DNA from: Egicoccus sp. AB-alg2
GTDB taxonomy: Bacteria > Actinomycetota > Nitriliruptoria > Nitriliruptorales > Nitriliruptoraceae
DNA length: 64,000 nucleotides
Assembly (NCBI RefSeq): GCF_041821065.1
Contig: NZ_JBGUAX010000003.1
Location: 248,001-312,000, forward strand
Direction: 5' to 3'
Both the position numbers and the translations under genes were made by a program. The notes below the pieces were generated by a model. It saw nothing but the letters and a program-made list of their open reading frames with translations, was not told the DNA's origin and ran no database searches. This document shows, piece after piece, positions 1 through 64,000 of the stretch (the stretch's first letter is position 1; each line of letters starts with the position of its first letter).

Positions 1-152
1 AACACGCGGACCCGGGTGGCAGCACCCTCGGAGAAGTCCACGTAGTCGCGCAGGTCGACCGGCAGCACGTCCTTCCCGAGCATCGGCTCGGGCGCGTCCG
101 GCGTCGGCTCGGGCGGACCCGGCGTCGGGTCGGGCGGGGTGACATCGTCCAT
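1..152 (-). CDS. Unknown protein, N-terminal 50 residues only (runs off left edge)
   Basis: An ATG at 152 (minus strand) opens a frame that stays open to the window edge. The first 22 residues are a Pro/Asp/Glu linker (PDPTPGPPEPTPD type), followed by what looks like the beginning of a folded domain (VLPVDLRDYVDFSEGAATRV). The start of a cupin-like barrel is one possibility, but too little is visible to name a family. The gene is divergent from the aminopeptidase gene, with 72 bases between the two start codons. The start is unconfirmed because no strong ribosome-binding site precedes it. Confidence 0.5.
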   Translation of the reverse strand, partial: MDDVTPPDPTPGPPEPTPDAPEPMLGKDVLPVDLRDYVDFSEGAATRVRV

Positions 153-183
153 GGCGGCCCATCGTAGGGGCGCGCCCGATCAC

Positions 184-189
184 TAGGCT
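184..189 (+). promoter_or_regulatory. -10-like hexamer TAGGCT before pepA
   Basis: TAGGCT lies 35 bases before the pepA GTG. It matches the TAnnnT hexamer seen before many genes in this window. No recognisable -35 box is visible. Confidence 0.4.
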
Positions 190-224
190 CGCCGGTCGAT
201 GCCCACCACTCCGAGGAGTCCGTC

Positions 225-1718
225 GTGCCCCGCGTCGACCTGACCGCCGACCCGCTCGCCCGCAGCGACGCCGCCATGCTCGCCGTCGCCGCTTTCGCCG
301 GCGACGGCGACGACGCGCCCCCCGTGCCCGCCGACGGAGCCGGCGCACTCGGCGAGGCACTCGGCATCGACCTCGCCGCCGAGTTGCAGGCCGTCGGGTT
401 CTCCGGCTCGCCGGGCGAGGTCGTGCGGATCCCGACCCGCGGCGCCGTCACCGCCAGCACGGTGGTGGTGGTCGGGCTGGGTGCTGCCGATGACGCCACC
501 GCCGACCACCTGCGGCGTGCGGCCGCGGCCGTCGCCGGTGCCGCCGAGCGGGTGGAGACCCTGGCCACCGACCTGCCCGCGGCCCTGGACACCGCCGAGG
601 CGTCCGACGCGGCGGCCGCGGTCGTCGAAGGGCTGCTGCTCGGCAGCTACCGCTTCGGCACGTACCGGTCCGAGGCACCGGTGCACCGCCTCGAGGCGGT
701 GACGCTGCACGTGGGCGACGCCGACGCCGCTGGCGACGCGGTGGCCGCCGCGCAGGTGACGGCCGACGCGACGCTCTTCGCCCGCGACCTGGTCAACACC
801 CCACCGCAGGACAAGCGCCCACCCGCGCTGGCGGAACGCGTCGCCGAGTCGTTCGCCGACAGCGACGTGCAGGTCCGGATCCTCGACGAGCAGGCGCTGG
901 CCGACGGCGGCTACGGCGGCATCCTCGGCGTCGGGCGGGGCTCGTCCGAGCCGCCACGGCTGGTGGAGCTGACCTACGCGCCCGACGGCGCGTCTCGCCA
1001 CGTCGCCCTGGTCGGCAAGGGCATCACCTTCGACACCGGCGGCATCTCCCTCAAGCCGTCGGAGGCGATGGAGACCATGAAGATGGACATGGCCGGTGCC
1101 GCGACGGTCGCCGCGGTCGTGCGCGCGGCCGCCGACCTGCGCCTGCCCGTCAAGGTCACCGGTCTGCTGGCGCTCGCGGAGAACATGCCGTCGGGTACGG
1201 CGACCCGTGTCAGCGACGTGCTGACGATGAAGGGCGGCAAGACCGTCGAGGTCATCAACACCGACGCCGAAGGGCGGCTGGTGTTGGGCGACGCGCTCGT
1301 CCACGCCAGCGAGCAGGGCCCCGACGCGATCGTCGACATCGCCACCCTCACCGGCGCGGCCGTCGTGGCGCTCGGCGAGCGCATCGGCGTCCTCATGGCG
1401 TCCGACGACGCGCTGGCCGGCGACCTGCTGGCCGCGTCGCGGCGCACCGGCGAGGCGTTCTGGCAGCTGCCGCTGGCGACCGAGCAGTACGGCGAGCGGC
1501 TGGAGGGCGCCATCGCCGACCTGCGCAACGCCGGCAGCCGGTCGGCGGGGACGATCTTCGCGGGCCTGTTCCTGCACGAGTTCGTCGGGGACGGCATCCC
1601 CTGGGCACACCTCGACATCGCCGGCGTCGCGTGGACGGACGAGCCGTACGGCTACCACGCCAAGGGTGCCACCGGGGTGCCGGTCCGGACACTGGTGCGC
1701 TGGCTGCAGGCCGGTTGA
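225..1718 (+). CDS. pepA: Leucyl aminopeptidase (M17 family)
   Basis: This 497-residue protein is a cytosolic two-metal aminopeptidase that releases N-terminal residues, mainly hydrophobic ones, in peptide turnover. The M17 signature NTDAEGRL lies at residues 345-352. The upstream metal/active-site block runs from Lys265 (GKGITFDTGG, Asp270) to Asp288 (KMDMAG), so the expected catalytic Lys and metal-binding Asp/Glu residues are all present. The N-terminal half is the usual weakly conserved M17 N-domain. The GTG start is preceded by GAGGAG. The stop codon overlaps a possible TTG start of the following lipid kinase, so the two are likely co-transcribed. Length is normal for the family. Confidence 0.95.
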   Translation: MPRVDLTADPLARSDAAMLAVAAFAGDGDDAPPVPADGAGALGEALGIDLAAELQAVGFSGSPGEVVRIPTRGAVTASTVVVVGLGAADDATADHLRRAAAAVAGAAERVETLATDLPAALDTAEASDAAAAVVEGLLLGSYRFGTYRSEAPVHRLEAVTLHVGDADAAGDAVAAAQVTADATLFARDLVNTPPQDKRPPALAERVAESFADSDVQVRILDEQALADGGYGGILGVGRGSSEPPRLVELTYAPDGASRHVALVGKGITFDTGGISLKPSEAMETMKMDMAGAATVAAVVRAAADLRLPVKVTGLLALAENMPSGTATRVSDVLTMKGGKTVEVINTDAEGRLVLGDALVHASEQGPDAIVDIATLTGAAVVALGERIGVLMASDDALAGDLLAASRRTGEAFWQLPLATEQYGERLEGAIADLRNAGSRSAGTIFAGLFLHEFVGDGIPWAHLDIAGVAWTDEPYGYHAKGATGVPVRTLVRWLQAG

Positions 1719-2617
1719 GCGCGGTGGAAGCCGGCCGGCGCGGCTACGTCCTGCTGGTCAACGCCGCGGCCGGCAGCGCCGAGGACGCCGCCATCGACAC
1801 GGCCGCGGCCACGCTGCGTGACGCCGGTCACGACGTCGAGGTCCGCGCCTGCGGGCACCCGGACGACGTGGATGCCGTGATCGGCGACCTGGCCGGCCGC
1901 ACGCTGGTGGTGTGCGGCGGTGACGGGTCCTTGCACGTCGCGGTCACGCGCCTGCGCGCGACCGGGCACCTCGACACCTCCGTGGCGCTGCTGCCGCTGG
2001 GTACCGGCAACGACTTCGCCCGGGCCATGGACCTGCCGCTGGAGGATCCGGCGGCCGCCGCGGCCCGCATCCTGGACGCGTCCTCGCGGCGGATCGACCT
2101 GCTCGTCGAGGCCGGCGGCGAGCGCGTCTGCGTCAACGCCCTCCACCTCGGGCTTGGCGCGACCGCGGCCGTGCGCGCCGAGGCGCTGAAGGACACGCTG
2201 TCCGACCTCGCCTACCCGGTCGGGGCGCTGCTGGCGGGGCTCACGGAGGGCGGTACGCCGGTCCGGGTCACCGTCGACGGCCGCGAGCTCGCCGACGGCC
2301 CCACCCTGCTGGTCGCCGTGTGCAACGGCCCCGGCTTCGGTGGTGGCGCGCTGGCCGCGCCGGATGCCGACCCGACCGACGGCCTGCTCGACGTCGTGGT
2401 CTCGCAGGCCACCGGGCCGCTGGAGCGGGCCGCCTTCGGGCTCGCGCTGCAGCGCGGCACGCACCTTCAGCGCGACGACGTCGTCCTGGCCCGCGGCCGC
2501 GAGGTCACGGTCGAGGGCGAGGGCCTCCGCGACGACGTCGACGGCGAGCTGGGTGAACCCGACGACGCCGCCCGGACCTGGCGGGTCGAGCCGCGCGCCT
2601 GGACCTTCCTGGGCTGA
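1715..2617 (+). CDS. Diacylglycerol kinase / YegS-type lipid kinase family protein
   Basis: This protein of about 300 residues has the diacylglycerol-kinase catalytic fold. It shows the N-terminal nucleotide-binding strand VLLVNAAAGS, the GGDGS loop near residue 68 and the LPLGTGNDFARAMDLP block. The C-terminal half has the beta-sandwich pattern of YegS/BmrU proteins. It probably phosphorylates a lipid (diacylglycerol or a related lipid) at the membrane; the substrate cannot be read from sequence. The start is uncertain: TTG at 1715 overlaps the pepA stop (TTGA), and GTG at 1724 is the alternative. Neither has a clear ribosome-binding site, so translational coupling to pepA is likely. It ends 14 bases from the convergent thioesterase gene. 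Confidence 0.85.
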   Translation: MSAVEAGRRGYVLLVNAAAGSAEDAAIDTAAATLRDAGHDVEVRACGHPDDVDAVIGDLAGRTLVVCGGDGSLHVAVTRLRATGHLDTSVALLPLGTGNDFARAMDLPLEDPAAAAARILDASSRRIDLLVEAGGERVCVNALHLGLGATAAVRAEALKDTLSDLAYPVGALLAGLTEGGTPVRVTVDGRELADGPTLLVAVCNGPGFGGGALAAPDADPTDGLLDVVVSQATGPLERAAFGLALQRGTHLQRDDVVLARGREVTVEGEGLRDDVDGELGEPDDAARTWRVEPRAWTFLG

Positions 2618-2631
2618 GCGCGTCCGTCGGG

Positions 2632-3021
2632 TCAGGCCGGCTGGGCGACCTTCTGCAGGAAACGTGCCCGGTCGACGAGGACGCGGCGGTGGCGGATCTT
2701 GGCGATGGTCTCGCCGCCGTCCTCGACCAGCACGTTGAACTCCAGCCGGCGGCCGTGGTGGCCGATGAGCGTCGCGTGCGCACAGACGGTGTGACCGACC
2801 GGGGTGGCCTTGAGGTGCTCGACCTCGGCCCAGGCACCCACCGACGTCTGCCCCTCGGGCAGGTCGTCCGCGATCGCCTGCACGCAGGCACTCTCCGCCA
2901 GCGCCAGCAGCGCCGGCGTGCCCAGCACGGGCACGTCGCCCGAGTCGAGCCGCTCGGCAGTGTGCTCCGGCGCGACGGTCAGCTGTCGGTTGCGCTTCAG
3001 ACCGGGGTCACAGTGACCCAT
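2632..3021 (-). CDS. Hotdog-fold thioesterase (FlK-like)
   Basis: This 129-residue single hotdog domain resembles the fluoroacetyl-CoA thioesterase (FlK)-like family. The N-terminal strand is followed by VLGTPALLALAESACVQAI, the long helix with its catalytic-type Thr and Glu, and by SVGAWAEVEHLKATPVG, the conserved strand pair that lines the acyl-CoA pocket. It probably hydrolyses short acyl-CoA esters in the cytosol. True fluoroacetate specificity cannot be claimed, because many genomes carry generic members. The ATG start is preceded by GAGGTGATG. It converges with the lipid kinase gene on its left. Confidence 0.8.
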   Translation of the reverse strand: MGHCDPGLKRNRQLTVAPEHTAERLDSGDVPVLGTPALLALAESACVQAIADDLPEGQTSVGAWAEVEHLKATPVGHTVCAHATLIGHHGRRLEFNVLVEDGGETIAKIRHRRVLVDRARFLQKVAQPA

Positions 3022-3075
3022 GGTGACATCACCTCGTCCACAGACGACGTCCGGGCAGGCCGCCCGGACCTGCCG

Positions 3076-3081
3076 AGCGTA
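3076..3081 (-). promoter_or_regulatory. -10-like hexamer TACGCT before the thioesterase gene
   Basis: Reading on the minus strand, TACGCT lies 54 bases before the thioesterase ATG. It is part of the recurrent TAnnnT set. The remainder of the 315-base gap from 3022 to 3335 holds no other feature that I can support. Confidence 0.35.
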
Positions 3082-3335
3082 CCCCTCGCCGGTGCGGCTG
3101 TCCGTGGACGCGGCGCGGCGAGCGCGCCGCAGGTGCCCGGCCGGTCACCGGTCGAGGGGCGGGGAGCGCGGTGGTCGAACAGGCAGCGGGTCGAACCCGA
3201 CTGGCCTCCGGACGGTCCCCGGCGTCTTCCCGGCGCCCGCATCGGCTTGCAGTATCGAACCGACCGCGGTCGGGGGTTCGCGGACGGCGTTCGCACCCGG
3301 CGGCGCCGGCAGACGTCGAAAACGAGGTACTCGAC

Positions 3336-3638
3336 ATGACCTACCCACCCAACGACCCGAACCGACCGCCCGAGCGCGAACGCGAGGTCATCGTCACCAA
3401 CGGTGGTGGTGGCGGCGGCGGGGCCGGCACCGCGATCGCCGTGATCGTGGCGATCGTGGCCATCGTCATCCTGCTCTTCGTCTTCCTCGGCGGCCGTCTC
3501 GGTGGCGGCGGCGAGGGCGACGGCGGCACCACCGTCGACGTCCCCGACGAGGTGGACATCAACGTCGACGCGCCCGACGGCGGCGGCGGTGACGGTGGCG
3601 GCGAAGGCGGCGAAGGCGGCGAAGGCGGCGAAGGCTGA
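3336..3638 (+). CDS. Small single-pass membrane protein with Gly/Glu repeat tail
   Basis: This 100-residue protein has a charged N-terminus rich in Pro, Asn, Arg and Glu, then a run of Gly and one strong hydrophobic segment at about residues 31-53 (TAIAVIVAIVAIVILLFVFL). An acidic Gly-rich tail follows and ends in repeated GEG triplets. The tail is written by a 9-base tandem repeat at 3601-3635. The ATG at 3336 has AACGAGG upstream. No catalytic motif is present. It may be an envelope-facing tether or simply a membrane microprotein; the family is not recognised. A strong hairpin follows the stop. Confidence 0.7.
   Translation: MTYPPNDPNRPPEREREVIVTNGGGGGGGAGTAIAVIVAIVAIVILLFVFLGGRLGGGGEGDGGTTVDVPDEVDINVDAPDGGGGDGGGEGGEGGEGGEG
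3601..3635 (+). repeat. Tandem 9-bp coding repeat (GCGAAGGCG, about 4 copies)
   Basis: Three perfect copies and one 8-base copy of GCGAAGGCG lie end to end at the 3' end of the small membrane protein gene and encode the GEG repeat. Because the unit is a multiple of three, copy-number change would alter tail length without shifting the frame. Confidence 0.9.
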
Positions 3639-3664
3639 CCCACCCCCTCCTCCCAACTCTCCCG

Positions 3665-3702
3665 GACGACGCCCACGGCACCTCGAGGCCGTGGGCGTCG
3701 TC
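3665..3702 (+). terminator. Strong hairpin, probable terminator
   Basis: Perfect 15-base arms (3665-3679 and 3688-3702) enclose an 8-base loop, 26 bases after the stop of the small membrane protein gene. There is no U-run after it, as is common in GC-rich actinobacteria. Confidence 0.7.
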
Positions 3703-3876
3703 GTGTCGCGGCGGGCGAGCACGGCGCACGCGGCCGCGCCGGTTGGCCAGATCGGGGTGACGGCTGGCAGGCTGCGCGCCCGCGCCCGGTCGCTGCCGGA
3801 CGCGTCCGGGGCGGTGCCCCCGTGGGACGACGTGTCCCGCCGCCCGCCCGTTCCCCGCAGCCGAGGAGTCGTCGCC

Positions 3877-4713
3877 GTGGAGGCCCCTGCCGCCGTACTC
3901 GCGCTGGTGCTGGCCATGACCGCCGTCGGCGGGGCCGCCCTGGTCTGGTTCTTCCCGACGTGGGGCGCCGTGCGGCACGGCTACGAGGTGCTCAGCGGCG
4001 CCCTGGTCGCGCTGCTCGCCTGGGGAGCCTGGGGGTCGCTACGTGCGCCCGTACGCACCCTCGAGGGCACTGCGCAGGCCGCCGACGGGGAACGCGCACT
4101 CGTCCTGCTGCTGGCCATGACGATCCTGACGGCGCTCGCGACGCTGGTGCTGGCCGTGCCGCTGCCGCCGGTCCTGGGGCGGGTGCTGGGCAGCCTCGGC
4201 GCGCTGGTCGGACTGGCCTCGTTCGTCCCGCTGGCGGCGATCCGCGCCGCCCGCGACGGCGCCGGCGGGCTGCCCCAGGGCGTGGTCGAACTGCTGCTCG
4301 GGTCGCTGCTGCTGGGCGGGATCTGGGCCGGCATGGTGCTCGGCCACTGGTACCTCGTCGAGCGGCGGCTCTCCAACCGCTACATGGTGCTCATGGCGTG
4401 GACCAACGTGGCCGCCGTGGCGGCCGGGATCGCGTCGGTGCTGCTGTCGGGCCGCAACCCCGCGCCCTGCGAGGGGCTGGCGGGGCCCGACTTCGAGGCC
4501 TGCGCCCGCACCTTCTCGCCGATCCTGCGCATCGGCTCCATGACGCTGATCCTCGGCCTGGGTGTGCTGGCGCTGATCGCCCTGATCGCAGGATTCAACG
4601 TCAAGCTCGCGCGTGAAGGCGGCCGCAGCATCCAGGCCTCGACCGGGATGTTCTACCTGGCCGTGATCCTCGCGCCGGCCGCCGAGTTCGCCGCCAAGGT
4701 GCGCTTCTACTGA
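3877..4713 (+). CDS. Polytopic membrane protein, function unknown
   Basis: This 278-residue protein has about eight hydrophobic segments separated by short charged loops. Residues near 155-165 read MVLGHWYLVERRLS, a conserved-looking helix with His, Trp and Tyr that could bind a cofactor or quinone. One loop contains two Cys (PCEGL and FEACAR) flanking about 12 residues. The GTG at 3877 is chosen because GAGGAG lies about 10 bases upstream; longer versions of the frame would run through the preceding terminator. No family name is offered. It stands alone between a terminator and the envelope-stress cluster. Confidence 0.75.
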   Translation: MEAPAAVLALVLAMTAVGGAALVWFFPTWGAVRHGYEVLSGALVALLAWGAWGSLRAPVRTLEGTAQAADGERALVLLLAMTILTALATLVLAVPLPPVLGRVLGSLGALVGLASFVPLAAIRAARDGAGGLPQGVVELLLGSLLLGGIWAGMVLGHWYLVERRLSNRYMVLMAWTNVAAVAAGIASVLLSGRNPAPCEGLAGPDFEACARTFSPILRIGSMTLILGLGVLALIALIAGFNVKLAREGGRSIQASTGMFYLAVILAPAAEFAAKVRFY

Positions 4714-4948
4714 CCGGTCGCTCGCCGGGTCGCCGGCGAGCGACGGCGGACCGGCGGACCCGACGTGCGCCGGCGGGCGGCCGCGGTAACGTCCGCCTCG
4801 CTCACCTCGGCCCGACGTGGGCCACCAGTTCGTCCGGTGACACCTCGATTCCTCTCGGTCCACGGCGGTGACGCCCTCGGGGGCCGCGCGGCGGGCGCGC
4901 CTGCGCTACGACCGCGCGATTCGGTGGCCGACGGGGTGACGATTGTCC

Positions 4949-4974
4949 TTGACACGGCGGGCGCCGTCTATCCT
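4949..4974 (+). promoter_or_regulatory. Candidate promoter of the ECF sigma operon
   Basis: TTGACA at 4949-4954 and TATCCT at 4969-4974 match canonical -35 and -10 boxes, but the spacer is 14 bases, shorter than the usual 17. The -10 lies 43 bases before the GTG at 5018. The rest of the 4714-5017 gap (about 300 bases) shows no gene. Confidence 0.4.
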
Positions 4975-5017
4975 CCGCGCCGCTCGACCGGCTGTATCGC
5001 CGTCCTCGGAGCGTCCT

Positions 5018-5641
5018 GTGCCTCAGCACCCGTTCGCAGCACCCGCCCTCGTGCGGGAGGGCTCCGCCCGTCACACGCCGTCCACCGGGACGGCGGCGTC
5101 GACGACCGCCAACGGCGCGCGCCGAGGGATGCCGGCCCCCAGCTGGGACGAGATCGCCGAACAGTACGGCGACATGGTCTTCACGATGGCCTATCGGCTC
5201 ACCGGCGACCGTGACGAGGCACGCGACCTGGCCCAGGACGTCTTCGTCCGCGTCTACCGCAATCTCGACCGCTACCGGCCCGGCACCTTCGAGGGTTGGC
5301 TGTACCGGATCACGAAGAACCTGTTCCTCGACCGGGTGCGCCGCCACACCCGCGTGCGGCTCGAGCCGCTGCCCGACGAGGAGTGGAAGCAGCCCAGCGA
5401 GTCGGAGCCCGGCCCGGCGGAGACGATCGAGGCGGGCGTCCTGCGCAGCGACCTGGAGACCGCCCTGGAGGAACTCGCGCCGTCCTTCCGGACCGCGGTG
5501 ATCCTCTGCGACGTCCAGGGCCTGAGCTACGAGGAGATCTCCGACGCGCTCGGCTGGCCGATCGGCACCGTGCGCTCGCGCATCCACCGCGGCCGCAAGG
5601 CGCTGCGCACCGCCCTCGAGGCGGAGGCGCGCCATGGCTGA
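5018..5641 (+). CDS. ECF-family RNA polymerase sigma factor (SigE-like)
   Basis: This protein of 207 residues directs RNA polymerase to stress promoters. Region 2 reads YGDMVFTMAYRLTGDRDEARDLAQDVFVRVYRNL, continuing into GWLYRITKNLFLDRVRR. Region 4 holds SYEEISDALGWPIGTVRSRIHRGRKAL, the -35-binding helix-turn-helix. The two are joined by an acidic linker. A low-complexity N-terminal extension of about 37 residues precedes region 2 if the GTG at 5018 is used. An ATG at 5129 would remove the extension but has only a very close GAGGG. The next gene starts inside this one (8-base overlap), the classic arrangement of sigma and anti-sigma factor. Confidence 0.9.
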   Translation: MPQHPFAAPALVREGSARHTPSTGTAASTTANGARRGMPAPSWDEIAEQYGDMVFTMAYRLTGDRDEARDLAQDVFVRVYRNLDRYRPGTFEGWLYRITKNLFLDRVRRHTRVRLEPLPDEEWKQPSESEPGPAETIEAGVLRSDLETALEELAPSFRTAVILCDVQGLSYEEISDALGWPIGTVRSRIHRGRKALRTALEAEARHG

Positions 5642-6044
5642 GCGGCACGTCACCGGCGACCGCATCTCCGCCTTCCTCGACGACGAGCTCGACGAGGTGC
5701 GGGCCATGGCGGTCACCCGTCACCTGGCCGACTGCGACACGTGCCTCGGCGAGCTCGAGGCGCTGCGGCGCACCCGCGACTCGCTGCGCCGCTGGGCCGC
5801 CACGCCCGCGCCGGTCGTCCCGCTCGGTGCGATCGAACCCCCCGGTCTGGTGAAGAAGGTCTCGCGCGGGTTGCGGGTGGCATCGGCGAGCCTGCTGGCC
5901 ACCGTCGCGCTGGCCGGGGTCGCCTACCTCGTCGGCGAGGACACCGGCGAGGTCGTCCCGCCCGCGGAGCTGTTCCTGATCGACCACCTGGCCCGCACCG
6001 GCGACGGCCCGATGCCGGCGCCGTTCGGTCTCGACGACCGGTGA
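5634..6044 (+). CDS. Zinc-containing anti-sigma factor (RseA-like)
   Basis: This 136-residue membrane anti-sigma factor has an N-terminal zf-HC2-type motif, HLADCDTC (His-x3-Cys-x2-Cys) at about residues 25-32, that probably clamps the upstream ECF sigma factor. A single transmembrane helix follows at about residues 80-102 (VASASLLATVALAGVAYLV), then a short acidic outer tail. It overlaps the sigma gene by 8 bases and the next gene by 4, so the three are made in fixed proportion. In actinobacterial SigE systems release occurs after partner-protein signalling or proteolysis; the trigger here is not visible. Confidence 0.88.
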   Translation: MAERHVTGDRISAFLDDELDEVRAMAVTRHLADCDTCLGELEALRRTRDSLRRWAATPAPVVPLGAIEPPGLVKKVSRGLRVASASLLATVALAGVAYLVGEDTGEVVPPAELFLIDHLARTGDGPMPAPFGLDDR

Positions 6045-7104
6045 GGACGCGGTTCCTCACGTCGTTGATCGGCCTCGCCCTCCTCGCCGCGCCCGCCAAC
6101 GCCCTGGCCGCGACGCCGACGACCGCCACGGCCGGCATGGTGTGGCTCGAGCGCGCCGTCGCCGCCGCGCGCGAGGTGCCGCACAGCGGGCGACTGCTGG
6201 TCGCCTCGTTCAGCCGTGAGGGTCCCCAGCTCACCGAGGTGCAGGTCACACGCGGCGTCGACGGTGGCCTGACCGTCACCAAGGAGGACGGCTGGGAGGT
6301 CGGTCGCGTCGGCGAGGAGGCGTTCCTGCGCTCGTCCGGGACGCTGCTGCGGCTGGGTGGCATGGAGCGGGGCTCGGCCGTCGACCTCGAGCGGCTCGAC
6401 GACAAGTACACGGTCGCCGTCGACGACGAGCCCGTCACGCTGGACACCGGCCCGGCGCGGGTCCTGCGGCTGCGCGAGCACGGCGACGACCGCGACCGCG
6501 AGGTGCTCTACCTCGACGTCGACACCGACCTGATCGTGCGGCGCGAGACCTTCGACATCGATGGTGAGCCGCTGCGGGTGGTGGCCTACACGGAGCTCGA
6601 GGTGGTCGACGCGCGCGTCGTGGCCCCCGACCCCGAAGGACTGGAGGTCGAGGCCTTCTCGCTCACCCGGGCCGACCTGGCCGACTTCCGTGCCCGCGGG
6701 TTCGTTGCTCCGGAGGCGCTGCCGGCCGGCTATCGGCTGCTGGGCGGCTTCGAGCGGCCCGAGGCGTCCGTGCCGACGCTGCACCTCGTCTACGGCGACG
6801 GGCTGTACACCCTGTCGGTCTTCGAACAACAGGGGCGGCTGGCCCAGCAGGCGCTCGACGGGGCGGCGCTGCTGAAGTCGCCAGAGGGGGGAGCCGTCTG
6901 GCGGCTGCCCGGCTCCGAACCACGTCGGGTGATCTGGCGCGGCGACGACCGGACGTTCACCGCCATCACCGACGCACCGGTCGATGAGCTGTTGACCGTC
7001 GTGACCGGTTTGCCCAATGACCCGGCACCCAGCATGCTGGGACGGCTCACACGAGGCATCGGCCGCGTGGGGCGCTGGCTGTGGCCACTCGACCGGAGCG
7101 AGAC

Positions 7105-7108
<4 letters not shown>
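6041..7108 (+). CDS. Secreted RseB/MucB-like regulator
   Basis: This 355-residue protein has a clear signal peptide (RTRFLTSLIGLALLAAPANALA) and no other membrane helix before a short amphipathic C-terminus. The body fits the LolA-like fold of RseB/MucB: a strand-rich N-domain, about residues 30-200, and a C-terminal domain with the YRLLGGFERPE segment. In known systems such proteins sense envelope damage and shield the anti-sigma factor. Position directly after the anti-sigma gene (GTGA overlap) supports that role. Similarity is structural and contextual, so another lipid- or protein-binding role remains possible. Confidence 0.75.
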
Positions 7109-8619
<1,511 letters not shown>

Positions 8620-8654
8620 CCCGCGCACGGGCGGGACGGTGCCGGGTACGCGGC

Positions 8655-8660
8655 TAGGCT
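8655..8660 (+). promoter_or_regulatory. -10-like hexamer TAGGCT before tatB
   Basis: TAGGCT lies 37 bases before the tatB GTG, in the 78-base gap after htrA. This suggests tatB has its own promoter as well as any read-through. Confidence 0.4.
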
Positions 8661-8697
8661 CGGGGTCGTCCGTCCCGACTGCGAAGAGGTCGTCGCC

Positions 8698-9048
8698 GTG
8701 CCGGGCCCGCAGGAGCTGCTCGTCATCGCCGTCGTGGCGCTGCTGGTGTTCGGCCCGGACAAGCTGCCGGACCTGGCCCGCAACGCCGCCCGGCTGCTGG
8801 CGCGTTTCCGCTCGGAGACCCAGCGCAGCGTTGCGGAGTTCAAGCGGGCGGCGGACCTGGAGGACCTCGACCGGGAGATCCGGGGCATCAGCCGCGAACT
8901 ACAGGACACCAAGCGGGCGGTGACGCAGCCGTTCGACGACGCGTTCGCCGACGCGGCCGGCACGGCCCGCCGGCCGGGCAGCGCGGTCGGTGGCCCCCGT
9001 TTCCGACCCGCCGACGACCCGCCGCCGTTCGACCCCGAGGCGACGTGA
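8698..9048 (+). CDS. tatB: Sec-independent (Tat) translocase subunit TatB
   Basis: This 116-residue protein has the TatA/B fold. A short N-terminal membrane helix (ELLVIAVVALLVFGPDKLPDLA) contains the FGPDKLP hinge, and a long amphipathic helix follows and breaks into a Pro-rich tail. The Glu at position 5 before the helix and the length favour TatB over TatA, as does the position behind htrA, where mycobacteria keep tatB. The start is GTG with GAAGAGG about 9 bases upstream. It works with TatC, which is not in this window, to export folded twin-arginine substrates. Confidence 0.85.
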   Translation: MPGPQELLVIAVVALLVFGPDKLPDLARNAARLLARFRSETQRSVAEFKRAADLEDLDREIRGISRELQDTKRAVTQPFDDAFADAAGTARRPGSAVGGPRFRPADDPPPFDPEAT

Positions 9049-9668
9049 TGACGCGCGAACCGCTGCCGACGCCGACGGTGGGGCGCCGCACGCAGACGGC
9101 CGCGGCCCTCGCGATCCTCGCCTCCTACGCCGCCGTCAAGTCCGGCCGCTCCAGCACCCTGGACCGGCGGGCGGCCAAGGCACTGGCCTACCCGCTCGGA
9201 CGCCGCGTCGACATGCTGGTGGCGGCCGGGACGGACCTGGGCTCGGTCTACGGCCTGGCCGGCATCGTCGGCGTCCTGGCCGCCAGCGGCCGCCGCCGGG
9301 CCGCCACCGACGTGGCACTCGCGGGACTGGCGGCGTGGGGCGCGGCGCAGGGCACCAAGCCGCTGATCGGCCGCGAGCGGCCCTACGTCGTCGAGGGCGC
9401 CGACCGCCTGGTGGCCGTTCCGGCGGGATCGTCATGGCCCAGCGGGCACGTCGCCGTGGCCGGCGCCATGTCCAGCGCGCTGGTCCCGCACGTGGGCCGC
9501 GGCCGGCGTCGGTGGCTGCACCTCGGTGCCGCCGCCGTGGCGGTGTCACGGTGCTACGTCGGCGTGCACCACTTCACGGACGTCGTCGCCGGCTGGGGTG
9601 TCGGCGTGCTCTCCGAGGCGCTGACCCGCGGCGCCCGGCGGGGCTGGGCCCACCGGCGCCGCGGGTGA
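9048..9668 (+). CDS. PAP2-family membrane phosphatase
   Basis: This 206-residue integral membrane phosphatase carries all three PAP2 motifs: KPLIGRERP (about residue 104), SWPSGHVAV and SRCYVGVHHFTDVVAG with the catalytic His residues. It probably dephosphorylates a lipid phosphate, for example phosphatidic acid or undecaprenyl pyrophosphate, at the outer face of the membrane. The ATG at 9048 overlaps the tatB stop; a GTG three bases earlier is also possible. It is probably the last gene of this operon and converges with mrp. Confidence 0.88.
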   Translation: MTREPLPTPTVGRRTQTAAALAILASYAAVKSGRSSTLDRRAAKALAYPLGRRVDMLVAAGTDLGSVYGLAGIVGVLAASGRRRAATDVALAGLAAWGAAQGTKPLIGRERPYVVEGADRLVAVPAGSSWPSGHVAVAGAMSSALVPHVGRGRRRWLHLGAAAVAVSRCYVGVHHFTDVVAGWGVGVLSEALTRGARRGWAHRRRG

Positions 9669-9681
9669 TCCGCGCGTCGGG

Positions 9682-10797
9682 CTAGGAGACGCTCAGCGGC
9701 AGCGAGCGGCCGACGATCGACTGCTTGCGCTGCGCCAGCTGCTGGGCGACCTGCTTGATCGCGATCGAGGCCGGCACGTCCGGGTTGGACAGCACCAGCG
9801 GCAGGCCGGCGTCGCTGCCCTCGCGCAGCCGCGGGTCGATCGGGATGCGTCCGAGCAGGTCGGTGTCCAGCGCCTCGGCCAGCTCCTGGCCGCCGCCCGA
9901 GCCGAACACGTCGTGCGTCGACCCGCAGTCGGGGCAGGTGAAGGTGGCCATGTTCTCGATCACGCCGGCGACCTTCATGCCGGTCTGCTCGGTGGCCTTG
10001 CCCGCCCGAAGCGCGACCTTCTGGGCCGCCTGCTGGGGCGTCGTGACCACGACCATGTCGGCATTGGGCAGCATCTGGGCCAGCGAGATGGCGATGTCGC
10101 CGGTGCCCGGCGGCAGGTCGCACAGCAGGAAGTCGAGCTCGCCCCAGTGGACGTCGGAGAGGAACTGCTGCAGCGCCCGGTGCAGCATCGGGCCGCGCCA
10201 GATCACCGAGCGGTCGGGGTCGGTGAAGAACCCGATCGAGATCACCTTGCAGCCGTGGGCCTGCAGCGGCATGACCATGCCCTCGAACGCCACCGGCTTG
10301 CCGGAGACGCCGAGCATGCGGGGGATCGAGTAGCCCCAGATGTCCGCGTCCAGCACGCCGACGTTGTGCCCCTGCTGTGCCAGTGCCACGGCCAGGTTCA
10401 CGGTGACCGACGACTTGCCGACCCCGCCCTTGCCGGAGGCGACGGCGATCACCTTGGTCGGCGAGTCGGCCGAGGCGAAGCTGATGTCCATCTGCGGGTT
10501 CGCGGCGCCGCGTTCGGCTCGCAGGTTGGCCGACAGCTGCTGGCGCTCGGTGTCGGTCATCGAGCCGAACGCGACCTGGACGTCGTCGACGCCCGGCAGC
10601 TGCCGCACGGCGTTGGTGACGTCGCGGGTGATGCGGTCCTTCAGCGGACAGCCCGGCACCGTCAGCTTGATCTTGACGCCGACCCGGGACCCCTCGATGA
10701 CCACCTCCTCGACCATGCCGAGCTCGGTGATGGGCTTGTCGATCTCCGGGTCGTCGACGGTCGCGAGGACCTCGAGGACCTGCTCCTTCGTGGGCAC
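9682..10797 (-). CDS. mrp: Mrp/NBP35-family Fe-S cluster carrier ATPase
   Basis: This 371-residue cytosolic P-loop protein delivers iron-sulfur clusters to apo-proteins. Residues 1-95 form a MIP18/DUF59 domain (EQVLEVLATVDDPEI). The deviant Walker A motif ASGKGGVGKSS begins near residue 118. Later come the switch regions and a C-terminal CPDC motif near residue 287 that bridges a cluster between subunits. The start codon is GTG at 10797. The gene is divergent from the LppM lipoprotein gene and converges with the PAP2 gene. No other Fe-S assembly gene is nearby. Confidence 0.93.
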   Translation of the reverse strand: MPTKEQVLEVLATVDDPEIDKPITELGMVEEVVIEGSRVGVKIKLTVPGCPLKDRITRDVTNAVRQLPGVDDVQVAFGSMTDTERQQLSANLRAERGAANPQMDISFASADSPTKVIAVASGKGGVGKSSVTVNLAVALAQQGHNVGVLDADIWGYSIPRMLGVSGKPVAFEGMVMPLQAHGCKVISIGFFTDPDRSVIWRGPMLHRALQQFLSDVHWGELDFLLCDLPPGTGDIAISLAQMLPNADMVVVTTPQQAAQKVALRAGKATEQTGMKVAGVIENMATFTCPDCGSTHDVFGSGGGQELAEALDTDLLGRIPIDPRLREGSDAGLPLVLSNPDVPASIAIKQVAQQLAQRKQSIVGRSLPLSVS

Positions 10798-10899
10798 ACC
10801 GGATCCATTCCGTGTCTACGAGCGGTGGGCGTGGAGGCGGCGCCGGCCGTCCCCTGGCCACGCGCGGTGCGTGGCGCCAGGGTACCGAGCGGCCCGCTG

Positions 10900-10905
10900 T
10901 AGCCT
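10900..10905 (+). promoter_or_regulatory. -10-like hexamer TAGCCT before the LppM-like gene
   Basis: TAGCCT lies 41 bases before the GTG of the lipoprotein gene, in the divergent region shared with mrp. Confidence 0.35.
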
Positions 10906-10946
10906 GCGCGCGCCCTCGCACCCCCGAATCTCCCACCGGCCCGCCC

Positions 10947-11717
10947 GTGACCGTCTCCCGCTCCCGCTGCCGGCGTCTCGTCGCGCTGCTGGCCTGCGCG
11001 CTCGCGCTGGCCGGCTGCCGCCTCGACGTCGGCGGTGAACTCGCCGTCGAACGCGACGGGTCCGGGACCGTCGGCGTGGTGCTTTCCCTCGATCCGGAGG
11101 CGGTCGCGCGGCTCGACGAGCTGGCGCTCGACCCGTTCGCGGAGCTGTCCGCCGCGGCGGTGGACGCCGACGGCTGGCAGGTCACCCGCGCCGGGAGCGA
11201 GGACGGCGGCTCGCAGGTCCGGCTCACGCACGCCGCCGGCGATCCGCAGGCGCTGACCGACGCGTTCCGCGACCTCGTGGCCGGCCTGTCGGACGACGAC
11301 CCGGCGCTGGTGGTCGACCTGGACCTCGTCGTCGAGGGCGGTGGTGCGGCGCGCCTGGACGGCACGGCCGGGCTGCGGCCACCGGCGACGGCCGGGGCTC
11401 TGCAGGACGGCGAACCCATCGGCCCGTCGGGCGAGGAGCTGGCGGCCCTGGTCGACGAGGCCGTCACCGCCACGCTGCAGGTCCGTTTGCCCGGACCGGT
11501 CGTCGAGCACGACGCCGACGAGGTGGTCGGCGGCGGGTTGTTCGTCACCAGCCCGGCCCAGACGCTGACGTGGGACGTGCCCGTCGGTGACGTGCGCACG
11601 GTCACGGCCCGGTCCGACGCTCCGCCGGTGCTGACGCTGCCCGTGATCGCCGGCGTCGCCGTAGCGTCGCTGGTGCTCGTCGGGGTCGTGATCTGGTGGT
11701 GGCGGCGCCGGGGCTGA
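10947..11717 (+). CDS. LppM-type lipoprotein with C-terminal membrane anchor
   Basis: This 256-residue exported lipoprotein has the lipobox LALAGC at about residues 18-23. The cleaved protein begins CRLDVGGELAVERDGSG, the hallmark opening of the LppM/DUF3153 family. A mixed alpha/beta body follows, with a C-terminal membrane helix (VAVASLVLVGVVIWWW) and an Arg-rich stop-transfer end, so the protein would be anchored at both ends. The mycobacterial relative LppM affects envelope lipids and phagosome behaviour; the role here is unknown. Start is GTG at 10947. Confidence 0.82.
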   Translation: MTVSRSRCRRLVALLACALALAGCRLDVGGELAVERDGSGTVGVVLSLDPEAVARLDELALDPFAELSAAAVDADGWQVTRAGSEDGGSQVRLTHAAGDPQALTDAFRDLVAGLSDDDPALVVDLDLVVEGGGAARLDGTAGLRPPATAGALQDGEPIGPSGEELAALVDEAVTATLQVRLPGPVVEHDADEVVGGGLFVTSPAQTLTWDVPVGDVRTVTARSDAPPVLTLPVIAGVAVASLVLVGVVIWWWRRRG

Positions 11718-11772
11718 GCACGGCGTTCGGGCCGGCGTCGCCGGCGCGCCCGTGCAGCGCCGGTCGGCTCAG
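11713..11772. terminator. Imperfect long hairpin between convergent genes
   Basis: Outer arms GGCTGAGC/GCTCAGCC and inner arms GCACGG/CCGTGC flank a GC-rich core. The outer arms include the stop codons of the LppM-like gene and of the facing gene, so this could serve as a two-way terminator. Pairing is discontinuous. Confidence 0.3.
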
Positions 11773-12542
11773 CCGCGCGGCGTGAGCTCGACCACCTTGC
11801 AGTGCTGCTTCCAGCGCTGGAGCGCGGCGTCGCCGTCGGGCAGGTTCAGGCGCGTGCCCAGGCCGAGTGCCGCGATCTTGTCGAACTCCGCGTCGTCCTC
11901 GACCACCCGTACGTCGCAGTCGAGCTCGCCGATGGTGGCCTTGATGTCCTTGGACTTCACCACGACCGTGACGACGTCGTTGCGCTCGAGGTTCGGCAGT
12001 TCCTGCTCGGTCTCGCCCTTCACGACGAACAGCTTCTGCCCCTGCTGCACGTACCACGCCGGCCGCGAGATCGTGGAGCCGTCCGGCTGCGGGATCCGGA
12101 TCCAGCAGATCGAGCCCTTCTTGAGGGCCGTCTCCGCCGCCTCCAGCAGCACGCCGGCGCTGGTCACCGACTCCGGCGCGTCGATGAACACGGGGATGCG
12201 GCCCGCGATCTGGCCGTCGAGGTAGAAGACCAGCGTGTGCTCGGCGCTGGAGGTGATCGGGACGCGCTCCTCCACGCGACGGCGGAACAGGTCCTCGAAC
12301 ATCGCGCCGCGCAGCTCGACGTAGCGCGGCGGGGACTCCCAGATCACGGTGCCGTCCGGGTCGACCAGCACCAGGACCTCTTCGTAGGTTCCCTGCGAGC
12401 CCTTGTAGACCCGGTTGATGCCGAAGGGCTGCGACGTGCCGGGCAGCTCGCCGAGGACCCGGATGACCGGATCGGCCACGCCGGTCGACTCGTGCTTGTC
12501 GATGTCGAACGCCATGGCGGACATCAGCTGGACCCGGGCCAT
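11769..12542 (-). CDS. Conserved-looking protein of unknown function, possible split-barrel fold
   Basis: This 257-residue soluble protein has no signal peptide or membrane helix. The central and C-terminal parts (SRPAWYVQQGQKLFVVKG, then strand-rich text ending in VVVKSKD and a final acidic helix) have the rhythm of FMN-binding split-barrel proteins. I see no decisive cofactor residue. ATG at 12542 is chosen because GAGAGGGAA lies about 8 bases upstream; longer forms extend into Arg-rich non-coding-like sequence. It is divergent from the acyl-CoA dehydrogenase gene. Confidence 0.75.
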   Translation of the reverse strand: MARVQLMSAMAFDIDKHESTGVADPVIRVLGELPGTSQPFGINRVYKGSQGTYEEVLVLVDPDGTVIWESPPRYVELRGAMFEDLFRRRVEERVPITSSAEHTLVFYLDGQIAGRIPVFIDAPESVTSAGVLLEAAETALKKGSICWIRIPQPDGSTISRPAWYVQQGQKLFVVKGETEQELPNLERNDVVTVVVKSKDIKATIGELDCDVRVVEDDAEFDKIAALGLGTRLNLPDGDAALQRWKQHCKVVELTPRG

Positions 12543-12630
12543 GGGGCTTCCCTCTCGGCGGATCGTGGCGGATCTGGCGGCAGCCGCTGGTACTCGCGGC
12601 AGCGGCGAACGGTGCCTGCGGAGCGCCCGG

Positions 12631-12636
12631 AGCATA
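12631..12636 (-). promoter_or_regulatory. -10-like hexamer TATGCT upstream of 11769-12542
   Basis: Read on the minus strand, TATGCT lies 88 bases before the ATG at 12542. Confidence 0.3.
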
Positions 12637-12740
12637 GCCGCGCGGGCGTCGGCCACCCGAAGCGCCGGGGGGGCGTGGCGACCCGGGACGTCCGTCCGCT
12701 TCGCGTCGCTGGTGGTTCCCGGCCCGATCGGACCGTGGGC

Positions 12741-12746
12741 TAGCGT
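12741..12746 (+). promoter_or_regulatory. -10-like hexamer TAGCGT before acyl-CoA dehydrogenase
   Basis: TAGCGT lies 35 bases before the GTG at 12782. It is one of the most frequent versions of the recurrent hexamer. Confidence 0.45.
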
Positions 12747-12781
12747 CGGATCACCCCACGCCGCCGAGGAGGAGTGGTCCC

Positions 12782-13918
12782 GTGAGCACGGAGCTCGACG
12801 CGCTTCGCAAGATCGTCCGCGACTTCTGCGACCGCGAGATCCGCCCGTACGCGCGCGACCGCGACCGCGAGGAGACCTACCCCTCGGAACTGATCCCGGG
12901 CCTGGCCGAGCTGGGCATCCTCGGCGCCGCCGTCCCCGAGGAGTTCGGCGGTGCCGGCCTCGATGCCGCCGGCTACCGCATCGTCATCGAGGAACTGGGG
13001 GCCGCCGACTCGTCGATCCGGTCGCTCGTGTCGGTCAACGTCGGCCTGGTCGGCAAGAGCATCAACCGCTGGGGCACCGACGAGCAGAAGCAGCGGTGGC
13101 TGCCCGGTCTGTGCCGCGGCGAGCTCGGTGCGTTCGGACTCACCGAGCCCGGTGCCGGGTCCAACCCGTCGCAGATGACCACCAAGGCCGTGCGCGACGG
13201 CGAGGAGTGGGTGCTCGACGGCGCCAAGATCTTCATCACCAACGGCAGTCGCGGCGCCGTCACCAAGGTGTTCGCGCGGGCGATCGTCGACGGCGAGGAC
13301 CGCGGCATCACCTGTTTCCTCGTCCCGCAGGACACGCCCGGCTACCAGGGGCGCGCGATCCACGGCAAGCTCGGCCTCCGGGCAGGTGACACGGCCGAGA
13401 TCGCGCTCGAGGGCGTCCGTGTCGGTGACGACGCCGTCCTCGGCGAGGTCGGCGGCGGCATGAAGGTGGCGCTCTCCGCCCTGGACGACGGGCGCTTCTC
13501 GCTGGCGTCCGGCGCGGCCGGCCTGGCCCGCGAGGCCCTCGAGGTGAGCCTGCGCTACGCGGACGAGCGCGAGCAGTTCGGCGCGCCGATCGCCTCCAAG
13601 CAGCTGGTGCAGGAGCTGCTGGCCGCCATGCACGTCGACGTCCAGGCCTGCCGTGGCCTGCTGGACCAGGTCGTCGCCAAGCTCCAGACGGGGGAGCGGG
13701 CCACGCTGGAGATCTCCACCGCCAAGCTGTTCTGCACCGAGGCGTCGGTGCGCTGCGCCGACCGCGCCGTCCAGGTCCACGGCGGCTACGGCTACATCGA
13801 CGAGTACCCCGTCCAGCGGATGCTGCGCGACGCGCGTGTCACCACGCTCTACGAGGGCACCAGCCAGGTCCAGCACCTCATCATCGGACGCATGCTCACC
13901 GGCCACAACGCCTTCTGA
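12782..13918 (+). CDS. Acyl-CoA dehydrogenase (short/medium-chain type)
   Basis: This 378-residue FAD flavoenzyme oxidises acyl-CoA to the trans-2-enoyl-CoA. It shows the family signatures GAFGLTEPGAGSNPSQM (FAD/substrate loop), a second central block DKLGLRAGDTAEI-like (here GKLGLRAGDTAEIALEGV), and a C-terminal YGYIDEYPVQRMLRDARV. The catalytic base lies in the LYEGTSQVQ segment near the end, as in short-chain and isovaleryl-type enzymes. The GTG start has GAGGAGGAG about 6 bases upstream. It is followed by a duplicated 60-bp element rather than by an obvious partner gene. Electron transfer flavoprotein genes are not in the window. Confidence 0.93.
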   Translation: MSTELDALRKIVRDFCDREIRPYARDRDREETYPSELIPGLAELGILGAAVPEEFGGAGLDAAGYRIVIEELGAADSSIRSLVSVNVGLVGKSINRWGTDEQKQRWLPGLCRGELGAFGLTEPGAGSNPSQMTTKAVRDGEEWVLDGAKIFITNGSRGAVTKVFARAIVDGEDRGITCFLVPQDTPGYQGRAIHGKLGLRAGDTAEIALEGVRVGDDAVLGEVGGGMKVALSALDDGRFSLASGAAGLAREALEVSLRYADEREQFGAPIASKQLVQELLAAMHVDVQACRGLLDQVVAKLQTGERATLEISTAKLFCTEASVRCADRAVQVHGGYGYIDEYPVQRMLRDARVTTLYEGTSQVQHLIIGRMLTGHNAF

Positions 13919-14038
13919 TTCGATCCCACCCGCCACCCCGATCGTCTCGCTCGCTCCGCTCGCTCGTTGCCTCGCCTGTTCGATCCCACCCGCCACCCCG
14001 ATCGTCTCGCTCGCTCCGCTCGCTCGTTGCCTCGCCTG
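13919..14038. repeat. Two perfect tandem copies of a 60-bp intergenic element
   Basis: Positions 13919-13978 and 13979-14038 are identical over 60 bases. Each unit starts TTCGATCCCACCCGCCACC and contains a run of GCTC steps (CTCGCTCGCTCCGCTCGCTC). It begins right after the acyl-CoA dehydrogenase stop. It resembles an extragenic repeat family and not a gene, though both copies are open in some frames. Confidence 0.95.
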
Positions 14039-14057
14039 ACGATCCGGGAACGGCGGC

Positions 14058-14063
14058 TACCTT
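14058..14063 (+). promoter_or_regulatory. -10-like hexamer TACCTT before the PHP gene
   Basis: TACCTT lies 28 bases before the GTG at 14092, just after the tandem repeat. Confidence 0.35.
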
Positions 14064-14091
14064 GAGCCGCCATCTCGACGGGGAGTCATCC

Positions 14092-14967
14092 GTGGCCGGA
14101 TTCGACCTGCACACGCACAGCACCTATTCCGACGGCACCACCACGCCGGAACAGAACGTGCGGGACGCGGTCGCCCTCGGACTCGACGGGCTCGGCATCA
14201 CCGACCACGACACCACCGAGCCGTACGAGGCCGCCCGAGCCGCGGCGGACGGCACCGGCCTGGAACTGGTCCTCGGCACCGAGTTCTCCGCGGAGCTCGA
14301 CGGTCACTCCGTCCACGTGCTCGGGTACTGGATCGACCCCGGTCACGGTCCGCTCGTCGACGAGCTCGACCGGCTGCGCAACGAACGGCTCCACCGGGCC
14401 CGGGCCATCGTGGAGAAGTTCAACGGCCTCGGCGTCGAGGTCACCTTCGCCCGGGTCCAGGAGCTGGCCGGCGCCGCACCCATCGGCCGGCCGCACATCG
14501 CCCAGGCCGTCGTTGAGGCCGGCGCCGCACCCGACACCCGTACGGTGTTCGACACCTGGCTCGCCGACGGCGGGCCCGCCTACGTGGAGAAGCACGCCGT
14601 CACGCCCGAACGCGCGGTCGAACTGCTGGTCGCCGCCGGCGGGGTGGCGGTGCTCGCCCACCCGGGCCTGTACGGCACGCGCGGCGAGCCGGGCACGGGC
14701 GCGGTGAACGGCGGCCGCGCCTCGGGTCCCGGCCTGGACGCCGAGGTGGTCGAGCGCATGGCCGCCGTCGGCCTGGCCGGCATCGAGGCCGACCACCCCG
14801 ACCACACCGACGAGCACCGCGCCCGCTACCGCGACCTGGCGGGCGCGCTCGGGCTCGAGCGCACCGCCGGCTCGGACTACCACGGCGCGGGCAAGGACAA
14901 CCAGCTCGGCTCCGCGACCACCGACCGCGAGGTCGTCGAGCGCCTCCGCGCCTGGCGGCGCGCCTAG
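14092..14967 (+). CDS. PHP-domain phosphoesterase
   Basis: This 291-residue cytosolic metal-dependent phosphoesterase has the PHP fold. It shows HTHSTYSDG at residues 7-15, GITDHD, EFSAELDGHSVHVLGYW, AHPG and GSDYHG, so the metal-binding His and Asp residues of all four motifs are present. Relatives include RNase AM/YciV-type 5'-3' enzymes and 3',5'-nucleoside bisphosphate phosphatases, so a role in nucleotide or RNA-fragment turnover is likely. GTG at 14092 is preferred over TTG at 14062 because GGGGAG sits 6 bases upstream. Confidence 0.88.
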   Translation: MAGFDLHTHSTYSDGTTTPEQNVRDAVALGLDGLGITDHDTTEPYEAARAAADGTGLELVLGTEFSAELDGHSVHVLGYWIDPGHGPLVDELDRLRNERLHRARAIVEKFNGLGVEVTFARVQELAGAAPIGRPHIAQAVVEAGAAPDTRTVFDTWLADGGPAYVEKHAVTPERAVELLVAAGGVAVLAHPGLYGTRGEPGTGAVNGGRASGPGLDAEVVERMAAVGLAGIEADHPDHTDEHRARYRDLAGALGLERTAGSDYHGAGKDNQLGSATTDREVVERLRAWRRA

Positions 14968-15208
14968 GCTCACCCGCCGGCGGACCGCCGGATTTCCTGG
15001 CCGCCCGGCTTCCACCCCCGGTCTTTCCATGCGACACTGGCCGCAAGGACAGGGACCGGTCGGACACCGCATGCGGACGGGTCGGGCGGTGTCCGACCAC
15101 CCGGCCGGTCGGCCAGACTCCCGGCGGTCGGCGCGATGCACGCGCCGGGCGTGCAGGCGGCCCGGCAGACCGGCGGCCGGCCCGAACGTTGATGTGGAGG
15201 AACCCCAG

Positions 15209-15793
15209 TTGGAGCCCCAGCAGGTCCAGAAGGCACAGAAGATCGTTCCCGTCCCGACGCTGCACTTCGGGGAGGGCGCGCTGGCGGGGCGGGTGGTTCG
15301 GCTCGACCGTGACGTGGCCACCATCGGCCGTCGCGAGGACAACGCCTACGTCATCCCGGACCCGCGCGTGTCGCGCCTGCACGCCGAGATCCGCAAGGAA
15401 GCCAGCGCCGTCATCGTCACCGACCTCGGCTCCAGCGCCGGCACGAAGGTCAACGGCGAGGAGATCAACGGCCCCGCCGTCGTCCGGCACGGGGACCGGG
15501 TCAGCTTCGGCCCGGTGACGGCGACGTTCGAGGACCCCGCGGCCGCGTCCCAGGCCGAGGACGCCACGATGGTGTTCGAGGTCCCCAAGGTGGAGACCGG
15601 CCCGCACCTCTCGCCGCGCCAGCAGCAGGTCCTGGAGCTGATGGCCGAGGGCATGACCAATGCGGAGATCGGTGAGCAGCTCGGCGTGACCGAGCGCACC
15701 GTCAAGGCCTACGCCCAGGAGCTGTACGACAAGCTGGGCGTCCGCAACCGCGCCGGCGCCGTCGCCGAGGCAGCGAAGCTCGGCCTCCTGTAG
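15209..15793 (+). CDS. FHA-domain transcription regulator with LuxR-type DNA-binding domain
   Basis: This 194-residue two-domain protein has a forkhead-associated domain at about residues 20-105 (ATIGRREDNAYVIPD, then SRLHAEI, LGSSAGTKVNG and VRHGDRVSFG) that should bind a phosphothreonine partner. A C-terminal LuxR/GerE helix-turn-helix follows at about 130-194 (LSPRQQQVLELMAEGMTNAEIGEQLGV). It lacks a receiver domain, so the input is probably a Ser/Thr kinase or a phosphorylated peptide rather than a histidine kinase. TTG at 15209 is chosen because GGAGG sits 8 bases upstream; GTG at 15194 is the alternative. The 240 bases before it contain no gene. Confidence 0.9.
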   Translation: MEPQQVQKAQKIVPVPTLHFGEGALAGRVVRLDRDVATIGRREDNAYVIPDPRVSRLHAEIRKEASAVIVTDLGSSAGTKVNGEEINGPAVVRHGDRVSFGPVTATFEDPAAASQAEDATMVFEVPKVETGPHLSPRQQQVLELMAEGMTNAEIGEQLGVTERTVKAYAQELYDKLGVRNRAGAVAEAAKLGLL

Positions 15794-15936
15794 GAACCGC
15801 TCGACCACTCCCGACGTCGACGGCCCCCGGGGCCGGTCGTCGGGGGGACCTTGCTGCTCGACCCTGAGGGGTCTGCGCTGCGCGAGCCCCCCGCCGAACC
15901 GGACCCGGGGGCCGTCTCCTCTCCCGAGGTGTCTCG

Positions 15937-16581
15937 ATGGACCTGCAGGTCGTCTTCGACGCTGGGTTGGCGGTGCAGGCGTTCGTGACGTTGTTGGTCA
16001 TCATGGACCCGTTGGGCAACGTGCCGGTGTTCCTGGCGCTGACGGCGAACGACACCGCTGCCCGGCGCCGCCGGACCGCCCGTCACGCGATGACCGCGGC
16101 GGCGGTGATCATCTACCTGTTCGCCTTCTTCGGCACGCAGATCCTCGCCAGCCTCTCGATCGGGCTGCCGGCGCTCCAGGCCGGCGGCGGGGTGGTGCTG
16201 TTCCTCACCGCCCTGGAGATGCTGAAGGGCGACATCCTGGTGCCCAGCAAGGCGGAGGGCGTCAACGTCGCCGTCGTGCCGCTCGGCGTGCCGCTGCTGG
16301 CCGGCCCGGGTGCGATCTCCGCGGCCATGGTGTTCATGAGCGAGACGGGCACCGGCCGGATCGACGTCGGCCGGCAGCTGACCGTGGCGCTCGCGATCGG
16401 CGCGGTGCTCCTGGTCGTCTACCTCACCATGCGCTACGCCGAGGTGCTCGAGCGGCTCCTCAAGGACAACGGGATCCACCTGGTGACCCGGGTGATGGGG
16501 ATGTTGCTGATCGCCATCTCCATCGAGCTGGTCGCCACCGCCGTGCAGGCGTACGTCGACGGCGCTTCCGCGCTGCCGTGA
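15937..16581 (+). CDS. MarC-family integral membrane protein
   Basis: This 214-residue protein has six predicted membrane helices in the MarC/UPF0056 pattern. It opens with the conserved LLVIMDPLGNVPVF segment and has the central block VPLGVPLLAGPGAISAAMV, which mark the family. Transport substrate and function are unknown even in Escherichia coli. The earlier link to antibiotic resistance is not supported. ATG start with CGAGG upstream. Confidence 0.88.
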   Translation: MDLQVVFDAGLAVQAFVTLLVIMDPLGNVPVFLALTANDTAARRRRTARHAMTAAAVIIYLFAFFGTQILASLSIGLPALQAGGGVVLFLTALEMLKGDILVPSKAEGVNVAVVPLGVPLLAGPGAISAAMVFMSETGTGRIDVGRQLTVALAIGAVLLVVYLTMRYAEVLERLLKDNGIHLVTRVMGMLLIAISIELVATAVQAYVDGASALP

Positions 16582-16625
16582 TGCACGGGCGCCGGTCCGA
16601 GGACGATCCGGGCGCCACCCGTCGG

Positions 16626-16631
16626 TAGTCT
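16626..16631 (+). promoter_or_regulatory. -10-like hexamer TAGTCT before the ParA gene
   Basis: TAGTCT lies 40 bases before the GTG at 16672. Confidence 0.35.
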
Positions 16632-16671
16632 CTGGCGACGGCACCGACGCCCCCCGACCACCGGAGTCCAC

Positions 16672-17517
16672 GTGCCCGCGACCGTGTACGCGTTCGCCAA
16701 CCAGAAGGGCGGCGTCGGCAAGACGACGTCCTGCCTGAACGTCGCGGCGGCCATGGCCGAGCTCGGTCGCGCCGTCCTGGTCGTGGACCTGGACCCGCAG
16801 GCGTGCCTGACCTTCTCCCTGGGCTACGACCCCGACACGACCGAGCCGTCCCTCAACGACACCGTCGTCGGGCGGGTGCACCTGGCCGACACGATCGTCC
16901 AGCACGGTGAGGTCGACGTCGCGCCGGCCAACATCGACCTGGCCGGCGCCGAGGTGACCCTGCTGTCACGCACCGGCCGGGAGTACCTGCTGCGGGGCGA
17001 GCTGACCGACCTGCTCGACAGCTACGACGCCGTGTTCGTCGACTGCGCCCCGTCGCTGGGCGTCCTGACGATCAACGGGCTGACGGCCGCCGACGAGGTG
17101 GTCATCCCGGTGCAGTGCGAGACGCTGTCACACCGGGGGGTCTCGCAGTTGCTGGACACCATCGGCGACGTGCGACGGCTGACCAACCGCGGCCTGGTGG
17201 TGCGGGGACTGCTGGCGACCATGTTCGACCCGAGGACCCGCCACAGCCGCGAGGTACTCCGCGACCTGCTCAGCCGCTACGAGCTGCCGCTGATCGGCCC
17301 CCCGGTGCGCAAGTCGATCCGGTTCGCCGAGTCGCCGACCGCCGGGACCACGCTCGTCGGCACCGGCGCCGACGTGCCGGGTGTGGCCGCCTACCGGGCG
17401 ATCGCCCGGGAACTGCTCGACCTGCCGGTCGAGGAGGAGCTGCTCGAGGCCGCCGGCTGGACCGTCGACCGGCAGGCGGAGATCCTCGGGCTGACGCAGG
17501 GGGCGTCGCGTGCCTGA
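16672..17517 (+). CDS. Orphan ParA/Soj-family ATPase
   Basis: This 281-residue protein is a ParA/MinD-type P-loop ATPase with the deviant Walker A KGGVGKTT at residues 11-18. The Walker A' region is VVDLDPQACLTFSLG and the Walker B region is VFVDCAPSLG, followed by VIPVQCETLSHRGVSQLL. Catalytic and DNA/membrane-binding surfaces look complete. No ParB or centromere-like repeat is adjacent, so this is more likely a positioning ATPase for a cellular cargo than the chromosome segregation ATPase. It overlaps the next gene by 8 bases, which suggests that the zinc-ribbon protein is its partner. Confidence 0.85.
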   Translation: MPATVYAFANQKGGVGKTTSCLNVAAAMAELGRAVLVVDLDPQACLTFSLGYDPDTTEPSLNDTVVGRVHLADTIVQHGEVDVAPANIDLAGAEVTLLSRTGREYLLRGELTDLLDSYDAVFVDCAPSLGVLTINGLTAADEVVIPVQCETLSHRGVSQLLDTIGDVRRLTNRGLVVRGLLATMFDPRTRHSREVLRDLLSRYELPLIGPPVRKSIRFAESPTAGTTLVGTGADVPGVAAYRAIARELLDLPVEEELLEAAGWTVDRQAEILGLTQGASRA

Positions 17518-17845
17518 GCCGTCACCGTCGCCCTTCGACCGTGTCCGCAAACCCGACCCCAGCGCCGCTCGGGTCCGTGACGGGCAGGGCAAGGAGGCGC
17601 TGTACAGCACCGCGCCGACGGCCGCCCCGCCACCGCAGATCGAGGTGACCTGCGACCGGTGCGGGGTGCTGCGCGGCGTCACCGTCGTCGAGGCGCTGCG
17701 GCTGCTCAGGCCGCCGGCACTCTTCAACCCCTTGCGCAGCCGGTTGTGGAGCCGCTGCCCGACCTGCGGGCGACGGGCCTGGCTTCGCATCGAACTCGGT
17801 CAGGCCCTGCGGGTGCTGCGCTCCCAGATCCCCGGCCGGGGATAG
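17510..17845 (+). CDS. Small zinc-ribbon-like protein coupled to ParA
   Basis: This 111-residue protein starts with a GTG inside the ParA gene. Its first 45 residues are Pro/Ala-rich and disordered. The rest holds two Cys pairs, CDRCG and CPTCG, about 35 residues apart, the layout of a zinc ribbon. The intervening segment is hydrophobic and basic (VEALRLLRPPALFNPLRSRLW). The C-terminus is a basic helix. No family is recognised. It may link ParA to its cargo or to nucleic acid; this is inference from the overlap alone. Confidence 0.75.
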   Translation: MPEPSPSPFDRVRKPDPSAARVRDGQGKEALYSTAPTAAPPPQIEVTCDRCGVLRGVTVVEALRLLRPPALFNPLRSRLWSRCPTCGRRAWLRIELGQALRVLRSQIPGRG

Positions 17846-17858
17846 CCGCCGGTCCGCG

Positions 17859-19910
17859 TCAGGGCAGGTGCTCGACCTTCACACGGCGGGCCAGTTGGGG
17901 CTCGCCCTGGCCGCGCGCGTCGGCGCCCCGGCGGGCGACGCGCACCGTCGGCTGCTCGCCGCGGCCGCCCGATTCGTCCCGACCGGCACGCTGACTGCCC
18001 TTGCCGCGCCCGCCGCGGGAGGACTTCTGCCCGCCGCCGCTGCGGCCACCGCGATCGTCCCGGCCGCTCTCGCCGCGTTCGCCGCGCCCGTTGCGGCGAT
18101 CCGACGCCCCGTCACCGGACCGGTCGCTCCGCTGCTTGTTGCGCCCGCCGCTCTTCTTCGTGCGGTGGGCCGGCGCCTCGCGCCCGCCGTCGTCGCCGGT
18201 CGCGCGGTCCCGACGCGGCCCGTCCTCGGCCCGGTCGCGGTCCTCGACCTTCGTCGACGCGCCGGCGCGGGCGCGGGTCCGGCCGGTCGCGCGACCCTGG
18301 TCGCCGTCACGGGTGTCGTCGCGTCGGTCGCCGGCCGGTGCGCGGTCGCGTGTCCGGGTGCGGGTGCGGGTGCGCCCGTTGCTCGCGGCCGTGTCCCGGT
18401 CGCGGTCGCGCCCGCCGTCGCGGTCACGCGCGCCCTCGCGGTCACGCCCGCCGTCGCGGTCACCCGCGCCCCCGCGGTCGCGCCCGCCGTCCCGGTCGCG
18501 CCCGCCGGTGCGCCCACGGGAAGTGCCGCCGTCGCGCGTCGGCCGGTCGTCCTCGGAGGGTGCCTCGGCGACACCCTCGCGCCGGGTGCGGGTGCGGGCC
18601 GCGTCACGGTCGCGCCCGGCGCCCTCGCTGTCGCGCCGGCTCTTCGGGCGGCCGTCGGAGCGGCCCTTGCGCGGGCCGGAACGCCGCTCGTCGCGCTGGT
18701 CGCGGCCATCGCCGTCGCGCGACCGCTTCGACAGGTGGTCCCACGGCTTCTCGTCGGGCAGGCCGAACAGTTCCGTCAGCAGTGGCGAGGTGGAGAAGAC
18801 CTGGTGCACCTCGGTGTCGGTCGCGCCGACGGCCTTGCGGATCACGTTGAGGCGGTCGGCCTCGTTGAACTCCGCGAACGTGACCGCGACACCGGCGGCG
18901 CCGGCGCGCGCCGTCCGGCCGATGCGGTGCAGGTACATCTTCTCGTCGTCGGGACAGTCGTAGTTCACGACGTGGGTCACCCCGGACACGTCGATGCCCC
19001 GGGCGGCGACCTCGGTCGCGACCAGCACGTCGGCCTTGCCCGACCGGAAGCGGTCGAGGTTCTTCTCGCGGGTCTGCTGGCGCAGGTCGCCGTGGATCGC
19101 GATGGCCGGGACCCGCAGGTCCTCGAGGTCCGTGACCAGCCGGTCAGCCATGCTCTTCGTGCGCACGAACACGTAGCAGCGGCCACGCTCCGGCGTCTGC
19201 AGGATGCGGGCCAGCACGCGGGGCTTGTCCATGCGGTGCACGCTGAAGAAGTGCTGCGCGACGTTGGGAGCGGTCTCGTGCTCCTCGCTGTCGGCGCGCG
19301 TGAACGTCGGGTGGTGCAGGTAGCGGCGCGCCATCTTGACGATGGCGGTCGGCATCGTCGCGGAGAACAGCATGGTGTGGCGGCCCTCGGCCGGGCACGC
19401 CTCGATCAGCCGCTCGACGTCGGGCAGGAAGCCCATGTCGAGCATCTCGTCGGCCTCGTCGAGCACGAGGACCTTGACCTGCGACAGGTCGAGGTTGCCG
19501 CGCTTGAGGTGGTCGAGCAGTCGGCCGGGCGTGCCGACCACGACGTGCACGCCGCCGCGCAGCGCCGCGGTCTGCTCCTCGAAGCCGACGCCGCCGTAGA
19601 CGCTGATGGTCGTCAGGCCGCGCGCCTCGCCGATGGTGAGGTCGTCGTGGACCTGCTGGCACAACTCGCGGGTCGGCACGACCACCAGGGCCTGGGTCAC
19701 CGCCTCGTCGGCGTCGACCTGTTGCAGCAGCGGCAGTCCGAAGGCCAGCGTCTTGCCGGTGCCGGTGCGCGCCTGGCCGATCAGGTCGTTGCGCCCGAGC
19801 GCCAGGGGCAGCGTCAGCTCCTGGATCGGGAAGGGATGGATGATGCTCTTGGCCTCGAGCGCGTCGCACAGGGCGGCGTCGACACCGAGGTCGCGGAACG
19901 TCTTCGTCAC
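17859..19910 (-). CDS. DEAD-box RNA helicase with long RG/RD-rich tail
   Basis: This 683-residue RNA helicase has all core motifs: Q motif FPIQ at 27-30, Walker A ARTGTGKT at 47-54, DEAD near residue 150, SAT, and HRIGRTARAG near 326. The core ends near residue 395, after which about 288 residues are almost entirely Arg, Asp, Gly and Ser in repeats such as RDGGRDR. Such tails bind RNA and promote condensates in other bacteria. GTG at 19910 is used because GAGAG lies about 8 bases upstream; an in-frame ATG 45 bases earlier has no support. The tail makes up 42 percent of the protein, larger than usual. A 230-base leader is possible (see promoter at 20141). Confidence 0.92.
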   Translation of the reverse strand: MTKTFRDLGVDAALCDALEAKSIIHPFPIQELTLPLALGRNDLIGQARTGTGKTLAFGLPLLQQVDADEAVTQALVVVPTRELCQQVHDDLTIGEARGLTTISVYGGVGFEEQTAALRGGVHVVVGTPGRLLDHLKRGNLDLSQVKVLVLDEADEMLDMGFLPDVERLIEACPAEGRHTMLFSATMPTAIVKMARRYLHHPTFTRADSEEHETAPNVAQHFFSVHRMDKPRVLARILQTPERGRCYVFVRTKSMADRLVTDLEDLRVPAIAIHGDLRQQTREKNLDRFRSGKADVLVATEVAARGIDVSGVTHVVNYDCPDDEKMYLHRIGRTARAGAAGVAVTFAEFNEADRLNVIRKAVGATDTEVHQVFSTSPLLTELFGLPDEKPWDHLSKRSRDGDGRDQRDERRSGPRKGRSDGRPKSRRDSEGAGRDRDAARTRTRREGVAEAPSEDDRPTRDGGTSRGRTGGRDRDGGRDRGGAGDRDGGRDREGARDRDGGRDRDRDTAASNGRTRTRTRTRDRAPAGDRRDDTRDGDQGRATGRTRARAGASTKVEDRDRAEDGPRRDRATGDDGGREAPAHRTKKSGGRNKQRSDRSGDGASDRRNGRGERGESGRDDRGGRSGGGQKSSRGGRGKGSQRAGRDESGGRGEQPTVRVARRGADARGQGEPQLARRVKVEHLP

Positions 19911-20140
19911 GTGGGTCTCTCGTCCGGGCGATCCCGGCGCCTGAGACACACACACGCCTGCTGGATCGCAACTCTCGCGCCGGCGGGACGTCGTCGTCCA
20001 CGACCGGTGGCCCCGAGCCGCTCACGTGTACGAAGGAGGCATCGTGCCCCCGGACGCCGACCGGCGGGCCGGCGCGTTCGGACTGGGAGGTGCGATGACC
20101 TTCTCGTCCGGTCGTGCGGGCGGCCGTTGGGGCCAACGCG

Positions 20141-20146
20141 AGGCTA
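20141..20146 (-). promoter_or_regulatory. -10-like hexamer TAGCCT, possible helicase promoter with long leader
   Basis: Read on the minus strand, TAGCCT lies 230 bases before the helicase GTG, which would give an mRNA leader of over 200 bases. Long regulated leaders are known for cold-induced DEAD-box helicase genes such as csdA. The 19911-20225 gap holds this leader candidate, the promoter of the next gene, and a doubtful 61-codon frame. Confidence 0.3.
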
Positions 20147-20192
20147 GCGCACGGCCCGGCCGGACGGGCACGAGCCGTCGCCGACCTCGGAC

Positions 20193-20198
20193 TAGCGT
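20193..20198 (+). promoter_or_regulatory. -10-like hexamer TAGCGT before the DUF885 gene
   Basis: TAGCGT lies 27 bases before the GTG at 20226. Confidence 0.4.
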
Positions 20199-20225
20199 CG
20201 CGCGGACGGGGACACGAGGAACGAC

Positions 20226-21974
20226 GTGAACCAGGAACTGTCGCGCGCCGGCGACCTGATCGGGCGCTACCTCGACCACGTGCGCGACCACGCACCGGTC
20301 GAGGCCACGCGCCTGGGCATCCGTGACCGCGACGGCGAACTGCCGGAGCTGACGACCGAAGCGCTGGCCGAACGCAGCCGTGACCTGGCCGTGCTGGCGG
20401 CGGAGGTCCGGGTCGCCCTCGACGAGTTGGGCGGCGACGTCCACGGCGAGCAGCGCGAGGCGCGCGACGACCTGCGCCTGCTGGCCGACGAGTTGGAGTA
20501 CCGCCGCTTCCTGCTCGACGTCCGGCCGCGCTACGTGCTCGACCCGCTGGCCGCCCTGGAGACGATCTCCGCCGGGATCCACGAGCACCTGCGCCGCGTC
20601 GACCTGCCGGTGCAGGAACAGTGTCAGCGGCTGGAGTCGGCCGCCGCCCGGGCGCGGCGCGTCCCCGTGCTGCTCGAGCAGGCGGGCACGCTGCTGGTGT
20701 CCTCGCCGGCTCCCAACCTCGACGTCGCGCTGCAGCGGCTGCCCGGGCTGATCAAGCTCGTCCGCGACGACCTGCCCCGCCGGGCCGAACAACTGGGCGG
20801 TGACGTGACCCACGCCCGCGACGCCGGCGAGGTCGCTGCCGAGGGCCTGGAGGCCTACGCGGCCCTGCTCGACGAGTTGCACGACGAACCGCCCGCCCCC
20901 TGGCGGCTCGGTCCCGAGCAGCACGAGGTGACGCTGCGGGCGGCCCTCGGCACCGCCATGGACCCCGACCAGATCGAGCGCCGTGCCCGCGCCTGGGTCG
21001 AGCAGGTCTGCGCGGAGATGGCCGAGCTCGCGTCCTCCTCGTGGCAGCGGCGCTTCCCCGGCGAGCGGCGGCCCGACGACGCGAACGAGCGCATCCGTCG
21101 TGTGCTCGCCCAGGTCGCCGACCGCTCGGTGCCCCGCGACGCGCTGGTGCCCGAGGCCCGCCGCGCGGTCGACGAGGCGCGCGCCTTCGCACTCGCCTCG
21201 GGCCTGACCGACGTGCCGCCGGCCGAGCGTCTGACGGTCACCGAGGTGCCCGAGTACCTGCGGGGGATCGCGGTCGCGTTCATCACCCAGGCGCCGCCGC
21301 TGGAGCCCGACACCGGCTGCACCTACTACCTGTCGCCGGTGCCGGAGTCGTGGGACGACGACCTCGCGGAGTCGTTCCTGCGCGAGTACAACCCTGCCCA
21401 ACTGCGCTCGCTGGCCATCCACGAGGGCTATCCCGGCCACTTCGTCCAGCTGGAGCACGCCTCGCAGCACCCCCGCGTGGCCCGACGCCTGCTGACCCGC
21501 CCGGCCTTCGCCGAGGGGTGGGCGGTCTACATCGAGCGCGAGGCCGTCAAGGCGGGCTTCGGCGACGACGGGACCGCGGCCGTCGCGGGCGACGACTACC
21601 GGATCACCCAACGCAAGCTCGAGCTGCGGATCGCGACCAATGCCCTGCTCGACGTCGGTCTGCACGCCGGCGAGCTCGCCGACGACGACGCGCTCCAACT
21701 GCTGACCCGCACGGCGTTCCAGGAACAGGCCGAGGCCGAGGGCAAGCTCGTACGCGCCAAGGTCACCTCGGGGCAGCTGTGCTCCTACTTCGTGGGGGGC
21801 GAGGAGCTCGGCGACCTGCGGCAGGAGTTCGAGGCGCAGGCCGGCGCCGGCTTCGACGTCCGCCGCTTCCACCAGGGCGTGCTGTCCCACGGCACCCCGA
21901 CGGTCGACATCGTGCGGGCCGCGCTACGCGACGACGCCCCACTCCGTCGCCCGTTCGCGACGGGGGCCGCGTAG
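20226..21974 (+). CDS. DUF885-family zinc metallopeptidase-like protein
   Basis: This 582-residue soluble protein contains HEGYPGH near residue 399, the HExxxGH zinc-binding signature of the DUF885 family, which resembles M32/M3-type peptidases. Further on, FAEGWAVYIE and the helix around EL(R)IATNALLDVGLH match the rest of the active-site scaffold. It has no signal peptide and is probably cytosolic. The substrate is unknown. GTG start with CGAGG about 7 bases upstream. Length is typical for the family. Confidence 0.85.
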   Translation: MNQELSRAGDLIGRYLDHVRDHAPVEATRLGIRDRDGELPELTTEALAERSRDLAVLAAEVRVALDELGGDVHGEQREARDDLRLLADELEYRRFLLDVRPRYVLDPLAALETISAGIHEHLRRVDLPVQEQCQRLESAAARARRVPVLLEQAGTLLVSSPAPNLDVALQRLPGLIKLVRDDLPRRAEQLGGDVTHARDAGEVAAEGLEAYAALLDELHDEPPAPWRLGPEQHEVTLRAALGTAMDPDQIERRARAWVEQVCAEMAELASSSWQRRFPGERRPDDANERIRRVLAQVADRSVPRDALVPEARRAVDEARAFALASGLTDVPPAERLTVTEVPEYLRGIAVAFITQAPPLEPDTGCTYYLSPVPESWDDDLAESFLREYNPAQLRSLAIHEGYPGHFVQLEHASQHPRVARRLLTRPAFAEGWAVYIEREAVKAGFGDDGTAAVAGDDYRITQRKLELRIATNALLDVGLHAGELADDDALQLLTRTAFQEQAEAEGKLVRAKVTSGQLCSYFVGGEELGDLRQEFEAQAGAGFDVRRFHQGVLSHGTPTVDIVRAALRDDAPLRRPFATGAA

Positions 21975-22175
21975 CCGGCCGCAGGAACGGCCGATCGGGA
22001 TCATCCCGGCATCCCGCCACGGTCGTGCGGGCCGCCTGAGACGGCGGTCCCGAGCCGTCGACGGACGCCGCGCGTCCCAGCCGACGGCGACCTCCACCCT
22101 GCCCGGCGACCTCGACCCCGACCACGGCGACCTCGGCCCCCGCCCCCGGACTGCGAGCCGGCGCGCGGGGTGGAG

Positions 22176-22181
22176 TACGTT
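22176..22181 (+). promoter_or_regulatory. -10-like hexamer TACGTT before acyl-CoA dehydrogenase 2
   Basis: TACGTT lies 43 bases before the GTG at 22225. Confidence 0.3.
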
Positions 22182-22224
22182 CGGCCCCGATTCGTCTCGC
22201 TCGCGTCCGACCGTCAGGACCGCC

Positions 22225-23445
22225 GTGGCCTTCGACCTCGCTCTGACCGACGAACAGCTGCAGGCCCGTGACTGGGCCCGCGAGTTCGCACGCAAGGAGA
22301 TCCGCGAGCGCGAGATCGACGGCGTGCCGGTGCACCGGCACTACGACGAGGCCGAGGAGTTCCCCTGGCCCGTGGTGCAGAAGGCGGCGGAGATCGGGCT
22401 CTACGGGCTCGACTACTACTCCATGGTGGGCCAGGACCCGACCGGGCTGACGTCCGCGCTGGTGCTGGAGGAGACCTTCTGGGGGTGTGCCGGCATCGGC
22501 CTGGCGATCTTCGGCTCCGGACTGGCGTTGGCCGGCCTGGCCACGACCGGTACGGGCGAGCAGATCGGGACGTGGGCGCCTCGCATCTTCGGCACCCCCG
22601 ACGACGTGAAGGTCGGCGCCTACGCCGTCTCGGAGCCCGGCGCCGGCTCGGACGTCTCCCGGATCCGCACCCGCGCGACCAGGGTCGAGGGCGGCTGGCT
22701 GCTCAACGGCGAGAAGATCTGGATCACCAACGGTGGGATCGCGGACGTGCACATCGTCGTCGCGACGGTCGACCCCTCGCTCGGCCACCGTGGCCAGGCG
22801 TCGTTCATCGTCACCGGCGACGCCGAGGGCTTCGCACAGACCAAGAAGACGAAGAAGCTCGGCATCCGGGCGTCGCACACCGCCGAACTCGCGCTGACCG
22901 ACTGCTTCGTGCCGGACGACCAGCTGCTGGGCGGCCAGGACAAGCTCGACGCCAAGCTCGAGCGCGCACGCAACCCTCAGCAGCAGGGCCGGTCCGGGGC
23001 GCTGTCCACCTTCGAGGCGACCCGTCCGATCGTGGGCATCCAGGCGGTCGGGGTGGCGCGCGCCGCGTACGACGCGTCGGTCACCTACGCGCAGCAGCGC
23101 GAGACCTTCGGCGTGCCGATCATCCGCCACCAGGCCATCGCCTTCAAGCTCGCCGACATGGCCACCGACATCGACGCCGCCCGGCTGCTGTGCTGGCGGG
23201 GCATCAACATGGGCGTCACCCAGACGCCCTTCCGGCACGGTGAGGGCTCCATGGCCAAGCTCCACGCCGGCCGCGTGGCGGTGCGGGTGACCGACGAGGC
23301 GATCCAGATCCACGGCGGATTCGGCTACAGCCGTGAGTTCGACGTGGAGAAGTTCCACCGCGACGCGAAGATCTACGAGATCTTCGAGGGCACCCGGGAG
23401 ATCCAGCAGCTCGTGATCTCCCGGGCCATCACCCGCAGCAGCTGA
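22225..23445 (+). CDS. Acyl-CoA dehydrogenase
   Basis: This 406-residue member of the acyl-CoA dehydrogenase family carries AVSEPGAGSDVSRIRTRA, the FAD/substrate loop WITNGGIADV, TKKTKKLGIRASHTAEL, and the C-terminal QIHGGFGYSREFDVEKFHRD with catalytic Glu in IFEGTREIQ. An insert of about 25 residues at 250-275 (LDAKLERARNPQQQGRS) distinguishes it from the enzyme at 12782. Which acyl chain it uses cannot be read. It is convergent with the Pro/Ala-rich gene on its right, with 9 bases between stops. Confidence 0.92.
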   Translation: MAFDLALTDEQLQARDWAREFARKEIREREIDGVPVHRHYDEAEEFPWPVVQKAAEIGLYGLDYYSMVGQDPTGLTSALVLEETFWGCAGIGLAIFGSGLALAGLATTGTGEQIGTWAPRIFGTPDDVKVGAYAVSEPGAGSDVSRIRTRATRVEGGWLLNGEKIWITNGGIADVHIVVATVDPSLGHRGQASFIVTGDAEGFAQTKKTKKLGIRASHTAELALTDCFVPDDQLLGGQDKLDAKLERARNPQQQGRSGALSTFEATRPIVGIQAVGVARAAYDASVTYAQQRETFGVPIIRHQAIAFKLADMATDIDAARLLCWRGINMGVTQTPFRHGEGSMAKLHAGRVAVRVTDEAIQIHGGFGYSREFDVEKFHRDAKIYEIFEGTREIQQLVISRAITRSS

Positions 23446-23454
23446 GCCGGCGGC

Positions 23455-24228
23455 TCAGCGCGCCTTCGGGCGCGGGCGCGTCAGCACCTCGGGGCCGTCC
23501 TGGGCGAGGTGGATCGCCTGCGAGGGCGTCAGCTCCACCGGCCCGCTGGGCGCGAGCAGCCGGTCCGGGTGGACGCGCGTCGAGCCGGTCGGTGCGTCGA
23601 ACTCGGCCACCGGCGGCGCGCCGCCGGCGACCGGTCCCGGCTCGGCCGTCGGCACCGGCCCGACCATCGGGAGGCGCTCGGTGGCCGTGACGGGCTCCGG
23701 CGCCGGGACGCGCTCCGTCGGCACGAAGGGCGCGGGCGTCGGGATGGGCTCGGTGGGCGCCAGCGACGCGGGCGTCGGGACCGGCGCGGCGGCGGGGGCC
23801 GGGGCCGGGGATGGGGCCGGCAGCGCGCCCAGGCTCTCCAGCGCCGCGGCGAGGTCGGCGAGGTCGTCCTCGACCGACGGCACCGGGCGCGGCGACGTGG
23901 CCGGCGGTGCCGCGGCCGGCGGTGCCGCGGTGGCCGGCGGTGGCATGGTGGCGGTCGGCGGTGGCACGGCGGGTGTCGCGGGGACACCCGGTGTCGTCAC
24001 CGCGTCGGGCCCCTCGGCCGTCGCCGCGGCGTCGACGGGCTCCCCGGTCGGAACCTCGGGCGCGGTCACGTCGAGAGGCCACGCGTCCTCGACACGCAAC
24101 GAATTCGGCGTCGCGCGGGCGGTGAACAGCGTGCGCGGGCTACCATCCGTGGATGCTGGCGCCGGAGCCGACTCGGCTCGGCGCGATCGCCGCAGACGGG
24201 ACAGCAGCGGCCATCGCGATCGGGACAC
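23455..24228 (-). CDS. Pro/Ala-rich disordered protein, unknown function
   Basis: This 257-residue protein has a basic Arg-rich N-terminus (RSRWPLLSRLRRSRR), no signal peptide, then about 180 residues dominated by Pro, Ala and Thr with TP(T/A)P and PAP steps. A short conserved-looking C-terminus follows (VELTPSQAIHLAQDGPEVLTR). The GTG at 24228 is fixed by GGGAGG about 6 bases upstream. DNA under the middle is a degenerate GCC-GGC repeat (about 23880-23990). It is divergent from the next unknown gene across 90 bases. No family recognised. Confidence 0.65.
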   Translation of the reverse strand: MSRSRWPLLSRLRRSRRAESAPAPASTDGSPRTLFTARATPNSLRVEDAWPLDVTAPEVPTGEPVDAAATAEGPDAVTTPGVPATPAVPPPTATMPPPATAAPPAAAPPATSPRPVPSVEDDLADLAAALESLGALPAPSPAPAPAAAPVPTPASLAPTEPIPTPAPFVPTERVPAPEPVTATERLPMVGPVPTAEPGPVAGGAPPVAEFDAPTGSTRVHPDRLLAPSGPVELTPSQAIHLAQDGPEVLTRPRPKAR

Positions 24229-24318
24229 GGGAACCTCCCTGCAAGGGGTGCGGGGACGGTCTCGGAGCCAGGGAACCAGCGACCGTCCTGGACGGTCATC
24301 GGCAGGGGCGGTCGAACG

Positions 24319-25371
24319 GTGGAGCGAACGGGCGAGACGCGCACGAACGTGCCGCCGCACGCCGGTGCCAACGCACGCCGCACCGGGTACCCGACGACAC
24401 CGAACCCGGCCCGTACCACCGACACGCCGACCTCGCTCCACGACGTCACCGCGGACGCCGCCGAGACCACGGGACGGCCGTGGGGGGTCGTACGACACGA
24501 GGTGGAGCGCGCGATCCGTTCGGTGCCGGGCGTCCTCGAGGCGTCCGTGGGCGTGTCCGAGGAGACCGGACGGGGACGGCTGCGCATCCGGCTCGCACCC
24601 GGCGAGGACCACGACGCCGTCTGCTGGGCCGTGGCCGCCACCCTGCGCGAGCGTTTCGGGATCGCGTTGGATCCTGCGGCGATCCGGCCGCGCGGCGAGG
24701 ACGTGCCCGAGCCGGTCCCTCCGCCGGAGCCGACGCCGCTGCACGAGCCACGGACAGCGCCCGCAGCCCCGTCCGCACCCCCGTGGGCGACCGCCGCCAC
24801 GTCGGCGTCGGCGGCCGCGTCGGCGGCTGCGTCCGGTTCTGCGGCGGCCCACGAGGAGCCGACCCTCCGCCCGTTCCCCCCGACCGGGACGCCCGCACGA
24901 GCGGCACGCACGACGTCCGTGCCGGGACCGGTCTCCGGCCCACCCGTCGGCGACGCCGCCGGCGGCGAACGCGTGCGCGCCGCCATCGGCGACCTCGTCA
25001 CCGAGCACGGCGCCGCGGCCGTCTCCGTCACCGCGACGCTGTCGCACGGCGGCCGGGAGGGCCGCGGTGCGGTCGGCGCCCTGGCCACGCGCCGGGCGAC
25101 GTGGCGGGCCGTCGCCGAGGCCACCCTCCACGCGCTGCAGGACCTCACCGGCGGCCGGTTGCGCGCCCAGGTCGAGCGGGTGACCGTCAACACGGCCGAG
25201 GACCCGGGCACCGTCAGCGTCGTGCTCGCCGTCCTCTCCGAGCGGGGTGAGGAGACGCTGCTCGGCGCCGCCCTGGTCCGCGAGGACGCCGAACGCGCCG
25301 TCATGCGCGCCACCCTGGACGCCCTCAACCGACGCGTCGAGCCCTGGCTGCGCGACCTCGCCCACGGCTGA
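24319..25371 (+). CDS. Unknown protein with two small alpha/beta domains
   Basis: This 350-residue protein has no signal peptide. After about 50 disordered residues there is a compact domain at about 55-115 (VVRHEVERAIRSVPGVLEASVGVS, then GRLRIRLAPGEDHDAVCWAVAATLRERF). A Pro/Ala linker of about 95 residues follows, and a second domain at about 215-345 (VRAAIGDLVTEHGAAAVSVTATLS to LDALNRRVEPWLRDLAHG). The second reads as alternating strands and helices with a repeated ATL(H/D)AL pattern. The GTG start is inferred from the end of the neighbour's promoter region and is not strongly supported. I cannot assign a function. It shares a 90-base divergent region with the Pro/Ala-rich gene. Confidence 0.65.
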   Translation: MERTGETRTNVPPHAGANARRTGYPTTPNPARTTDTPTSLHDVTADAAETTGRPWGVVRHEVERAIRSVPGVLEASVGVSEETGRGRLRIRLAPGEDHDAVCWAVAATLRERFGIALDPAAIRPRGEDVPEPVPPPEPTPLHEPRTAPAAPSAPPWATAATSASAAASAAASGSAAAHEEPTLRPFPPTGTPARAARTTSVPGPVSGPPVGDAAGGERVRAAIGDLVTEHGAAAVSVTATLSHGGREGRGAVGALATRRATWRAVAEATLHALQDLTGGRLRAQVERVTVNTAEDPGTVSVVLAVLSERGEETLLGAALVREDAERAVMRATLDALNRRVEPWLRDLAHG

Positions 25372-25419
25372 GACCGTTTTCGCCACGCCGTCCTGCCCCG
25401 CGTGGTCCGCATCGGCGTC

Positions 25420-25425
25420 TAGGGT
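25420..25425 (+). promoter_or_regulatory. -10-like hexamer TAGGGT before the dienelactone-hydrolase-like gene
   Basis: TAGGGT lies 52 bases before the ATG at 25478. Confidence 0.4.
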
Positions 25426-25477
25426 GCTGCGCCGCCGGCGCGCGGCCGGCACCGACGGCACGAACGGGGGTCTGCCG

Positions 25478-26044
25478 ATGGCGGGGGTCGTGGTGTTCCA
25501 CTCGGCGCTGGGGCTGCGCCCGGCGATCGAGACGTTCGCCGGGCGGCTGCGCGAGGACGGTCACGAGGTCTGGACGCCGGACCTGTTCGCCGGCAGCACG
25601 TTCGACGACGTCGACGCCGGCGTCGCCGAGGTCGACCGGCTGGGCATGGAGGCGGTGCTGGCTCGCGCGGCCGAGGCCGTCGACCCGCTGCCCGCCGAGG
25701 TGGTCTACCTCGGCATCTCGCTGGGCTGCATGCCGGCGATGCAGCTGAGCGCCACCCGCCCCGGCGCCCGTGGCGTCGTGCAGGTCCAGTCGGTCGTCAC
25801 CCCGGAGGACTTCGACCTGCCGGGATGGCCCGAGCAGCTGCCCGTGCAACTGCACGTCTCCCCGGACGATCCGTGGCAGGACGACGTCGACCAGCTCGTC
25901 CCGTCGGTGCCGGACGGCCTGCTGGACGTGCACACGTATCCGGACACGCAGCACGTCTTCATGGACGACGAACTGGCGGTGTACGACCCGGCGGCCACCG
26001 AGCGCTTCACCGCCGCCGTCCTCGGCTGGCTCGCCGCCCGCTGA
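25478..26044 (+). CDS. Dienelactone hydrolase-family protein
   Basis: This 188-residue minimal alpha/beta hydrolase opens with VVVFHSALGLRPAIETFAGRLREDGHEVWTPDLF, typical of dienelactone hydrolases. The nucleophile elbow reads GISLGC, so the nucleophile appears to be Ser rather than the usual Cys. Asp in VSPDDPW and His in DTQHVF complete a possible triad. It is shorter than classic ClcD (about 236). It probably acts in the cytosol on lactones or esters; substrate unknown. ATG at 25478; upstream ACGGGGG is a weak ribosome-binding site. Confidence 0.8.
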   Translation: MAGVVVFHSALGLRPAIETFAGRLREDGHEVWTPDLFAGSTFDDVDAGVAEVDRLGMEAVLARAAEAVDPLPAEVVYLGISLGCMPAMQLSATRPGARGVVQVQSVVTPEDFDLPGWPEQLPVQLHVSPDDPWQDDVDQLVPSVPDGLLDVHTYPDTQHVFMDDELAVYDPAATERFTAAVLGWLAAR

Positions 26045-26063
26045 CCGCCGGCCGGGGGCGGGT

Positions 26064-26399
26064 TCAGCGCGTCGTGCCGGGGCCCTCGTCCACCTCGTCG
26101 AAGGTGTCGCACACCTCGGTGCCGTCGAGCTCGCGGCAGTCGTAGCGGGCGACGCGCTGCGGGGGGACGTCGGTGCCGGGGCCCTCGTACTCGGCGTCGT
26201 CGCGGGCGGGGGGCGTGCCGGTGCCGGGGCCCTCGGAGGGCTCGGCGACCTCGTCGGTCGGGGCGACGACCGTGGTCTTCGCGGACGCCGGCTCGACGAC
26301 CGGGTCGGCACCGGCGGAGGTGCCGGCCAGCGCGACGGCGGTGGTCGCGACGACGGTCACCGCGGTCAGGGAGCCGAGCAGGAGGGAGCGGGAGCGCAT
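26064..26399 (-). CDS. Small secreted protein with EGPGT repeats
   Basis: This 111-residue protein has a strong signal peptide (RSRSLLLGSLTAVTVVATTAVALAGTSAGA) and a short acidic mature part. The pentapeptide EGPGT occurs three times, the last at the very C-terminus; the first two are followed by a TPP/VPP segment. One Cys pair (YDCRELDGTEVCDTF) may form a disulfide. Composition suggests an extracellular or wall-attached peptide. It is convergent with the hydrolase gene. No family is recognised. Confidence 0.75.
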   Translation of the reverse strand: MRSRSLLLGSLTAVTVVATTAVALAGTSAGADPVVEPASAKTTVVAPTDEVAEPSEGPGTGTPPARDDAEYEGPGTDVPPQRVARYDCRELDGTEVCDTFDEVDEGPGTTR

Positions 26400-26524
26400 G
26401 GGCGTGCCTTCGGGTTCGTCACGAGTTGATGGTTGCTGTCCCTCCTGATGCGCGACCCACGCGCGAAGTTGAGCACGCGACCGCGCCGGGCGGTCAGCGC
26501 ACGGTGGCCGGCCGGCAGCCGCGT

Positions 26525-28246
26525 TCAGGCGTCGGGCGCCGGCAGCGGCTCGTCGCGGGCGAGCGCGGCGTCGGTGGCCCGCCCCTCGCCCGGCACCTCG
26601 AGCAGGTCCAGCCCCTCGGCCGCGAACCGCTGCGCCACCGCCACGCCGCGGCCGTCCCCGTGGACGTCGAGGTCGTGCTGGGCCTGGGCCGCCAGCAGCG
26701 CGGCCTGCAGGGCACGGCCGAGCGTCAACGACAGCCGGCGGGCGCCGTGCTGCACCGCCTGCGGGCCGGCATCGAGCGCCTGCGCGACCCAGATGGCGGC
26801 GTGGTCGGCCGCGTCGACCGCCAGCTTCGCGACCGTCGCCAGGGGGGCCGAGGTGGCCGCGGCGCCAGCGCGGCGGACCTCCTCGACGTAGGCGCGCAGG
26901 GTCTCGCCGCCGCCGAGCGCCCGCAGCACGTCCAGCGACAGGACGTTGGTGGTGCCCTCCCAGATGGGCAGGACCTGTGCGTCGCGCAGCAGCACGGGCA
27001 GGTGCGTGTCTTCGATGTAGCCGGCGCCACCGAACGCCTCCAGCGCCTCGGACGCACCGGCGACCGCCTGCTTGCCGGTCGTGAGCTTGGTGACGGGCAG
27101 CAGCAGCCGCAGGACCTGTTGCTCGCGTTCGGTCGCGACCCCGGCCTCGTCGCGGCCGAGCAGTTCGACCGCGCGGAAGGCCAGCTGCAGGGACGCCTCG
27201 TGCTGGACGCGCAGCCATGCGAGCGTGGCCTGGTGCAGCGGCCGGTCGATCAGCGCGCCCTCGAACGCCTCGCGTCGGCGGGCGTAGTCGCGGGCGAGCG
27301 CCAGGCCGCGCCGGAGGCCCGAGGCGGCGGTGACCGCGTTCCACAGGCGCGTCACCGTCAGCATCGGCGCGATGTTGCGGGTGCCGTCCGCCGGTGGTCC
27401 GACGAGATGGGCGAGCGTGCCGTCCAGCGCGAGCTCCGCGGTCGGCATCTGCCGCGTGCCCAGCTTGGACTTCAGCCGCAGGACCCGCAGGTCGTTGAGT
27501 CGGCCCTGCTCGTCGCGGACCTCGACGTAGAACATCGCCAGGCCGCGACCGCCGGGGCCGTTGCCCTCGGGGCGCGCCAGCGTCAGCGCCATGTCGGCGG
27601 TGACGGCGGAGGTGAACCACTTGGTGCCGGTCAGCCGCCACAGCGGGCCCTCGGCACGCGCCACGGTCTCCGTCCGACCGACGTCGGATCCGCCCGGCCG
27701 CTCCGTCATCCACTGCCCGGAGGTCCAGGCGGTGGCGGGGTCACGGCTGGTCAGGCGCGGCACGGCCCGGTCGATCAGCTCGCGATCGCCGTGCACCAGC
27801 AGGGTCTTGGCGGCCCCGTCGGTCATCGCCAGCGGGCAGCTGTACAGCGCGCTGGACGGGTTGAAGAGGTAGGCGAGCGCGAACTGGTGCAGCCGACTGT
27901 GCTCGCCGTGGGTGCGCTCGTAGCCGGTGGCGACGACACCGCGTTCGTGGGCGACGTCGGCGATGCGCCGCCAGGCCGGGGCCGTCTCCACCTCGTCGAC
28001 GCGCCTGCCCCAGGCGTCGAAGGGCCGCAGGCGTGGCTCGTTGGCCGGATCGTCCATCGTGTCCGACCAGGCCTTGAGGTCCGTGGCGGCGAGGTGCCCC
28101 ATCTCCGCCAGCGAGGGCACGACCTCGGCGTGGACGTCCGGTGGCAGGGCACGCGCCAGGTAGCGCTGCAGGGCGAGGTCGTCCTCCCACTCGTCGCGCA
28201 GCCGCGGGGGATCCTGGAAGAACCCGGTCTCCTCGACGGTGCCCAC
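26525..28246 (-). CDS. AidB-like acyl-CoA dehydrogenase family protein
   Basis: This 573-residue flavoprotein matches the AidB branch of the acyl-CoA dehydrogenase superfamily. It shows WTSGQWMTERPGGSDVGRTET, FTSAVTADMALTLARP, GGAGYIEDTHLPVLLRDAQVLPIWEGTTNVLSLDVLRAL, and an extra C-terminal helical domain of about 110 residues that binds DNA in E. coli AidB. E. coli AidB is an alkylation-response protein; a role in protecting DNA is possible here but not shown. GTG start with GGGAGGAG upstream. The promoter region holds an inverted GGAACG repeat. Confidence 0.9.
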   Translation of the reverse strand: MGTVEETGFFQDPPRLRDEWEDDLALQRYLARALPPDVHAEVVPSLAEMGHLAATDLKAWSDTMDDPANEPRLRPFDAWGRRVDEVETAPAWRRIADVAHERGVVATGYERTHGEHSRLHQFALAYLFNPSSALYSCPLAMTDGAAKTLLVHGDRELIDRAVPRLTSRDPATAWTSGQWMTERPGGSDVGRTETVARAEGPLWRLTGTKWFTSAVTADMALTLARPEGNGPGGRGLAMFYVEVRDEQGRLNDLRVLRLKSKLGTRQMPTAELALDGTLAHLVGPPADGTRNIAPMLTVTRLWNAVTAASGLRRGLALARDYARRREAFEGALIDRPLHQATLAWLRVQHEASLQLAFRAVELLGRDEAGVATEREQQVLRLLLPVTKLTTGKQAVAGASEALEAFGGAGYIEDTHLPVLLRDAQVLPIWEGTTNVLSLDVLRALGGGETLRAYVEEVRRAGAAATSAPLATVAKLAVDAADHAAIWVAQALDAGPQAVQHGARRLSLTLGRALQAALLAAQAQHDLDVHGDGRGVAVAQRFAAEGLDLLEVPGEGRATDAALARDEPLPAPDA

Positions 28247-28291
28247 GCCGTCTCCTCCCTCGCGGAACTCCTGGAACGAAACGCCGCCGCG

Positions 28292-28309
28292 CGTTCCGTT
28301 CGTGGAACG
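28292..28309 (-). promoter_or_regulatory. GGAACG inverted repeat, possible operator of the AidB-like gene
   Basis: CGTTCC (28292-28297), a 6-base gap and GGAACG (28304-28309) form a dyad. A third GGAACG lies at 28273-28278. The right half overlaps the -10-like TACGTT (minus strand, 28306-28311), which lies 59 bases before the GTG. A repressor of the TetR type is a plausible binder, but no regulator gene is adjacent. Confidence 0.4.
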
Positions 28310-28315
28310 TACCCG

Positions 28316-29071
28316 TCAGGCGTACAGCACGACTGCGGCGGCGGTGGCGAGGTTCAGGCTGGACACGCCCGCCCGCATCGGGATCCGCACGGCGCGCTCG
28401 GCGCGGGTGCGCAGGGCGTCGCTCAGACCGCCCCGCTCGGTCCCGAGCAGGATCGCGGCGTCGGGCGGCAGCGCCCCCGCCTGCAGGTCGACGGCGTCCG
28501 GGTCCAGCGCCACCAGCGGCCGCTCGAGCTCCGGAAGCGCATCCACGCGGCCACAGGCGGGCAACGCGAACTGCAGCCCCGCCCCGGCACGTACCGCCGT
28601 GGGATGCCACGGATCGGCGCGCCCGACGACCGTCACGCCGGCGGCCCCGGCCGCCGCGGCCACCCGTACGACCGCGCCGAGGTTGCCGAGGTGGCGGGGC
28701 TCCTCCAGGACCACCAGCCGGCCGGGGACCTCGGGGCCCGGCACGACCGGGACCTCGGGACGCACCGCCACCGACAGCGCGGGGGAGGGCAGCTCCGCGC
28801 CGGTGCGACGGCCCGCCCTGGCCTCTGGCGACGGCCCGACCAGCTCGGCCCACGTGGCCGCGTCGACCTCCCCCGGCGCGACGGGCAACCCGACGTCGGG
28901 CGCGAGCTGTTCCAGGAGCTTCGTCAGCGCCGCGGCGTCCGGCGTCACCACCACCTCGACGTCGGCGCCGAAGCGCACCGCGTGTTTCAGCGCGTGGACG
29001 CCCTCCAACCTCACCCGACCGGTGTCACGTCTCGACGACCGGGCGAGTCGCAGGGCGTAGGCTCGGTCCAT
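28316..29071 (-). CDS. SpoU/TrmH-family RNA 2'-O-ribose methyltransferase
   Basis: This 251-residue SPOUT methyltransferase transfers a methyl group from S-adenosylmethionine to a ribose in tRNA or rRNA. The three SpoU motifs are present: EPRHLGNLGAVVRVAAA, ILLGTERGGLS and IPMRAGVSSLNLATAAAVV, preceded by a short substrate-binding N-domain. The ATG at 29071 has a perfect GAGGAGGAA 6 bases upstream. That ribosome-binding site lies inside the divergent fxsA gene, and the two ATG codons overlap by two bases. The exact RNA target cannot be assigned. Confidence 0.88.
   Translation of the reverse strand: MDRAYALRLARSSRRDTGRVRLEGVHALKHAVRFGADVEVVVTPDAAALTKLLEQLAPDVGLPVAPGEVDAATWAELVGPSPEARAGRRTGAELPSPALSVAVRPEVPVVPGPEVPGRLVVLEEPRHLGNLGAVVRVAAAAGAAGVTVVGRADPWHPTAVRAGAGLQFALPACGRVDALPELERPLVALDPDAVDLQAGALPPDAAILLGTERGGLSDALRTRAERAVRIPMRAGVSSLNLATAAAVVLYA
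29058..29063 (+). promoter_or_regulatory. -10-like hexamer TAGGCT, probable leaderless fxsA promoter
   Basis: TAGGCT ends only 6 bases before the fxsA ATG, so transcription would begin at or next to the start codon. It lies within the SpoU gene on the opposite strand. Confidence 0.45.
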
Positions 29072-29600
29072 GCCCTTCCTCCTCGTGCTCGCGTTCGTCG
29101 TCGTCCCGCTCGTCGAGATCGCCGTCATCATCCAGGTCGGCCAGGTCATCGGGACGCTGCCGACGATCGCCATCCTGGTGCTCGACAGCCTGCTCGGCGC
29201 CTGGCTGCTGAAGCGCGAGGGGCGGCGAGCGTGGCAGAAGTTCCGCGCCGCGCTCGACGAGCTGCGCTGGCCGGGCGACGAGGTCACCCAGGGCGCGCTC
29301 GTCATCGTCGGTGGCACGCTGCTGCTGACGCCGGGCTTCGTGACGGACGTCGTCGGCTTCCTGCTGCTGCTGCCACCGACGCGGCGCATCCTCGCACGGA
29401 TGATCCGCGCGCGCCTCAACCCGCTCGGTGGCGCGACCAGCGATCCCGACGCCCGGCAGCGCGAGCGTGGCCGTGGGCGCAGCACCCGTGGCGTCATGGA
29501 CGTCGAGGTGGTCGAGATCCACCGCGACGACCCCGACGACGACGCCGACGCCGAGGCCGACGGGGGCCCTTCGGGCGACCTGCCGCCCGGCCGCGGCTGA
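29070..29600 (+). CDS. FxsA-family membrane protein
   Basis: This 176-residue protein has three hydrophobic segments with the family opening MPFLLVLAFVVVPLVEIAVI and the helix VLDSLLGAWLLKREGRRAW. The tail after residue 120 is polar and ends with an acidic DDPDDDADAEAD run. FxsA in E. coli interferes with phage T7 exclusion when overproduced; the native function is unknown. The ATG overlaps the divergent SpoU start and has no good ribosome-binding site, which fits a leaderless transcript. Confidence 0.85.
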   Translation: MPFLLVLAFVVVPLVEIAVIIQVGQVIGTLPTIAILVLDSLLGAWLLKREGRRAWQKFRAALDELRWPGDEVTQGALVIVGGTLLLTPGFVTDVVGFLLLLPPTRRILARMIRARLNPLGGATSDPDARQRERGRGRSTRGVMDVEVVEIHRDDPDDDADAEADGGPSGDLPPGRG

Positions 29601-29653
29601 CCGGCTCCTCGCACGCCGCGCCGCTCGGTTCCATTCCGGCGGGTCGCGATCGC

Positions 29654-29659
29654 TACGGT
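29654..29659 (+). promoter_or_regulatory. -10-like hexamer TACGGT before crotonyl-CoA reductase
   Basis: TACGGT lies 65 bases before the ATG at 29725. Confidence 0.3.
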
Positions 29660-29724
29660 CACCTCGCCGGTGGTCGCGAGGGGCGGCCGGGAGCCCGGCG
29701 AGTTGCGCTCATGGAGAGGGTTTC

Positions 29725-31059
29725 ATGGAGGCGATCCGTCAGGCCATCCTGGAAGAGGCGTCGGGTGAGGAGCTCGCACGGCTGCCGTTGCCGGACACGA
29801 TGCGGGCTGCCGTGGTCCGCAAGTCGGAGATCGACGTCTTCGACGGGCTCCCGTCCGAGGAGAAGGACCCGCGCCGGTCGTTGCACGTCGACGAGGTCCC
29901 CATCCCGCCGCTCGGCCCCAACGAGGTGCTGATCGCCCCGATGGCGTCGGCGCTGAACTACAACACCGTGTGGACCTCGATCTTCGAGCCGGTCTCCACT
30001 TTCGGGTTCCTGGAGAAGCTCGGGCGTGAGGGCGAGCTCGGCGCCCGCCACGACCTCGACCACCACATCGTCGGCTCCGACGCGGCCGGCGTGGTCCTGC
30101 GCACGGGACCCGGCGTGACCCAGTGGAAGCCGGGCGACCGCGTCACCGTCCACTGCAACTCCGTGGACCTGGAAGGTCCCGAGGGGCACGAGGACTCGAT
30201 GCTGGACCGCAGCCAGCGGATCTGGGGCTTCGAGACCAACTTCGGGGCGCTCGCCGACATCTCGCTGGTCCGTGCCAACCAGCTCATGCCGATGCCGACC
30301 CACCTGAGCTGGGAGGAGGCGGCGTCCCTGGGGCTGGTCATGGCCACCAGCTACCGCATGCTCGTCGGCGAGAACGCCGCCCGCATGAAGCAGGGTGACG
30401 TGGTGCTGATCTGGGGTGCCACGGGCGGCATCGGCGGGTTCGCGACCCAGTTCGTCCTCAACGGCGGCGGCATCCCGGTGTGTGTGGTGTCGAGCGAGGA
30501 GAAGGCCAAGGTCCTGCGCGGGATCGGCGTCGAGCACGTCATCGACCGCAAGGCGGAGGGCTACCGCTTCCACGACGAGCACGGCCGCCCGGACTACGCC
30601 GAGATGCGTCGCTTCGGGAAGAAGATCCGGGAGCTGGTGGGCCGCGACCCGGACATCGTCTTCGAGCACCCCGGTCGCACCACGTTCGCGGCGTCGGTGT
30701 TCGTGGCGCGTCGCGGCGGCACGATCGTGACCTGCGCCTCCACCTCCGGCTTCCTGCACGAGTACGACAACCGCTACCTGTGGATGCACCTCAAGCGGAT
30801 CCTGGGGTCCCACTTCGCCAACTACCACGAGGCGTGGGAGGCCAACCGGCTCGTCGACCTCGGGCGCATCCATCCCATCCTGTCCAAGACCTACCCGCTG
30901 GAGCAGGCGGCGCAGGGTGCGTACGAGATGCATCACAACCTGCACGCCGGCAAGATCGGCGTGCTCGTCGGGGCACCGGAGGAGGGGCTGGGCGTGCGCG
31001 ACCAGGAGAAGCGGGGTCGGTTCGCGGAGCAGATCGCCGTCTTCCGCGCCTTCGAGTAG
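29725..31059 (+). CDS. ccr: Crotonyl-CoA carboxylase/reductase
   Basis: This 444-residue medium-chain dehydrogenase/reductase converts crotonyl-CoA, CO2 and NADPH to ethylmalonyl-CoA, or simply reduces it to butyryl-CoA. Family marks are the long N-terminus, ALNYNTVWTSIFEPVSTF, IVGSDAAGVVLRTG, IWGATGGIGGFATQF (nucleotide-binding), FEHPGRTTFAASVFVARRGG and the C-terminal SHFANYHEAWEANRL. Length is normal. The ATG at 29725 has GGAGAGGG upstream. In Actinomycetota it feeds either the ethylmalonyl-CoA pathway or extender-unit supply; the other pathway genes are not in this window. A large palindrome follows the stop. Confidence 0.93.
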   Translation: MEAIRQAILEEASGEELARLPLPDTMRAAVVRKSEIDVFDGLPSEEKDPRRSLHVDEVPIPPLGPNEVLIAPMASALNYNTVWTSIFEPVSTFGFLEKLGREGELGARHDLDHHIVGSDAAGVVLRTGPGVTQWKPGDRVTVHCNSVDLEGPEGHEDSMLDRSQRIWGFETNFGALADISLVRANQLMPMPTHLSWEEAASLGLVMATSYRMLVGENAARMKQGDVVLIWGATGGIGGFATQFVLNGGGIPVCVVSSEEKAKVLRGIGVEHVIDRKAEGYRFHDEHGRPDYAEMRRFGKKIRELVGRDPDIVFEHPGRTTFAASVFVARRGGTIVTCASTSGFLHEYDNRYLWMHLKRILGSHFANYHEAWEANRLVDLGRIHPILSKTYPLEQAAQGAYEMHHNLHAGKIGVLVGAPEEGLGVRDQEKRGRFAEQIAVFRAFE

Positions 31060-31068
31060 TGCTCGCCA

Positions 31069-31102
31069 GACCCGGGAGTGGTGGTACCACCACTCCGGGG
31101 TC
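31069..31102. terminator. 34-bp near-perfect palindrome after ccr
   Basis: The sequence around the central GGTACC reads nearly the same on both strands over 34 bases with one mismatched pair. It begins 9 bases after the ccr stop. It may be a terminator, but the absence of any loop also fits a protein-binding operator. Confidence 0.55.
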
Positions 31103-31139
31103 GGCTGATCGGCGGGGCGACACGCCCCGATCGGATCAG

Positions 31140-31145
31140 TAGGGT
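31140..31145 (+). promoter_or_regulatory. -10-like hexamer TAGGGT before 31213-31905
   Basis: TAGGGT lies 67 bases before the ATG at 31213. Confidence 0.35.
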
Positions 31146-31212
31146 GCCGCGCACCGGCACGGGAGTCGCCGGCCGCGCATCTTGGCCGGTGGTCGATACG
31201 GGGGACGGGGAA

Positions 31213-31905
31213 ATGTTCGATCGCGCATTCTCGGGGTCGTCCCGCGGTATCCGGCTGCTCGGCCGCCTCACGGTCGTGGCCGCGGTCGGCACCGTGGCGA
31301 TCGTCGTGGCGACCGGAACCGACGGGGTCGGGACCACGATCGAGATCCTGGTCGTCCTCGGCCTGCTGGCCGTGTCGCTGCTCCTGGCGAGCCCGCCGCG
31401 GCGTCGCACCTGGCAGCTGGCGGGCGCCGACCGGGCCATGGCCGCGGTGACGACGGCCGCCATCGACGCGCTCGACCGCGTCGAGCATCGTCGGGTCGAC
31501 CTTGGTGCCCCCTTCCCGCAGATGGTCGTGGGGCCGACGGGCGTCAGCATCGTCGACGTGTGCCCGATCCGTGGTGACGTCCACGTGACCCGCGACGGCG
31601 TCCAGGAGATCGGCGCGGGCACGACGTGCCGACGCTGTGACGCGGCGGCCCGCGCGGCCGAGGCCGCCCGCCGCGCCCTGCACGAGGTCGAGGGCGGGCC
31701 GGACGTTCCCGTCCGCGTGCTGGCCGTGGTGCCGCCGGGCACCCGGGTCAGCCGGGACGCCGGGCTCGCCGACGCCATCGACGCCGTTCCGGCCGACCGG
31801 CTCTCCGACCGTCTCGCGCGCGGCCCCGTGCTGCCGATGGCGCTGGTCGACCGGTCCTTCACGCGGCTCGCCGCCCTCTCCGGCACCCAGGTCACCCCCG
31901 CCTGA
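31213..31905 (+). CDS. Membrane protein with possible NERD-like cytosolic domain
   Basis: This 230-residue protein has two adjacent N-terminal membrane helices (about residues 16-35 and 44-60) and then a soluble domain. The domain opens MVVGPTGVSIVDVCPIRGDVHVTRDG, the rhythm of NERD (nuclease-related) domains, but the catalytic Glu/Gln-x-Lys pattern is not clear. Two CxxC-like Cys (TTCRRCDA) may bind metal. ATG at 31213 with GGGGACGGGG upstream. Function unknown. Confidence 0.7.
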   Translation: MFDRAFSGSSRGIRLLGRLTVVAAVGTVAIVVATGTDGVGTTIEILVVLGLLAVSLLLASPPRRRTWQLAGADRAMAAVTTAAIDALDRVEHRRVDLGAPFPQMVVGPTGVSIVDVCPIRGDVHVTRDGVQEIGAGTTCRRCDAAARAAEAARRALHEVEGGPDVPVRVLAVVPPGTRVSRDAGLADAIDAVPADRLSDRLARGPVLPMALVDRSFTRLAALSGTQVTPA

Positions 31906-31979
31906 AGCTGGTCGCGGGGTCGGCCACCCGTGCGACGTATCGGCAGGCACGGGCGGTCGCCGAGTGCACGCGCACGGGG

Positions 31980-32894
31980 TCAGCAGCCGGCGGTGACGAA
32001 CTCCCACGGCAGCGGGCTGATGCAGCTCGGCCACCAGTGCAGGGCGGTGTAGAGCGGCACCACCGACCAGGCGCGGTCGCGGGTCTCCAGCAGCACGGCC
32101 GTCACGGTGATGGTCCCCGCCGCCAGCGCCCCGCCATAGAGCCCGGCGAGCAGGTCCCCGCGGAACAGCCCGCCGAACGCGAACACGTGGGCGACCGTGA
32201 ACAGCACGACCGGGGTCAGCACGGCCGCCCGCGGCGCGGCGCGCCGTGAGGTGACGAGCCGGTCGGCCACCAGCACCAGCGCCGCCAGGCCGACGATCTG
32301 CAGCAGCGTCGGCAGTAGCTGCGTGGGCCCGATCGAGCGCAGCAGCCCCAGCACCAGCGCGACCGCGCACGCGCCGATCCCGAAGGTGCGCAGCAGTTCG
32401 GTCAGCGACACGTCGGGGGAGCGGAACGCCTCGCGGCCGCGGGTGACGAGGAACGAGGTCAGCAACAGTGCGCCGACCGCGGTGATCGCGAAGGACAGCA
32501 GCCCGATGACCAGGGCGGTGACCGCGTCGAGCCCCGCGAAGCCGGCGCCGCCGACGCGGCCGAGCAGCGCCGTGTCACTGGCGCCCACGGCCACGAACTG
32601 CCGAAGGACGCCCAGGACGACGACCGGCACGGTCAGGATCAGCCCGGCCCGCCAGCCGCTGCGCGGCCCGTCGAGGCCGAACGCGCCGAGCCGGTCGCCG
32701 CGGTAGCGCGCGAGCAGCCACGGGACCAGGCCGGTCAGCACGAAGATCCAGGCCAGGTCCAGCGCGATGGCGGGGATGCCCTGCTGGGGGTAGAACGGCA
32801 ACGCGGACAGCAGGCCGATCACGAGCCCACCGAAGAGGGTCGTGGCGCCGGCCAGGATCACGTCGCTGCGGGCGTCGTCGCGGCTCACATACAC
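31980..32894 (-). CDS. CPBP-like polytopic membrane protein, catalytic motif doubtful
   Basis: This 304-residue protein has about eight membrane helices and a C-terminal half that resembles the CPBP (CAAX protease/bacteriocin-processing) family: TVAHVFAFGG with an intramembrane His, GGALAAGTI, and YTALHWW with a second His. The usual EExxxR motif is not found, so protease activity is doubtful. The GTG at 32894 has no ribosome-binding site but a TAGCGT hexamer ends 8 bases upstream, which suggests a leaderless mRNA; GTG at 32888 is an alternative. It is divergent from cinA. Confidence 0.6.
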   Translation of the reverse strand: MYVSRDDARSDVILAGATTLFGGLVIGLLSALPFYPQQGIPAIALDLAWIFVLTGLVPWLLARYRGDRLGAFGLDGPRSGWRAGLILTVPVVVLGVLRQFVAVGASDTALLGRVGGAGFAGLDAVTALVIGLLSFAITAVGALLLTSFLVTRGREAFRSPDVSLTELLRTFGIGACAVALVLGLLRSIGPTQLLPTLLQIVGLAALVLVADRLVTSRRAAPRAAVLTPVVLFTVAHVFAFGGLFRGDLLAGLYGGALAAGTITVTAVLLETRDRAWSVVPLYTALHWWPSCISPLPWEFVTAGC

Positions 32895-32902
32895 GCCGCG
32901 GG

Positions 32903-32908
32903 ACGCTA
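32903..32908 (-). promoter_or_regulatory. -10-like hexamer TAGCGT, probable leaderless promoter
   Basis: Read on the minus strand, TAGCGT ends 8 bases before the GTG at 32894 and replaces a ribosome-binding site. Confidence 0.45.
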
Positions 32909-32941
32909 GCAGGCGGACACCGGACGGCCCGGGACGCTGGG

Positions 32942-32947
32942 TAGGCT
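32942..32947 (+). promoter_or_regulatory. -10-like hexamer TAGGCT before cinA-like gene
   Basis: TAGGCT lies 46 bases before the ATG at 32994. It pairs with the minus-strand hexamer at 32903 to form a compact divergent promoter region. Confidence 0.45.
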
Positions 32948-32993
32948 GCCGGGTCGCTGGTCCGCCGCGCCGTTCGCCCGCGTCCACGAGGGG

Positions 32994-33854
32994 ATGTCCG
33001 TGCTCGAGGCCTCGATGGTGGTGATCGGCGACGAGATCCTGGGCGGTCACGTCGCCGATCAGAACTCGGGCTGGTTGGCCACGCGCCTGACCGCGCACGG
33101 CGTGACGCTGACCCGGGTCCACGTCGTGCCCGACGACCTCACCGCGATCGGCGAGGCGCTGCACCTCGAGCTCGGCCGGCGCCGTCCCCGCCTGGTCGTC
33201 ACCTCCGGCGGCATCGGCTCGACGCCCGACGACATCACCTACGAGGCGGTCGCGGCCAGTCTCGGACGCGGACTGGTGGAGGACCCCGTCATCGGCGAGC
33301 GCCTCGACGGTGCGCTGGAATGGACCCGCGAGCACGGGGTCGAGGTGACCGAGGAGTTCACCCACCACTTCCGCCGCATGGCCCGCATCCCGCAGGGCAG
33401 CCGGCTGCTGCGCCGGCGCTCGAGCTGGGTCCCGGGTGTGGCGGTGGACGTCGACGGCGGCGCGGACACCGACGGCGGCGCGACGATCGCGATCCTGCCG
33501 GGCGTCCCGGGCGAGTTCCGCCGCATCGTCTCCGAGGCGCTCGAACCCGACCTGCTCGCCGGCCGCAACCCCGTGCCGAGGATCGTGGAGATCGAGCACC
33601 CCTTCCCGGAGTCCGCCCTCAACGTGCTGTTCGCCGCGGTCCTGGAACGCTTCCCGGGCGTACGGCTCGGCAGCTACCCGGGCCAGCGCATGCTCGTGCG
33701 CCTGCAGGGCCACGACGCCGAGGTCGAGGACGCCGCCGCGTTCGTGCGCGCCGGCATCGACGAGTTGTACCGATCCCCGGGCGGCGCCCGGCTGGCCGCG
33801 TCCTGGACGGCCCGCCGCGGTGCGGCCGCCGCTCCCGCCGAGGAGAACCCGTGA
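32994..33854 (+). CDS. CinA-like molybdopterin-binding-fold protein
   Basis: This 286-residue protein has the MoaB/MogA-like fold of the CinA N-terminal domain: VVIGDEILGGHVADQNSGWLATRL, VTSGGIGSTPDDITYEAVA and LPGVPGEFRRIV. Full-length CinA (about 410 residues) adds a C-terminal PncC amidase, which is absent here. Stand-alone forms act as ADP-ribose pyrophosphatase or have unknown roles. ATG with GAGGGG upstream. The stop overlaps the Mca start. Confidence 0.85.
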   Translation: MSVLEASMVVIGDEILGGHVADQNSGWLATRLTAHGVTLTRVHVVPDDLTAIGEALHLELGRRRPRLVVTSGGIGSTPDDITYEAVAASLGRGLVEDPVIGERLDGALEWTREHGVEVTEEFTHHFRRMARIPQGSRLLRRRSSWVPGVAVDVDGGADTDGGATIAILPGVPGEFRRIVSEALEPDLLAGRNPVPRIVEIEHPFPESALNVLFAAVLERFPGVRLGSYPGQRMLVRLQGHDAEVEDAAAFVRAGIDELYRSPGGARLAASWTARRGAAAAPAEENP

Positions 33855-34771
33855 ACCGCCGACTGCTGTTCGTCCATGCCCATCCCGACGACGAGTCGTC
33901 GAAGGGGGCCGCCACGGCCGCCCGCTACGCCGACGAGGGCGCCGAGGTGGTGCTGGTCACCCTGACCGGCGGCGAGGCCGGCGAGGTGCTGAACCCGAGC
34001 GCAGCCGCCGTGGCGCCGGAGGAGATGGGCGCGACCCGTGCCCGCGAGCTGGCCGCGGCCGTCGCGGCCATCGGGTTCACCCGCACCCACGGGCTCGGCT
34101 ACCGCGACTCCGGCTACCACGAGAACCCCGACGACGTGCCGGCCGGCTCGTTCGCGCGCACGCCGGTGGACCAGTCGGCCCGCGAACTGGCCGCGATCGT
34201 GCGCCACGAGCGTCCGCAGGTCGTCGTGACCTACCCGGAGGACGGCGGCTACCCGCACCCGGACCACATCATGTGCCACGCGGTCACGATGCGGGCCCTG
34301 GAGTTGGCCGAGGACCCCGACGCCGACCTCGACGACGGGCCCGGCGGCCAGGCCGGCCCCTGGCGGGTGCCCAAGGTCTACGCGAGCGGGGTGTTCCCGC
34401 CCGGCCGTGTCCACGCCCTGCACGAGGCCCTGCTCGCGCGCACCGGCGTGAGCCCCTTCACGGAATGGCTCGAGCAGCGGCCCGAGCGGTTCGAAGGCCC
34501 CGAACCGGACGCGCTGGTCGAGTGTGCGGACTGGTTCGCCCGGCGCGATGCCGCCCTGCTGGCGCACGTGACCCAGATCGACCCGGACGGGTTCTGGTTC
34601 GAGGTGCCCCGCGAGGTGGAGCGGCAGGCGTATCCCTACGAGGGCTACTACCTGCTGCGCAGCGACGTGCCGATCGAGCGGCCCGAATCGGACCTGTTCG
34701 CCGGTCTCGACGACCACGACACGCGCGCCGGCGCCGACCTCGGCCACGTCGCCGAGTCCGCGTCCGGCTGA
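33851..34771 (+). CDS. mca: Mycothiol S-conjugate amidase
   Basis: This 306-residue LmbE-family zinc amidase cleaves mycothiol S-conjugates so that the mercapturic acid can be exported. The zinc motif HPDDESSKG lies at residues 11-19 and PHPDH follows near 135-140. The opening LFVHAHPDDESSKGAATAA and the Mca-specific C-terminal text (YPYEGYYLLRS) favour Mca over MshB. Start GTG at 33851 overlaps the previous stop by 4 bases. It implies that the host makes mycothiol. Confidence 0.9.
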   Translation: MNRRLLFVHAHPDDESSKGAATAARYADEGAEVVLVTLTGGEAGEVLNPSAAAVAPEEMGATRARELAAAVAAIGFTRTHGLGYRDSGYHENPDDVPAGSFARTPVDQSARELAAIVRHERPQVVVTYPEDGGYPHPDHIMCHAVTMRALELAEDPDADLDDGPGGQAGPWRVPKVYASGVFPPGRVHALHEALLARTGVSPFTEWLEQRPERFEGPEPDALVECADWFARRDAALLAHVTQIDPDGFWFEVPREVERQAYPYEGYYLLRSDVPIERPESDLFAGLDDHDTRAGADLGHVAESASG

Positions 34772-34780
34772 GCCCGCGCC

Positions 34781-35827
34781 TCAGGCCGCCGCGAGGGGTG
34801 GGGGTGGCAGGTCGGTCGCGAGGTAGAACAGGCAGTCCTTGCGGGCCGCCTCGACCGTACGGGTCATCATGACCGGCGTGGTCGGCCGGGTCAGCACCAC
34901 CTCGCCGTCGACGAGCGCGAAGTGGTGGTCGGTCACGTCACGGCCGTCCGCGGCGCAGGCGCGCACGGGCAGCGCGCTGCCGGGGTGGACGCGTCCCAGC
35001 ACGTGACCGGCGGGTACCTCGACGAAGTTGTGCACGTCCGCGTCGGCGGCCAGCACCAGGTCCACCTCGTCGTCGAGGTCGCCGCCGAACCGGAAGCGCA
35101 CCTCGGGACGGATGGTGACCTTGCGCAACCCGCCGAGCAGGTCGAGGTCGCGCACGATGCGGTCGTTCTCCAGCGGAGCGGCACCGAGGTAGCGCCGCAG
35201 CGCGTCGACGGCGAACGCCAGCGACTCGGGCCGTCCCGGCAGTCCGCACTCCACGGCGACCGTCGCGACGTCGTCGTGCAGTGCCTCCATCAACGTGCAG
35301 GCGGCCAGGTCCCAGCGCAGCAACGTCGAGGTGAACAGGGTTGCGAGGTTGAGCGTCTGCGGCCGCATGCGGGTCACGATGGCGTAGAACGGGTTGTCGC
35401 CGGTGTTGTTGTGCACGTCGACCAGCGACTCGAGCCCCGCGGCACGGAGTTCGGCGAGGATGCCGTCGGCGGCGCGGCGCTGGGCGGTGGTCGGCGCGTC
35501 GAGTCCCCAGACGCGGTTGAAGTCCTCCTGGTGGTCGAGGTAGCGGTGCGCGAACCCCGGCCCGTGCAGTGCGGCTTCCACGTTGCCGACGACGACGTAC
35601 AGGTCGAACGGATAGCGACGCCGGCGGCGCAGGACCCGCAGGATCGCCTGCAGGCCGGTGGACTCGTCACCGTGCAGCAGCGTCACCACCGCGCGGGGGG
35701 CCTGCTCGCCCGTGCCCGGCACACGGATCAGCGTGGGCCGGCCCAGGACGCGCAGCAGCGCGCGGTCCCCGAGATCGAGCAGGTCGTCGGGGAGGCCGTC
35801 GGGATAGCGTCGGTAGGGGGTGTCCAC
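34781..35827 (-). CDS. Succinylglutamate desuccinylase/aspartoacylase-family zinc hydrolase
   Basis: This 348-residue M14-related protein resembles AstE and aspartoacylase. LLHGDESTG near residue 50 supplies the HxxE zinc ligands, DVHNNTGDNPF near 130 holds the substrate-binding Asn-Thr and a His, and VAVECG supplies the catalytic Glu region. It probably removes an acyl group from an amino acid or peptide. The GTG at 35827 has no ribosome-binding site; TATCCT ends 8 bases upstream, so a leaderless transcript is likely. It is convergent with mca (9 bases). Confidence 0.82.
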   Translation of the reverse strand: MDTPYRRYPDGLPDDLLDLGDRALLRVLGRPTLIRVPGTGEQAPRAVVTLLHGDESTGLQAILRVLRRRRRYPFDLYVVVGNVEAALHGPGFAHRYLDHQEDFNRVWGLDAPTTAQRRAADGILAELRAAGLESLVDVHNNTGDNPFYAIVTRMRPQTLNLATLFTSTLLRWDLAACTLMEALHDDVATVAVECGLPGRPESLAFAVDALRRYLGAAPLENDRIVRDLDLLGGLRKVTIRPEVRFRFGGDLDDEVDLVLAADADVHNFVEVPAGHVLGRVHPGSALPVRACAADGRDVTDHHFALVDGEVVLTRPTTPVMMTRTVEAARKDCLFYLATDLPPPPLAAA

Positions 35828-35835
35828 GGGCGCGC

Positions 35836-35841
35836 AGGATA
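35836..35841 (-). promoter_or_regulatory. -10-like hexamer TATCCT, probable leaderless promoter
   Basis: Read on the minus strand, TATCCT ends 8 bases before the GTG at 35827. Confidence 0.45.
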
Positions 35842-35958
35842 GGAGACGCGTCCTCGCAGGCAGCCACCGTGCGGTCGGGGGGCACGCGGCGTGTGCGCCG
35901 CGGCGGCCGGCGACCGCCCGCCGGACAACCGTCCCGGCCTGCCCGACGAACCAGGCGC

Positions 35959-37551
35959 ATGACCATCGACACCTCCGCCAGCACCTCGGGCACCGGTGCG
36001 TCGCCGTCCGCGACGTCGCCTGCACCCCGCTGGCTGGGCGCGGTCGCCGGCGTGCTGGCGGCGAGCGCGGCCCTCGGGGCCGGGGAGCTCGTCGCGGGCC
36101 TGCGCGCCGGCTGGCCCTCACCGGTCGTCGCGATCGCCGACCGGATCGTGGAGGCGTCGCCGCCCGCACTGACGTCATGGGCGATCGGAACCTTCGGCAC
36201 GAACGACAAGCCCCTGCTGATCGCCGGCATCGGCACCGTGCTGGCGGTGCTGGCGGCGCTGCTCGGCGTCCTGGCGACCCGCCGGCCGTTCGGCGCCGCC
36301 GCTGGCGTGGCAGGCCTCGGGACGGTGGGTGTGGCTGCCGGTCTGAACGCACCGGGGACGGGGGCGGGCGCGGGCGTTCCCGGCGTCGCCGCGACGTTCG
36401 TCGGTGTCGGCGCGCTGCTGGCCCTCGCCGCCGGACTGGCGCGGTACGGGGACACCAGCGCGGCGTCCGACGAGGCGGGCGACCTCGGCCGACGCCGCTT
36501 CCTCGTGGTCGCCGGGACCGTCGCCGCCGGCGCGATGGCCATGGGCACGGCCGGCCGCCTGCTGCTGTCGCGCTTCGACGTCGAGGCGGCGCGCGATGCC
36601 CTGGCCCTGCCGGCGCCCGTCGCCCGGCGCGATCTTCCGCCCCCCGCCGGTGCGGAACTCGCCGTGGACGGCATCACGCCCCTGATCACGCCCAACGACG
36701 CCTTCTACCGCATCGACACGGCACTGGCCGTGCCCCGCATCGACCCGGACACCCACGTACTCCGGGTCACCGGGATGGTCGAGCGGCCCTTGACGATCCC
36801 GTTCGCGGACCTGCTGCGCCGCGACCTGGTCGAGGTGCCGATCACGATGACGTGTGTCAGCAACGAGGTCGGCGGCGACCTGGTGGGCAACGCGGTGTGG
36901 CTGGGATTCCGGCTGCGCGAACTGCTCGACGAGGTCGGGGTCTCCTCCGAGGCCGACCAGGTCGTCGGCCGCTCCGTGGACGGTTACACGGGCGGATTCC
37001 CGGTCGCGGCCGCCTACGACCGTGACGCCCTGGTCGTGGTCGGCATGAACGGCGAACCGTTGCCGGCACAGCACGGCTTCCCGCTGCGGCTGGTCACCCC
37101 GGGGCTGTACGGCTACGTCGGCTCGACCAAGTGGTTGGCGGAGATCGAGCTCACCCGCTTCGACCGCTTCGACCACTACTGGGTCCCGCGCGGCTACGCG
37201 GCGCAGGCGCCGGTCAAGACCATGGCGCGCATCGACGTGCCCGGCGGCCGCGACGAGCTGGCGCCCGGGGAGCGGCCGATCGCGGGTGTCGCCTGGGCGC
37301 AGTCCCGCGGCGTCGCGAACGTCGAGGTCCAGGTCGACGACGGCGCCTGGCAGACAGCCGAGCTGGCCGAGGCGGTCAACGACGTCAGCTGGCGCCCCTG
37401 GGTGCTGTCCTGGCGGGCCACGCCGGGCCGTCACCGCATCCGCGTCCGCGCCACCGACGGCGACGGCGTGACGCAGCCGGAGACGCGCACGGGCGTGCGA
37501 CCCGACGGTGCGACCGGCTGGCACACGATCACGGTGCTCGTCACCGGCTGA
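35959..37551 (+). CDS. Membrane-anchored molybdopterin oxidoreductase (sulfite oxidase family)
   Basis: This 530-residue protein has an N-terminal membrane region of about four helices (residues 25-165), then a twin-arginine-like motif LGRRRFLVVAGT near residue 178 followed by a hydrophobic stretch, and an extracellular sulfite-oxidase-type domain. The Moco-binding Cys is in TMTCVSNEVGGDL (about 299); GYVGSTKWLAEI and a C-terminal Ig-like dimerisation domain follow. It probably reduces or oxidises a small oxyanion or a damaged methionine outside the membrane. An ATG start at 35959 is used but has a weak ribosome-binding site. Confidence 0.88.
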   Translation: MTIDTSASTSGTGASPSATSPAPRWLGAVAGVLAASAALGAGELVAGLRAGWPSPVVAIADRIVEASPPALTSWAIGTFGTNDKPLLIAGIGTVLAVLAALLGVLATRRPFGAAAGVAGLGTVGVAAGLNAPGTGAGAGVPGVAATFVGVGALLALAAGLARYGDTSAASDEAGDLGRRRFLVVAGTVAAGAMAMGTAGRLLLSRFDVEAARDALALPAPVARRDLPPPAGAELAVDGITPLITPNDAFYRIDTALAVPRIDPDTHVLRVTGMVERPLTIPFADLLRRDLVEVPITMTCVSNEVGGDLVGNAVWLGFRLRELLDEVGVSSEADQVVGRSVDGYTGGFPVAAAYDRDALVVVGMNGEPLPAQHGFPLRLVTPGLYGYVGSTKWLAEIELTRFDRFDHYWVPRGYAAQAPVKTMARIDVPGGRDELAPGERPIAGVAWAQSRGVANVEVQVDDGAWQTAELAEAVNDVSWRPWVLSWRATPGRHRIRVRATDGDGVTQPETRTGVRPDGATGWHTITVLVTG

Positions 37552-37558
37552 TGTCCGG

Positions 37559-38269
37559 TCAGCGGGTCTCGCCGACGCAGCCGTCCGTCGCGATGCAGTA
37601 ACGGTCGCCCTCGTCGTCGGACAGTTCCCGTGCGTACGCGCCGTTCCCGATGCGCTCCGCGGCCCGCTCCGCCGCCTCCTCGTCCGGGAACGGGCCTTCG
37701 ACGACGACCCACAGGCCAGGGTTCAGCGAGGGGTAGTGCGAGGACCACAGCAGACGGCCGCGGCCACGCTCGTCCAGACGCGCGAGGGCCTCGCGTTCGG
37801 TGAAGTCGTCCCCCCACAGCGAGGCCACGACGACGACCCATTGCCGCTCGCCGTCGCCCAGCGTGATCGGCGCCCGCTCGCAGTCCTCGAAGTCCCACGG
37901 CCGCGGGTCGTCGTGCTCGCTGGGATCGAGCTCCACCGCGCACACGTCGTCGAACTCGACGGTGACGACCTCGGGCTCGTCGCCCGCGTCGTCGCGGCCC
38001 TCTTCGGACTCGGCCGACTCCTCGGCCTGGTCGTCCTCGGCCCGGCCGTCCGCGGGCGCGTCCGCGTCGTCATCGGCGTCGTCGTCGCCTCCGGCGCCGG
38101 TACCGGACTCGACCGCGTCGGGCCGGCTGGCGACCGTCCCGGCGTCGAAGGGGCCGGTGTCGGTGACCAGGGCGACGACCCAGAGCGTCAGGGCCAGGAG
38201 CAACGGGGCGCCGAGCAGCACGGCGGCGCGCACCTGCTCGGGCCGCACGGCGATACGAGGGCGGGGCAC
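37559..38269 (-). CDS. Single-pass membrane protein with C-terminal SPOR-like domain
   Basis: This 236-residue protein has a basic N-terminus, one membrane helix at about 16-36 (VLLGAPLLLALTLWVVALV), a long acidic Asp/Glu linker (about residues 50-110) and a C-terminal domain. The domain reads QWVVVVASLWGD, then WVVVEGPFPDEEAAERAAERI and AYARELS, the pattern of a SPOR peptidoglycan-binding domain. It ends with a Cys pair (YCIATDGC). GTG at 38269 with CGAGG upstream. It is convergent with the oxidoreductase (7-base gap). Confidence 0.75.
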   Translation of the reverse strand: MPRPRIAVRPEQVRAAVLLGAPLLLALTLWVVALVTDTGPFDAGTVASRPDAVESGTGAGGDDDADDDADAPADGRAEDDQAEESAESEEGRDDAGDEPEVVTVEFDDVCAVELDPSEHDDPRPWDFEDCERAPITLGDGERQWVVVVASLWGDDFTEREALARLDERGRGRLLWSSHYPSLNPGLWVVVEGPFPDEEAAERAAERIGNGAYARELSDDEGDRYCIATDGCVGETR

Positions 38270-38297
38270 GACGGGCCTCGGGTGCGGGGGCGGCGGC

Positions 38298-38303
38298 ACG
38301 CTA
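38298..38303 (-). promoter_or_regulatory. -10-like hexamer TAGCGT before the SPOR-like gene
   Basis: Read on the minus strand, TAGCGT lies 28 bases before the GTG at 38269. Confidence 0.4.
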
Positions 38304-38468
38304 CCCGCCTCACGTGTGACGGCAGACCGACCAAGGGAGAGCACGGGGTACGGCGGTACGCCGTCTGACACGCGGTTGCGGAAGATGTGCCGATGCCGAA
38401 CGAAGCGCAACAGCAGTGTCCTCGCGCAAATCGTGCGGCCCCTCCGTTTCCCGGGCATATTGGGGACA

Positions 38469-38492
38469 ACACCACTTGCGCAAGGGTGGTGT
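38469..38492. promoter_or_regulatory. Inverted repeat upstream of the response regulator gene
   Basis: ACACCACTTGC is followed directly by GCAAGGGTGGTGT, its inverse with two extra bases. It lies 38 bases before the TTG at 38531 in a region less GC-rich than the surroundings. It could be an operator for the adjacent regulator. The rest of the 38270-38530 gap shows nothing else that I can name. Confidence 0.35.
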
Positions 38493-38530
38493 CAGCACCA
38501 CCATCTTTGGCGGAGCATCAGAGGACGCCG

Positions 38531-39193
38531 TTGCCGGAGCACGTGGACGACACCGCCGACTCCACCCGCGTGCTGCTGGTGGAGGACCATCGGGTGCTCG
38601 CCGAGGCCCTGGCCGAAGCGCTGGGCGCCGCCACCGGCGTCGAGGTGTGCGGTATCGCGACCACGCTCGCGGAGGCCCACACGCTGACCGCGGCCTGCGA
38701 ACCGGACGTCGTGGTCATGGACGTGCGGCTGCCGGACGGTGATGGTGCCGACGGGGTCCCGGACCTCCTGCGCCTCCGCCCGGAGGCCAAGGTCGTGTTG
38801 CTCTCGGCCAGCACGAGCCGGGACGTCCGCGCGCGCGCCGTGGAGGCCGGTGCGGCCGGCTTCCTGCCCAAGACCGCCGGGCTGGCGCAGATCCTCGAGG
38901 CCATCGAGCGGGTCGACGAGGGCGCGGTGCTGTTCAGCCCCGAGGACGTGCGGCTGGCCGCCGATCACCTGCGGCGCCAGCACCGGCGCGGCGGTCTGCT
39001 GACACCCCGGGAGCGCGAGGTGTTGCGGCTGCTCGCGGAGGGCGCGTCCACCGAGGACATCGCGGCCCGCCTGGTGATCTCCCCGCACACCGTCCGCAAC
39101 CACGTCCGCCACATCATCGAGAAGCTGGGCGTCCACACCAAGCTGGAAGCGGTGGCGGTCGCGACCCGCGAAGGACTCGTCGAAGCCGGCTGA
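38531..39193 (+). CDS. NarL/LuxR-family response regulator
   Basis: This 220-residue two-domain regulator has a receiver domain with VLLVEDHRVL, phospho-acceptor Asp in VVMDVRLPDGDG and Lys in FLPKTAG, followed by a LuxR-type DNA-binding domain LTPREREVLRLLAEGASTEDIAARLVISPHTVRNHV. TTG at 38531 is chosen because AGAGG is 7 bases upstream and the receiver begins soon after; the frame is open further upstream but reads like non-coding sequence. It lies 22 bases before the kinase gene, so the two form a cognate pair. Confidence 0.9.
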   Translation: MPEHVDDTADSTRVLLVEDHRVLAEALAEALGAATGVEVCGIATTLAEAHTLTAACEPDVVVMDVRLPDGDGADGVPDLLRLRPEAKVVLLSASTSRDVRARAVEAGAAGFLPKTAGLAQILEAIERVDEGAVLFSPEDVRLAADHLRRQHRRGGLLTPREREVLRLLAEGASTEDIAARLVISPHTVRNHVRHIIEKLGVHTKLEAVAVATREGLVEAG

Positions 39194-39215
39194 CCTGTGG
39201 CGAATCGGGGTGGGC

Positions 39216-41318
39216 ATGACGGACACGCTCGCGCAGTGGTCCCTCTACGACCTCGTGCCTCGACCGATCCTCGTGACGGACGGTGATGGGCGCGTGCACC
39301 ACGCCAACCGGGAGGCGCTCGCGGTGCTGCGACTCCCGACCGACGACGCGGCCGCAACGGCCCGATGGACGGACGTGGTCGCCCCCGCCGACGTCGCCGC
39401 CGCCGAAGCGTGGTGGGTGCGTGTACGACGTGGCGCGTCGAACGAGCCGTTGCGGGCACGCCTCCGCGCGGGCGTCGGTCCCCACGAGGTACACGTGTCG
39501 CCGGTCGAGGGCCGGAGCGGCGCCGACCGGTTCGTCGTGACGCTGCTGCCCGCACCGTCCGAGCCGGCGGACGGGCCGCGCCCGAACCGGCTCGCGGCAC
39601 GCCTCGCCGATGCGGCACCGGTCGGGCTCGGGATCATGGACCAGGACTTCCGGTTCCGCTACGTGAACCAGGAGCTGGCCGCGACCAACGGCCGCTCCGC
39701 CGAAGAGCATCTCGGGCGGCGCCTCGTGGAGATCGCGCCGCACCTGTTCCCGGAGGTCGAACCGCTGCTGCAGCAGGGTCTGTCGGGCTGGCACATCGTC
39801 GAGGCGCCGTTGACGGGCCCGGCGGTCACCGACCCGGACGAGATCCGTCACTGGCTGGTCAGCTACTTCCCGATCGAGCTGGACGCGGGCGAAGCCGGCG
39901 TCGGGGTCGTGGTCAGGGACGCCACGGTCCGGGTGAGGCAGGCCGAAGAAGCGGCGAAGAGTCAGCGGCTGCTGGCCGAGGCCGAGCGACTGGCCGCACT
40001 CGGCAGCTGGGAGTGGGAGATCGCCCCGGACGTGGCACGTGTCTCCGACGGGCTCCGGGCGATGTTCGGCCTGGAACCCGACGAGCCGTTCAGCTACGCG
40101 GTGCTGCTGTCGATGCTGGAGCCCGCCGACCGGGGACGGTTCGACGCGCGGGTCCGCGACGCGCTCGCCGTGGGAGGTCGCTTCGAGGCGACGTATCGCC
40201 TGGTCCGTCGCGACGGCGTACGACGACTGGTCCACGAGCGCGGCGAGTGCGTGGTCCGCGACGGCGAGACGGTCGCGATGTTCGGCACGGTGCAGGACAT
40301 CACCGAACAGGCCGAACTGTCGGAGCGCGCCCGCCTCTGGGCGACCCTGGCCCAGCACCTGCCCAACGGGATCGTCGTGTGGGACGGCGTGGGCGTGCCG
40401 GAGCCGGCCCTCCTCCGGGTGCTCGCCGTCAATCCCGCCTTCGACGGGATGTACGAGGTGGAGGCGGAGTCGCCGATCGGCGTCACGCTGCGCGAGGTGT
40501 TCGGTCACGACCTGGCGCAGCGGTTCGACGACGACCTGCGCCGGTTGTTGTCGGACGGCGTCACCGTCCACCTCGGCGACGTCCGGCTGCCGTCGCGCTT
40601 CGGGTCCCGCGTGCTCGAGGTGGTGGCGTTCGGGCTCCCGCGCCAGCGCTACGGCATGGCGTTCGAGGACGTGACCGAGCAGCGGGCACTGCAGCAGGAG
40701 CGCGCCGACCTGCTGCGGCGCAGCGTGACCGCCGCCGACGACGAGCGGCAACGCGTCGCCGAACAGTTGCACGACGACGTGGTGCAGTCGTTGAGCGCCG
40801 CGCTGCTGCGGCTCGACCTGGCCGAGCAGACCGTCGACCGACCGCTGGACCGCATTCGTGAGCCCGTCGGCGATGCCATCGCCGTGCTGCGGCGCACGAT
40901 CATGGAACTGGCGTCCGCCGACATCGTGCGCCAGGGCCTGCAGACGGCCGTCGGCAACTACGCCGACCGGCTCCTCGCCGTGGACGGCATCGAGGTCACC
41001 ACCAGCTTCGCCGTCGAGGAGCACCTCGACGACGACACGCTCCTCGGTGCCTACCGGATCATCCAGGAGGCCCTCGCCAACGTCCGTCGGCACGCGCATG
41101 CCACCCACGTGCGTGTCGTCGTCCGCCGCACCGACGACGGCTGGCTGCGGGGCGAGGTCCTCGACGACGGCAGCGGCATCCCCGACGGTGTCACCGCGCC
41201 ACCCGGCCACCTCGGCCTGCGGCTCATGCGCGAACGTGCCGAGGTGCTCGGGGGCCACGTCGAGGTCGTGCGACGGCGACCGCGCGGGACGGCCGTGCGC
41301 TGGCGCCTGCCCGCGTGA
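39216..41318 (+). CDS. Soluble multi-PAS sensor histidine kinase (NarX/DesK-type HisKA_3)
   Basis: This 700-residue protein has no membrane helix. Four PAS-like regions occupy about residues 10-115, 130-250, 255-365 and 375-490; the third ends in the typical RLVHERGECVVRDG-TVQDITEQ. They are followed by a HisKA_3 dimerisation domain with the phospho-acceptor His in VAEQLHDDVVQSLSA and a HATPase domain (EALANVRRHAHA, DDGSGIP, HLGLRLMRERAEVLGG). All catalytic boxes are intact. It probably senses a cytoplasmic signal; no haem- or flavin-binding residue can be assigned. ATG at 39216 chosen; a GTG six bases earlier is possible. Likely partner: the regulator at 38531. Confidence 0.92.
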   Translation: MTDTLAQWSLYDLVPRPILVTDGDGRVHHANREALAVLRLPTDDAAATARWTDVVAPADVAAAEAWWVRVRRGASNEPLRARLRAGVGPHEVHVSPVEGRSGADRFVVTLLPAPSEPADGPRPNRLAARLADAAPVGLGIMDQDFRFRYVNQELAATNGRSAEEHLGRRLVEIAPHLFPEVEPLLQQGLSGWHIVEAPLTGPAVTDPDEIRHWLVSYFPIELDAGEAGVGVVVRDATVRVRQAEEAAKSQRLLAEAERLAALGSWEWEIAPDVARVSDGLRAMFGLEPDEPFSYAVLLSMLEPADRGRFDARVRDALAVGGRFEATYRLVRRDGVRRLVHERGECVVRDGETVAMFGTVQDITEQAELSERARLWATLAQHLPNGIVVWDGVGVPEPALLRVLAVNPAFDGMYEVEAESPIGVTLREVFGHDLAQRFDDDLRRLLSDGVTVHLGDVRLPSRFGSRVLEVVAFGLPRQRYGMAFEDVTEQRALQQERADLLRRSVTAADDERQRVAEQLHDDVVQSLSAALLRLDLAEQTVDRPLDRIREPVGDAIAVLRRTIMELASADIVRQGLQTAVGNYADRLLAVDGIEVTTSFAVEEHLDDDTLLGAYRIIQEALANVRRHAHATHVRVVVRRTDDGWLRGEVLDDGSGIPDGVTAPPGHLGLRLMRERAEVLGGHVEVVRRRPRGTAVRWRLPA

Positions 41319-41319
41319 C

Positions 41320-41706
41320 TCAGCGCTCGCCGGTCGACTCGGCGGTCAGTTCACGTACCACGGCGATCAGCCGCGAACTGCGTTCGCCCTTCGCCACGTA
41401 GGCGTCCACGCCCGCCTCCGACATCTCCCGCCGGCTGGACGCCTCGTCGTAGGCGGAGAACGCCACCAGACGGGTGCCGGACGACACCGCCCGGATGCCG
41501 CGCGCGGCCGCGGCACCACCGCCGGGCATCCGCACGTCCAGCACCGCGGCCTCCGGCCGCAGACGACCGCATGCCGCGATAGCGGCGTCGGCGCTGTCGA
41601 CCTCCGCGACGACCGTCAGACCGGCCGCTGCCTCGAGAACCTCGATCAGCGCTTCGCGGACCTGGGCATCGTCGTCCGCCACCACGATCCTCACCGGCGC
41701 AGTCAA
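41320..41706 (-). CDS. Stand-alone receiver-domain protein
   Basis: This 128-residue single receiver domain has the acidic cluster VVADDDAQVREAL, phospho-acceptor Asp in VLDVRMPGGG, the Ser/Thr position in LVAFSAYDE and Lys in AYVAKGERSS. There is no output domain, so it would act as a phosphate sink or an allosteric partner, perhaps of the kinase it faces. TTG at 41706 is fixed by GGAGG 5 bases upstream; a longer ATG version adds 46 unstructured residues and has no support. Its stop is 1 base from the kinase stop. Confidence 0.85.
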   Translation of the reverse strand: MTAPVRIVVADDDAQVREALIEVLEAAAGLTVVAEVDSADAAIAACGRLRPEAAVLDVRMPGGGAAAARGIRAVSSGTRLVAFSAYDEASSRREMSEAGVDAYVAKGERSSRLIAVVRELTAESTGER

Positions 41707-42107
41707 CCGTCCTCCATCGATGGGCGCAGCCGACACGTCGTGTGCCGGCGCGGTCACCCGCGCACGCCGGGGTGGTACGGGCCCGGCGACGCCGCCAACA
41801 TGGTCCGGGACGACCGCCCGCGGAGCATGCCCCAGGTCCGTCAACCGGCACCGGACACATCTGAGTCATGTACGAACAGCACGACTGTGGCTGCCGGACG
41901 TCGCCGAGGCCGTGCATCATGGCCACGGCGTCGACGTTCCCCTTCCCCGGGTCCCCCGCCGACGGCCGGCACCACTGCACGGTTCCCCCCGTCCGGGCAG
42001 TTCGTGTGCCGGCCGTCGCCCGGCCCGGACGTGGGTGGGCCGCCCTCCGGTCGCCTCCACCGAGCGCTTCGACGCCCACCACCAGCCCCCGCACCGTGAG
42101 ATCCCCG

Positions 42108-42338
42108 ATGCTCACCAGTCGCTACGACCGTGAACACGCCTGCGAATCGCGCTGCAGCGCGCGCGGCAGCACGACCGTCCACATCCACGGACGCCCCTTC
42201 CGGTTCTGCCGGCACCACGCCCGCGCGGTCGAGGCCGCGTACACCGCGGACGACCTGGGCGCCGAGCGCGCCGCCGTCGCCACCCTCGTGCGACACGAAG
42301 CCGACCGGCCGCGCCGAGCGCCGAGGAACGAGCCGTGA
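42108..42338 (+). CDS. Small Cys/His-rich protein (DUF7455-like)
   Basis: This 76-residue protein contains ACESRCSARGSTTVHIHGRPFRFCRHHARAVEAA, with a Cys-x3-Cys pair, a beta-hairpin and FCRHH. This layout closely resembles the small actinobacterial DUF7455 proteins and suggests one bound metal. ATG at 42108 is chosen because the conserved core begins soon after; an upstream ATG in frame at 41868 would add 80 residues of unlike composition. It has a basic C-terminus and overlaps the next mini-gene (GTGA). The 41707-42107 gap before it has no other supported feature. Confidence 0.7.
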   Translation: MLTSRYDREHACESRCSARGSTTVHIHGRPFRFCRHHARAVEAAYTADDLGAERAAVATLVRHEADRPRRAPRNEP

Positions 42339-42409
42339 GGGGCACCTACTGTCCACACGGCATCTACGTCACCACCCACGTCGGCTGCACCGACTGCGGC
42401 CGGCGGTGA
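42335..42409 (+). CDS. 24-residue Cys/His mini-protein, coupled to the preceding gene
   Basis: A GTG inside the stop of the DUF7455-like gene opens a 24-codon frame (MRGTYCPHGIYVTTHVGCTDCGRR is 24 residues; its key residues are Cys6, His8, His15, Cys18 and Cys21). CPHG and CTDCG could form a tiny zinc knuckle. GAGGAA lies about 8 bases upstream. Codons are consistently G/C in the third position, in line with real genes here. It is too short for a statistical test, so its reality rests on the overlap, the ribosome-binding site and the metal-ligand spacing. Confidence 0.55.
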   Translation: MRGTYCPHGIYVTTHVGCTDCGRR

Positions 42410-42425
42410 CGACGCCGCGGCGGCC

Positions 42426-43895
42426 TCAGCCCCAGGTGTGGACCGGCTCGTTGCTGCGCATCCCCGCCATGTAGCGCCTGGTCATCTCGATGATGGCGTC
42501 CTGGCGGTTCGCGCCCTCGTCGAGGAGCTTGCGCACGGTGCGGACCTGCCAGCCGGCCCCCGTGATGCGCCGCAGGCAGCGCTGCTCGATGATCCCGAGG
42601 TAGTGGTCCCGGTCGCGGCGGTCGACCTGCCAGGCGTCGAGCCCCTTGTGGGCCAGCGGCAGCAGGGTGCGCAGCACCAGTTCACTGGCCGGGACGGTGC
42701 CCGCGCCGGGCCAGAACAGCTCGGACTCGATGCCGTGCTTGGCCGCGGAGAAGAAGTTGTCACAGGCGGCGGCGAACGACAGCTGCCGGTCGATCGGCGG
42801 GTCGAGCTCGGCCAGCGCGCGGACCAGGCCGAAGTAGAACGCGGCGTTGGCGACCGTGTCGACCACCGACGGTCCGGCCGGCAGCACCCGGTTCTCCACG
42901 CGCAGGTGCGGCTTGCCGCGCGCGACCGCGTAGACCGGCCGGTTCCAGCGGTAGACGGTGCCGTTGTGCAGCACCAGCTCCGGCAGGTGGGGCACACCGC
43001 CGTCCTCGAGCACCTTCTCCGGTTCCTCCTCGTCCAGCAGCGGCAGCAGCGACGGGAAGTAGCGCACGTTCTCGTCGAACAGCTCCAGCAGCGAGCCGAT
43101 CCACTTCTCCCCGAACCACACCCGCGGCCGCACGCCCTGCGCCGCCAGTTCCTCCGTGCGGGTGTCGATCGACTGCTCGAACAGCGCGATGCGGGTCTCG
43201 CGCCACAACTCCTTGCCGAGCAGGAACGGCGAGTTGGCACCCACGGCGACCTGGGCGGCGGCGGCCGCCTGCGCCGCGTTCCACACCGTCGGGAAGCCCT
43301 CCGGGCTGACCTGCAGGTGTAGCTGCACGGACGTGGCCGCGGCCTCCATCGTGATCGAGCTGACCCGCGTCAGCAGCTTCTCCGGCCCTTCGATCTCCAC
43401 CTGCAGATCCTCGCCGCGGGCGGCCAGGATCTGCTCGTTGAGCAGGTGGTAGCGCGGGTTGGGGGACAGGTTCTGGATCGCGATGTCCAGGTCGGAGAGC
43501 GTCGGCATGATGCCGATCATGACCACGTGTGCGTCCAGCTCCTGCGCGCGCCGGTGGGCGTGCAGGAAGGAGGTCTCCAGCTCCTCCTCGATCTCGCGGA
43601 ACACGGTGCCGACCAGCTTGTGCGGCGCGAGGTTGAACTCGATGTTGAACTGCGCGAGCTCGGTCTGGAAGTCCTCGGACTCCAGCCGGCTGAGCAGTTC
43701 CGCGTTGATCATCATCGGCGCGCCGTCGGTGTCGACGACGTAGAACTCCACCTCGACGCCCATGAGCTTGCGCTCGGTCTCGAACGCGCCCGCCTCCAAC
43801 ATGCGGCGGAGGACGTCGACGTCGCGCTTCACCTTCTCGCGGTAGCGCTGCCGGTCCTCCCGCGTGAAGCGCACCTCGTCGATGTCGCGACCCAT
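42426..43895 (-). CDS. Glutamate-cysteine ligase family protein (GCS2)
   Basis: This 489-residue carboxylate-amine ligase of the GCS2 family joins glutamate to cysteine, or a related amine, using ATP. Marks include MGVEVEFYVVDTDG, the FNIEFNLAPHKL strand, TSVQLHLQVSPEGF with metal/ATP residues, and LRVENRVLPAGPSVVDTVANAAFY. Because Mca at 33851 implies mycothiol, this enzyme may serve another gamma-glutamyl product such as ergothioneine (EgtA type) rather than glutathione; substrate is unproven. ATG start. Confidence 0.85.
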   Translation of the reverse strand: MGRDIDEVRFTREDRQRYREKVKRDVDVLRRMLEAGAFETERKLMGVEVEFYVVDTDGAPMMINAELLSRLESEDFQTELAQFNIEFNLAPHKLVGTVFREIEEELETSFLHAHRRAQELDAHVVMIGIMPTLSDLDIAIQNLSPNPRYHLLNEQILAARGEDLQVEIEGPEKLLTRVSSITMEAAATSVQLHLQVSPEGFPTVWNAAQAAAAAQVAVGANSPFLLGKELWRETRIALFEQSIDTRTEELAAQGVRPRVWFGEKWIGSLLELFDENVRYFPSLLPLLDEEEPEKVLEDGGVPHLPELVLHNGTVYRWNRPVYAVARGKPHLRVENRVLPAGPSVVDTVANAAFYFGLVRALAELDPPIDRQLSFAAACDNFFSAAKHGIESELFWPGAGTVPASELVLRTLLPLAHKGLDAWQVDRRDRDHYLGIIEQRCLRRITGAGWQVRTVRKLLDEGANRQDAIIEMTRRYMAGMRSNEPVHTWG

Positions 43896-43924
43896 GGTCG
43901 TCGCCTTTTGCCGAACGGACCCGA

Positions 43925-43930
43925 AGCGTA
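43925..43930 (-). promoter_or_regulatory. -10-like hexamer TACGCT before the GCS2 gene
   Basis: Read on the minus strand, TACGCT lies 29 bases before the ATG at 43895. Confidence 0.4.
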
Positions 43931-43956
43931 GGACGCGGCCCCTCCTCGGGGGGCGC

Positions 43957-43962
43957 TAGCGT
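43957..43962 (+). promoter_or_regulatory. -10-like hexamer TAGCGT before the GNAT gene
   Basis: TAGCGT lies 39 bases before the GTG at 44002, back to back with the minus-strand hexamer at 43925. Confidence 0.4.
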
Positions 43963-44001
43963 CACCCGACGTTCGGAACCATCGTGCGACGAGGTGCGAC
44001 C

Positions 44002-44484
44002 GTGGAGATACGACCGCTGCAGCCCGCCGACCTCGCCGCGGTGCTCGCCCTCAACACCGCCGAGGTGCCCAACGTCGGGCCCCTGACGGCCACCACCCTC
44101 GCCGAGCTCGTCGCGCTGAGCGAGCTGTCACTGGTGGCCGTCGACGACGATGGGCTGGCCGGCATGCTGGTCGCGTTCGCCCCCGGCGCGCCCTACGGCA
44201 GCCCCAACTACGGGTTCTTCGAGCGTCGTGGCACGAACCACCTGTACGTCGACCGGGTGGCGGTGGCGGCACACGCCCGTCGCCGCGGCGTCGCCTCGGC
44301 GATCTACGACGCGGTGGAGGCCCACGCGCGGACCACGGGACGCGCCGAGGTCACGTGCGAGGTCAACCTCGAACCCCGCAACGACGTCTCGCTGGCCTTC
44401 CATGCCGCACGGGGGTTCGTCGAGGTCGGCCAGCAGGCCGTCGGCGAGCATCGCGTGAGCCTGCTGGCCAAGCCACTGGCCTGA
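44002..44484 (+). CDS. GNAT-family N-acetyltransferase
   Basis: This 160-residue protein has the complete GNAT fold: opening IRPLQPADLAAVLALN, the acetyl-CoA-binding stretch VDRVAVAAHARRRGVASAIYDAVEAHA, and C-terminal FHAARGFVEVGQQ. The insert PGAPYGSPNYGFFERRG is typical of the subgroup close to ribosomal-protein or small-molecule acetyltransferases. Substrate unknown. GTG at 44002 is preferred over GTG at 43984 because CGAGG is 7 bases upstream. Confidence 0.87.
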   Translation: MEIRPLQPADLAAVLALNTAEVPNVGPLTATTLAELVALSELSLVAVDDDGLAGMLVAFAPGAPYGSPNYGFFERRGTNHLYVDRVAVAAHARRRGVASAIYDAVEAHARTTGRAEVTCEVNLEPRNDVSLAFHAARGFVEVGQQAVGEHRVSLLAKPLA

Positions 44485-44514
44485 GCCGGCCAAGCCGCTG
44501 GGCTGATTCGACGC

Positions 44515-45330
44515 TCAGTCCCAGTCGTCGATCCAATCGGGGTCGATCAGCCGCTCGCCGCGATCGAGTGCCGCGATGCGGGTCATGTCGTCGTCGCTGA
44601 GCTCGACGTCCCAGACCGCGAAGTTGGCGGCGATGTTCTCGGGCTTGCTCGAGCGCGGGATCGCCACCGTGCCACCGGTCTGCAGCAACCAGCGCAGGGT
44701 CACCTGGATCGGGGACAGCCCGTGCTGTTCGCCGACCTCCCGCAGCACCGGGTCGTCGAGCACCCTGCCCTGCGCGATCGGGGAGTACGCGGTGAGGAAA
44801 CCGCCACGCTCGGACAGGACCTTCCGGATCGGGTCGACGGCGAGGTAGGGGTGATGCTCGACCTGGTCGGTGACGATCGGCGCGAGATCGAAGGCCTCGG
44901 CGAGGCGGTGCGAGGGGAAGTTGGAGACGCCGATCGCGCGGGCCAGTCCGGCGTCGCGCAGCTCGGTCAGGGCGCTCAGGGTCTCCGCCAGCGGGGCGTA
45001 CTCGTCGGAGGGCCAGTGCAGGAGCAGCAGGTCGACGTGGTCGACCCCCAACTCGTCGAGGCTGCGACGCGTCGACGCGCGCACGTCCGGCGCCTGGGCC
45101 TGGTCGCGCCAGACCTTCGTGGTGAGGAACACCTCGTCACGGTCGACCTCGCTGTCGGCGATCGCGCGACCGACCTCGGCCTCGTTGCGGTAGATCTGCG
45201 CCGTGTCGACGTGCCGGTAGCCGACCTCCAGCGCGGCGCGGGTCGCGTCGTAGGCGGTGCGGCCGGTCAGCTGCCAGGTGCCGAAGCCCAGGGTCGGCAC
45301 GCGCAGGTCGTCGATCGTCAACTCGTGCAC
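44515..45330 (-). CDS. Aldo/keto reductase
   Basis: This 271-residue NADPH-dependent reductase of the AKR5-like group has the tetrad Asp (VDTAQIYRNE), Tyr (same segment), Lys (LTTKVWRD) and His (LLLLHWPSD), plus IGVSNFPSHRL and the cofactor motif IPRSSKPENIAANF. It probably reduces small aldehydes or ketones such as 2,5-diketo-gluconate-like compounds or methylglyoxal. GTG at 45330 with GAGGAG upstream. Confidence 0.93.
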   Translation of the reverse strand: MHELTIDDLRVPTLGFGTWQLTGRTAYDATRAALEVGYRHVDTAQIYRNEAEVGRAIADSEVDRDEVFLTTKVWRDQAQAPDVRASTRRSLDELGVDHVDLLLLHWPSDEYAPLAETLSALTELRDAGLARAIGVSNFPSHRLAEAFDLAPIVTDQVEHHPYLAVDPIRKVLSERGGFLTAYSPIAQGRVLDDPVLREVGEQHGLSPIQVTLRWLLQTGGTVAIPRSSKPENIAANFAVWDVELSDDDMTRIAALDRGERLIDPDWIDDWD

Positions 45331-45363
45331 TAGGGGTCTCCTCGGGTCGCGGTCGGGCACCCG

Positions 45364-45369
45364 ACGCTA
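45364..45369 (-). promoter_or_regulatory. -10-like hexamer TAGCGT before aldo/keto reductase
   Basis: Read on the minus strand, TAGCGT lies 33 bases before the GTG at 45330. Confidence 0.4.
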
Positions 45370-45501
45370 CGAAGCCGTGCCGCCCGGCCGGCGAACCGGC
45401 CCGGTCGATCGGTCGGGCTCTGCGCGGGACCGGCGGGCGGACGGACAGCAGGACCGTCCCCGTGGTCACGTTGCGGGCCGGTGGGGGCCGGCGTGCCCCG
45501 T

Positions 45502-45507
45502 TACGGT
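45502..45507 (+). promoter_or_regulatory. -10-like hexamer TACGGT before 45539-46579
   Basis: TACGGT lies 31 bases before the GTG at 45539. Confidence 0.3.
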
Positions 45508-45538
45508 CGGCGCGGCCGGACCGGAGGAAGGGGGCGTC

Positions 45539-46579
45539 GTGCCGCTGGTGCGCTTCGTCGTGTACGGGATCGCGAAGACCCTCAGCAAGGTCTTCGGCCT
45601 CGCGACGATGGCGTTCTTCGGGCGCATGCCGTCACGGGACGACGACAAGCTGGCCGCCGTGGGCGTGCTGGCGGTCACGTGGGTGCCGGTCGTGGCAGCG
45701 GTCGCCGTCCCCGCGCTGGGCGAGATGGTCATCCCCTTCGCGCCGGACGACGAACAGGTCGTGCGGCTGATCGCCCTCGGGACCGCACTGGTGATCCCGC
45801 TACTGGTCGGCTACGCGGTCAGCCGCATGCACAACAACGAGGGCAACGCGTCCCGCTCGACCGCCATGCACCTGCTCCACGGCTTCTGGTACACGCCGGT
45901 GATCGGCGCCGCGGTCTGCGGCGTGATCGTCGTGGTGCCCTTCGTGAAGACGTCCTACCTGGTCAAGCGTTTCACGGTGCAGCGCCTGATGGTGATGATC
46001 CCGGCCGGCACCTACGACGACGCGGTCGAACACGTCGTGGCCTCGCTGCGCCGACGCGGGCTGCAGGTCGAGGTCACCGAGCCGGAACGCTCGATCAAGC
46101 TGATGTTCCGGCTGCTCGGCTTCGTGCTCGGACACATCTTCTGCCGCGACGTCGCCGACGAGATGAAAGCCGTGCGCGGCCACGACGCCGACGGCGGCTG
46201 GTTCGAGGTCACGATCCACGCAGCCGACCTGTCGGTCGTCGGCAAGCAGAAGCAGGCGTGCCGGGTCCTGCCCGTGCTCGCCGAGGAACTCGACGAACGC
46301 GTCGTCTACTTCACCTGGGACGACGAGTCGCAGCGGCTGGAGGACCGGATGCGCGAGCTGCGCGGACAGCTCGAGGACGGCGACGAACCCGACCTCGATC
46401 AGGTGCGTCAGCTGGCCGAGGACCTCGCCACGTTGGAGCTGGACAAGGAGGAGTGGAACAACGTCCGGCGCAACCTGTACCGGCTGGAGCGCGACGCGTA
46501 CGCGCGTGCGGCCGGCCGGGAGGACCCCGAGGCGGCGACGGAGGCCGTCCAGGAACGCGCGGCGCACAGCACGGCGTGA
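45539..46579 (+). CDS. Membrane protein with large cytosolic domain, unknown function
   Basis: This 346-residue protein has a short amphipathic start and about three to four membrane helices within residues 1-145 (around 37-55, 75-95 and 120-140). It then has an alpha/beta cytosolic part (about 150-260, including LMVMIPAGTYDDAVEHVVASLRRRGLQVEV) and a long charged helix likely to coil (about 275-330, DRMRELRGQLEDGDEPDLDQV). The GTG at 45539 is fixed by GGAGGAAGGGGG 6 bases upstream. No family recognised. Confidence 0.75.
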   Translation: MPLVRFVVYGIAKTLSKVFGLATMAFFGRMPSRDDDKLAAVGVLAVTWVPVVAAVAVPALGEMVIPFAPDDEQVVRLIALGTALVIPLLVGYAVSRMHNNEGNASRSTAMHLLHGFWYTPVIGAAVCGVIVVVPFVKTSYLVKRFTVQRLMVMIPAGTYDDAVEHVVASLRRRGLQVEVTEPERSIKLMFRLLGFVLGHIFCRDVADEMKAVRGHDADGGWFEVTIHAADLSVVGKQKQACRVLPVLAEELDERVVYFTWDDESQRLEDRMRELRGQLEDGDEPDLDQVRQLAEDLATLELDKEEWNNVRRNLYRLERDAYARAAGREDPEAATEAVQERAAHSTA

Positions 46580-46596
46580 CCGGCGGGGCCGGTCGA

Positions 46597-46630
46597 CCGA
46601 CGGGTCCGACGGCCCGACGGGTCCGACGGC
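46597..46630. repeat. Perfect 17-bp tandem duplication between convergent genes
   Basis: CCGACGGGTCCGACGGC occurs twice end to end. It is flanked by complementary GGGGCC and GGCCCC segments, so the whole gap could also fold as a terminator for the genes that converge here. Confidence 0.75.
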
Positions 46631-46672
46631 GCTGGCCCCGGTCTCGGTCGAGGTGTCAGGGTCGAGACCGCT

Positions 46673-48055
46673 TCAGCCGGCGACGTCGAGGTTGTGCCGG
46701 AAGAGGCCGTCCGGGTCCCAACGCCGCTTGGCGGCGCGGAGCCGTTCGAGCGTCGCGCCCGGGTAGACCTCGTGGATGCGGGCCGGGCCGTCCGCGCCGA
46801 CGAAGTTGAGGTAGGCGCCGGTGACGCCCTCCTCGCGCAGCGCGTCGTGGCTGTCGGTCACCCAGTCCTCGTGGCGCGCTCGTTCCTCGTCGCCCTCGAA
46901 CATGGCGGCCACGTTGACCATGATCCGGCGTCCGCGATGGGCGTAGGCGGTCGCGCCGAGCGGAAGGCGGCCGATGGCGCCGCCCAGGACCCGGAGCTGC
47001 ACCGCCGCCATCGGCGCCGTGGCCAGCGCGAGACGCTCGAGGATGGTCGCGGCGACCCCGGCGTCGAGCGTGTCGCGGTAGAAAGTGCGCAGCGCGGCGC
47101 GCGGATGGAAGTCGGCCGGCTCCTCGGTGTACAGCTCGGGGTAGGGCCGGGAGCGGACGTCGTCGAACAGCGGCCGGGCGAGCGCGCGGAACGGCGCGAT
47201 GGCGGCGTCAGCTTCCGACTCCGGTCCCGCGTGCACGATCAGTGCGATGACCACCAGCTGCCCGTGCAGTTCCTCGGGGAGGAAGGGCAGCGGCGGGGCG
47301 ACCATCACGTTCGCGATCGTCGACACGCTGTCGGGCGCCTCGTCCGCCGCGGCGACCAGCCCGGCGATCACCTCGGCGCTGGCCGGCAGCGCCAGCATGC
47401 CGCCGTGGACGGTCGTGACCTCGGCCAGCCGGTAGTGCAGCGCGGTGGCGACGCCGAAGTTGCCGCCGCCGCCGCGGATGGCCCAGAACAGCTCCGGCTC
47501 CGTGTCGGCGTCGACATGACGGATGCGTCCGTCGGCCGTGACCAGCTTCGCCGCGAGCAACTGGTCGTGCGTCAGACCGTGGGCGCGGCTGAGGAAGCCG
47601 ATGCCGCCGCCCAGCGTGATGCCGCCGATGCCGACGGAACCGCTGTCGCCGAAGCCGACGGCCAGTCCGTGCCGCGCCGCCGCCTCCGTGACGGCCCCGG
47701 CGGTCAGTCCCGTCTGTGCCCAGACGGTGCGCGCCCCGGCATCGACCTCGAGCCGGCGCAGGCTGGACAGGTCCAGGACCAGGCCGCCGTCGATCACGCC
47801 GTGGCCGGCGACGCCATGCCCGCCGCCCTTGACGGCGAGGTCGAGGTCGGCGTCGCCCGCGAGGCGGACGACCTGGGCGACGTCGGTGGCGTCCGCGGGT
47901 CGGACGATCAGGGCGGGTCGCCGGTCGAGACCGCCGTAGTAGAGCGTGCGGGCGGCGTCGTAGTCGGGATGGTCCGGGGCCAGGACGTCCCCGCGCACCG
48001 ATCGGCGCACGTCGTCGAGGGCGATGGGCAGGACACTCGGTGTCGGGGCGTGCAT
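46673..48055 (-). CDS. FAD-linked oxidase of the berberine-bridge type
   Basis: This 460-residue PCMH-type FAD enzyme has the FAD-attachment segment KGGGHGVAGHG near residue 78, with His as probable covalent ligand, then GSVGIGGITLGGGIGFLSRAHGL and LFWAIRGGGGNFGVATALHY. The C-terminal YLNFVG, YPGATLERLRAAKRRWDPDGLFRHN is the BBE motif. It oxidises a sugar or alkaloid-like alcohol with oxygen. ATG at 48055 with GGAGGAG upstream. No secretion signal is visible. Confidence 0.93.
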   Translation of the reverse strand: MHAPTPSVLPIALDDVRRSVRGDVLAPDHPDYDAARTLYYGGLDRRPALIVRPADATDVAQVVRLAGDADLDLAVKGGGHGVAGHGVIDGGLVLDLSSLRRLEVDAGARTVWAQTGLTAGAVTEAAARHGLAVGFGDSGSVGIGGITLGGGIGFLSRAHGLTHDQLLAAKLVTADGRIRHVDADTEPELFWAIRGGGGNFGVATALHYRLAEVTTVHGGMLALPASAEVIAGLVAAADEAPDSVSTIANVMVAPPLPFLPEELHGQLVVIALIVHAGPESEADAAIAPFRALARPLFDDVRSRPYPELYTEEPADFHPRAALRTFYRDTLDAGVAATILERLALATAPMAAVQLRVLGGAIGRLPLGATAYAHRGRRIMVNVAAMFEGDEERARHEDWVTDSHDALREEGVTGAYLNFVGADGPARIHEVYPGATLERLRAAKRRWDPDGLFRHNLDVAG

Positions 48056-48138
48056 GGGCGGCTCCTCCGAAGGGTCACCTGAGGTGGACGACCGCCCGGC
48101 CGCGGAGTCATCGCGACACGGCCGAGGGCCCGTGGTCG

Positions 48139-48144
48139 ACGCTA
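48139..48144 (-). promoter_or_regulatory. -10-like hexamer TAGCGT upstream of the FAD oxidase
   Basis: Read on the minus strand, TAGCGT lies 83 bases before the ATG at 48055. A second copy lies at 48180-48185, so which one is used is uncertain. Confidence 0.3.
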
Positions 48145-48186
48145 TGACGGGACACGGATCCGTCGCGTCCGCATCGGCGACGCTAC

Positions 48187-48208
48187 GACCTCGAGCTAGG
48201 TCGAGGTC
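48187..48208. promoter_or_regulatory. Inverted repeat in the divergent FAD oxidase/SLH region
   Basis: GACCTCGA and TCGAGGTC are perfect inverted arms around a 6-base centre, close to the minus-strand hexamer at 48180. It is a candidate operator. The remainder of the 355-base gap (48056-48409) shows only the promoter-like hexamers. Confidence 0.35.
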
Positions 48209-48319
48209 AAGGTCCGGTCGAGGCAGAGTTCGGTGCGCGGGGGCTGGGCGGGTGCCGCCCGACGCCCGCGGTTCCCACCGTTTGCCTGACGAGGTCGGCG
48301 TCCACCGCCTCGGGGTTCC

Positions 48320-48325
48320 TAGCGT
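48320..48325 (+). promoter_or_regulatory. -10-like hexamer TAGCGT before the SLH/propeller gene
   Basis: TAGCGT lies 84 bases before the ATG at 48410. Confidence 0.35.
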
Positions 48326-48409
48326 CCGCGCGACGGGGCCCGGTCGATCGACCGGCGCGGCCGCCGCGGTGAGCCGCGGTGGGGCGAATCGAAGCGTGAG
48401 GAGAGGCGC

Positions 48410-50416
48410 ATGGTGCGCAGGTGGACGACGGTGGTGCTCGCGGGTGTGCTCGCCGTCACGAGTGGCGTCGTACCCGCGGTCGCCCAGGTCGACGAGGGCT
48501 CCGGACCCTGCCCCGAGGGGGCGCCGCCGGCACCGTTCGTCGACGTCACACGTGACAGCACGCACGCACCCGCGATCGACTGCGGCCACGAGCTCGACCT
48601 GCTGCTCGGCGTCACGGCCGACCGGTTCGCGCCCGCGCGTTCCGTCACCCGGGCGCAGGCCGCGTCGCTGGTGGCCAGGACCCTGGACGCGGCGCGGGTC
48701 GAGTTGCCGCCCGCCACGGCCGGGCGCGACTTCCCCGACGTGCCCGACGCGCACCGCGACAACGTGCGGCGGCTGCAGGCGGCCGGCATCGTCCAGGGCC
48801 GCGCCGGCGGGACGTTCGCGGGGTCCGCACCGGTCACCCGCGAACAGTTCGCGAGCCTCGCCGTCCGGGCGCTGTCGGTCGCGCGGGGCCTCGACGTGCT
48901 GGCGGTGACCTCGGGTGCCTTCCCGGACGTCGACTCCGAGGTGCACGGCGCGAACGTGGACGCCGCCGAGGAGCAGGGGGTGCTGCAGGGGCGTGCCGAC
49001 GGCACCTTCGCGCCGAAGGCCGACACGCGGCGCGACCAGGCGGCCAGCGTCGCCGTCCGTCTGCTCCGCGAGCTTCGACGCGGCGGTGGCTTCGGCGCGT
49101 CCGACCGCCCGAACCGGCTGGCCGGCGGCGAGGTGTGGGTGCTGGACCAGGGCACCGACCGCATCCACGTCCACGACGGTGACGACGGTTTCACCGAGCT
49201 GACGTCGATCGACGTGCGCCCGCAGACGCTGCGCGACGCCGGCTTCGCGGCGGCGCCGACCGGGCAGTTCACCGTCCCCCACATGATCGAGTTCGACTCG
49301 CAGCAGCGCTACGCGTTCATCGCGGCCACGGCCGGCGGCGTGACGATCGTGGTCGACGCCCGCAGCAAGGAGGTCGTCGAGGTGCTGCCGACCGGGCCGG
49401 GCAGCCACATGGCGGCCGTGACCCCGGACGACGGCGCCGTGTGGGTCGCCGTCATCGGCACCGCCGGCCGCGCGGACACGCGCCCTGACCCGAACGGCGG
49501 CGACCCGCTGCCGGCCCAGGACCGCAAGATGGTGGAGATCCCGCTGGACCTCGACGCCGAGGCGCCCACGTTCGCCATCGGCCGTGAGCTGCACCTCGAC
49601 GAGCTCGTGGCACCGCTCGAGGCCGCCAACGACTGGGAGTACCCGTCGTTCAGCCCGGTCTGCCACCAGTACGACCCGGACGCCACGCAGGCCTGGATCA
49701 CGCTTGGTCCCGGCTGGAACCAGGGCGGCCTCGTCGTGCTCGACCTCGACGCCGGCGAGCTGGTCGAGGAGGCGGCGTTCGACCCGGCCGAGGTGAAGGC
49801 CAACTGCGGCGTGTCCGTCACCGACGAGCGCGTCATCGTCAACTGGAGCGGCCGGGTGGTCGCGGACCAGGACACGAACGGCGAGTGGTACGTGATCGAC
49901 CCCGACACCTACGAGGTCCAGCGCACGGAGGACACCGAGGGCTTCGACGCCCACGGCCTGCGCCTGACCCCCGACGGGTCGAGCTACTGGCAGGTCAACC
50001 GTGCCTCCGACAACGCGTTGGTGATCGACGCGGAGACGCTCGAGGTCACCCGTCGCCTGCCGAACATCGCCGACACACCCGACATCCTCGACTACAGCCC
50101 GGACGGCGCGCTGCTCTACATCACGCAGCGCGGGCCGACACCGCGGTCGGGGGCGATCCACGCCGCGAGCGGCCAGCAGCCCGGCGTCGCCGTCGTCGAC
50201 GTGGCATCGGGGCGACGCCTGGGCGTGTTGACCCAGGCGCCGGTCACCGACGTCGACGGTCGCCTGGTCAACGACGTCCACGGCATCGGGGTCCGTGTGC
50301 CACAGGAGGGCGACACCGTGCCGGAGGCGGCCACGGTGGCTCGCGCGAGCCTCGACGCCCGCCGGTCCGACCCTGCCACCTTCGGCGTCCACTGCAGCCT
50401 GCCGGTCACGGCCTGA
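48410..50416 (+). CDS. Secreted protein: three SLH-like domains plus beta-propeller
   Basis: This 668-residue exported protein has a signal peptide (residues 1-25, ending AVAQ) and three SLH-type repeats at about 42-100, 105-165 and 168-222 (each with FPDV or FVDV and the RAQAASL-type helix). A YVTN-like beta-propeller of about 430 residues follows, with blades such as GVTIVVDARSKEVVEVLPTG and GLVVLDLDAGELVEEA. The SLH part should tether it to the cell wall and the propeller would face outward. ATG with GAGGAG upstream. The gene ends in a strong convergent terminator. Confidence 0.85.
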   Translation: MVRRWTTVVLAGVLAVTSGVVPAVAQVDEGSGPCPEGAPPAPFVDVTRDSTHAPAIDCGHELDLLLGVTADRFAPARSVTRAQAASLVARTLDAARVELPPATAGRDFPDVPDAHRDNVRRLQAAGIVQGRAGGTFAGSAPVTREQFASLAVRALSVARGLDVLAVTSGAFPDVDSEVHGANVDAAEEQGVLQGRADGTFAPKADTRRDQAASVAVRLLRELRRGGGFGASDRPNRLAGGEVWVLDQGTDRIHVHDGDDGFTELTSIDVRPQTLRDAGFAAAPTGQFTVPHMIEFDSQQRYAFIAATAGGVTIVVDARSKEVVEVLPTGPGSHMAAVTPDDGAVWVAVIGTAGRADTRPDPNGGDPLPAQDRKMVEIPLDLDAEAPTFAIGRELHLDELVAPLEAANDWEYPSFSPVCHQYDPDATQAWITLGPGWNQGGLVVLDLDAGELVEEAAFDPAEVKANCGVSVTDERVIVNWSGRVVADQDTNGEWYVIDPDTYEVQRTEDTEGFDAHGLRLTPDGSSYWQVNRASDNALVIDAETLEVTRRLPNIADTPDILDYSPDGALLYITQRGPTPRSGAIHAASGQQPGVAVVDVASGRRLGVLTQAPVTDVDGRLVNDVHGIGVRVPQEGDTVPEAATVARASLDARRSDPATFGVHCSLPVTA

Positions 50417-50437
50417 CCGCAACCGCGCGCCGGCAGC

Positions 50438-50471
50438 CGGCGGCCACAACCCACGTGGGTCGTGGCCGCCG
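50438..50471. terminator. 34-bp near-perfect hairpin between convergent genes
   Basis: Arms of 17 bases with one A-C mismatch, centred at 50454/50455, lie 21 bases after the SLH gene stop and before the hydrolase gene stop. It may end transcription in both directions. Confidence 0.65.
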
Positions 50472-50516
50472 ACGCGTCATCGCGTGCCCCGCGCGCCCGC
50501 GTGCGGCCGGCGGGCT

Positions 50517-52073
50517 TCAGGCTCCGTCGGTCTCGGTGAGGACGCGGACGAGTAGTCGGGTGTACCGGGCAGGCTGCTCGAAGCTGGCGCGGTGGCCGGA
50601 GGCCGGCAGCTCGACCCACTCCTTCGCCGGCGCGTCGAGCCGGTCGAACCACGCGCGGGCGGGCACCACGCGGCCGCGGGACTCGTGCTCGCCCATGACC
50701 ACGTAGAGCGGCACGTCCAGCCTGGGCACGGATTCGCGAAGATCGACCTGCTGGAGCCGCGGGTAGAGGAGCGCGTAGGTGTCGAGAAGTCCCCGGATGG
50801 CGGCGAGCCGGTCCATGAGGCTGTTCTCAGGACCCCAGATGGTCGAGGTCATCTCCGTGTGGCCGTCGAACTCCGGGTAGGTGAACAGCCCGCGCTCCAG
50901 GTCGTTGAGCACCAGGTCTTCCTCCCACCGCTCGTAGGGTGGGGGGCCGAGCGCCGCGAGCCGGCCGAGCGCCGCCTCGTCACCACGGCGACGTGCCTCG
51001 GCGGTGACGTCGTCGTGGAAGAGCCGATCGGTTGCCGTGACGTCGACCATCTGGCCCGTGCTGACGACGGCGCGGTAGCGCTCAGGGTGGCGGGCTGCGG
51101 CGAGGACCGCCGGGACGGTGCCGTAGGACTGGCCGGTGATGACGATGCGGTCCTCGTCGAACCGCTCCCGCAGGTAGTCGGTCACCACGAGCGTGTCGGC
51201 GACGGCGCCGTCGATGGTGAGCGTCGACGTGGGATCGATGGCCCGGTAGGACTTGCCGGTGCCGCGCTGGTCCCAGGTGACGACGACGAAGTGCTCCTCC
51301 AGGCTGGTGTCCAGGCGCATGGCGCCGAGGTCCGTGCCGCCGGGTCCACCGGCGAGGTGCAGCAGTACCGGGGCGTCCGCGTCGACGCCGCGGATCAGCA
51401 GGGACTGGTCGAGCCCGTTCACGTCGATGGTGATGAGCTCGGCGATGCTGTTCGGCCGCGGCTGACCATCGGGACCGAGGATCGGTGCGGTGGACGCCGG
51501 CACCGCCACGAGCACGGCCAGGGCGACGATGCCCAGACTCGTCAGGGCCAGAACGGCCGTCCCGGTTCGGCGAAAGCGGTGGACGCTGGAAGTGCGGCGC
51601 GCTGCGAGCTGCACGCCCCAGCCGGCGCCGACGGCCATCGGCGCGACCAGCAACGCGCCGAGGGCGAGCCGGACGGCGACCCAGGCGAGCACACCCATCA
51701 ACGTGAGCCGTGGGCGATCGACGGTTGGGCCGACGAGGTTCATCTGCCCGAGCTCGACCACCACGACGAACACCATCGGGGCCAGCAGCACGGCGAAGCG
51801 CCGACGGACGAGCGCGCCGGCGGCGAGGCCGACGGCTGCGGCAGCGGGTATGGCGACCAGCGCCTCCACTCGGGTGATCGGTCCGCGCGGCAGGAAGTCG
51901 GCGCACAGCTGGGCGGCGGTCGTACTCAGAACCACGGCCAGGAGGAGGCGCACCCGCAGGTCGGAGAGGAGCACGCGAAGGCCCTCCGGGCGCCGCGGAC
52001 GGGGCCCAGTCCTGCCGGCGTCCGTCGCGCCGGTCGCCATGGTGTCCCGTCGCGAGATCGTCCTGGCGTTCAT
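50517..52073 (-). CDS. Membrane-anchored alpha/beta hydrolase (prolyl aminopeptidase-like)
   Basis: This 518-residue protein has about five predicted membrane helices in the first 215 residues and then a C-terminal alpha/beta hydrolase domain of the S33 type. It shows HLAGGPGGTD (oxyanion loop), TWDQRGTGKS, nucleophile elbow TGQSYGT and a terminal GHR His. Catalytic Asp is probably in YVVMGEHESR or just before. It lies 29 bases after the ABC ATPase, so it belongs to that operon. ATG at 52073; a later ATG at about residue 12 is possible. Confidence 0.85.
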   Translation of the reverse strand: MNARTISRRDTMATGATDAGRTGPRPRRPEGLRVLLSDLRVRLLLAVVLSTTAAQLCADFLPRGPITRVEALVAIPAAAAVGLAAGALVRRRFAVLLAPMVFVVVVELGQMNLVGPTVDRPRLTLMGVLAWVAVRLALGALLVAPMAVGAGWGVQLAARRTSSVHRFRRTGTAVLALTSLGIVALAVLVAVPASTAPILGPDGQPRPNSIAELITIDVNGLDQSLLIRGVDADAPVLLHLAGGPGGTDLGAMRLDTSLEEHFVVVTWDQRGTGKSYRAIDPTSTLTIDGAVADTLVVTDYLRERFDEDRIVITGQSYGTVPAVLAAARHPERYRAVVSTGQMVDVTATDRLFHDDVTAEARRRGDEAALGRLAALGPPPYERWEEDLVLNDLERGLFTYPEFDGHTEMTSTIWGPENSLMDRLAAIRGLLDTYALLYPRLQQVDLRESVPRLDVPLYVVMGEHESRGRVVPARAWFDRLDAPAKEWVELPASGHRASFEQPARYTRLLVRVLTETDGA

Positions 52074-52102
52074 GACTCACCCCCGAGGAGTGGCGGTCCG
52101 CA

Positions 52103-52918
52103 TCACGGGCGTCCGGCGCGCCGGGTCGCCGGCGCTGTAGCGGCGGGCGTGCCGCGAGACCGCGCCCGCTCTTGCAGCAGCAGCCACTCGGTGAGTTCGG
52201 CGTGCCGTTGCTCGAGGTCGGTGTCGAGGGAGCCGGACAGATGCCGGTCGGCGACGATGCGACCGTCGACCATGTAGAGCACGCGACCGGTGCGGGCGGC
52301 GACCTTGGCGTCGTGCGTGACCAGCATGATCGTGGTGCCGTCCGCGTTGAGTTCGCAGAGGATGTCCATGATCTCGGAGGCGGCGGCCGAGTCGAGCGCG
52401 CCGGTCGGTTCGTCGCCCAACAGGATCGTCGGCTGGTTCATCAGCGCGCGGCAGATGCCGATGCGCTGGAGTTGTCCGCCAGAAGCCTCCGAAACGTCAC
52501 GGTCGGCGAGGCCCGCGACCCCGGTTCGCTCCAGCAACCGCCGCGCACGATCGTCGAGTTCGTCGCGTGGGGCGAGACCGGCGAGGTAGGCGGGCAGGAC
52601 GACGTTGTCGAGCAGGGACAGGTTCTTCAGCAGGTGGACGTGCTGGAAGACGAACCCCATCCTCGTGAGCCGGAGACGGGCCAGCTTCTTCTGGCCGAGC
52701 GTCCCGAGGTCCTGCCCGTCGAAGACGACGGTGCCGGACGTCATCGTGTCCATGCCGCTGATGTTGTAGAGCAGGGTCGACTTGCCGGAGCCCGATGGAC
52801 CCATGACGGAGACGAATTCGCCGTTGCCGACTTCCAGGTCCACGCCGTTCAGCACGGGGTGACCGTCGAAGGCCTTGGTCAGGTTCTTCGCGACGACGAT
52901 GGCGGGTGCGGCGCTCAT
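52103..52918 (-). CDS. ABC transporter ATP-binding protein (MacB/LolD type)
   Basis: This 271-residue nucleotide-binding subunit has Walker A GPSGSGKST, the D/E-loop and Q-loop of the lipoprotein/macrolide exporter group (FVFQHVHLLKNLSLLDNV), signature EASGGQLQRIG and Walker B ILLGDEPTGALD. The last 35 residues are a poorly conserved tail with Arg/Ala. It lies 10 bases after the permease gene stop. It powers the FtsX-type permease; no periplasmic partner gene is seen. Confidence 0.93.
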   Translation of the reverse strand: MSAAPAIVVAKNLTKAFDGHPVLNGVDLEVGNGEFVSVMGPSGSGKSTLLYNISGMDTMTSGTVVFDGQDLGTLGQKKLARLRLTRMGFVFQHVHLLKNLSLLDNVVLPAYLAGLAPRDELDDRARRLLERTGVAGLADRDVSEASGGQLQRIGICRALMNQPTILLGDEPTGALDSAAASEIMDILCELNADGTTIMLVTHDAKVAARTGRVLYMVDGRIVADRHLSGSLDTDLEQRHAELTEWLLLQERARSRGTPAATAPATRRAGRP

Positions 52919-52928
52919 GGCGACCCCC

Positions 52929-55292
52929 TCATTCGATGTTGAGGGCGGAGATGTTGGCGTCCGAGATGGCCCGGGAGCTGGCCGCGGTCGCCACGGTGAC
53001 GGACACGACCAGCGCGGCCGGCAGGACGACGTACGCCAGTAGTGGTCGGACGTCGAAGGCGATGCGGCTGGTGCCGCGGCCGAGCGCGTCGAACCCGCCG
53101 AACATCGCCTCGAACACGAGGTTGAACAGCGTCTCGCCGGCGGTGTTCGCGGCGAGCGTGCCGGCCACGACGCCCAGAGCGAGTACGAGCAGCATCCGGG
53201 TGAGGTACTGCAGGCGCAGGCCGGCGTCGTCGGCGCCGATCGCCCGCTGGATGGCGACCTGGCCGCCGTCCCTGGCGAGCAGCATGCGGTTGAACAGCGC
53301 CGTCATCAGCATCGCGAGAGCGACGGCGACGATCGCGGCGACGACGGCGGCCGTCGTGATCTGCTGGGCGATGGGTCCGAGGGTCTGGACGCGCCACTGT
53401 CCGATGTCGGCGATCTTGGCCGGCGCGAACTCGTCCGCATATGCCGCGGCCTTCGCGCCGGCATCCGTCCCGGCAGCGAGGTCGACACCGACCATGTACC
53501 ACATCACCTCGTCACCCTCGATCGGCAGGGACGACTTGGCGGTCTTCCCGCCGTTGGTGATGTCCTGGTAGCTGCCCACGATCGCCAACTCGCGGGTCCG
53601 GCCGCCGACCTCGACCGGGAGGGTCGCGCCGACGCCACGCCCGGTCTCGTTCAGCGCGAGCAGCGACAGTGCGATCTCGGCGTCGTTCGTCGGAGCGCGC
53701 CCCTCGGCGTAGGTCAACGGCAGCCGGGTGTGGTCGCCGTTCTCGACGTAGAGGCTGACGGCGTTGCCGTCCATGTCCACCGTGTCGTTGCGGGTCGTGA
53801 CCATCTGCGCGGTCGTCAGCGCCTGCGGGTCGGCTCGGAGCCGGTCGACGATGCGCGCGAACTGCCCCGGCGAGGCGTCGTCGGCGTGGCGCAGGTCGAT
53901 GCGCAGATCGACGGCGCCGATCCCCATGTAGTTGATGAAGCCCGGCGAGTTCGCCGTCGTGGCGGAGTTGACCGGCACGATCATGATGAACGTGCTGACC
54001 GCGAAGACGAAGAACAGCAGCAGATAGGTCGGCCATCGCCCGACGACGTCCATCACGCCGAGCCTCACGTGCACGGGCATCCTCGACCGGTGTAGGCGCA
54101 GGCGGGCCGCCTTCGGCTGCCGGCTGGTCGTGCCGGCCCGCAGAGCGGTGACCGCGCTGATCCGGTCGAAGCGGCGCAGCAGCACCAGGACGAACAGCAC
54201 GAGCACGGCAAACACCACGACGGCGGCGAGGAGCGGGGCGAGCCAGTTCCACAGCGTCGGCGCGGAGCCCAGGTAGCGGGTGATGTTTCGGGTCAGCAAG
54301 GGGGTCAGCGCCCAGCCGCCGAGCAACCCGAGCACCGAGGCGATGCCGGCGAGCAAGGCGTACTTGGTGAGGTAGATCCTGCCGATGTCGCGAGGGGCGA
54401 CGCCGACGGCCTTGAGCACACCGATCTCGCGGTAGTCCTGCTCGGTCGCGGTGAGGAAGGAGAAGCGCAGACAAAGCAGACCGACCGCGAGTAGGAGCAA
54501 CGCGACCAGGATCACCACGGCGGCGACCATCCCGTCGCCGATCACCGTCAACGTCCTGAACGTCGCCGAGTCGACCATCTGGCCGACCTTCGGCATGTCC
54601 GAGTCGAGGTAGGCCTTCTCGAACGCGGCGGTCTGTGTGGCCGGGTCATCGAGCCAGAACTCCAGGAGGTACTCGACCTCGCCGGTGTGCGCGCGAACCT
54701 CCTCCAGGTCCGATGCAGCCACGGCGAGGCGCTTGGAGCTGGCGACGGCGGGGTTCATGATCGAGTCGCGGGCGAAATCGGCGATCGTGAAGTCCTTGGC
54801 GTAGCCGTCCGCAGCCGTGATCCGGACCGACTGGCCGACCTCGAGTCCGGCTTCGACCTCGTAGATCACCGGCAGCACGATCGTGCCGGGGGCCACGTCC
54901 GTCAGCGGCTGGTTGTCCAGGTCGAGCAACAGGTCGCGCTCCGTGTTGGGCACGACGAGAGCGTTCTGCTGGATGCTGGCGGTCTGCGGCACGCCGTCGA
55001 ACGACAGGTTCGCCCCGTCGATGCCGAGCATCAGCATCGACTGGTGGTGAACGACGTCAGGCCGCGCGGCCGCCCAGCGATCCACCTCCGCCTGGTCGTA
55101 CGGTCCCGCGTGCATCTGGAGCACGTGCGGCGCGGCGGCCTGCGCCATCAAGCGACCGGACGTGCCGACGAGGCGGGACAGCGTCCCCGTACTCGCGGCC
55201 GCGAGGAGCACCGCCAGCATCATCAACACCACGAGGAGTGCGGTGACGCTGCGGTTGCGCACGAAGTCCCGAGCGATCATCCGGGCGTACAC
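52929..55292 (-). CDS. ABC transporter permease, duplicated FtsX-like
   Basis: This 787-residue permease has an N-terminal helix, a large extracytoplasmic domain (about 50-265), three membrane helices with the FtsX core (LLLAVGLLCLRFSFLTATEQDYREIGVLKAVGVAPRDIGRIY), a fourth helix, a second extracytoplasmic domain, and a second FtsX set near the C-terminus ending with LLAYVVLPAALVVSV. GTG at 55292 is selected because GCGGAAGGG is 6 bases upstream. Such exporters move lipids, peptides or antibiotics. First gene of a three-gene operon. Confidence 0.9.
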   Translation of the reverse strand: MYARMIARDFVRNRSVTALLVVLMMLAVLLAAASTGTLSRLVGTSGRLMAQAAAPHVLQMHAGPYDQAEVDRWAAARPDVVHHQSMLMLGIDGANLSFDGVPQTASIQQNALVVPNTERDLLLDLDNQPLTDVAPGTIVLPVIYEVEAGLEVGQSVRITAADGYAKDFTIADFARDSIMNPAVASSKRLAVAASDLEEVRAHTGEVEYLLEFWLDDPATQTAAFEKAYLDSDMPKVGQMVDSATFRTLTVIGDGMVAAVVILVALLLLAVGLLCLRFSFLTATEQDYREIGVLKAVGVAPRDIGRIYLTKYALLAGIASVLGLLGGWALTPLLTRNITRYLGSAPTLWNWLAPLLAAVVVFAVLVLFVLVLLRRFDRISAVTALRAGTTSRQPKAARLRLHRSRMPVHVRLGVMDVVGRWPTYLLLFFVFAVSTFIMIVPVNSATTANSPGFINYMGIGAVDLRIDLRHADDASPGQFARIVDRLRADPQALTTAQMVTTRNDTVDMDGNAVSLYVENGDHTRLPLTYAEGRAPTNDAEIALSLLALNETGRGVGATLPVEVGGRTRELAIVGSYQDITNGGKTAKSSLPIEGDEVMWYMVGVDLAAGTDAGAKAAAYADEFAPAKIADIGQWRVQTLGPIAQQITTAAVVAAIVAVALAMLMTALFNRMLLARDGGQVAIQRAIGADDAGLRLQYLTRMLLVLALGVVAGTLAANTAGETLFNLVFEAMFGGFDALGRGTSRIAFDVRPLLAYVVLPAALVVSVTVATAASSRAISDANISALNIE

Positions 55293-55448
55293 GGCAGACC
55301 CTTCCGCCGAGTGCCATCGTCGGTCGGCAACGCTGCGGGGCGCAGGGCCGTTGGGCACACGTCCGGCACCGATCGGCCCTTGGGGAGCGCGGGACCGCCG
55401 CGACGCGGGGTGGCCTCGCAGCCAGCGCCACCACCGGCGGTGGGCGGA

Positions 55449-55454
55449 TACCTT
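55449..55454 (+). promoter_or_regulatory. -10-like hexamer TACCTT upstream of prfC
   Basis: TACCTT lies 86 bases before the prfC ATG. It is among the weaker members of the set. Confidence 0.25.
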
Positions 55455-55540
55455 CCCACCCCGTACCTCTACGTCGGCCAGCCGCGTCATATCGCCCGCA
55501 TGCGCCGAACCGGACGCGAACGCAGGCAGGAACGACACGT

Positions 55541-57097
55541 ATGGATCCGCAACGTGAGGCGGCGCGGCGGCGCACCTTCGCCATCATCTCGCACCCCGAC
55601 GCCGGGAAGACCACGCTGACGGAGAAGTTCCTCCTGTACAGCGGCGCGATCCAGGAGGCCGGGGCGGTCAAGAGCCGCAAGGTCGAGCGGTCGACGGCCT
55701 CGGACTGGCTGGAGCTCGAGCAGAAGCGCGGGATCTCGGTCAGCTCGGCGGTCATGCGCTTCGAGCACGACGGGCACGTGTTCAACCTGCTCGACACGCC
55801 CGGACACCGCGACTTCTCCGAGGACACCTACCGGGTGCTGTCCGGCGTCGACGCGGCGGTCATGGTCATCGACGCGGTCAACGGCGTCGAGCCGCAGACG
55901 GAGAAGCTCTACGCCGTGTGCCGCAGGCGGGGCACGCCCATCATCACGTTCGTCAACAAGATGGACCGGCCCGCACCCGAGCCGCTGGAGATCCTCGACG
56001 ACATCGAGACGAAGCTCGGCATCGACACCCATCCGGTGACCTGGCCGGTCGTGCCGGAGGGCCGGTTCGCCGGCGTGGTCGACCGCCGCGACCGTAGCTT
56101 CCACGTGTACGGCGACTCGGCGCACGGCAGCCACACGGGCACGGAGTCGACCGAGGCGTGGCGTGACGAGCTGGACGCGACCGGCATGGCCGGCGAGGAG
56201 CTGGCGCTGCTGGACGAGCTCGGCAAGGACGTCGACGTCAAGCGCTTCCTGGCCGGCGAGGCGACACCGGTGTTCTTCGGCTCGGCGCTGGCGAACTTCG
56301 GCGTCCGGCTGCTGCTGGACGCGGTCGCGGAACTGGCGCCCTCGCCCGGCCCGCGGGCGACCCGCGACGGCGACCATCGTGCGATCGACGAGCCGTTCGC
56401 CGGCTTCGTGTTCAAGGTCCAGGCGAACCTCGATCCGCGTCACCGCGACCGCCTGGCGTTCGTGCGGGTGTGCTCGGGCACGTTCGAGCGCGGCACCGCG
56501 CTGACGTGCGCCCGCAACGGCAAGCGTGTGGTCGCGAAGTACGCCCACCAGGTCTTCGGTCGCGAGCGCGAGACGGTGGACGTGGCGTTCCCCGGCGACA
56601 TCGTCGGGCTGGTCAACGCGACCGACCTGCGAATCGGCGACACGCTCTACGACGGCAAGAAGGTCGAGTTCCCGCCCCCGCCGACGTTCACGCCGGAGCA
56701 CTTCGCCGTCTGCACGCCGGCCGACCGCAGCAAGGTGAAGCAGTTCCGCCGCGGCCTGGAGCAGCTCGACCAGGAAGGCGTGATCCAGGTGCTGCGCCAC
56801 CCGGACCTCGGCGACCAGGAACCGCTGCTGGCCGCGGTGGGTCAGCTCCAGTTCGACGTCGCCACCTGGCGGCTGGAGCACGAATTCGGTGCCCCGGTGC
56901 GGCTGCGGGCCGCGTCGTACGAGTCGGCGCGTGCGACCGACGACGCGTCGGTGCCGAAGCTCCGGACGCTGCGCGACGTGTCGGTGTACTACCGCTCCGA
57001 CGACGTCCCGATGGCCCTGTTCCGCAGCCGCTGGGTGGCCGAACGCGTCGCGTCCGACCACCCCGAGCTCACGCTCGACCAGGTGCTGTTCACGTAG
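55541..57097 (+). CDS. prfC: Peptide chain release factor 3
   Basis: This 518-residue translational GTPase recycles RF1/RF2 from ribosomes after termination. G1 SHPDAGKTT, G3 DTPGH and G4 NKMD are present, and the RF3-specific block VERSTASDWLELEQKRGISVSSAVM follows the switch region. The C-terminal domain is complete (LGDQEPLLAAVGQLQFDVA). ATG start with AGGAACG upstream. RF3 is absent from many actinobacteria, so presence is informative about lineage. Alone in its transcript. Confidence 0.94.
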   Translation: MDPQREAARRRTFAIISHPDAGKTTLTEKFLLYSGAIQEAGAVKSRKVERSTASDWLELEQKRGISVSSAVMRFEHDGHVFNLLDTPGHRDFSEDTYRVLSGVDAAVMVIDAVNGVEPQTEKLYAVCRRRGTPIITFVNKMDRPAPEPLEILDDIETKLGIDTHPVTWPVVPEGRFAGVVDRRDRSFHVYGDSAHGSHTGTESTEAWRDELDATGMAGEELALLDELGKDVDVKRFLAGEATPVFFGSALANFGVRLLLDAVAELAPSPGPRATRDGDHRAIDEPFAGFVFKVQANLDPRHRDRLAFVRVCSGTFERGTALTCARNGKRVVAKYAHQVFGRERETVDVAFPGDIVGLVNATDLRIGDTLYDGKKVEFPPPPTFTPEHFAVCTPADRSKVKQFRRGLEQLDQEGVIQVLRHPDLGDQEPLLAAVGQLQFDVATWRLEHEFGAPVRLRAASYESARATDDASVPKLRTLRDVSVYYRSDDVPMALFRSRWVAERVASDHPELTLDQVLFT

Positions 57098-57228
57098 CTC
57101 GCGGCGGCGTCGTCAGCGCGCGGCCGCTGGGCGGGACCACCCAGCCCGTGACGGGCGGGTGATACCAACGAGTGTGCGACTGCCGTCGCAGATCGTGTTC
57201 GCGTGACCACTTCATGTGAGTGGCCGTC

Positions 57229-57234
57229 TAGCGT
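57229..57234 (+). promoter_or_regulatory. -10-like hexamer TAGCGT before the LVIVD-repeat gene
   Basis: TAGCGT lies 119 bases before the ATG at 57354, which leaves room for the hairpin at 57313 in the leader. Confidence 0.35.
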
Positions 57235-57312
57235 CACGCCGTCGCGCTTCGCGCCTCGCGCGCACCGGCGATCCCGGCGGTGCGGGGCGGGCATGGGAGC
57301 TGAGCGCGGCGC

Positions 57313-57337
57313 GTCGTCGCCCGCCGTGGGCGACGAC
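57313..57337 (+). promoter_or_regulatory. Leader hairpin just before the ribosome-binding site of 57354-59189
   Basis: Perfect 10-base arms (57313-57322 and 57328-57337) with a 5-base loop end 3 bases before GGGAG. It could control initiation or act as an mRNA stabiliser. Confidence 0.45.
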
Positions 57338-57353
57338 CCATGGGAGTGAACGA

Positions 57354-59189
57354 ATGGGAGTCTTCTCGTCACGCGTGCTCCGAAGGAAGCACGCCACCCG
57401 ACGGAGCGTCGGGATGTTGGCCGCCGCGGCGATGCTCATCAGTGTCCTGCCGGTGGCGGCCGTGGCCGACGACGTCGACCCGCGCGTCGGCCTGAGCCCC
57501 GGCCTGTATGACGCGTCCGACGCCATCCTCGGCCTCGAGCACCTCGACTGGTTCCAGAAGCGCGACGGGACGCTGACGAACACCGTCTCCGATCTCGCCT
57601 TCCAGGGCGACTACGTCTTCATGGGCAACTACAACGGTCTGCAGGTCTTCGATGCCAGCGACCCGTCGGACCTTGAGTTGGTCACGGAGGTCCTCTGTCC
57701 GGGCAGCCAGAACGACATCTCGGTGTTCGGTGACCTGGCCTTCCAGTCGGTCGAAGCGACCGGCGGCAAGATCGACTGCACCACCGGCGGCGTCAACGCG
57801 TCCAACCGCATGCGCGGCGTCCGGATCTGGGACATCAGCGATCCGGTGAACCCGGACCTGGTCAAGAACGTCCAGACGTGTCGTGGCTCGCACACCCACA
57901 CGGTGGTCGAGGACCCGAACGATCCCGACCACGTGTACGTCTACGTGTCCGGTACCGCCGGGCAGCGCTCGTCCGCGGAGGTCGTCTCGACGCCCGACGG
58001 CGAGATGTCCGGGCGCTGCGGCCAGACGTCCGCAGCCGGGGCGAACCCGTCGCAGTGGATGATCGAGGTCATCAAGGTGCCGCTGGCGAGCCCAGAGGAC
58101 GCCCAGGTCGTCACCGAGGCTCGGCTGTTCCGGAACTTCGAAACCGGGGCGGTCAACGGCCTGCAGAACAGCGCGCCTCCGGGCGGTCACCCCTGCAACC
58201 AGGACCCCGACCCGGACTTCTTCTGCGCCCCGGCCGGCGCGAACTACTCGCCGACCCCCAACACCAACACCTGCCACGACATCACGGCCTACCCGGCGAT
58301 CGGCCTGGCCGCCGGCGCCTGCCAGGGCAACGGCCTCCTGATCGACATCACCGACCCGGCCGACCCGGTCCGGGTGGACGACGTGGCGGACCCGAACTTC
58401 TCGTACTGGCACTCGGCGACGTTCAACAACGACGGCACGAAGGTCCTCTTCACCGACGAGTGGGGTGGCGGCGGCGGCGCACGCTGCATGGCCAACCACC
58501 GCGAGGAGTGGGGTGCCAACGCGCTGTTCGACATCGTGCAGACCGACGACGGCCCGAAGATGGAGTTCGCGAGCTACTACAAGCTGCCCGTGCCGCAGAC
58601 CGCCCAGGAGAACTGCGTCGCGCACAACGGCTCGCTGATCCCCGTCCCGGGTCGCGACATCATGGTCCAGGCGTGGTACCAGGGTGGCGTGTCGATCTTC
58701 GACTTCACCGACACGGCCAACCCGTATGAGATCGCCTACTTCGACCGTGGTCCGATCGGCACGGGCACCGCGCTGGTGAGCGGCGGCTACTGGTCGGCCT
58801 ACTGGTACGACGGCAACATCTACGGCTCGGAGATCGCACGCGGGCTCGACTCGTTCGCGCTCGCCGAGACCGACCAGCTGTCGGCCAACGAGATCGCGGT
58901 GGCGGAGTCGGTCGACTTCCGTCAGCGCAACGTCCAGGGCCAGGAGCGGTTCGCCTTCGAACCCAGCTTCACGCTCAGCCGGGCCTACCGTGACCAGGCG
59001 GCACGGGCCGGTATGGACGCCGACCTGCTCGCCAACGTGGACAAGTTCATCGACCGTGCCGAGCGGTTCCAGACCGGCCCGCAGGCGCAGGCCGCGAAGG
59101 CGAACCTGCGCGCGCTGGCCAACCAGCTCGACGACGTCGGTGGGTACGACGACCTGTCCGCGTCGCTGCGAGCGCTGGCCGACGCCTGA
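57354..59189 (+). CDS. Secreted LVIVD-repeat beta-propeller protein
   Basis: This 611-residue protein has a long signal peptide with basic start (about residues 1-38, ending AVADD) and LVIVD-type repeats (GLQVFDASDPSDLELVTEV, RGVRIWDISDPVNPDLVKNV, LLIDITDPADPVRVDDV, GVSIFDFTDTANPYEIAYF). These form a beta-propeller. It has several Cys pairs, which fit an extracellular location, and a C-terminal helical domain of about 70 residues. It is the second large secreted propeller in this window. ATG with GGGAG upstream. Ligand unknown. Confidence 0.88.
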   Translation: MGVFSSRVLRRKHATRRSVGMLAAAAMLISVLPVAAVADDVDPRVGLSPGLYDASDAILGLEHLDWFQKRDGTLTNTVSDLAFQGDYVFMGNYNGLQVFDASDPSDLELVTEVLCPGSQNDISVFGDLAFQSVEATGGKIDCTTGGVNASNRMRGVRIWDISDPVNPDLVKNVQTCRGSHTHTVVEDPNDPDHVYVYVSGTAGQRSSAEVVSTPDGEMSGRCGQTSAAGANPSQWMIEVIKVPLASPEDAQVVTEARLFRNFETGAVNGLQNSAPPGGHPCNQDPDPDFFCAPAGANYSPTPNTNTCHDITAYPAIGLAAGACQGNGLLIDITDPADPVRVDDVADPNFSYWHSATFNNDGTKVLFTDEWGGGGGARCMANHREEWGANALFDIVQTDDGPKMEFASYYKLPVPQTAQENCVAHNGSLIPVPGRDIMVQAWYQGGVSIFDFTDTANPYEIAYFDRGPIGTGTALVSGGYWSAYWYDGNIYGSEIARGLDSFALAETDQLSANEIAVAESVDFRQRNVQGQERFAFEPSFTLSRAYRDQAARAGMDADLLANVDKFIDRAERFQTGPQAQAAKANLRALANQLDDVGGYDDLSASLRALADA

Positions 59190-59215
59190 TCCCGAGGCAG
59201 GATCCGCAGCACCCA

Positions 59216-59243
59216 GGAGGGGGCGCCACACGGCGCCCCCTCC
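59216..59243 (+). terminator. Perfect 12-bp hairpin terminator
   Basis: GGAGGGGGCGCC and its complement enclose the loop ACAC, 26 bases after the LVIVD gene stop. The stem is very stable. Confidence 0.75.
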
Positions 59244-59412
59244 GCCATGACGCCCCCTCGGCCGCCAGTCGGCGCCCCGTCAGCTGCGCGGCGCCTCATG
59301 CGTCGCTCAAGGCAGCTTCAAGCCCGGGCGTGGATGGTCGGGATCGCGGATGCTCGTACGGCCGAGCGTGTCGACGACGCCGCGTCCCCGACGTCACGCC
59401 CAGGAGACCATC

Positions 59413-59844
59413 ATGCGAACCCGTACCGTCACGGTCACCCGTCGGACGCCCGCACCACCCGAGCGCGTCTGGGCGTTGCTCGGCGACATCACCAGCTGGC
59501 CGGAGTGGGCTCCGGTCCGCGGTGCGGAGTTGGAGTTGCCGGCGGCCGGCGGTGGTGACGGGCTCGGTGCCATCCACGCCCTGCGCACGCCCACCGGCAC
59601 CACGCGCGAGCAGGTCGTCGCCCACGAGGCGCCGCGGCACCTCGCCTACGTGCTGCTGTCCGGTCTGCCGCTGCGCGACTACCGCAGCGACGTGACGCTG
59701 GAGCCCACCGACGGTGGCACCACCGTCACGTGGACGTCGAGGTTCAGCGGCGGCTGGCTCCGCGCACGCTTCGTTGCCATGGTGCTCGGGACCTACAGCC
59801 GGCGTCTGACCGCGGCCGCCACCTCGTTGTCCTCGGCGTCCTGA
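59413..59844 (+). CDS. SRPBCC-family lipid/ligand-binding protein
   Basis: This 143-residue START-like protein begins [32 protein letters not shown], the opening of polyketide-cyclase/SRPBCC proteins, and ends with a long C-terminal helix ([24 protein letters not shown]). No catalytic residue is apparent. ATG with AGGAG 6 bases upstream. It probably binds a hydrophobic small molecule. Confidence 0.87.
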
Positions 59845-59896
59845 CCACCCCGGTCGTCGGTGGGGGGCCCGCCATCCTCGTCGTCGGTCGGGTTCG

Positions 59897-59902
59897 TACG
59901 CT
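59897..59902 (+). promoter_or_regulatory. -10-like hexamer TACGCT before the YyaL-type gene
   Basis: TACGCT lies 55 bases before the ATG at 59958. Confidence 0.3.
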
Positions 59903-59957
59903 CGGGTGGCCCACCCGTGTCCCGGCGCGAAGGCCGGGCGTCGTCACTGGAGCGGTC

Positions 59958-62000
<2,043 letters not shown>

Positions 62001-62014
62001 GCGAAAGGGCCCGT

Positions 62015-62956
62015 GTGAGCGACGACCGGCTCGTCGAGGACTGGGGCGAGCGCAGCGGCCGCTGGGCCGGGGTGCGCAGCGAGATCGTGGACCTGGCCGG
62101 CACCGCCGTCCACGTGCTGCGCGCCGACGGCCCCGACGACGGCATCCCGCAACTGCTCGTCCACGGCCTCGGCGGCTCGGCCACCAACTGGATCGAGGTG
62201 GTCGCCGGGCTCGCCAAGCACGGACCGGTGGTGGCGCCCGACCTGCCCGGCTTCGGCAGGACCGAGCCACCGCACCCGCGCGCGAGCCGCGTCCCGGCCA
62301 ACGTCGCGTTCCTGCACGCGCTGCTCCGCCGGCTCGGCTGGCGGCGCGCCGTCGTCCACGGCAACTCGATGGGGGGCATGCTGGCCGTGCTGCTGGCGGA
62401 CCGGGCTCCCGAACGCGTCGAGCGGCTGGTCCTGGCCTCCCCGGCGCTGCCGACCGCCCGCAGCCGCATGCACGAGATCCATCCGCTCACGTTCCTGCGT
62501 TTCGTGCCCTTCGCCGTGCCTGGTGCCGGCCATCTCGCGGTCCGGGCGATGCGTGCCCGGGTCAGCCCCGAGCGTGAGTGGGAGCAGACCGCCCGGCTCC
62601 TGCACGGTGATCCCGAGCGGCTGTCGCCGGAACTGCAGGCGATCGGGCTGGAGAACCTCGTCGCCGGACGTGACGCGGGCTGGCGCCTGCCGGGCCTGGT
62701 CGGCGCCGCGGAATCGCTGGTGTCCGCACTGGTCCGCGCCCGCGAGCTGGTCCAGGCGGTCGACGACATCCAGGCGCCGACCCTGGTCGTGTGGGGGGAC
62801 GCGGACCGACTGGTGGGGCGCGCCGTGATCGATCACCTCGCCGAGCGTCGACCCGACTGGGAACTGACGTCGCTACCGGCCGTCGGGCACGTGCCGATGG
62901 CGGAGGCGCCCGACGACTACCTGGCGGCCGTGGCCGCCTTCCTCGCCGAGGACTGA
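62015..62956 (+). CDS. Alpha/beta hydrolase
   Basis: This 313-residue serine hydrolase has LLVHGLGGSATNW (oxyanion loop), DLPGFGRTEPPH, nucleophile VHGNSMGGM, Asp in VVWGDADRLVG and His in VGHVPM, so the triad is complete. GTG at 62015 is preferred because GAAAGGG precedes it; GTG at 61997 would overlap the previous stop (GTGA). It converges with a second alpha/beta hydrolase gene that carries very similar motifs (GNSMGG), which suggests a shared origin. Confidence 0.88.
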   Translation: MSDDRLVEDWGERSGRWAGVRSEIVDLAGTAVHVLRADGPDDGIPQLLVHGLGGSATNWIEVVAGLAKHGPVVAPDLPGFGRTEPPHPRASRVPANVAFLHALLRRLGWRRAVVHGNSMGGMLAVLLADRAPERVERLVLASPALPTARSRMHEIHPLTFLRFVPFAVPGAGHLAVRAMRARVSPEREWEQTARLLHGDPERLSPELQAIGLENLVAGRDAGWRLPGLVGAAESLVSALVRARELVQAVDDIQAPTLVVWGDADRLVGRAVIDHLAERRPDWELTSLPAVGHVPMAEAPDDYLAAVAAFLAED

Positions 62957-62961
62957 CCGGA

Positions 62962-64000
62962 TCACGCCGGGCGGGCGTGCTCGGGTGCGCCGAAGCCGGC
63001 GATCCAGTCCCGCACGGCCGTGATCGCGCGCTCGGGCACCTCGAACTGGGGCACGTGCCCGACGTCCTCCCACACGTCGACCGTGGCCGCGGGCAGCCGG
63101 TCGGCCACGCGCGCGGCGTAGCGCTGGCGGACGAGGCGGTCCTTGCTGCCGAACACCCAGTAGCTGGGCGTGCGCAGCGTGGCCAGCCGGGTCCAGTAGC
63201 TGCGCCGCCCGCCGGCCTTCTCCGCACCGAGGTGTCGGGCGCAGGCCAGCAGGGCGAGCCGGTAGCCGGGGTCGCCGAGGTAGCGCATCGTGTCGTCGGC
63301 GGCCGCCCGGAAGTTGGCCGCAGGGATGCGGGCCGGGTCGCAGAACAGCTCGCGGATACCAGCCTCGACCCACTGGCGCGGCACGGGCACGGGAGCTGCG
63401 CCGACCCAGTGGGGCCGTGTGAAGCGAAGCAACGGGCCGAACCGCTGGTACTCGTCGAACGCGACGGCGGCGCCCAGGCCGACCACGCTGCGCACCGCTT
63501 CCGGGTGGCGCAGGGCCAGTTCGATCGCGATGCGCCCACCCATGGAGTTGCCGACGACGTGGACGTCGCGGATGCGGTTGCGCACCAGGTAGCCGTGCAC
63601 CACGTCGGCCATCCAGGCCATCGTGTAGCGCCGGCCGGTCGGCAGCGGCTTGGCGGACTTGCCGAAGCCCGGCAGGTCGAGCGCGTGCACCTCGTGGTCG
63701 TGGGCCAGGCCGTCGAGCAGGGGCAGGAACGACACCTTGTTGGCACCCAGCCCGTGCAGCAGCAGCACCGGGTCGCCGTGGCCGGCGACCAGCGACTCCA
63801 GTCGCACGCCCTTGACCGAGGTCTCCACCGTCCGCAGCAACCGGGTCGCCTCGGGGCCGGGCGCGAACATGGTCTCGAAGCGGGCGGCGAGGTTGAGGTC
63901 CCCCGCGATCTCCAGCCGCCCGCCCAGGAAGGCCGCGACGCCGTCCTGGCGACCGGCGACGAGGTCCAGCCAGGTGGCGGCGTCCGTCCGCAGGCGCGCA
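62962..64000 (-). CDS. Fusion of an SCP2-like domain and an alpha/beta hydrolase (5' end outside window)
   Basis: The 345 visible residues begin in mid-protein at the right edge. The first 40 or so (DAATWLDLVAGRQDGVAAF, then GGRLEIAGDLNLAARFETMF) match the C-terminal half of an SCP2 sterol-carrier domain. The rest is an alpha/beta hydrolase: LLLHGLGANKVSF, DLPGFGKSAKPLPTG, VVGNSMGGRI (Ser), FGSKDRLV (Asp) and VGHVPQ (His). An internal ATG at 63870 could be mistaken for the start, but the frame is open upstream with a recognisable domain. It may present a lipid to the hydrolase. Confidence 0.8.
   Translation of the reverse strand, partial: ARLRTDAATWLDLVAGRQDGVAAFLGGRLEIAGDLNLAARFETMFAPGPEATRLLRTVETSVKGVRLESLVAGHGDPVLLLHGLGANKVSFLPLLDGLAHDHEVHALDLPGFGKSAKPLPTGRRYTMAWMADVVHGYLVRNRIRDVHVVGNSMGGRIAIELALRHPEAVRSVVGLGAAVAFDEYQRFGPLLRFTRPHWVGAAPVPVPRQWVEAGIRELFCDPARIPAANFRAAADDTMRYLGDPGYRLALLACARHLGAEKAGGRRSYWTRLATLRTPSYWVFGSKDRLVRQRYAARVADRLPAATVDVWEDVGHVPQFEVPERAITAVRDWIAGFGAPEHARPA

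Follow-up and report, generated by a model that had tools for sequence, protein, structure and literature searches.

The window, by which we mean the whole 64,000-nucleotide stretch of Egicoccus sp. AB-alg2 DNA that was analysed, carries a gene for a 76-residue protein followed directly by a frame of 24 codons (Table 1). The larger frame translates as MLTSRYDREHACESRCSARG...FRFCRHHARAVE...RNEP and the smaller one, referred to here as the mini-frame, as MRGTYCPHGIYVTTHVGCTDCGRR, which holds Cys6-Pro-His8 and Cys18-Thr-Asp-Cys21. The two overlap in a GTGA, with the start codon of the mini-frame at 42335-42337 and the stop codon of the 76-residue gene at 42336-42338, and the mini-frame is read in the -1 register relative to the gene before it. 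The original prediction described this arrangement correctly: both frames lie where it had placed them, the Cys6-Pro-His8 and Cys18-x2-Cys21 are present and the second frame does start within the stop of the first. Scans for promoters and terminators came back empty.

The 76-residue gene and the mini-frame lie at the right edge of a 4.9 kb segment, which also contains a 299-residue gene, a response regulator, a PAS histidine kinase and a receiver-only regulator. At this site, three congeners have nothing that corresponds to it. The glutamate-cysteine-ligase-2-like (GCS2) gene on its right is convergent, lies 16 nt from the mini-frame stop and is 92-95% identical in the three congeners. In congener G003 it lies tail to tail with the oxidoreductase gene that flanks the segment on the left, and there is nothing between them. 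At the same site G001 has a gene for a 147-residue protein and G002 a fasciclin-domain gene. As the content differs between G001, G002, G003 and the genome studied here, the site varies between species. The multi-PAS histidine kinase had no match at E 1e-80 in the 34 other genomes of the family. In GC content the segment (72.9%) is no different from the rest (73.2%), and the 299-residue gene has no Pfam match. The segment is accessory, carried by this species and missing in the sampled congeners.

Two features of the signalling genes are worth recording. With the starts given in the program-made list, the LuxR-type regulator and the 299-residue gene, which diverge, overlap by about 70 bases; as the receiver domain of the regulator starts near residue 61, translation of the regulator probably begins further inside, near 38540. 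The receiver-only response regulator has no output domain by Pfam and is divergent from the DUF7455-like gene.

Table 1. Features of the locus, in positions of the window.
Feature	Position	Strand	Remarks
Molybdopterin (Mo-co) oxidoreductase homologue	36112-37548		Left flank of the segment
Segment without counterpart at the site in three congeners	37550..42410	.	In congener G003 (L032) the flanking genes are separated by 30 nt
299-residue gene	37559-38458	-	In the segment
LuxR-type response regulator	38387-39193	+	In the segment
PAS histidine kinase		+	In the segment
Receiver-only response regulator	41320-41844	-	In the segment
76-residue gene, DUF7455-type (PF24254-like), putative zinc-binding	42108..42338	+	ATG to TGA; C12, C16, C34, H36, H37 signature
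GAGG, 4-nt Shine-Dalgarno-like match	42323..42326	+	8 nt before the GTG start, inside the 76-residue coding sequence
24-codon mini-frame, C6-P-H8 and C18-x2-C21, lineage-restricted, putative	42335..42409	+	GTG to TGA; GTGA overlap with the preceding stop
GCS2-like gene	42426..43895	-	Pfam GCS2 E 1.2e-7; right flank of the segment

The 76-residue protein

Compared with the Pfam family DUF7455 (PF24254), the 76-residue protein scored 20.9 bits (E 2.6e-4), and 20.7 bits when the genome was searched. Both scores lie under the curated gathering cut-off of 27 bits, and we therefore call the protein DUF7455-type rather than a formal member of PF24254. A profile built from six same-family homologues gave it 20.5 bits, against 8.3 bits for the best of 2000 shuffles. 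In the alignment with these homologues C12, C16, G28, F33, C34, H36 and H37 are invariant, and the protein has the pair of cysteines followed by G-x4-F-C-x-H-H that marks DUF7455. The likeness to this family that had been noted at the outset thus holds, as the cysteines and histidines match those of the homologues. The excess of GC3 over GC2 in the gene is strong (p = 3e-5).

The protein shares with DUF7455 its small size and the invariant Cys...Cys...Gly...Phe-Cys-x-His-His core, and within its own taxonomic family it most resembles the subgroup with VHGxxFxFCxHH. It differs from the aligned homologues in most other positions, being only 22-28% identical to them, and its two cysteines stand further apart than in the CxxC that the commonest type has. 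Judged by its sequence, we take the 76-residue frame to be a real gene, a divergent member of a known but uncharacterised actinobacterial small-protein family. A search of the available literature for DUF7455 found nothing. Within the same class there is also a DUF7455-type subgroup with a strict GQDF(H/Y)FCxHH core (loci L042-L047, L199, L200, L204, L206 and L207, placed around base 1500 where room allows). Some of its members fall below the Pfam cut-off, and the subgroup could be used to widen PF24254.

An AlphaFold model made from the single sequence (mean pLDDT 69) predicts a hairpin and then a helix that starts at the Cys-x-His-His, which is compatible with a zinc-finger-like fold. Searching the PDB with this mediocre model gave no match better than E 0.9. 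The spacing of the cysteines and histidines, and only that, suggests that the protein probably folds around one zinc ion, with CxxxC and CxHH as the ligands. No relatives of the protein were found in phages (tblastn), in plasmids or among viral sequences, and PHROGs returned only matches at E 0.17-0.18.

The mini-frame compared with chance

The Cys/His arrangement of the mini-frame, CPHG followed by CTDCG, is rare among random ORFs. The exact spaced DNA motif matched once in the window and never in 100 shuffles. A looser pattern, C-x(1-3)-[CH]...C-x2-C, was present in one of the 216 ORFs of 18-60 residues in the window; among 8373 simulated ORFs it occurred in 5 (0.06%), which predicts about 0.13 per window, for a pattern that was chosen post hoc.

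The other signals are common in chance ORFs here. The ribosome-binding site proposed for the mini-frame is there in the sense that a GAGG stands 8 nt upstream, but neither this match nor the stop/start overlap rises above background frequency. Start codons taken arbitrarily from the window have a Shine-Dalgarno match as good as GAGG in 28% of cases. Open stretches of 60 codons or more have 541 stops in the window, and 280 of these overlap an NTGA start; 76 of the 280 lead into a frame of 18-60 residues, and 18 of those 76 have a Shine-Dalgarno match of at least 4 nt. Codon composition is similarly unremarkable. GC3 is 22/24 against a GC2 of 15/24 (p = 0.018, or 0.004 without the Cys codons), an excess equalled or beaten by 46 of the 216 short ORFs in the window, most of which, we think, are shadow frames of real genes. 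The codon log-odds of the mini-frame (0.08 bits per codon) do not discriminate either, as that value is equalled or exceeded by 9 of 81 shadow ORFs. For the mini-frame, the NTGA overlap, the 4-nt match and the codon composition are uninformative.

The 24-residue peptide could be a zinc-binding micro-protein with CxH and CxxC as its four ligands, translated by coupling and acting together with the 76-residue protein, which it might regulate or with which it might complete a shared metal site. Four plausible ligands at a suitable spacing that is rare by chance, the coupling geometry of the GTGA, the well-spaced GAGG and the high GC3 all speak for such a partner. Against it stand the ligands of the 76-residue protein itself, in which C12, C16, C34 and H36/H37 would already be enough for one zinc ion, and the results of the searches for relatives described below. 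We consider a functional partner unlikely.

Relatives of the mini-frame and of the pair

The other 34 genomes of the family (35 with the genome studied here, which was also searched whole) yielded no homologue of the mini-frame. Besides the window itself, there was none in 66 genomes of the class or in 396 sampled genomes of the phylum, and a tblastn search of phages was also negative. The collection has one genome per species; for the class all of its genomes were searched, and for the phylum a sample of about 400. The sensitivity of a 24-residue query falls fast with divergence. Weak matches, for example at L040 and L005-L007 (E 0.03-0.8), were taken as chance, and L040, when read, has no comparable short frame with cysteines. 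In the three congeners the absence of the mini-frame coincides with the absence of the whole segment at the orthologous site. The mini-frame, for which there are no orthologues, may still be under selection.

Scanning 84,980 species with an exact pattern, which demanded a Tyr as well as the exact spacing, gave a single match, CPHGCYLRSLPCCLACG in a 71-codon stop-to-stop stretch of a Coriobacteriaceae contig. Among the matches listed from a loose, motif-biased scan, many frames of IMG/VR contigs have CPHG...CxxCG with variable spacing. They share the short motif with the mini-frame, but they were retrieved by the motif itself and show no similarity beyond it. Many of them are probably chance frames.

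We also read the sequence downstream of a further 31 genes of the DUF7455 type, drawn from this taxonomic family, from other families in the class and from the phylum beyond it. None of the 31 has a coupled CxH/CxxC mini-frame behind it, and a few have chance Cys-containing frames. DUF7455-type proteins therefore generally come without such a partner and do not need one. The original prediction had suggested that the mini-frame and the 76-residue protein may form a metal-binding pair, and had proposed looking for CPHG and CTDCG mini-frames downstream of DUF7455-like genes; the lack of a coupled Cys/His mini-frame of this kind at the 31 loci, together with the absence of the mini-frame from the class and phylum genomes, leaves the idea of two halves of a conserved pair unsupported.

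The same comparison bears on the origin of the mini-frame. Its -1 register and the overlapping stop might indicate that the 24 codons are the C-terminal remnant of a longer DUF7455-type protein, either split off by a frameshift or still reached by -1 frameshifting. However, the other DUF7455-type proteins, 31 in number, all lack a CPHG...CxxCG tail, and the search of the phylum sample with the 24 residues met no longer protein ending in such a tail. A remnant is therefore very improbable.

Discussion

It seems likely, at roughly 65%, that the locus consists of a divergent DUF7455-type gene in an accessory segment, followed by a mini-frame that is incidental or a proto-gene and has no selected role. 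The 76-residue gene is most likely expressed and would yield a small zinc-binding protein. Some of the ribosomes that end at its TGA may reinitiate at the GTGA and produce the 24-residue peptide. On this view the mini-frame is most likely incidental, or else a young proto-gene with low-level translation through coupling, and has no metal-binding role for which it was selected. That it is lineage-restricted, and incidental or newly arisen, is the most likely reading of its distribution.

Many of the short ORFs translated in Mycobacterium tuberculosis show no sign of being under selection (PMC9094748). The mini-frame resembles these pervasively translated ORFs in being short, unannotated and unconserved, with weak start signals, in a GC-rich actinobacterium. 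The difference is that translation was measured in M. tuberculosis, whereas for the mini-frame we infer it. The same work cautions that functional Cys-rich regulatory short ORFs can be without codon bias (PMC9094748), and we therefore leave a functional mini-frame a small but real share of the probability.

Besides the rarity of its Cys/His arrangement, two points speak against an incidental mini-frame. Its cysteines and histidine look like a minimal zinc knuckle, and it lies directly behind the gene of a putative zinc protein, in the coupled position expected of a real partner. A more specific reading is a species-restricted zinc-knuckle peptide of 24 residues, coupled stop to start, that partners the DUF7455-type protein and came into being only recently where the species-specific two-component segment ends. 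We think this specific version slightly less probable again than a functional partner in general.

A regulatory role would be different in kind. The mini-frame could be a Cys-containing short ORF that senses the supply of cysteine by attenuation, in the manner of the mycobacterial Cys-rich ORFs (mentioned in PMC9094748), and the Cys codons and the adjacent glutamate-cysteine-ligase-like gene would suit this. Gene order mostly refutes it. The mini-frame lies downstream, not upstream, of the gene that is read in its direction, and the gene after it is convergent; as no co-directional gene follows, there is nothing to control in cis. Nor do the cysteines form a run, and the RNA fold just past the stop is not unusual (z 0.56). 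Attenuation thus has very little chance of being correct.

An incidental frame or young proto-gene behind a DUF7455-type gene remains our preferred reading, and the locus illustrates how little a stop/start overlap, even with a short Shine-Dalgarno match, says for a mini-gene in a genome of 73% GC. A functional mini-frame would rank with the smallest proteins that have a zinc site, and would exemplify gene birth beside the gene of a zinc protein. As it stands, the locus adds one divergent protein of the DUF7455 type.
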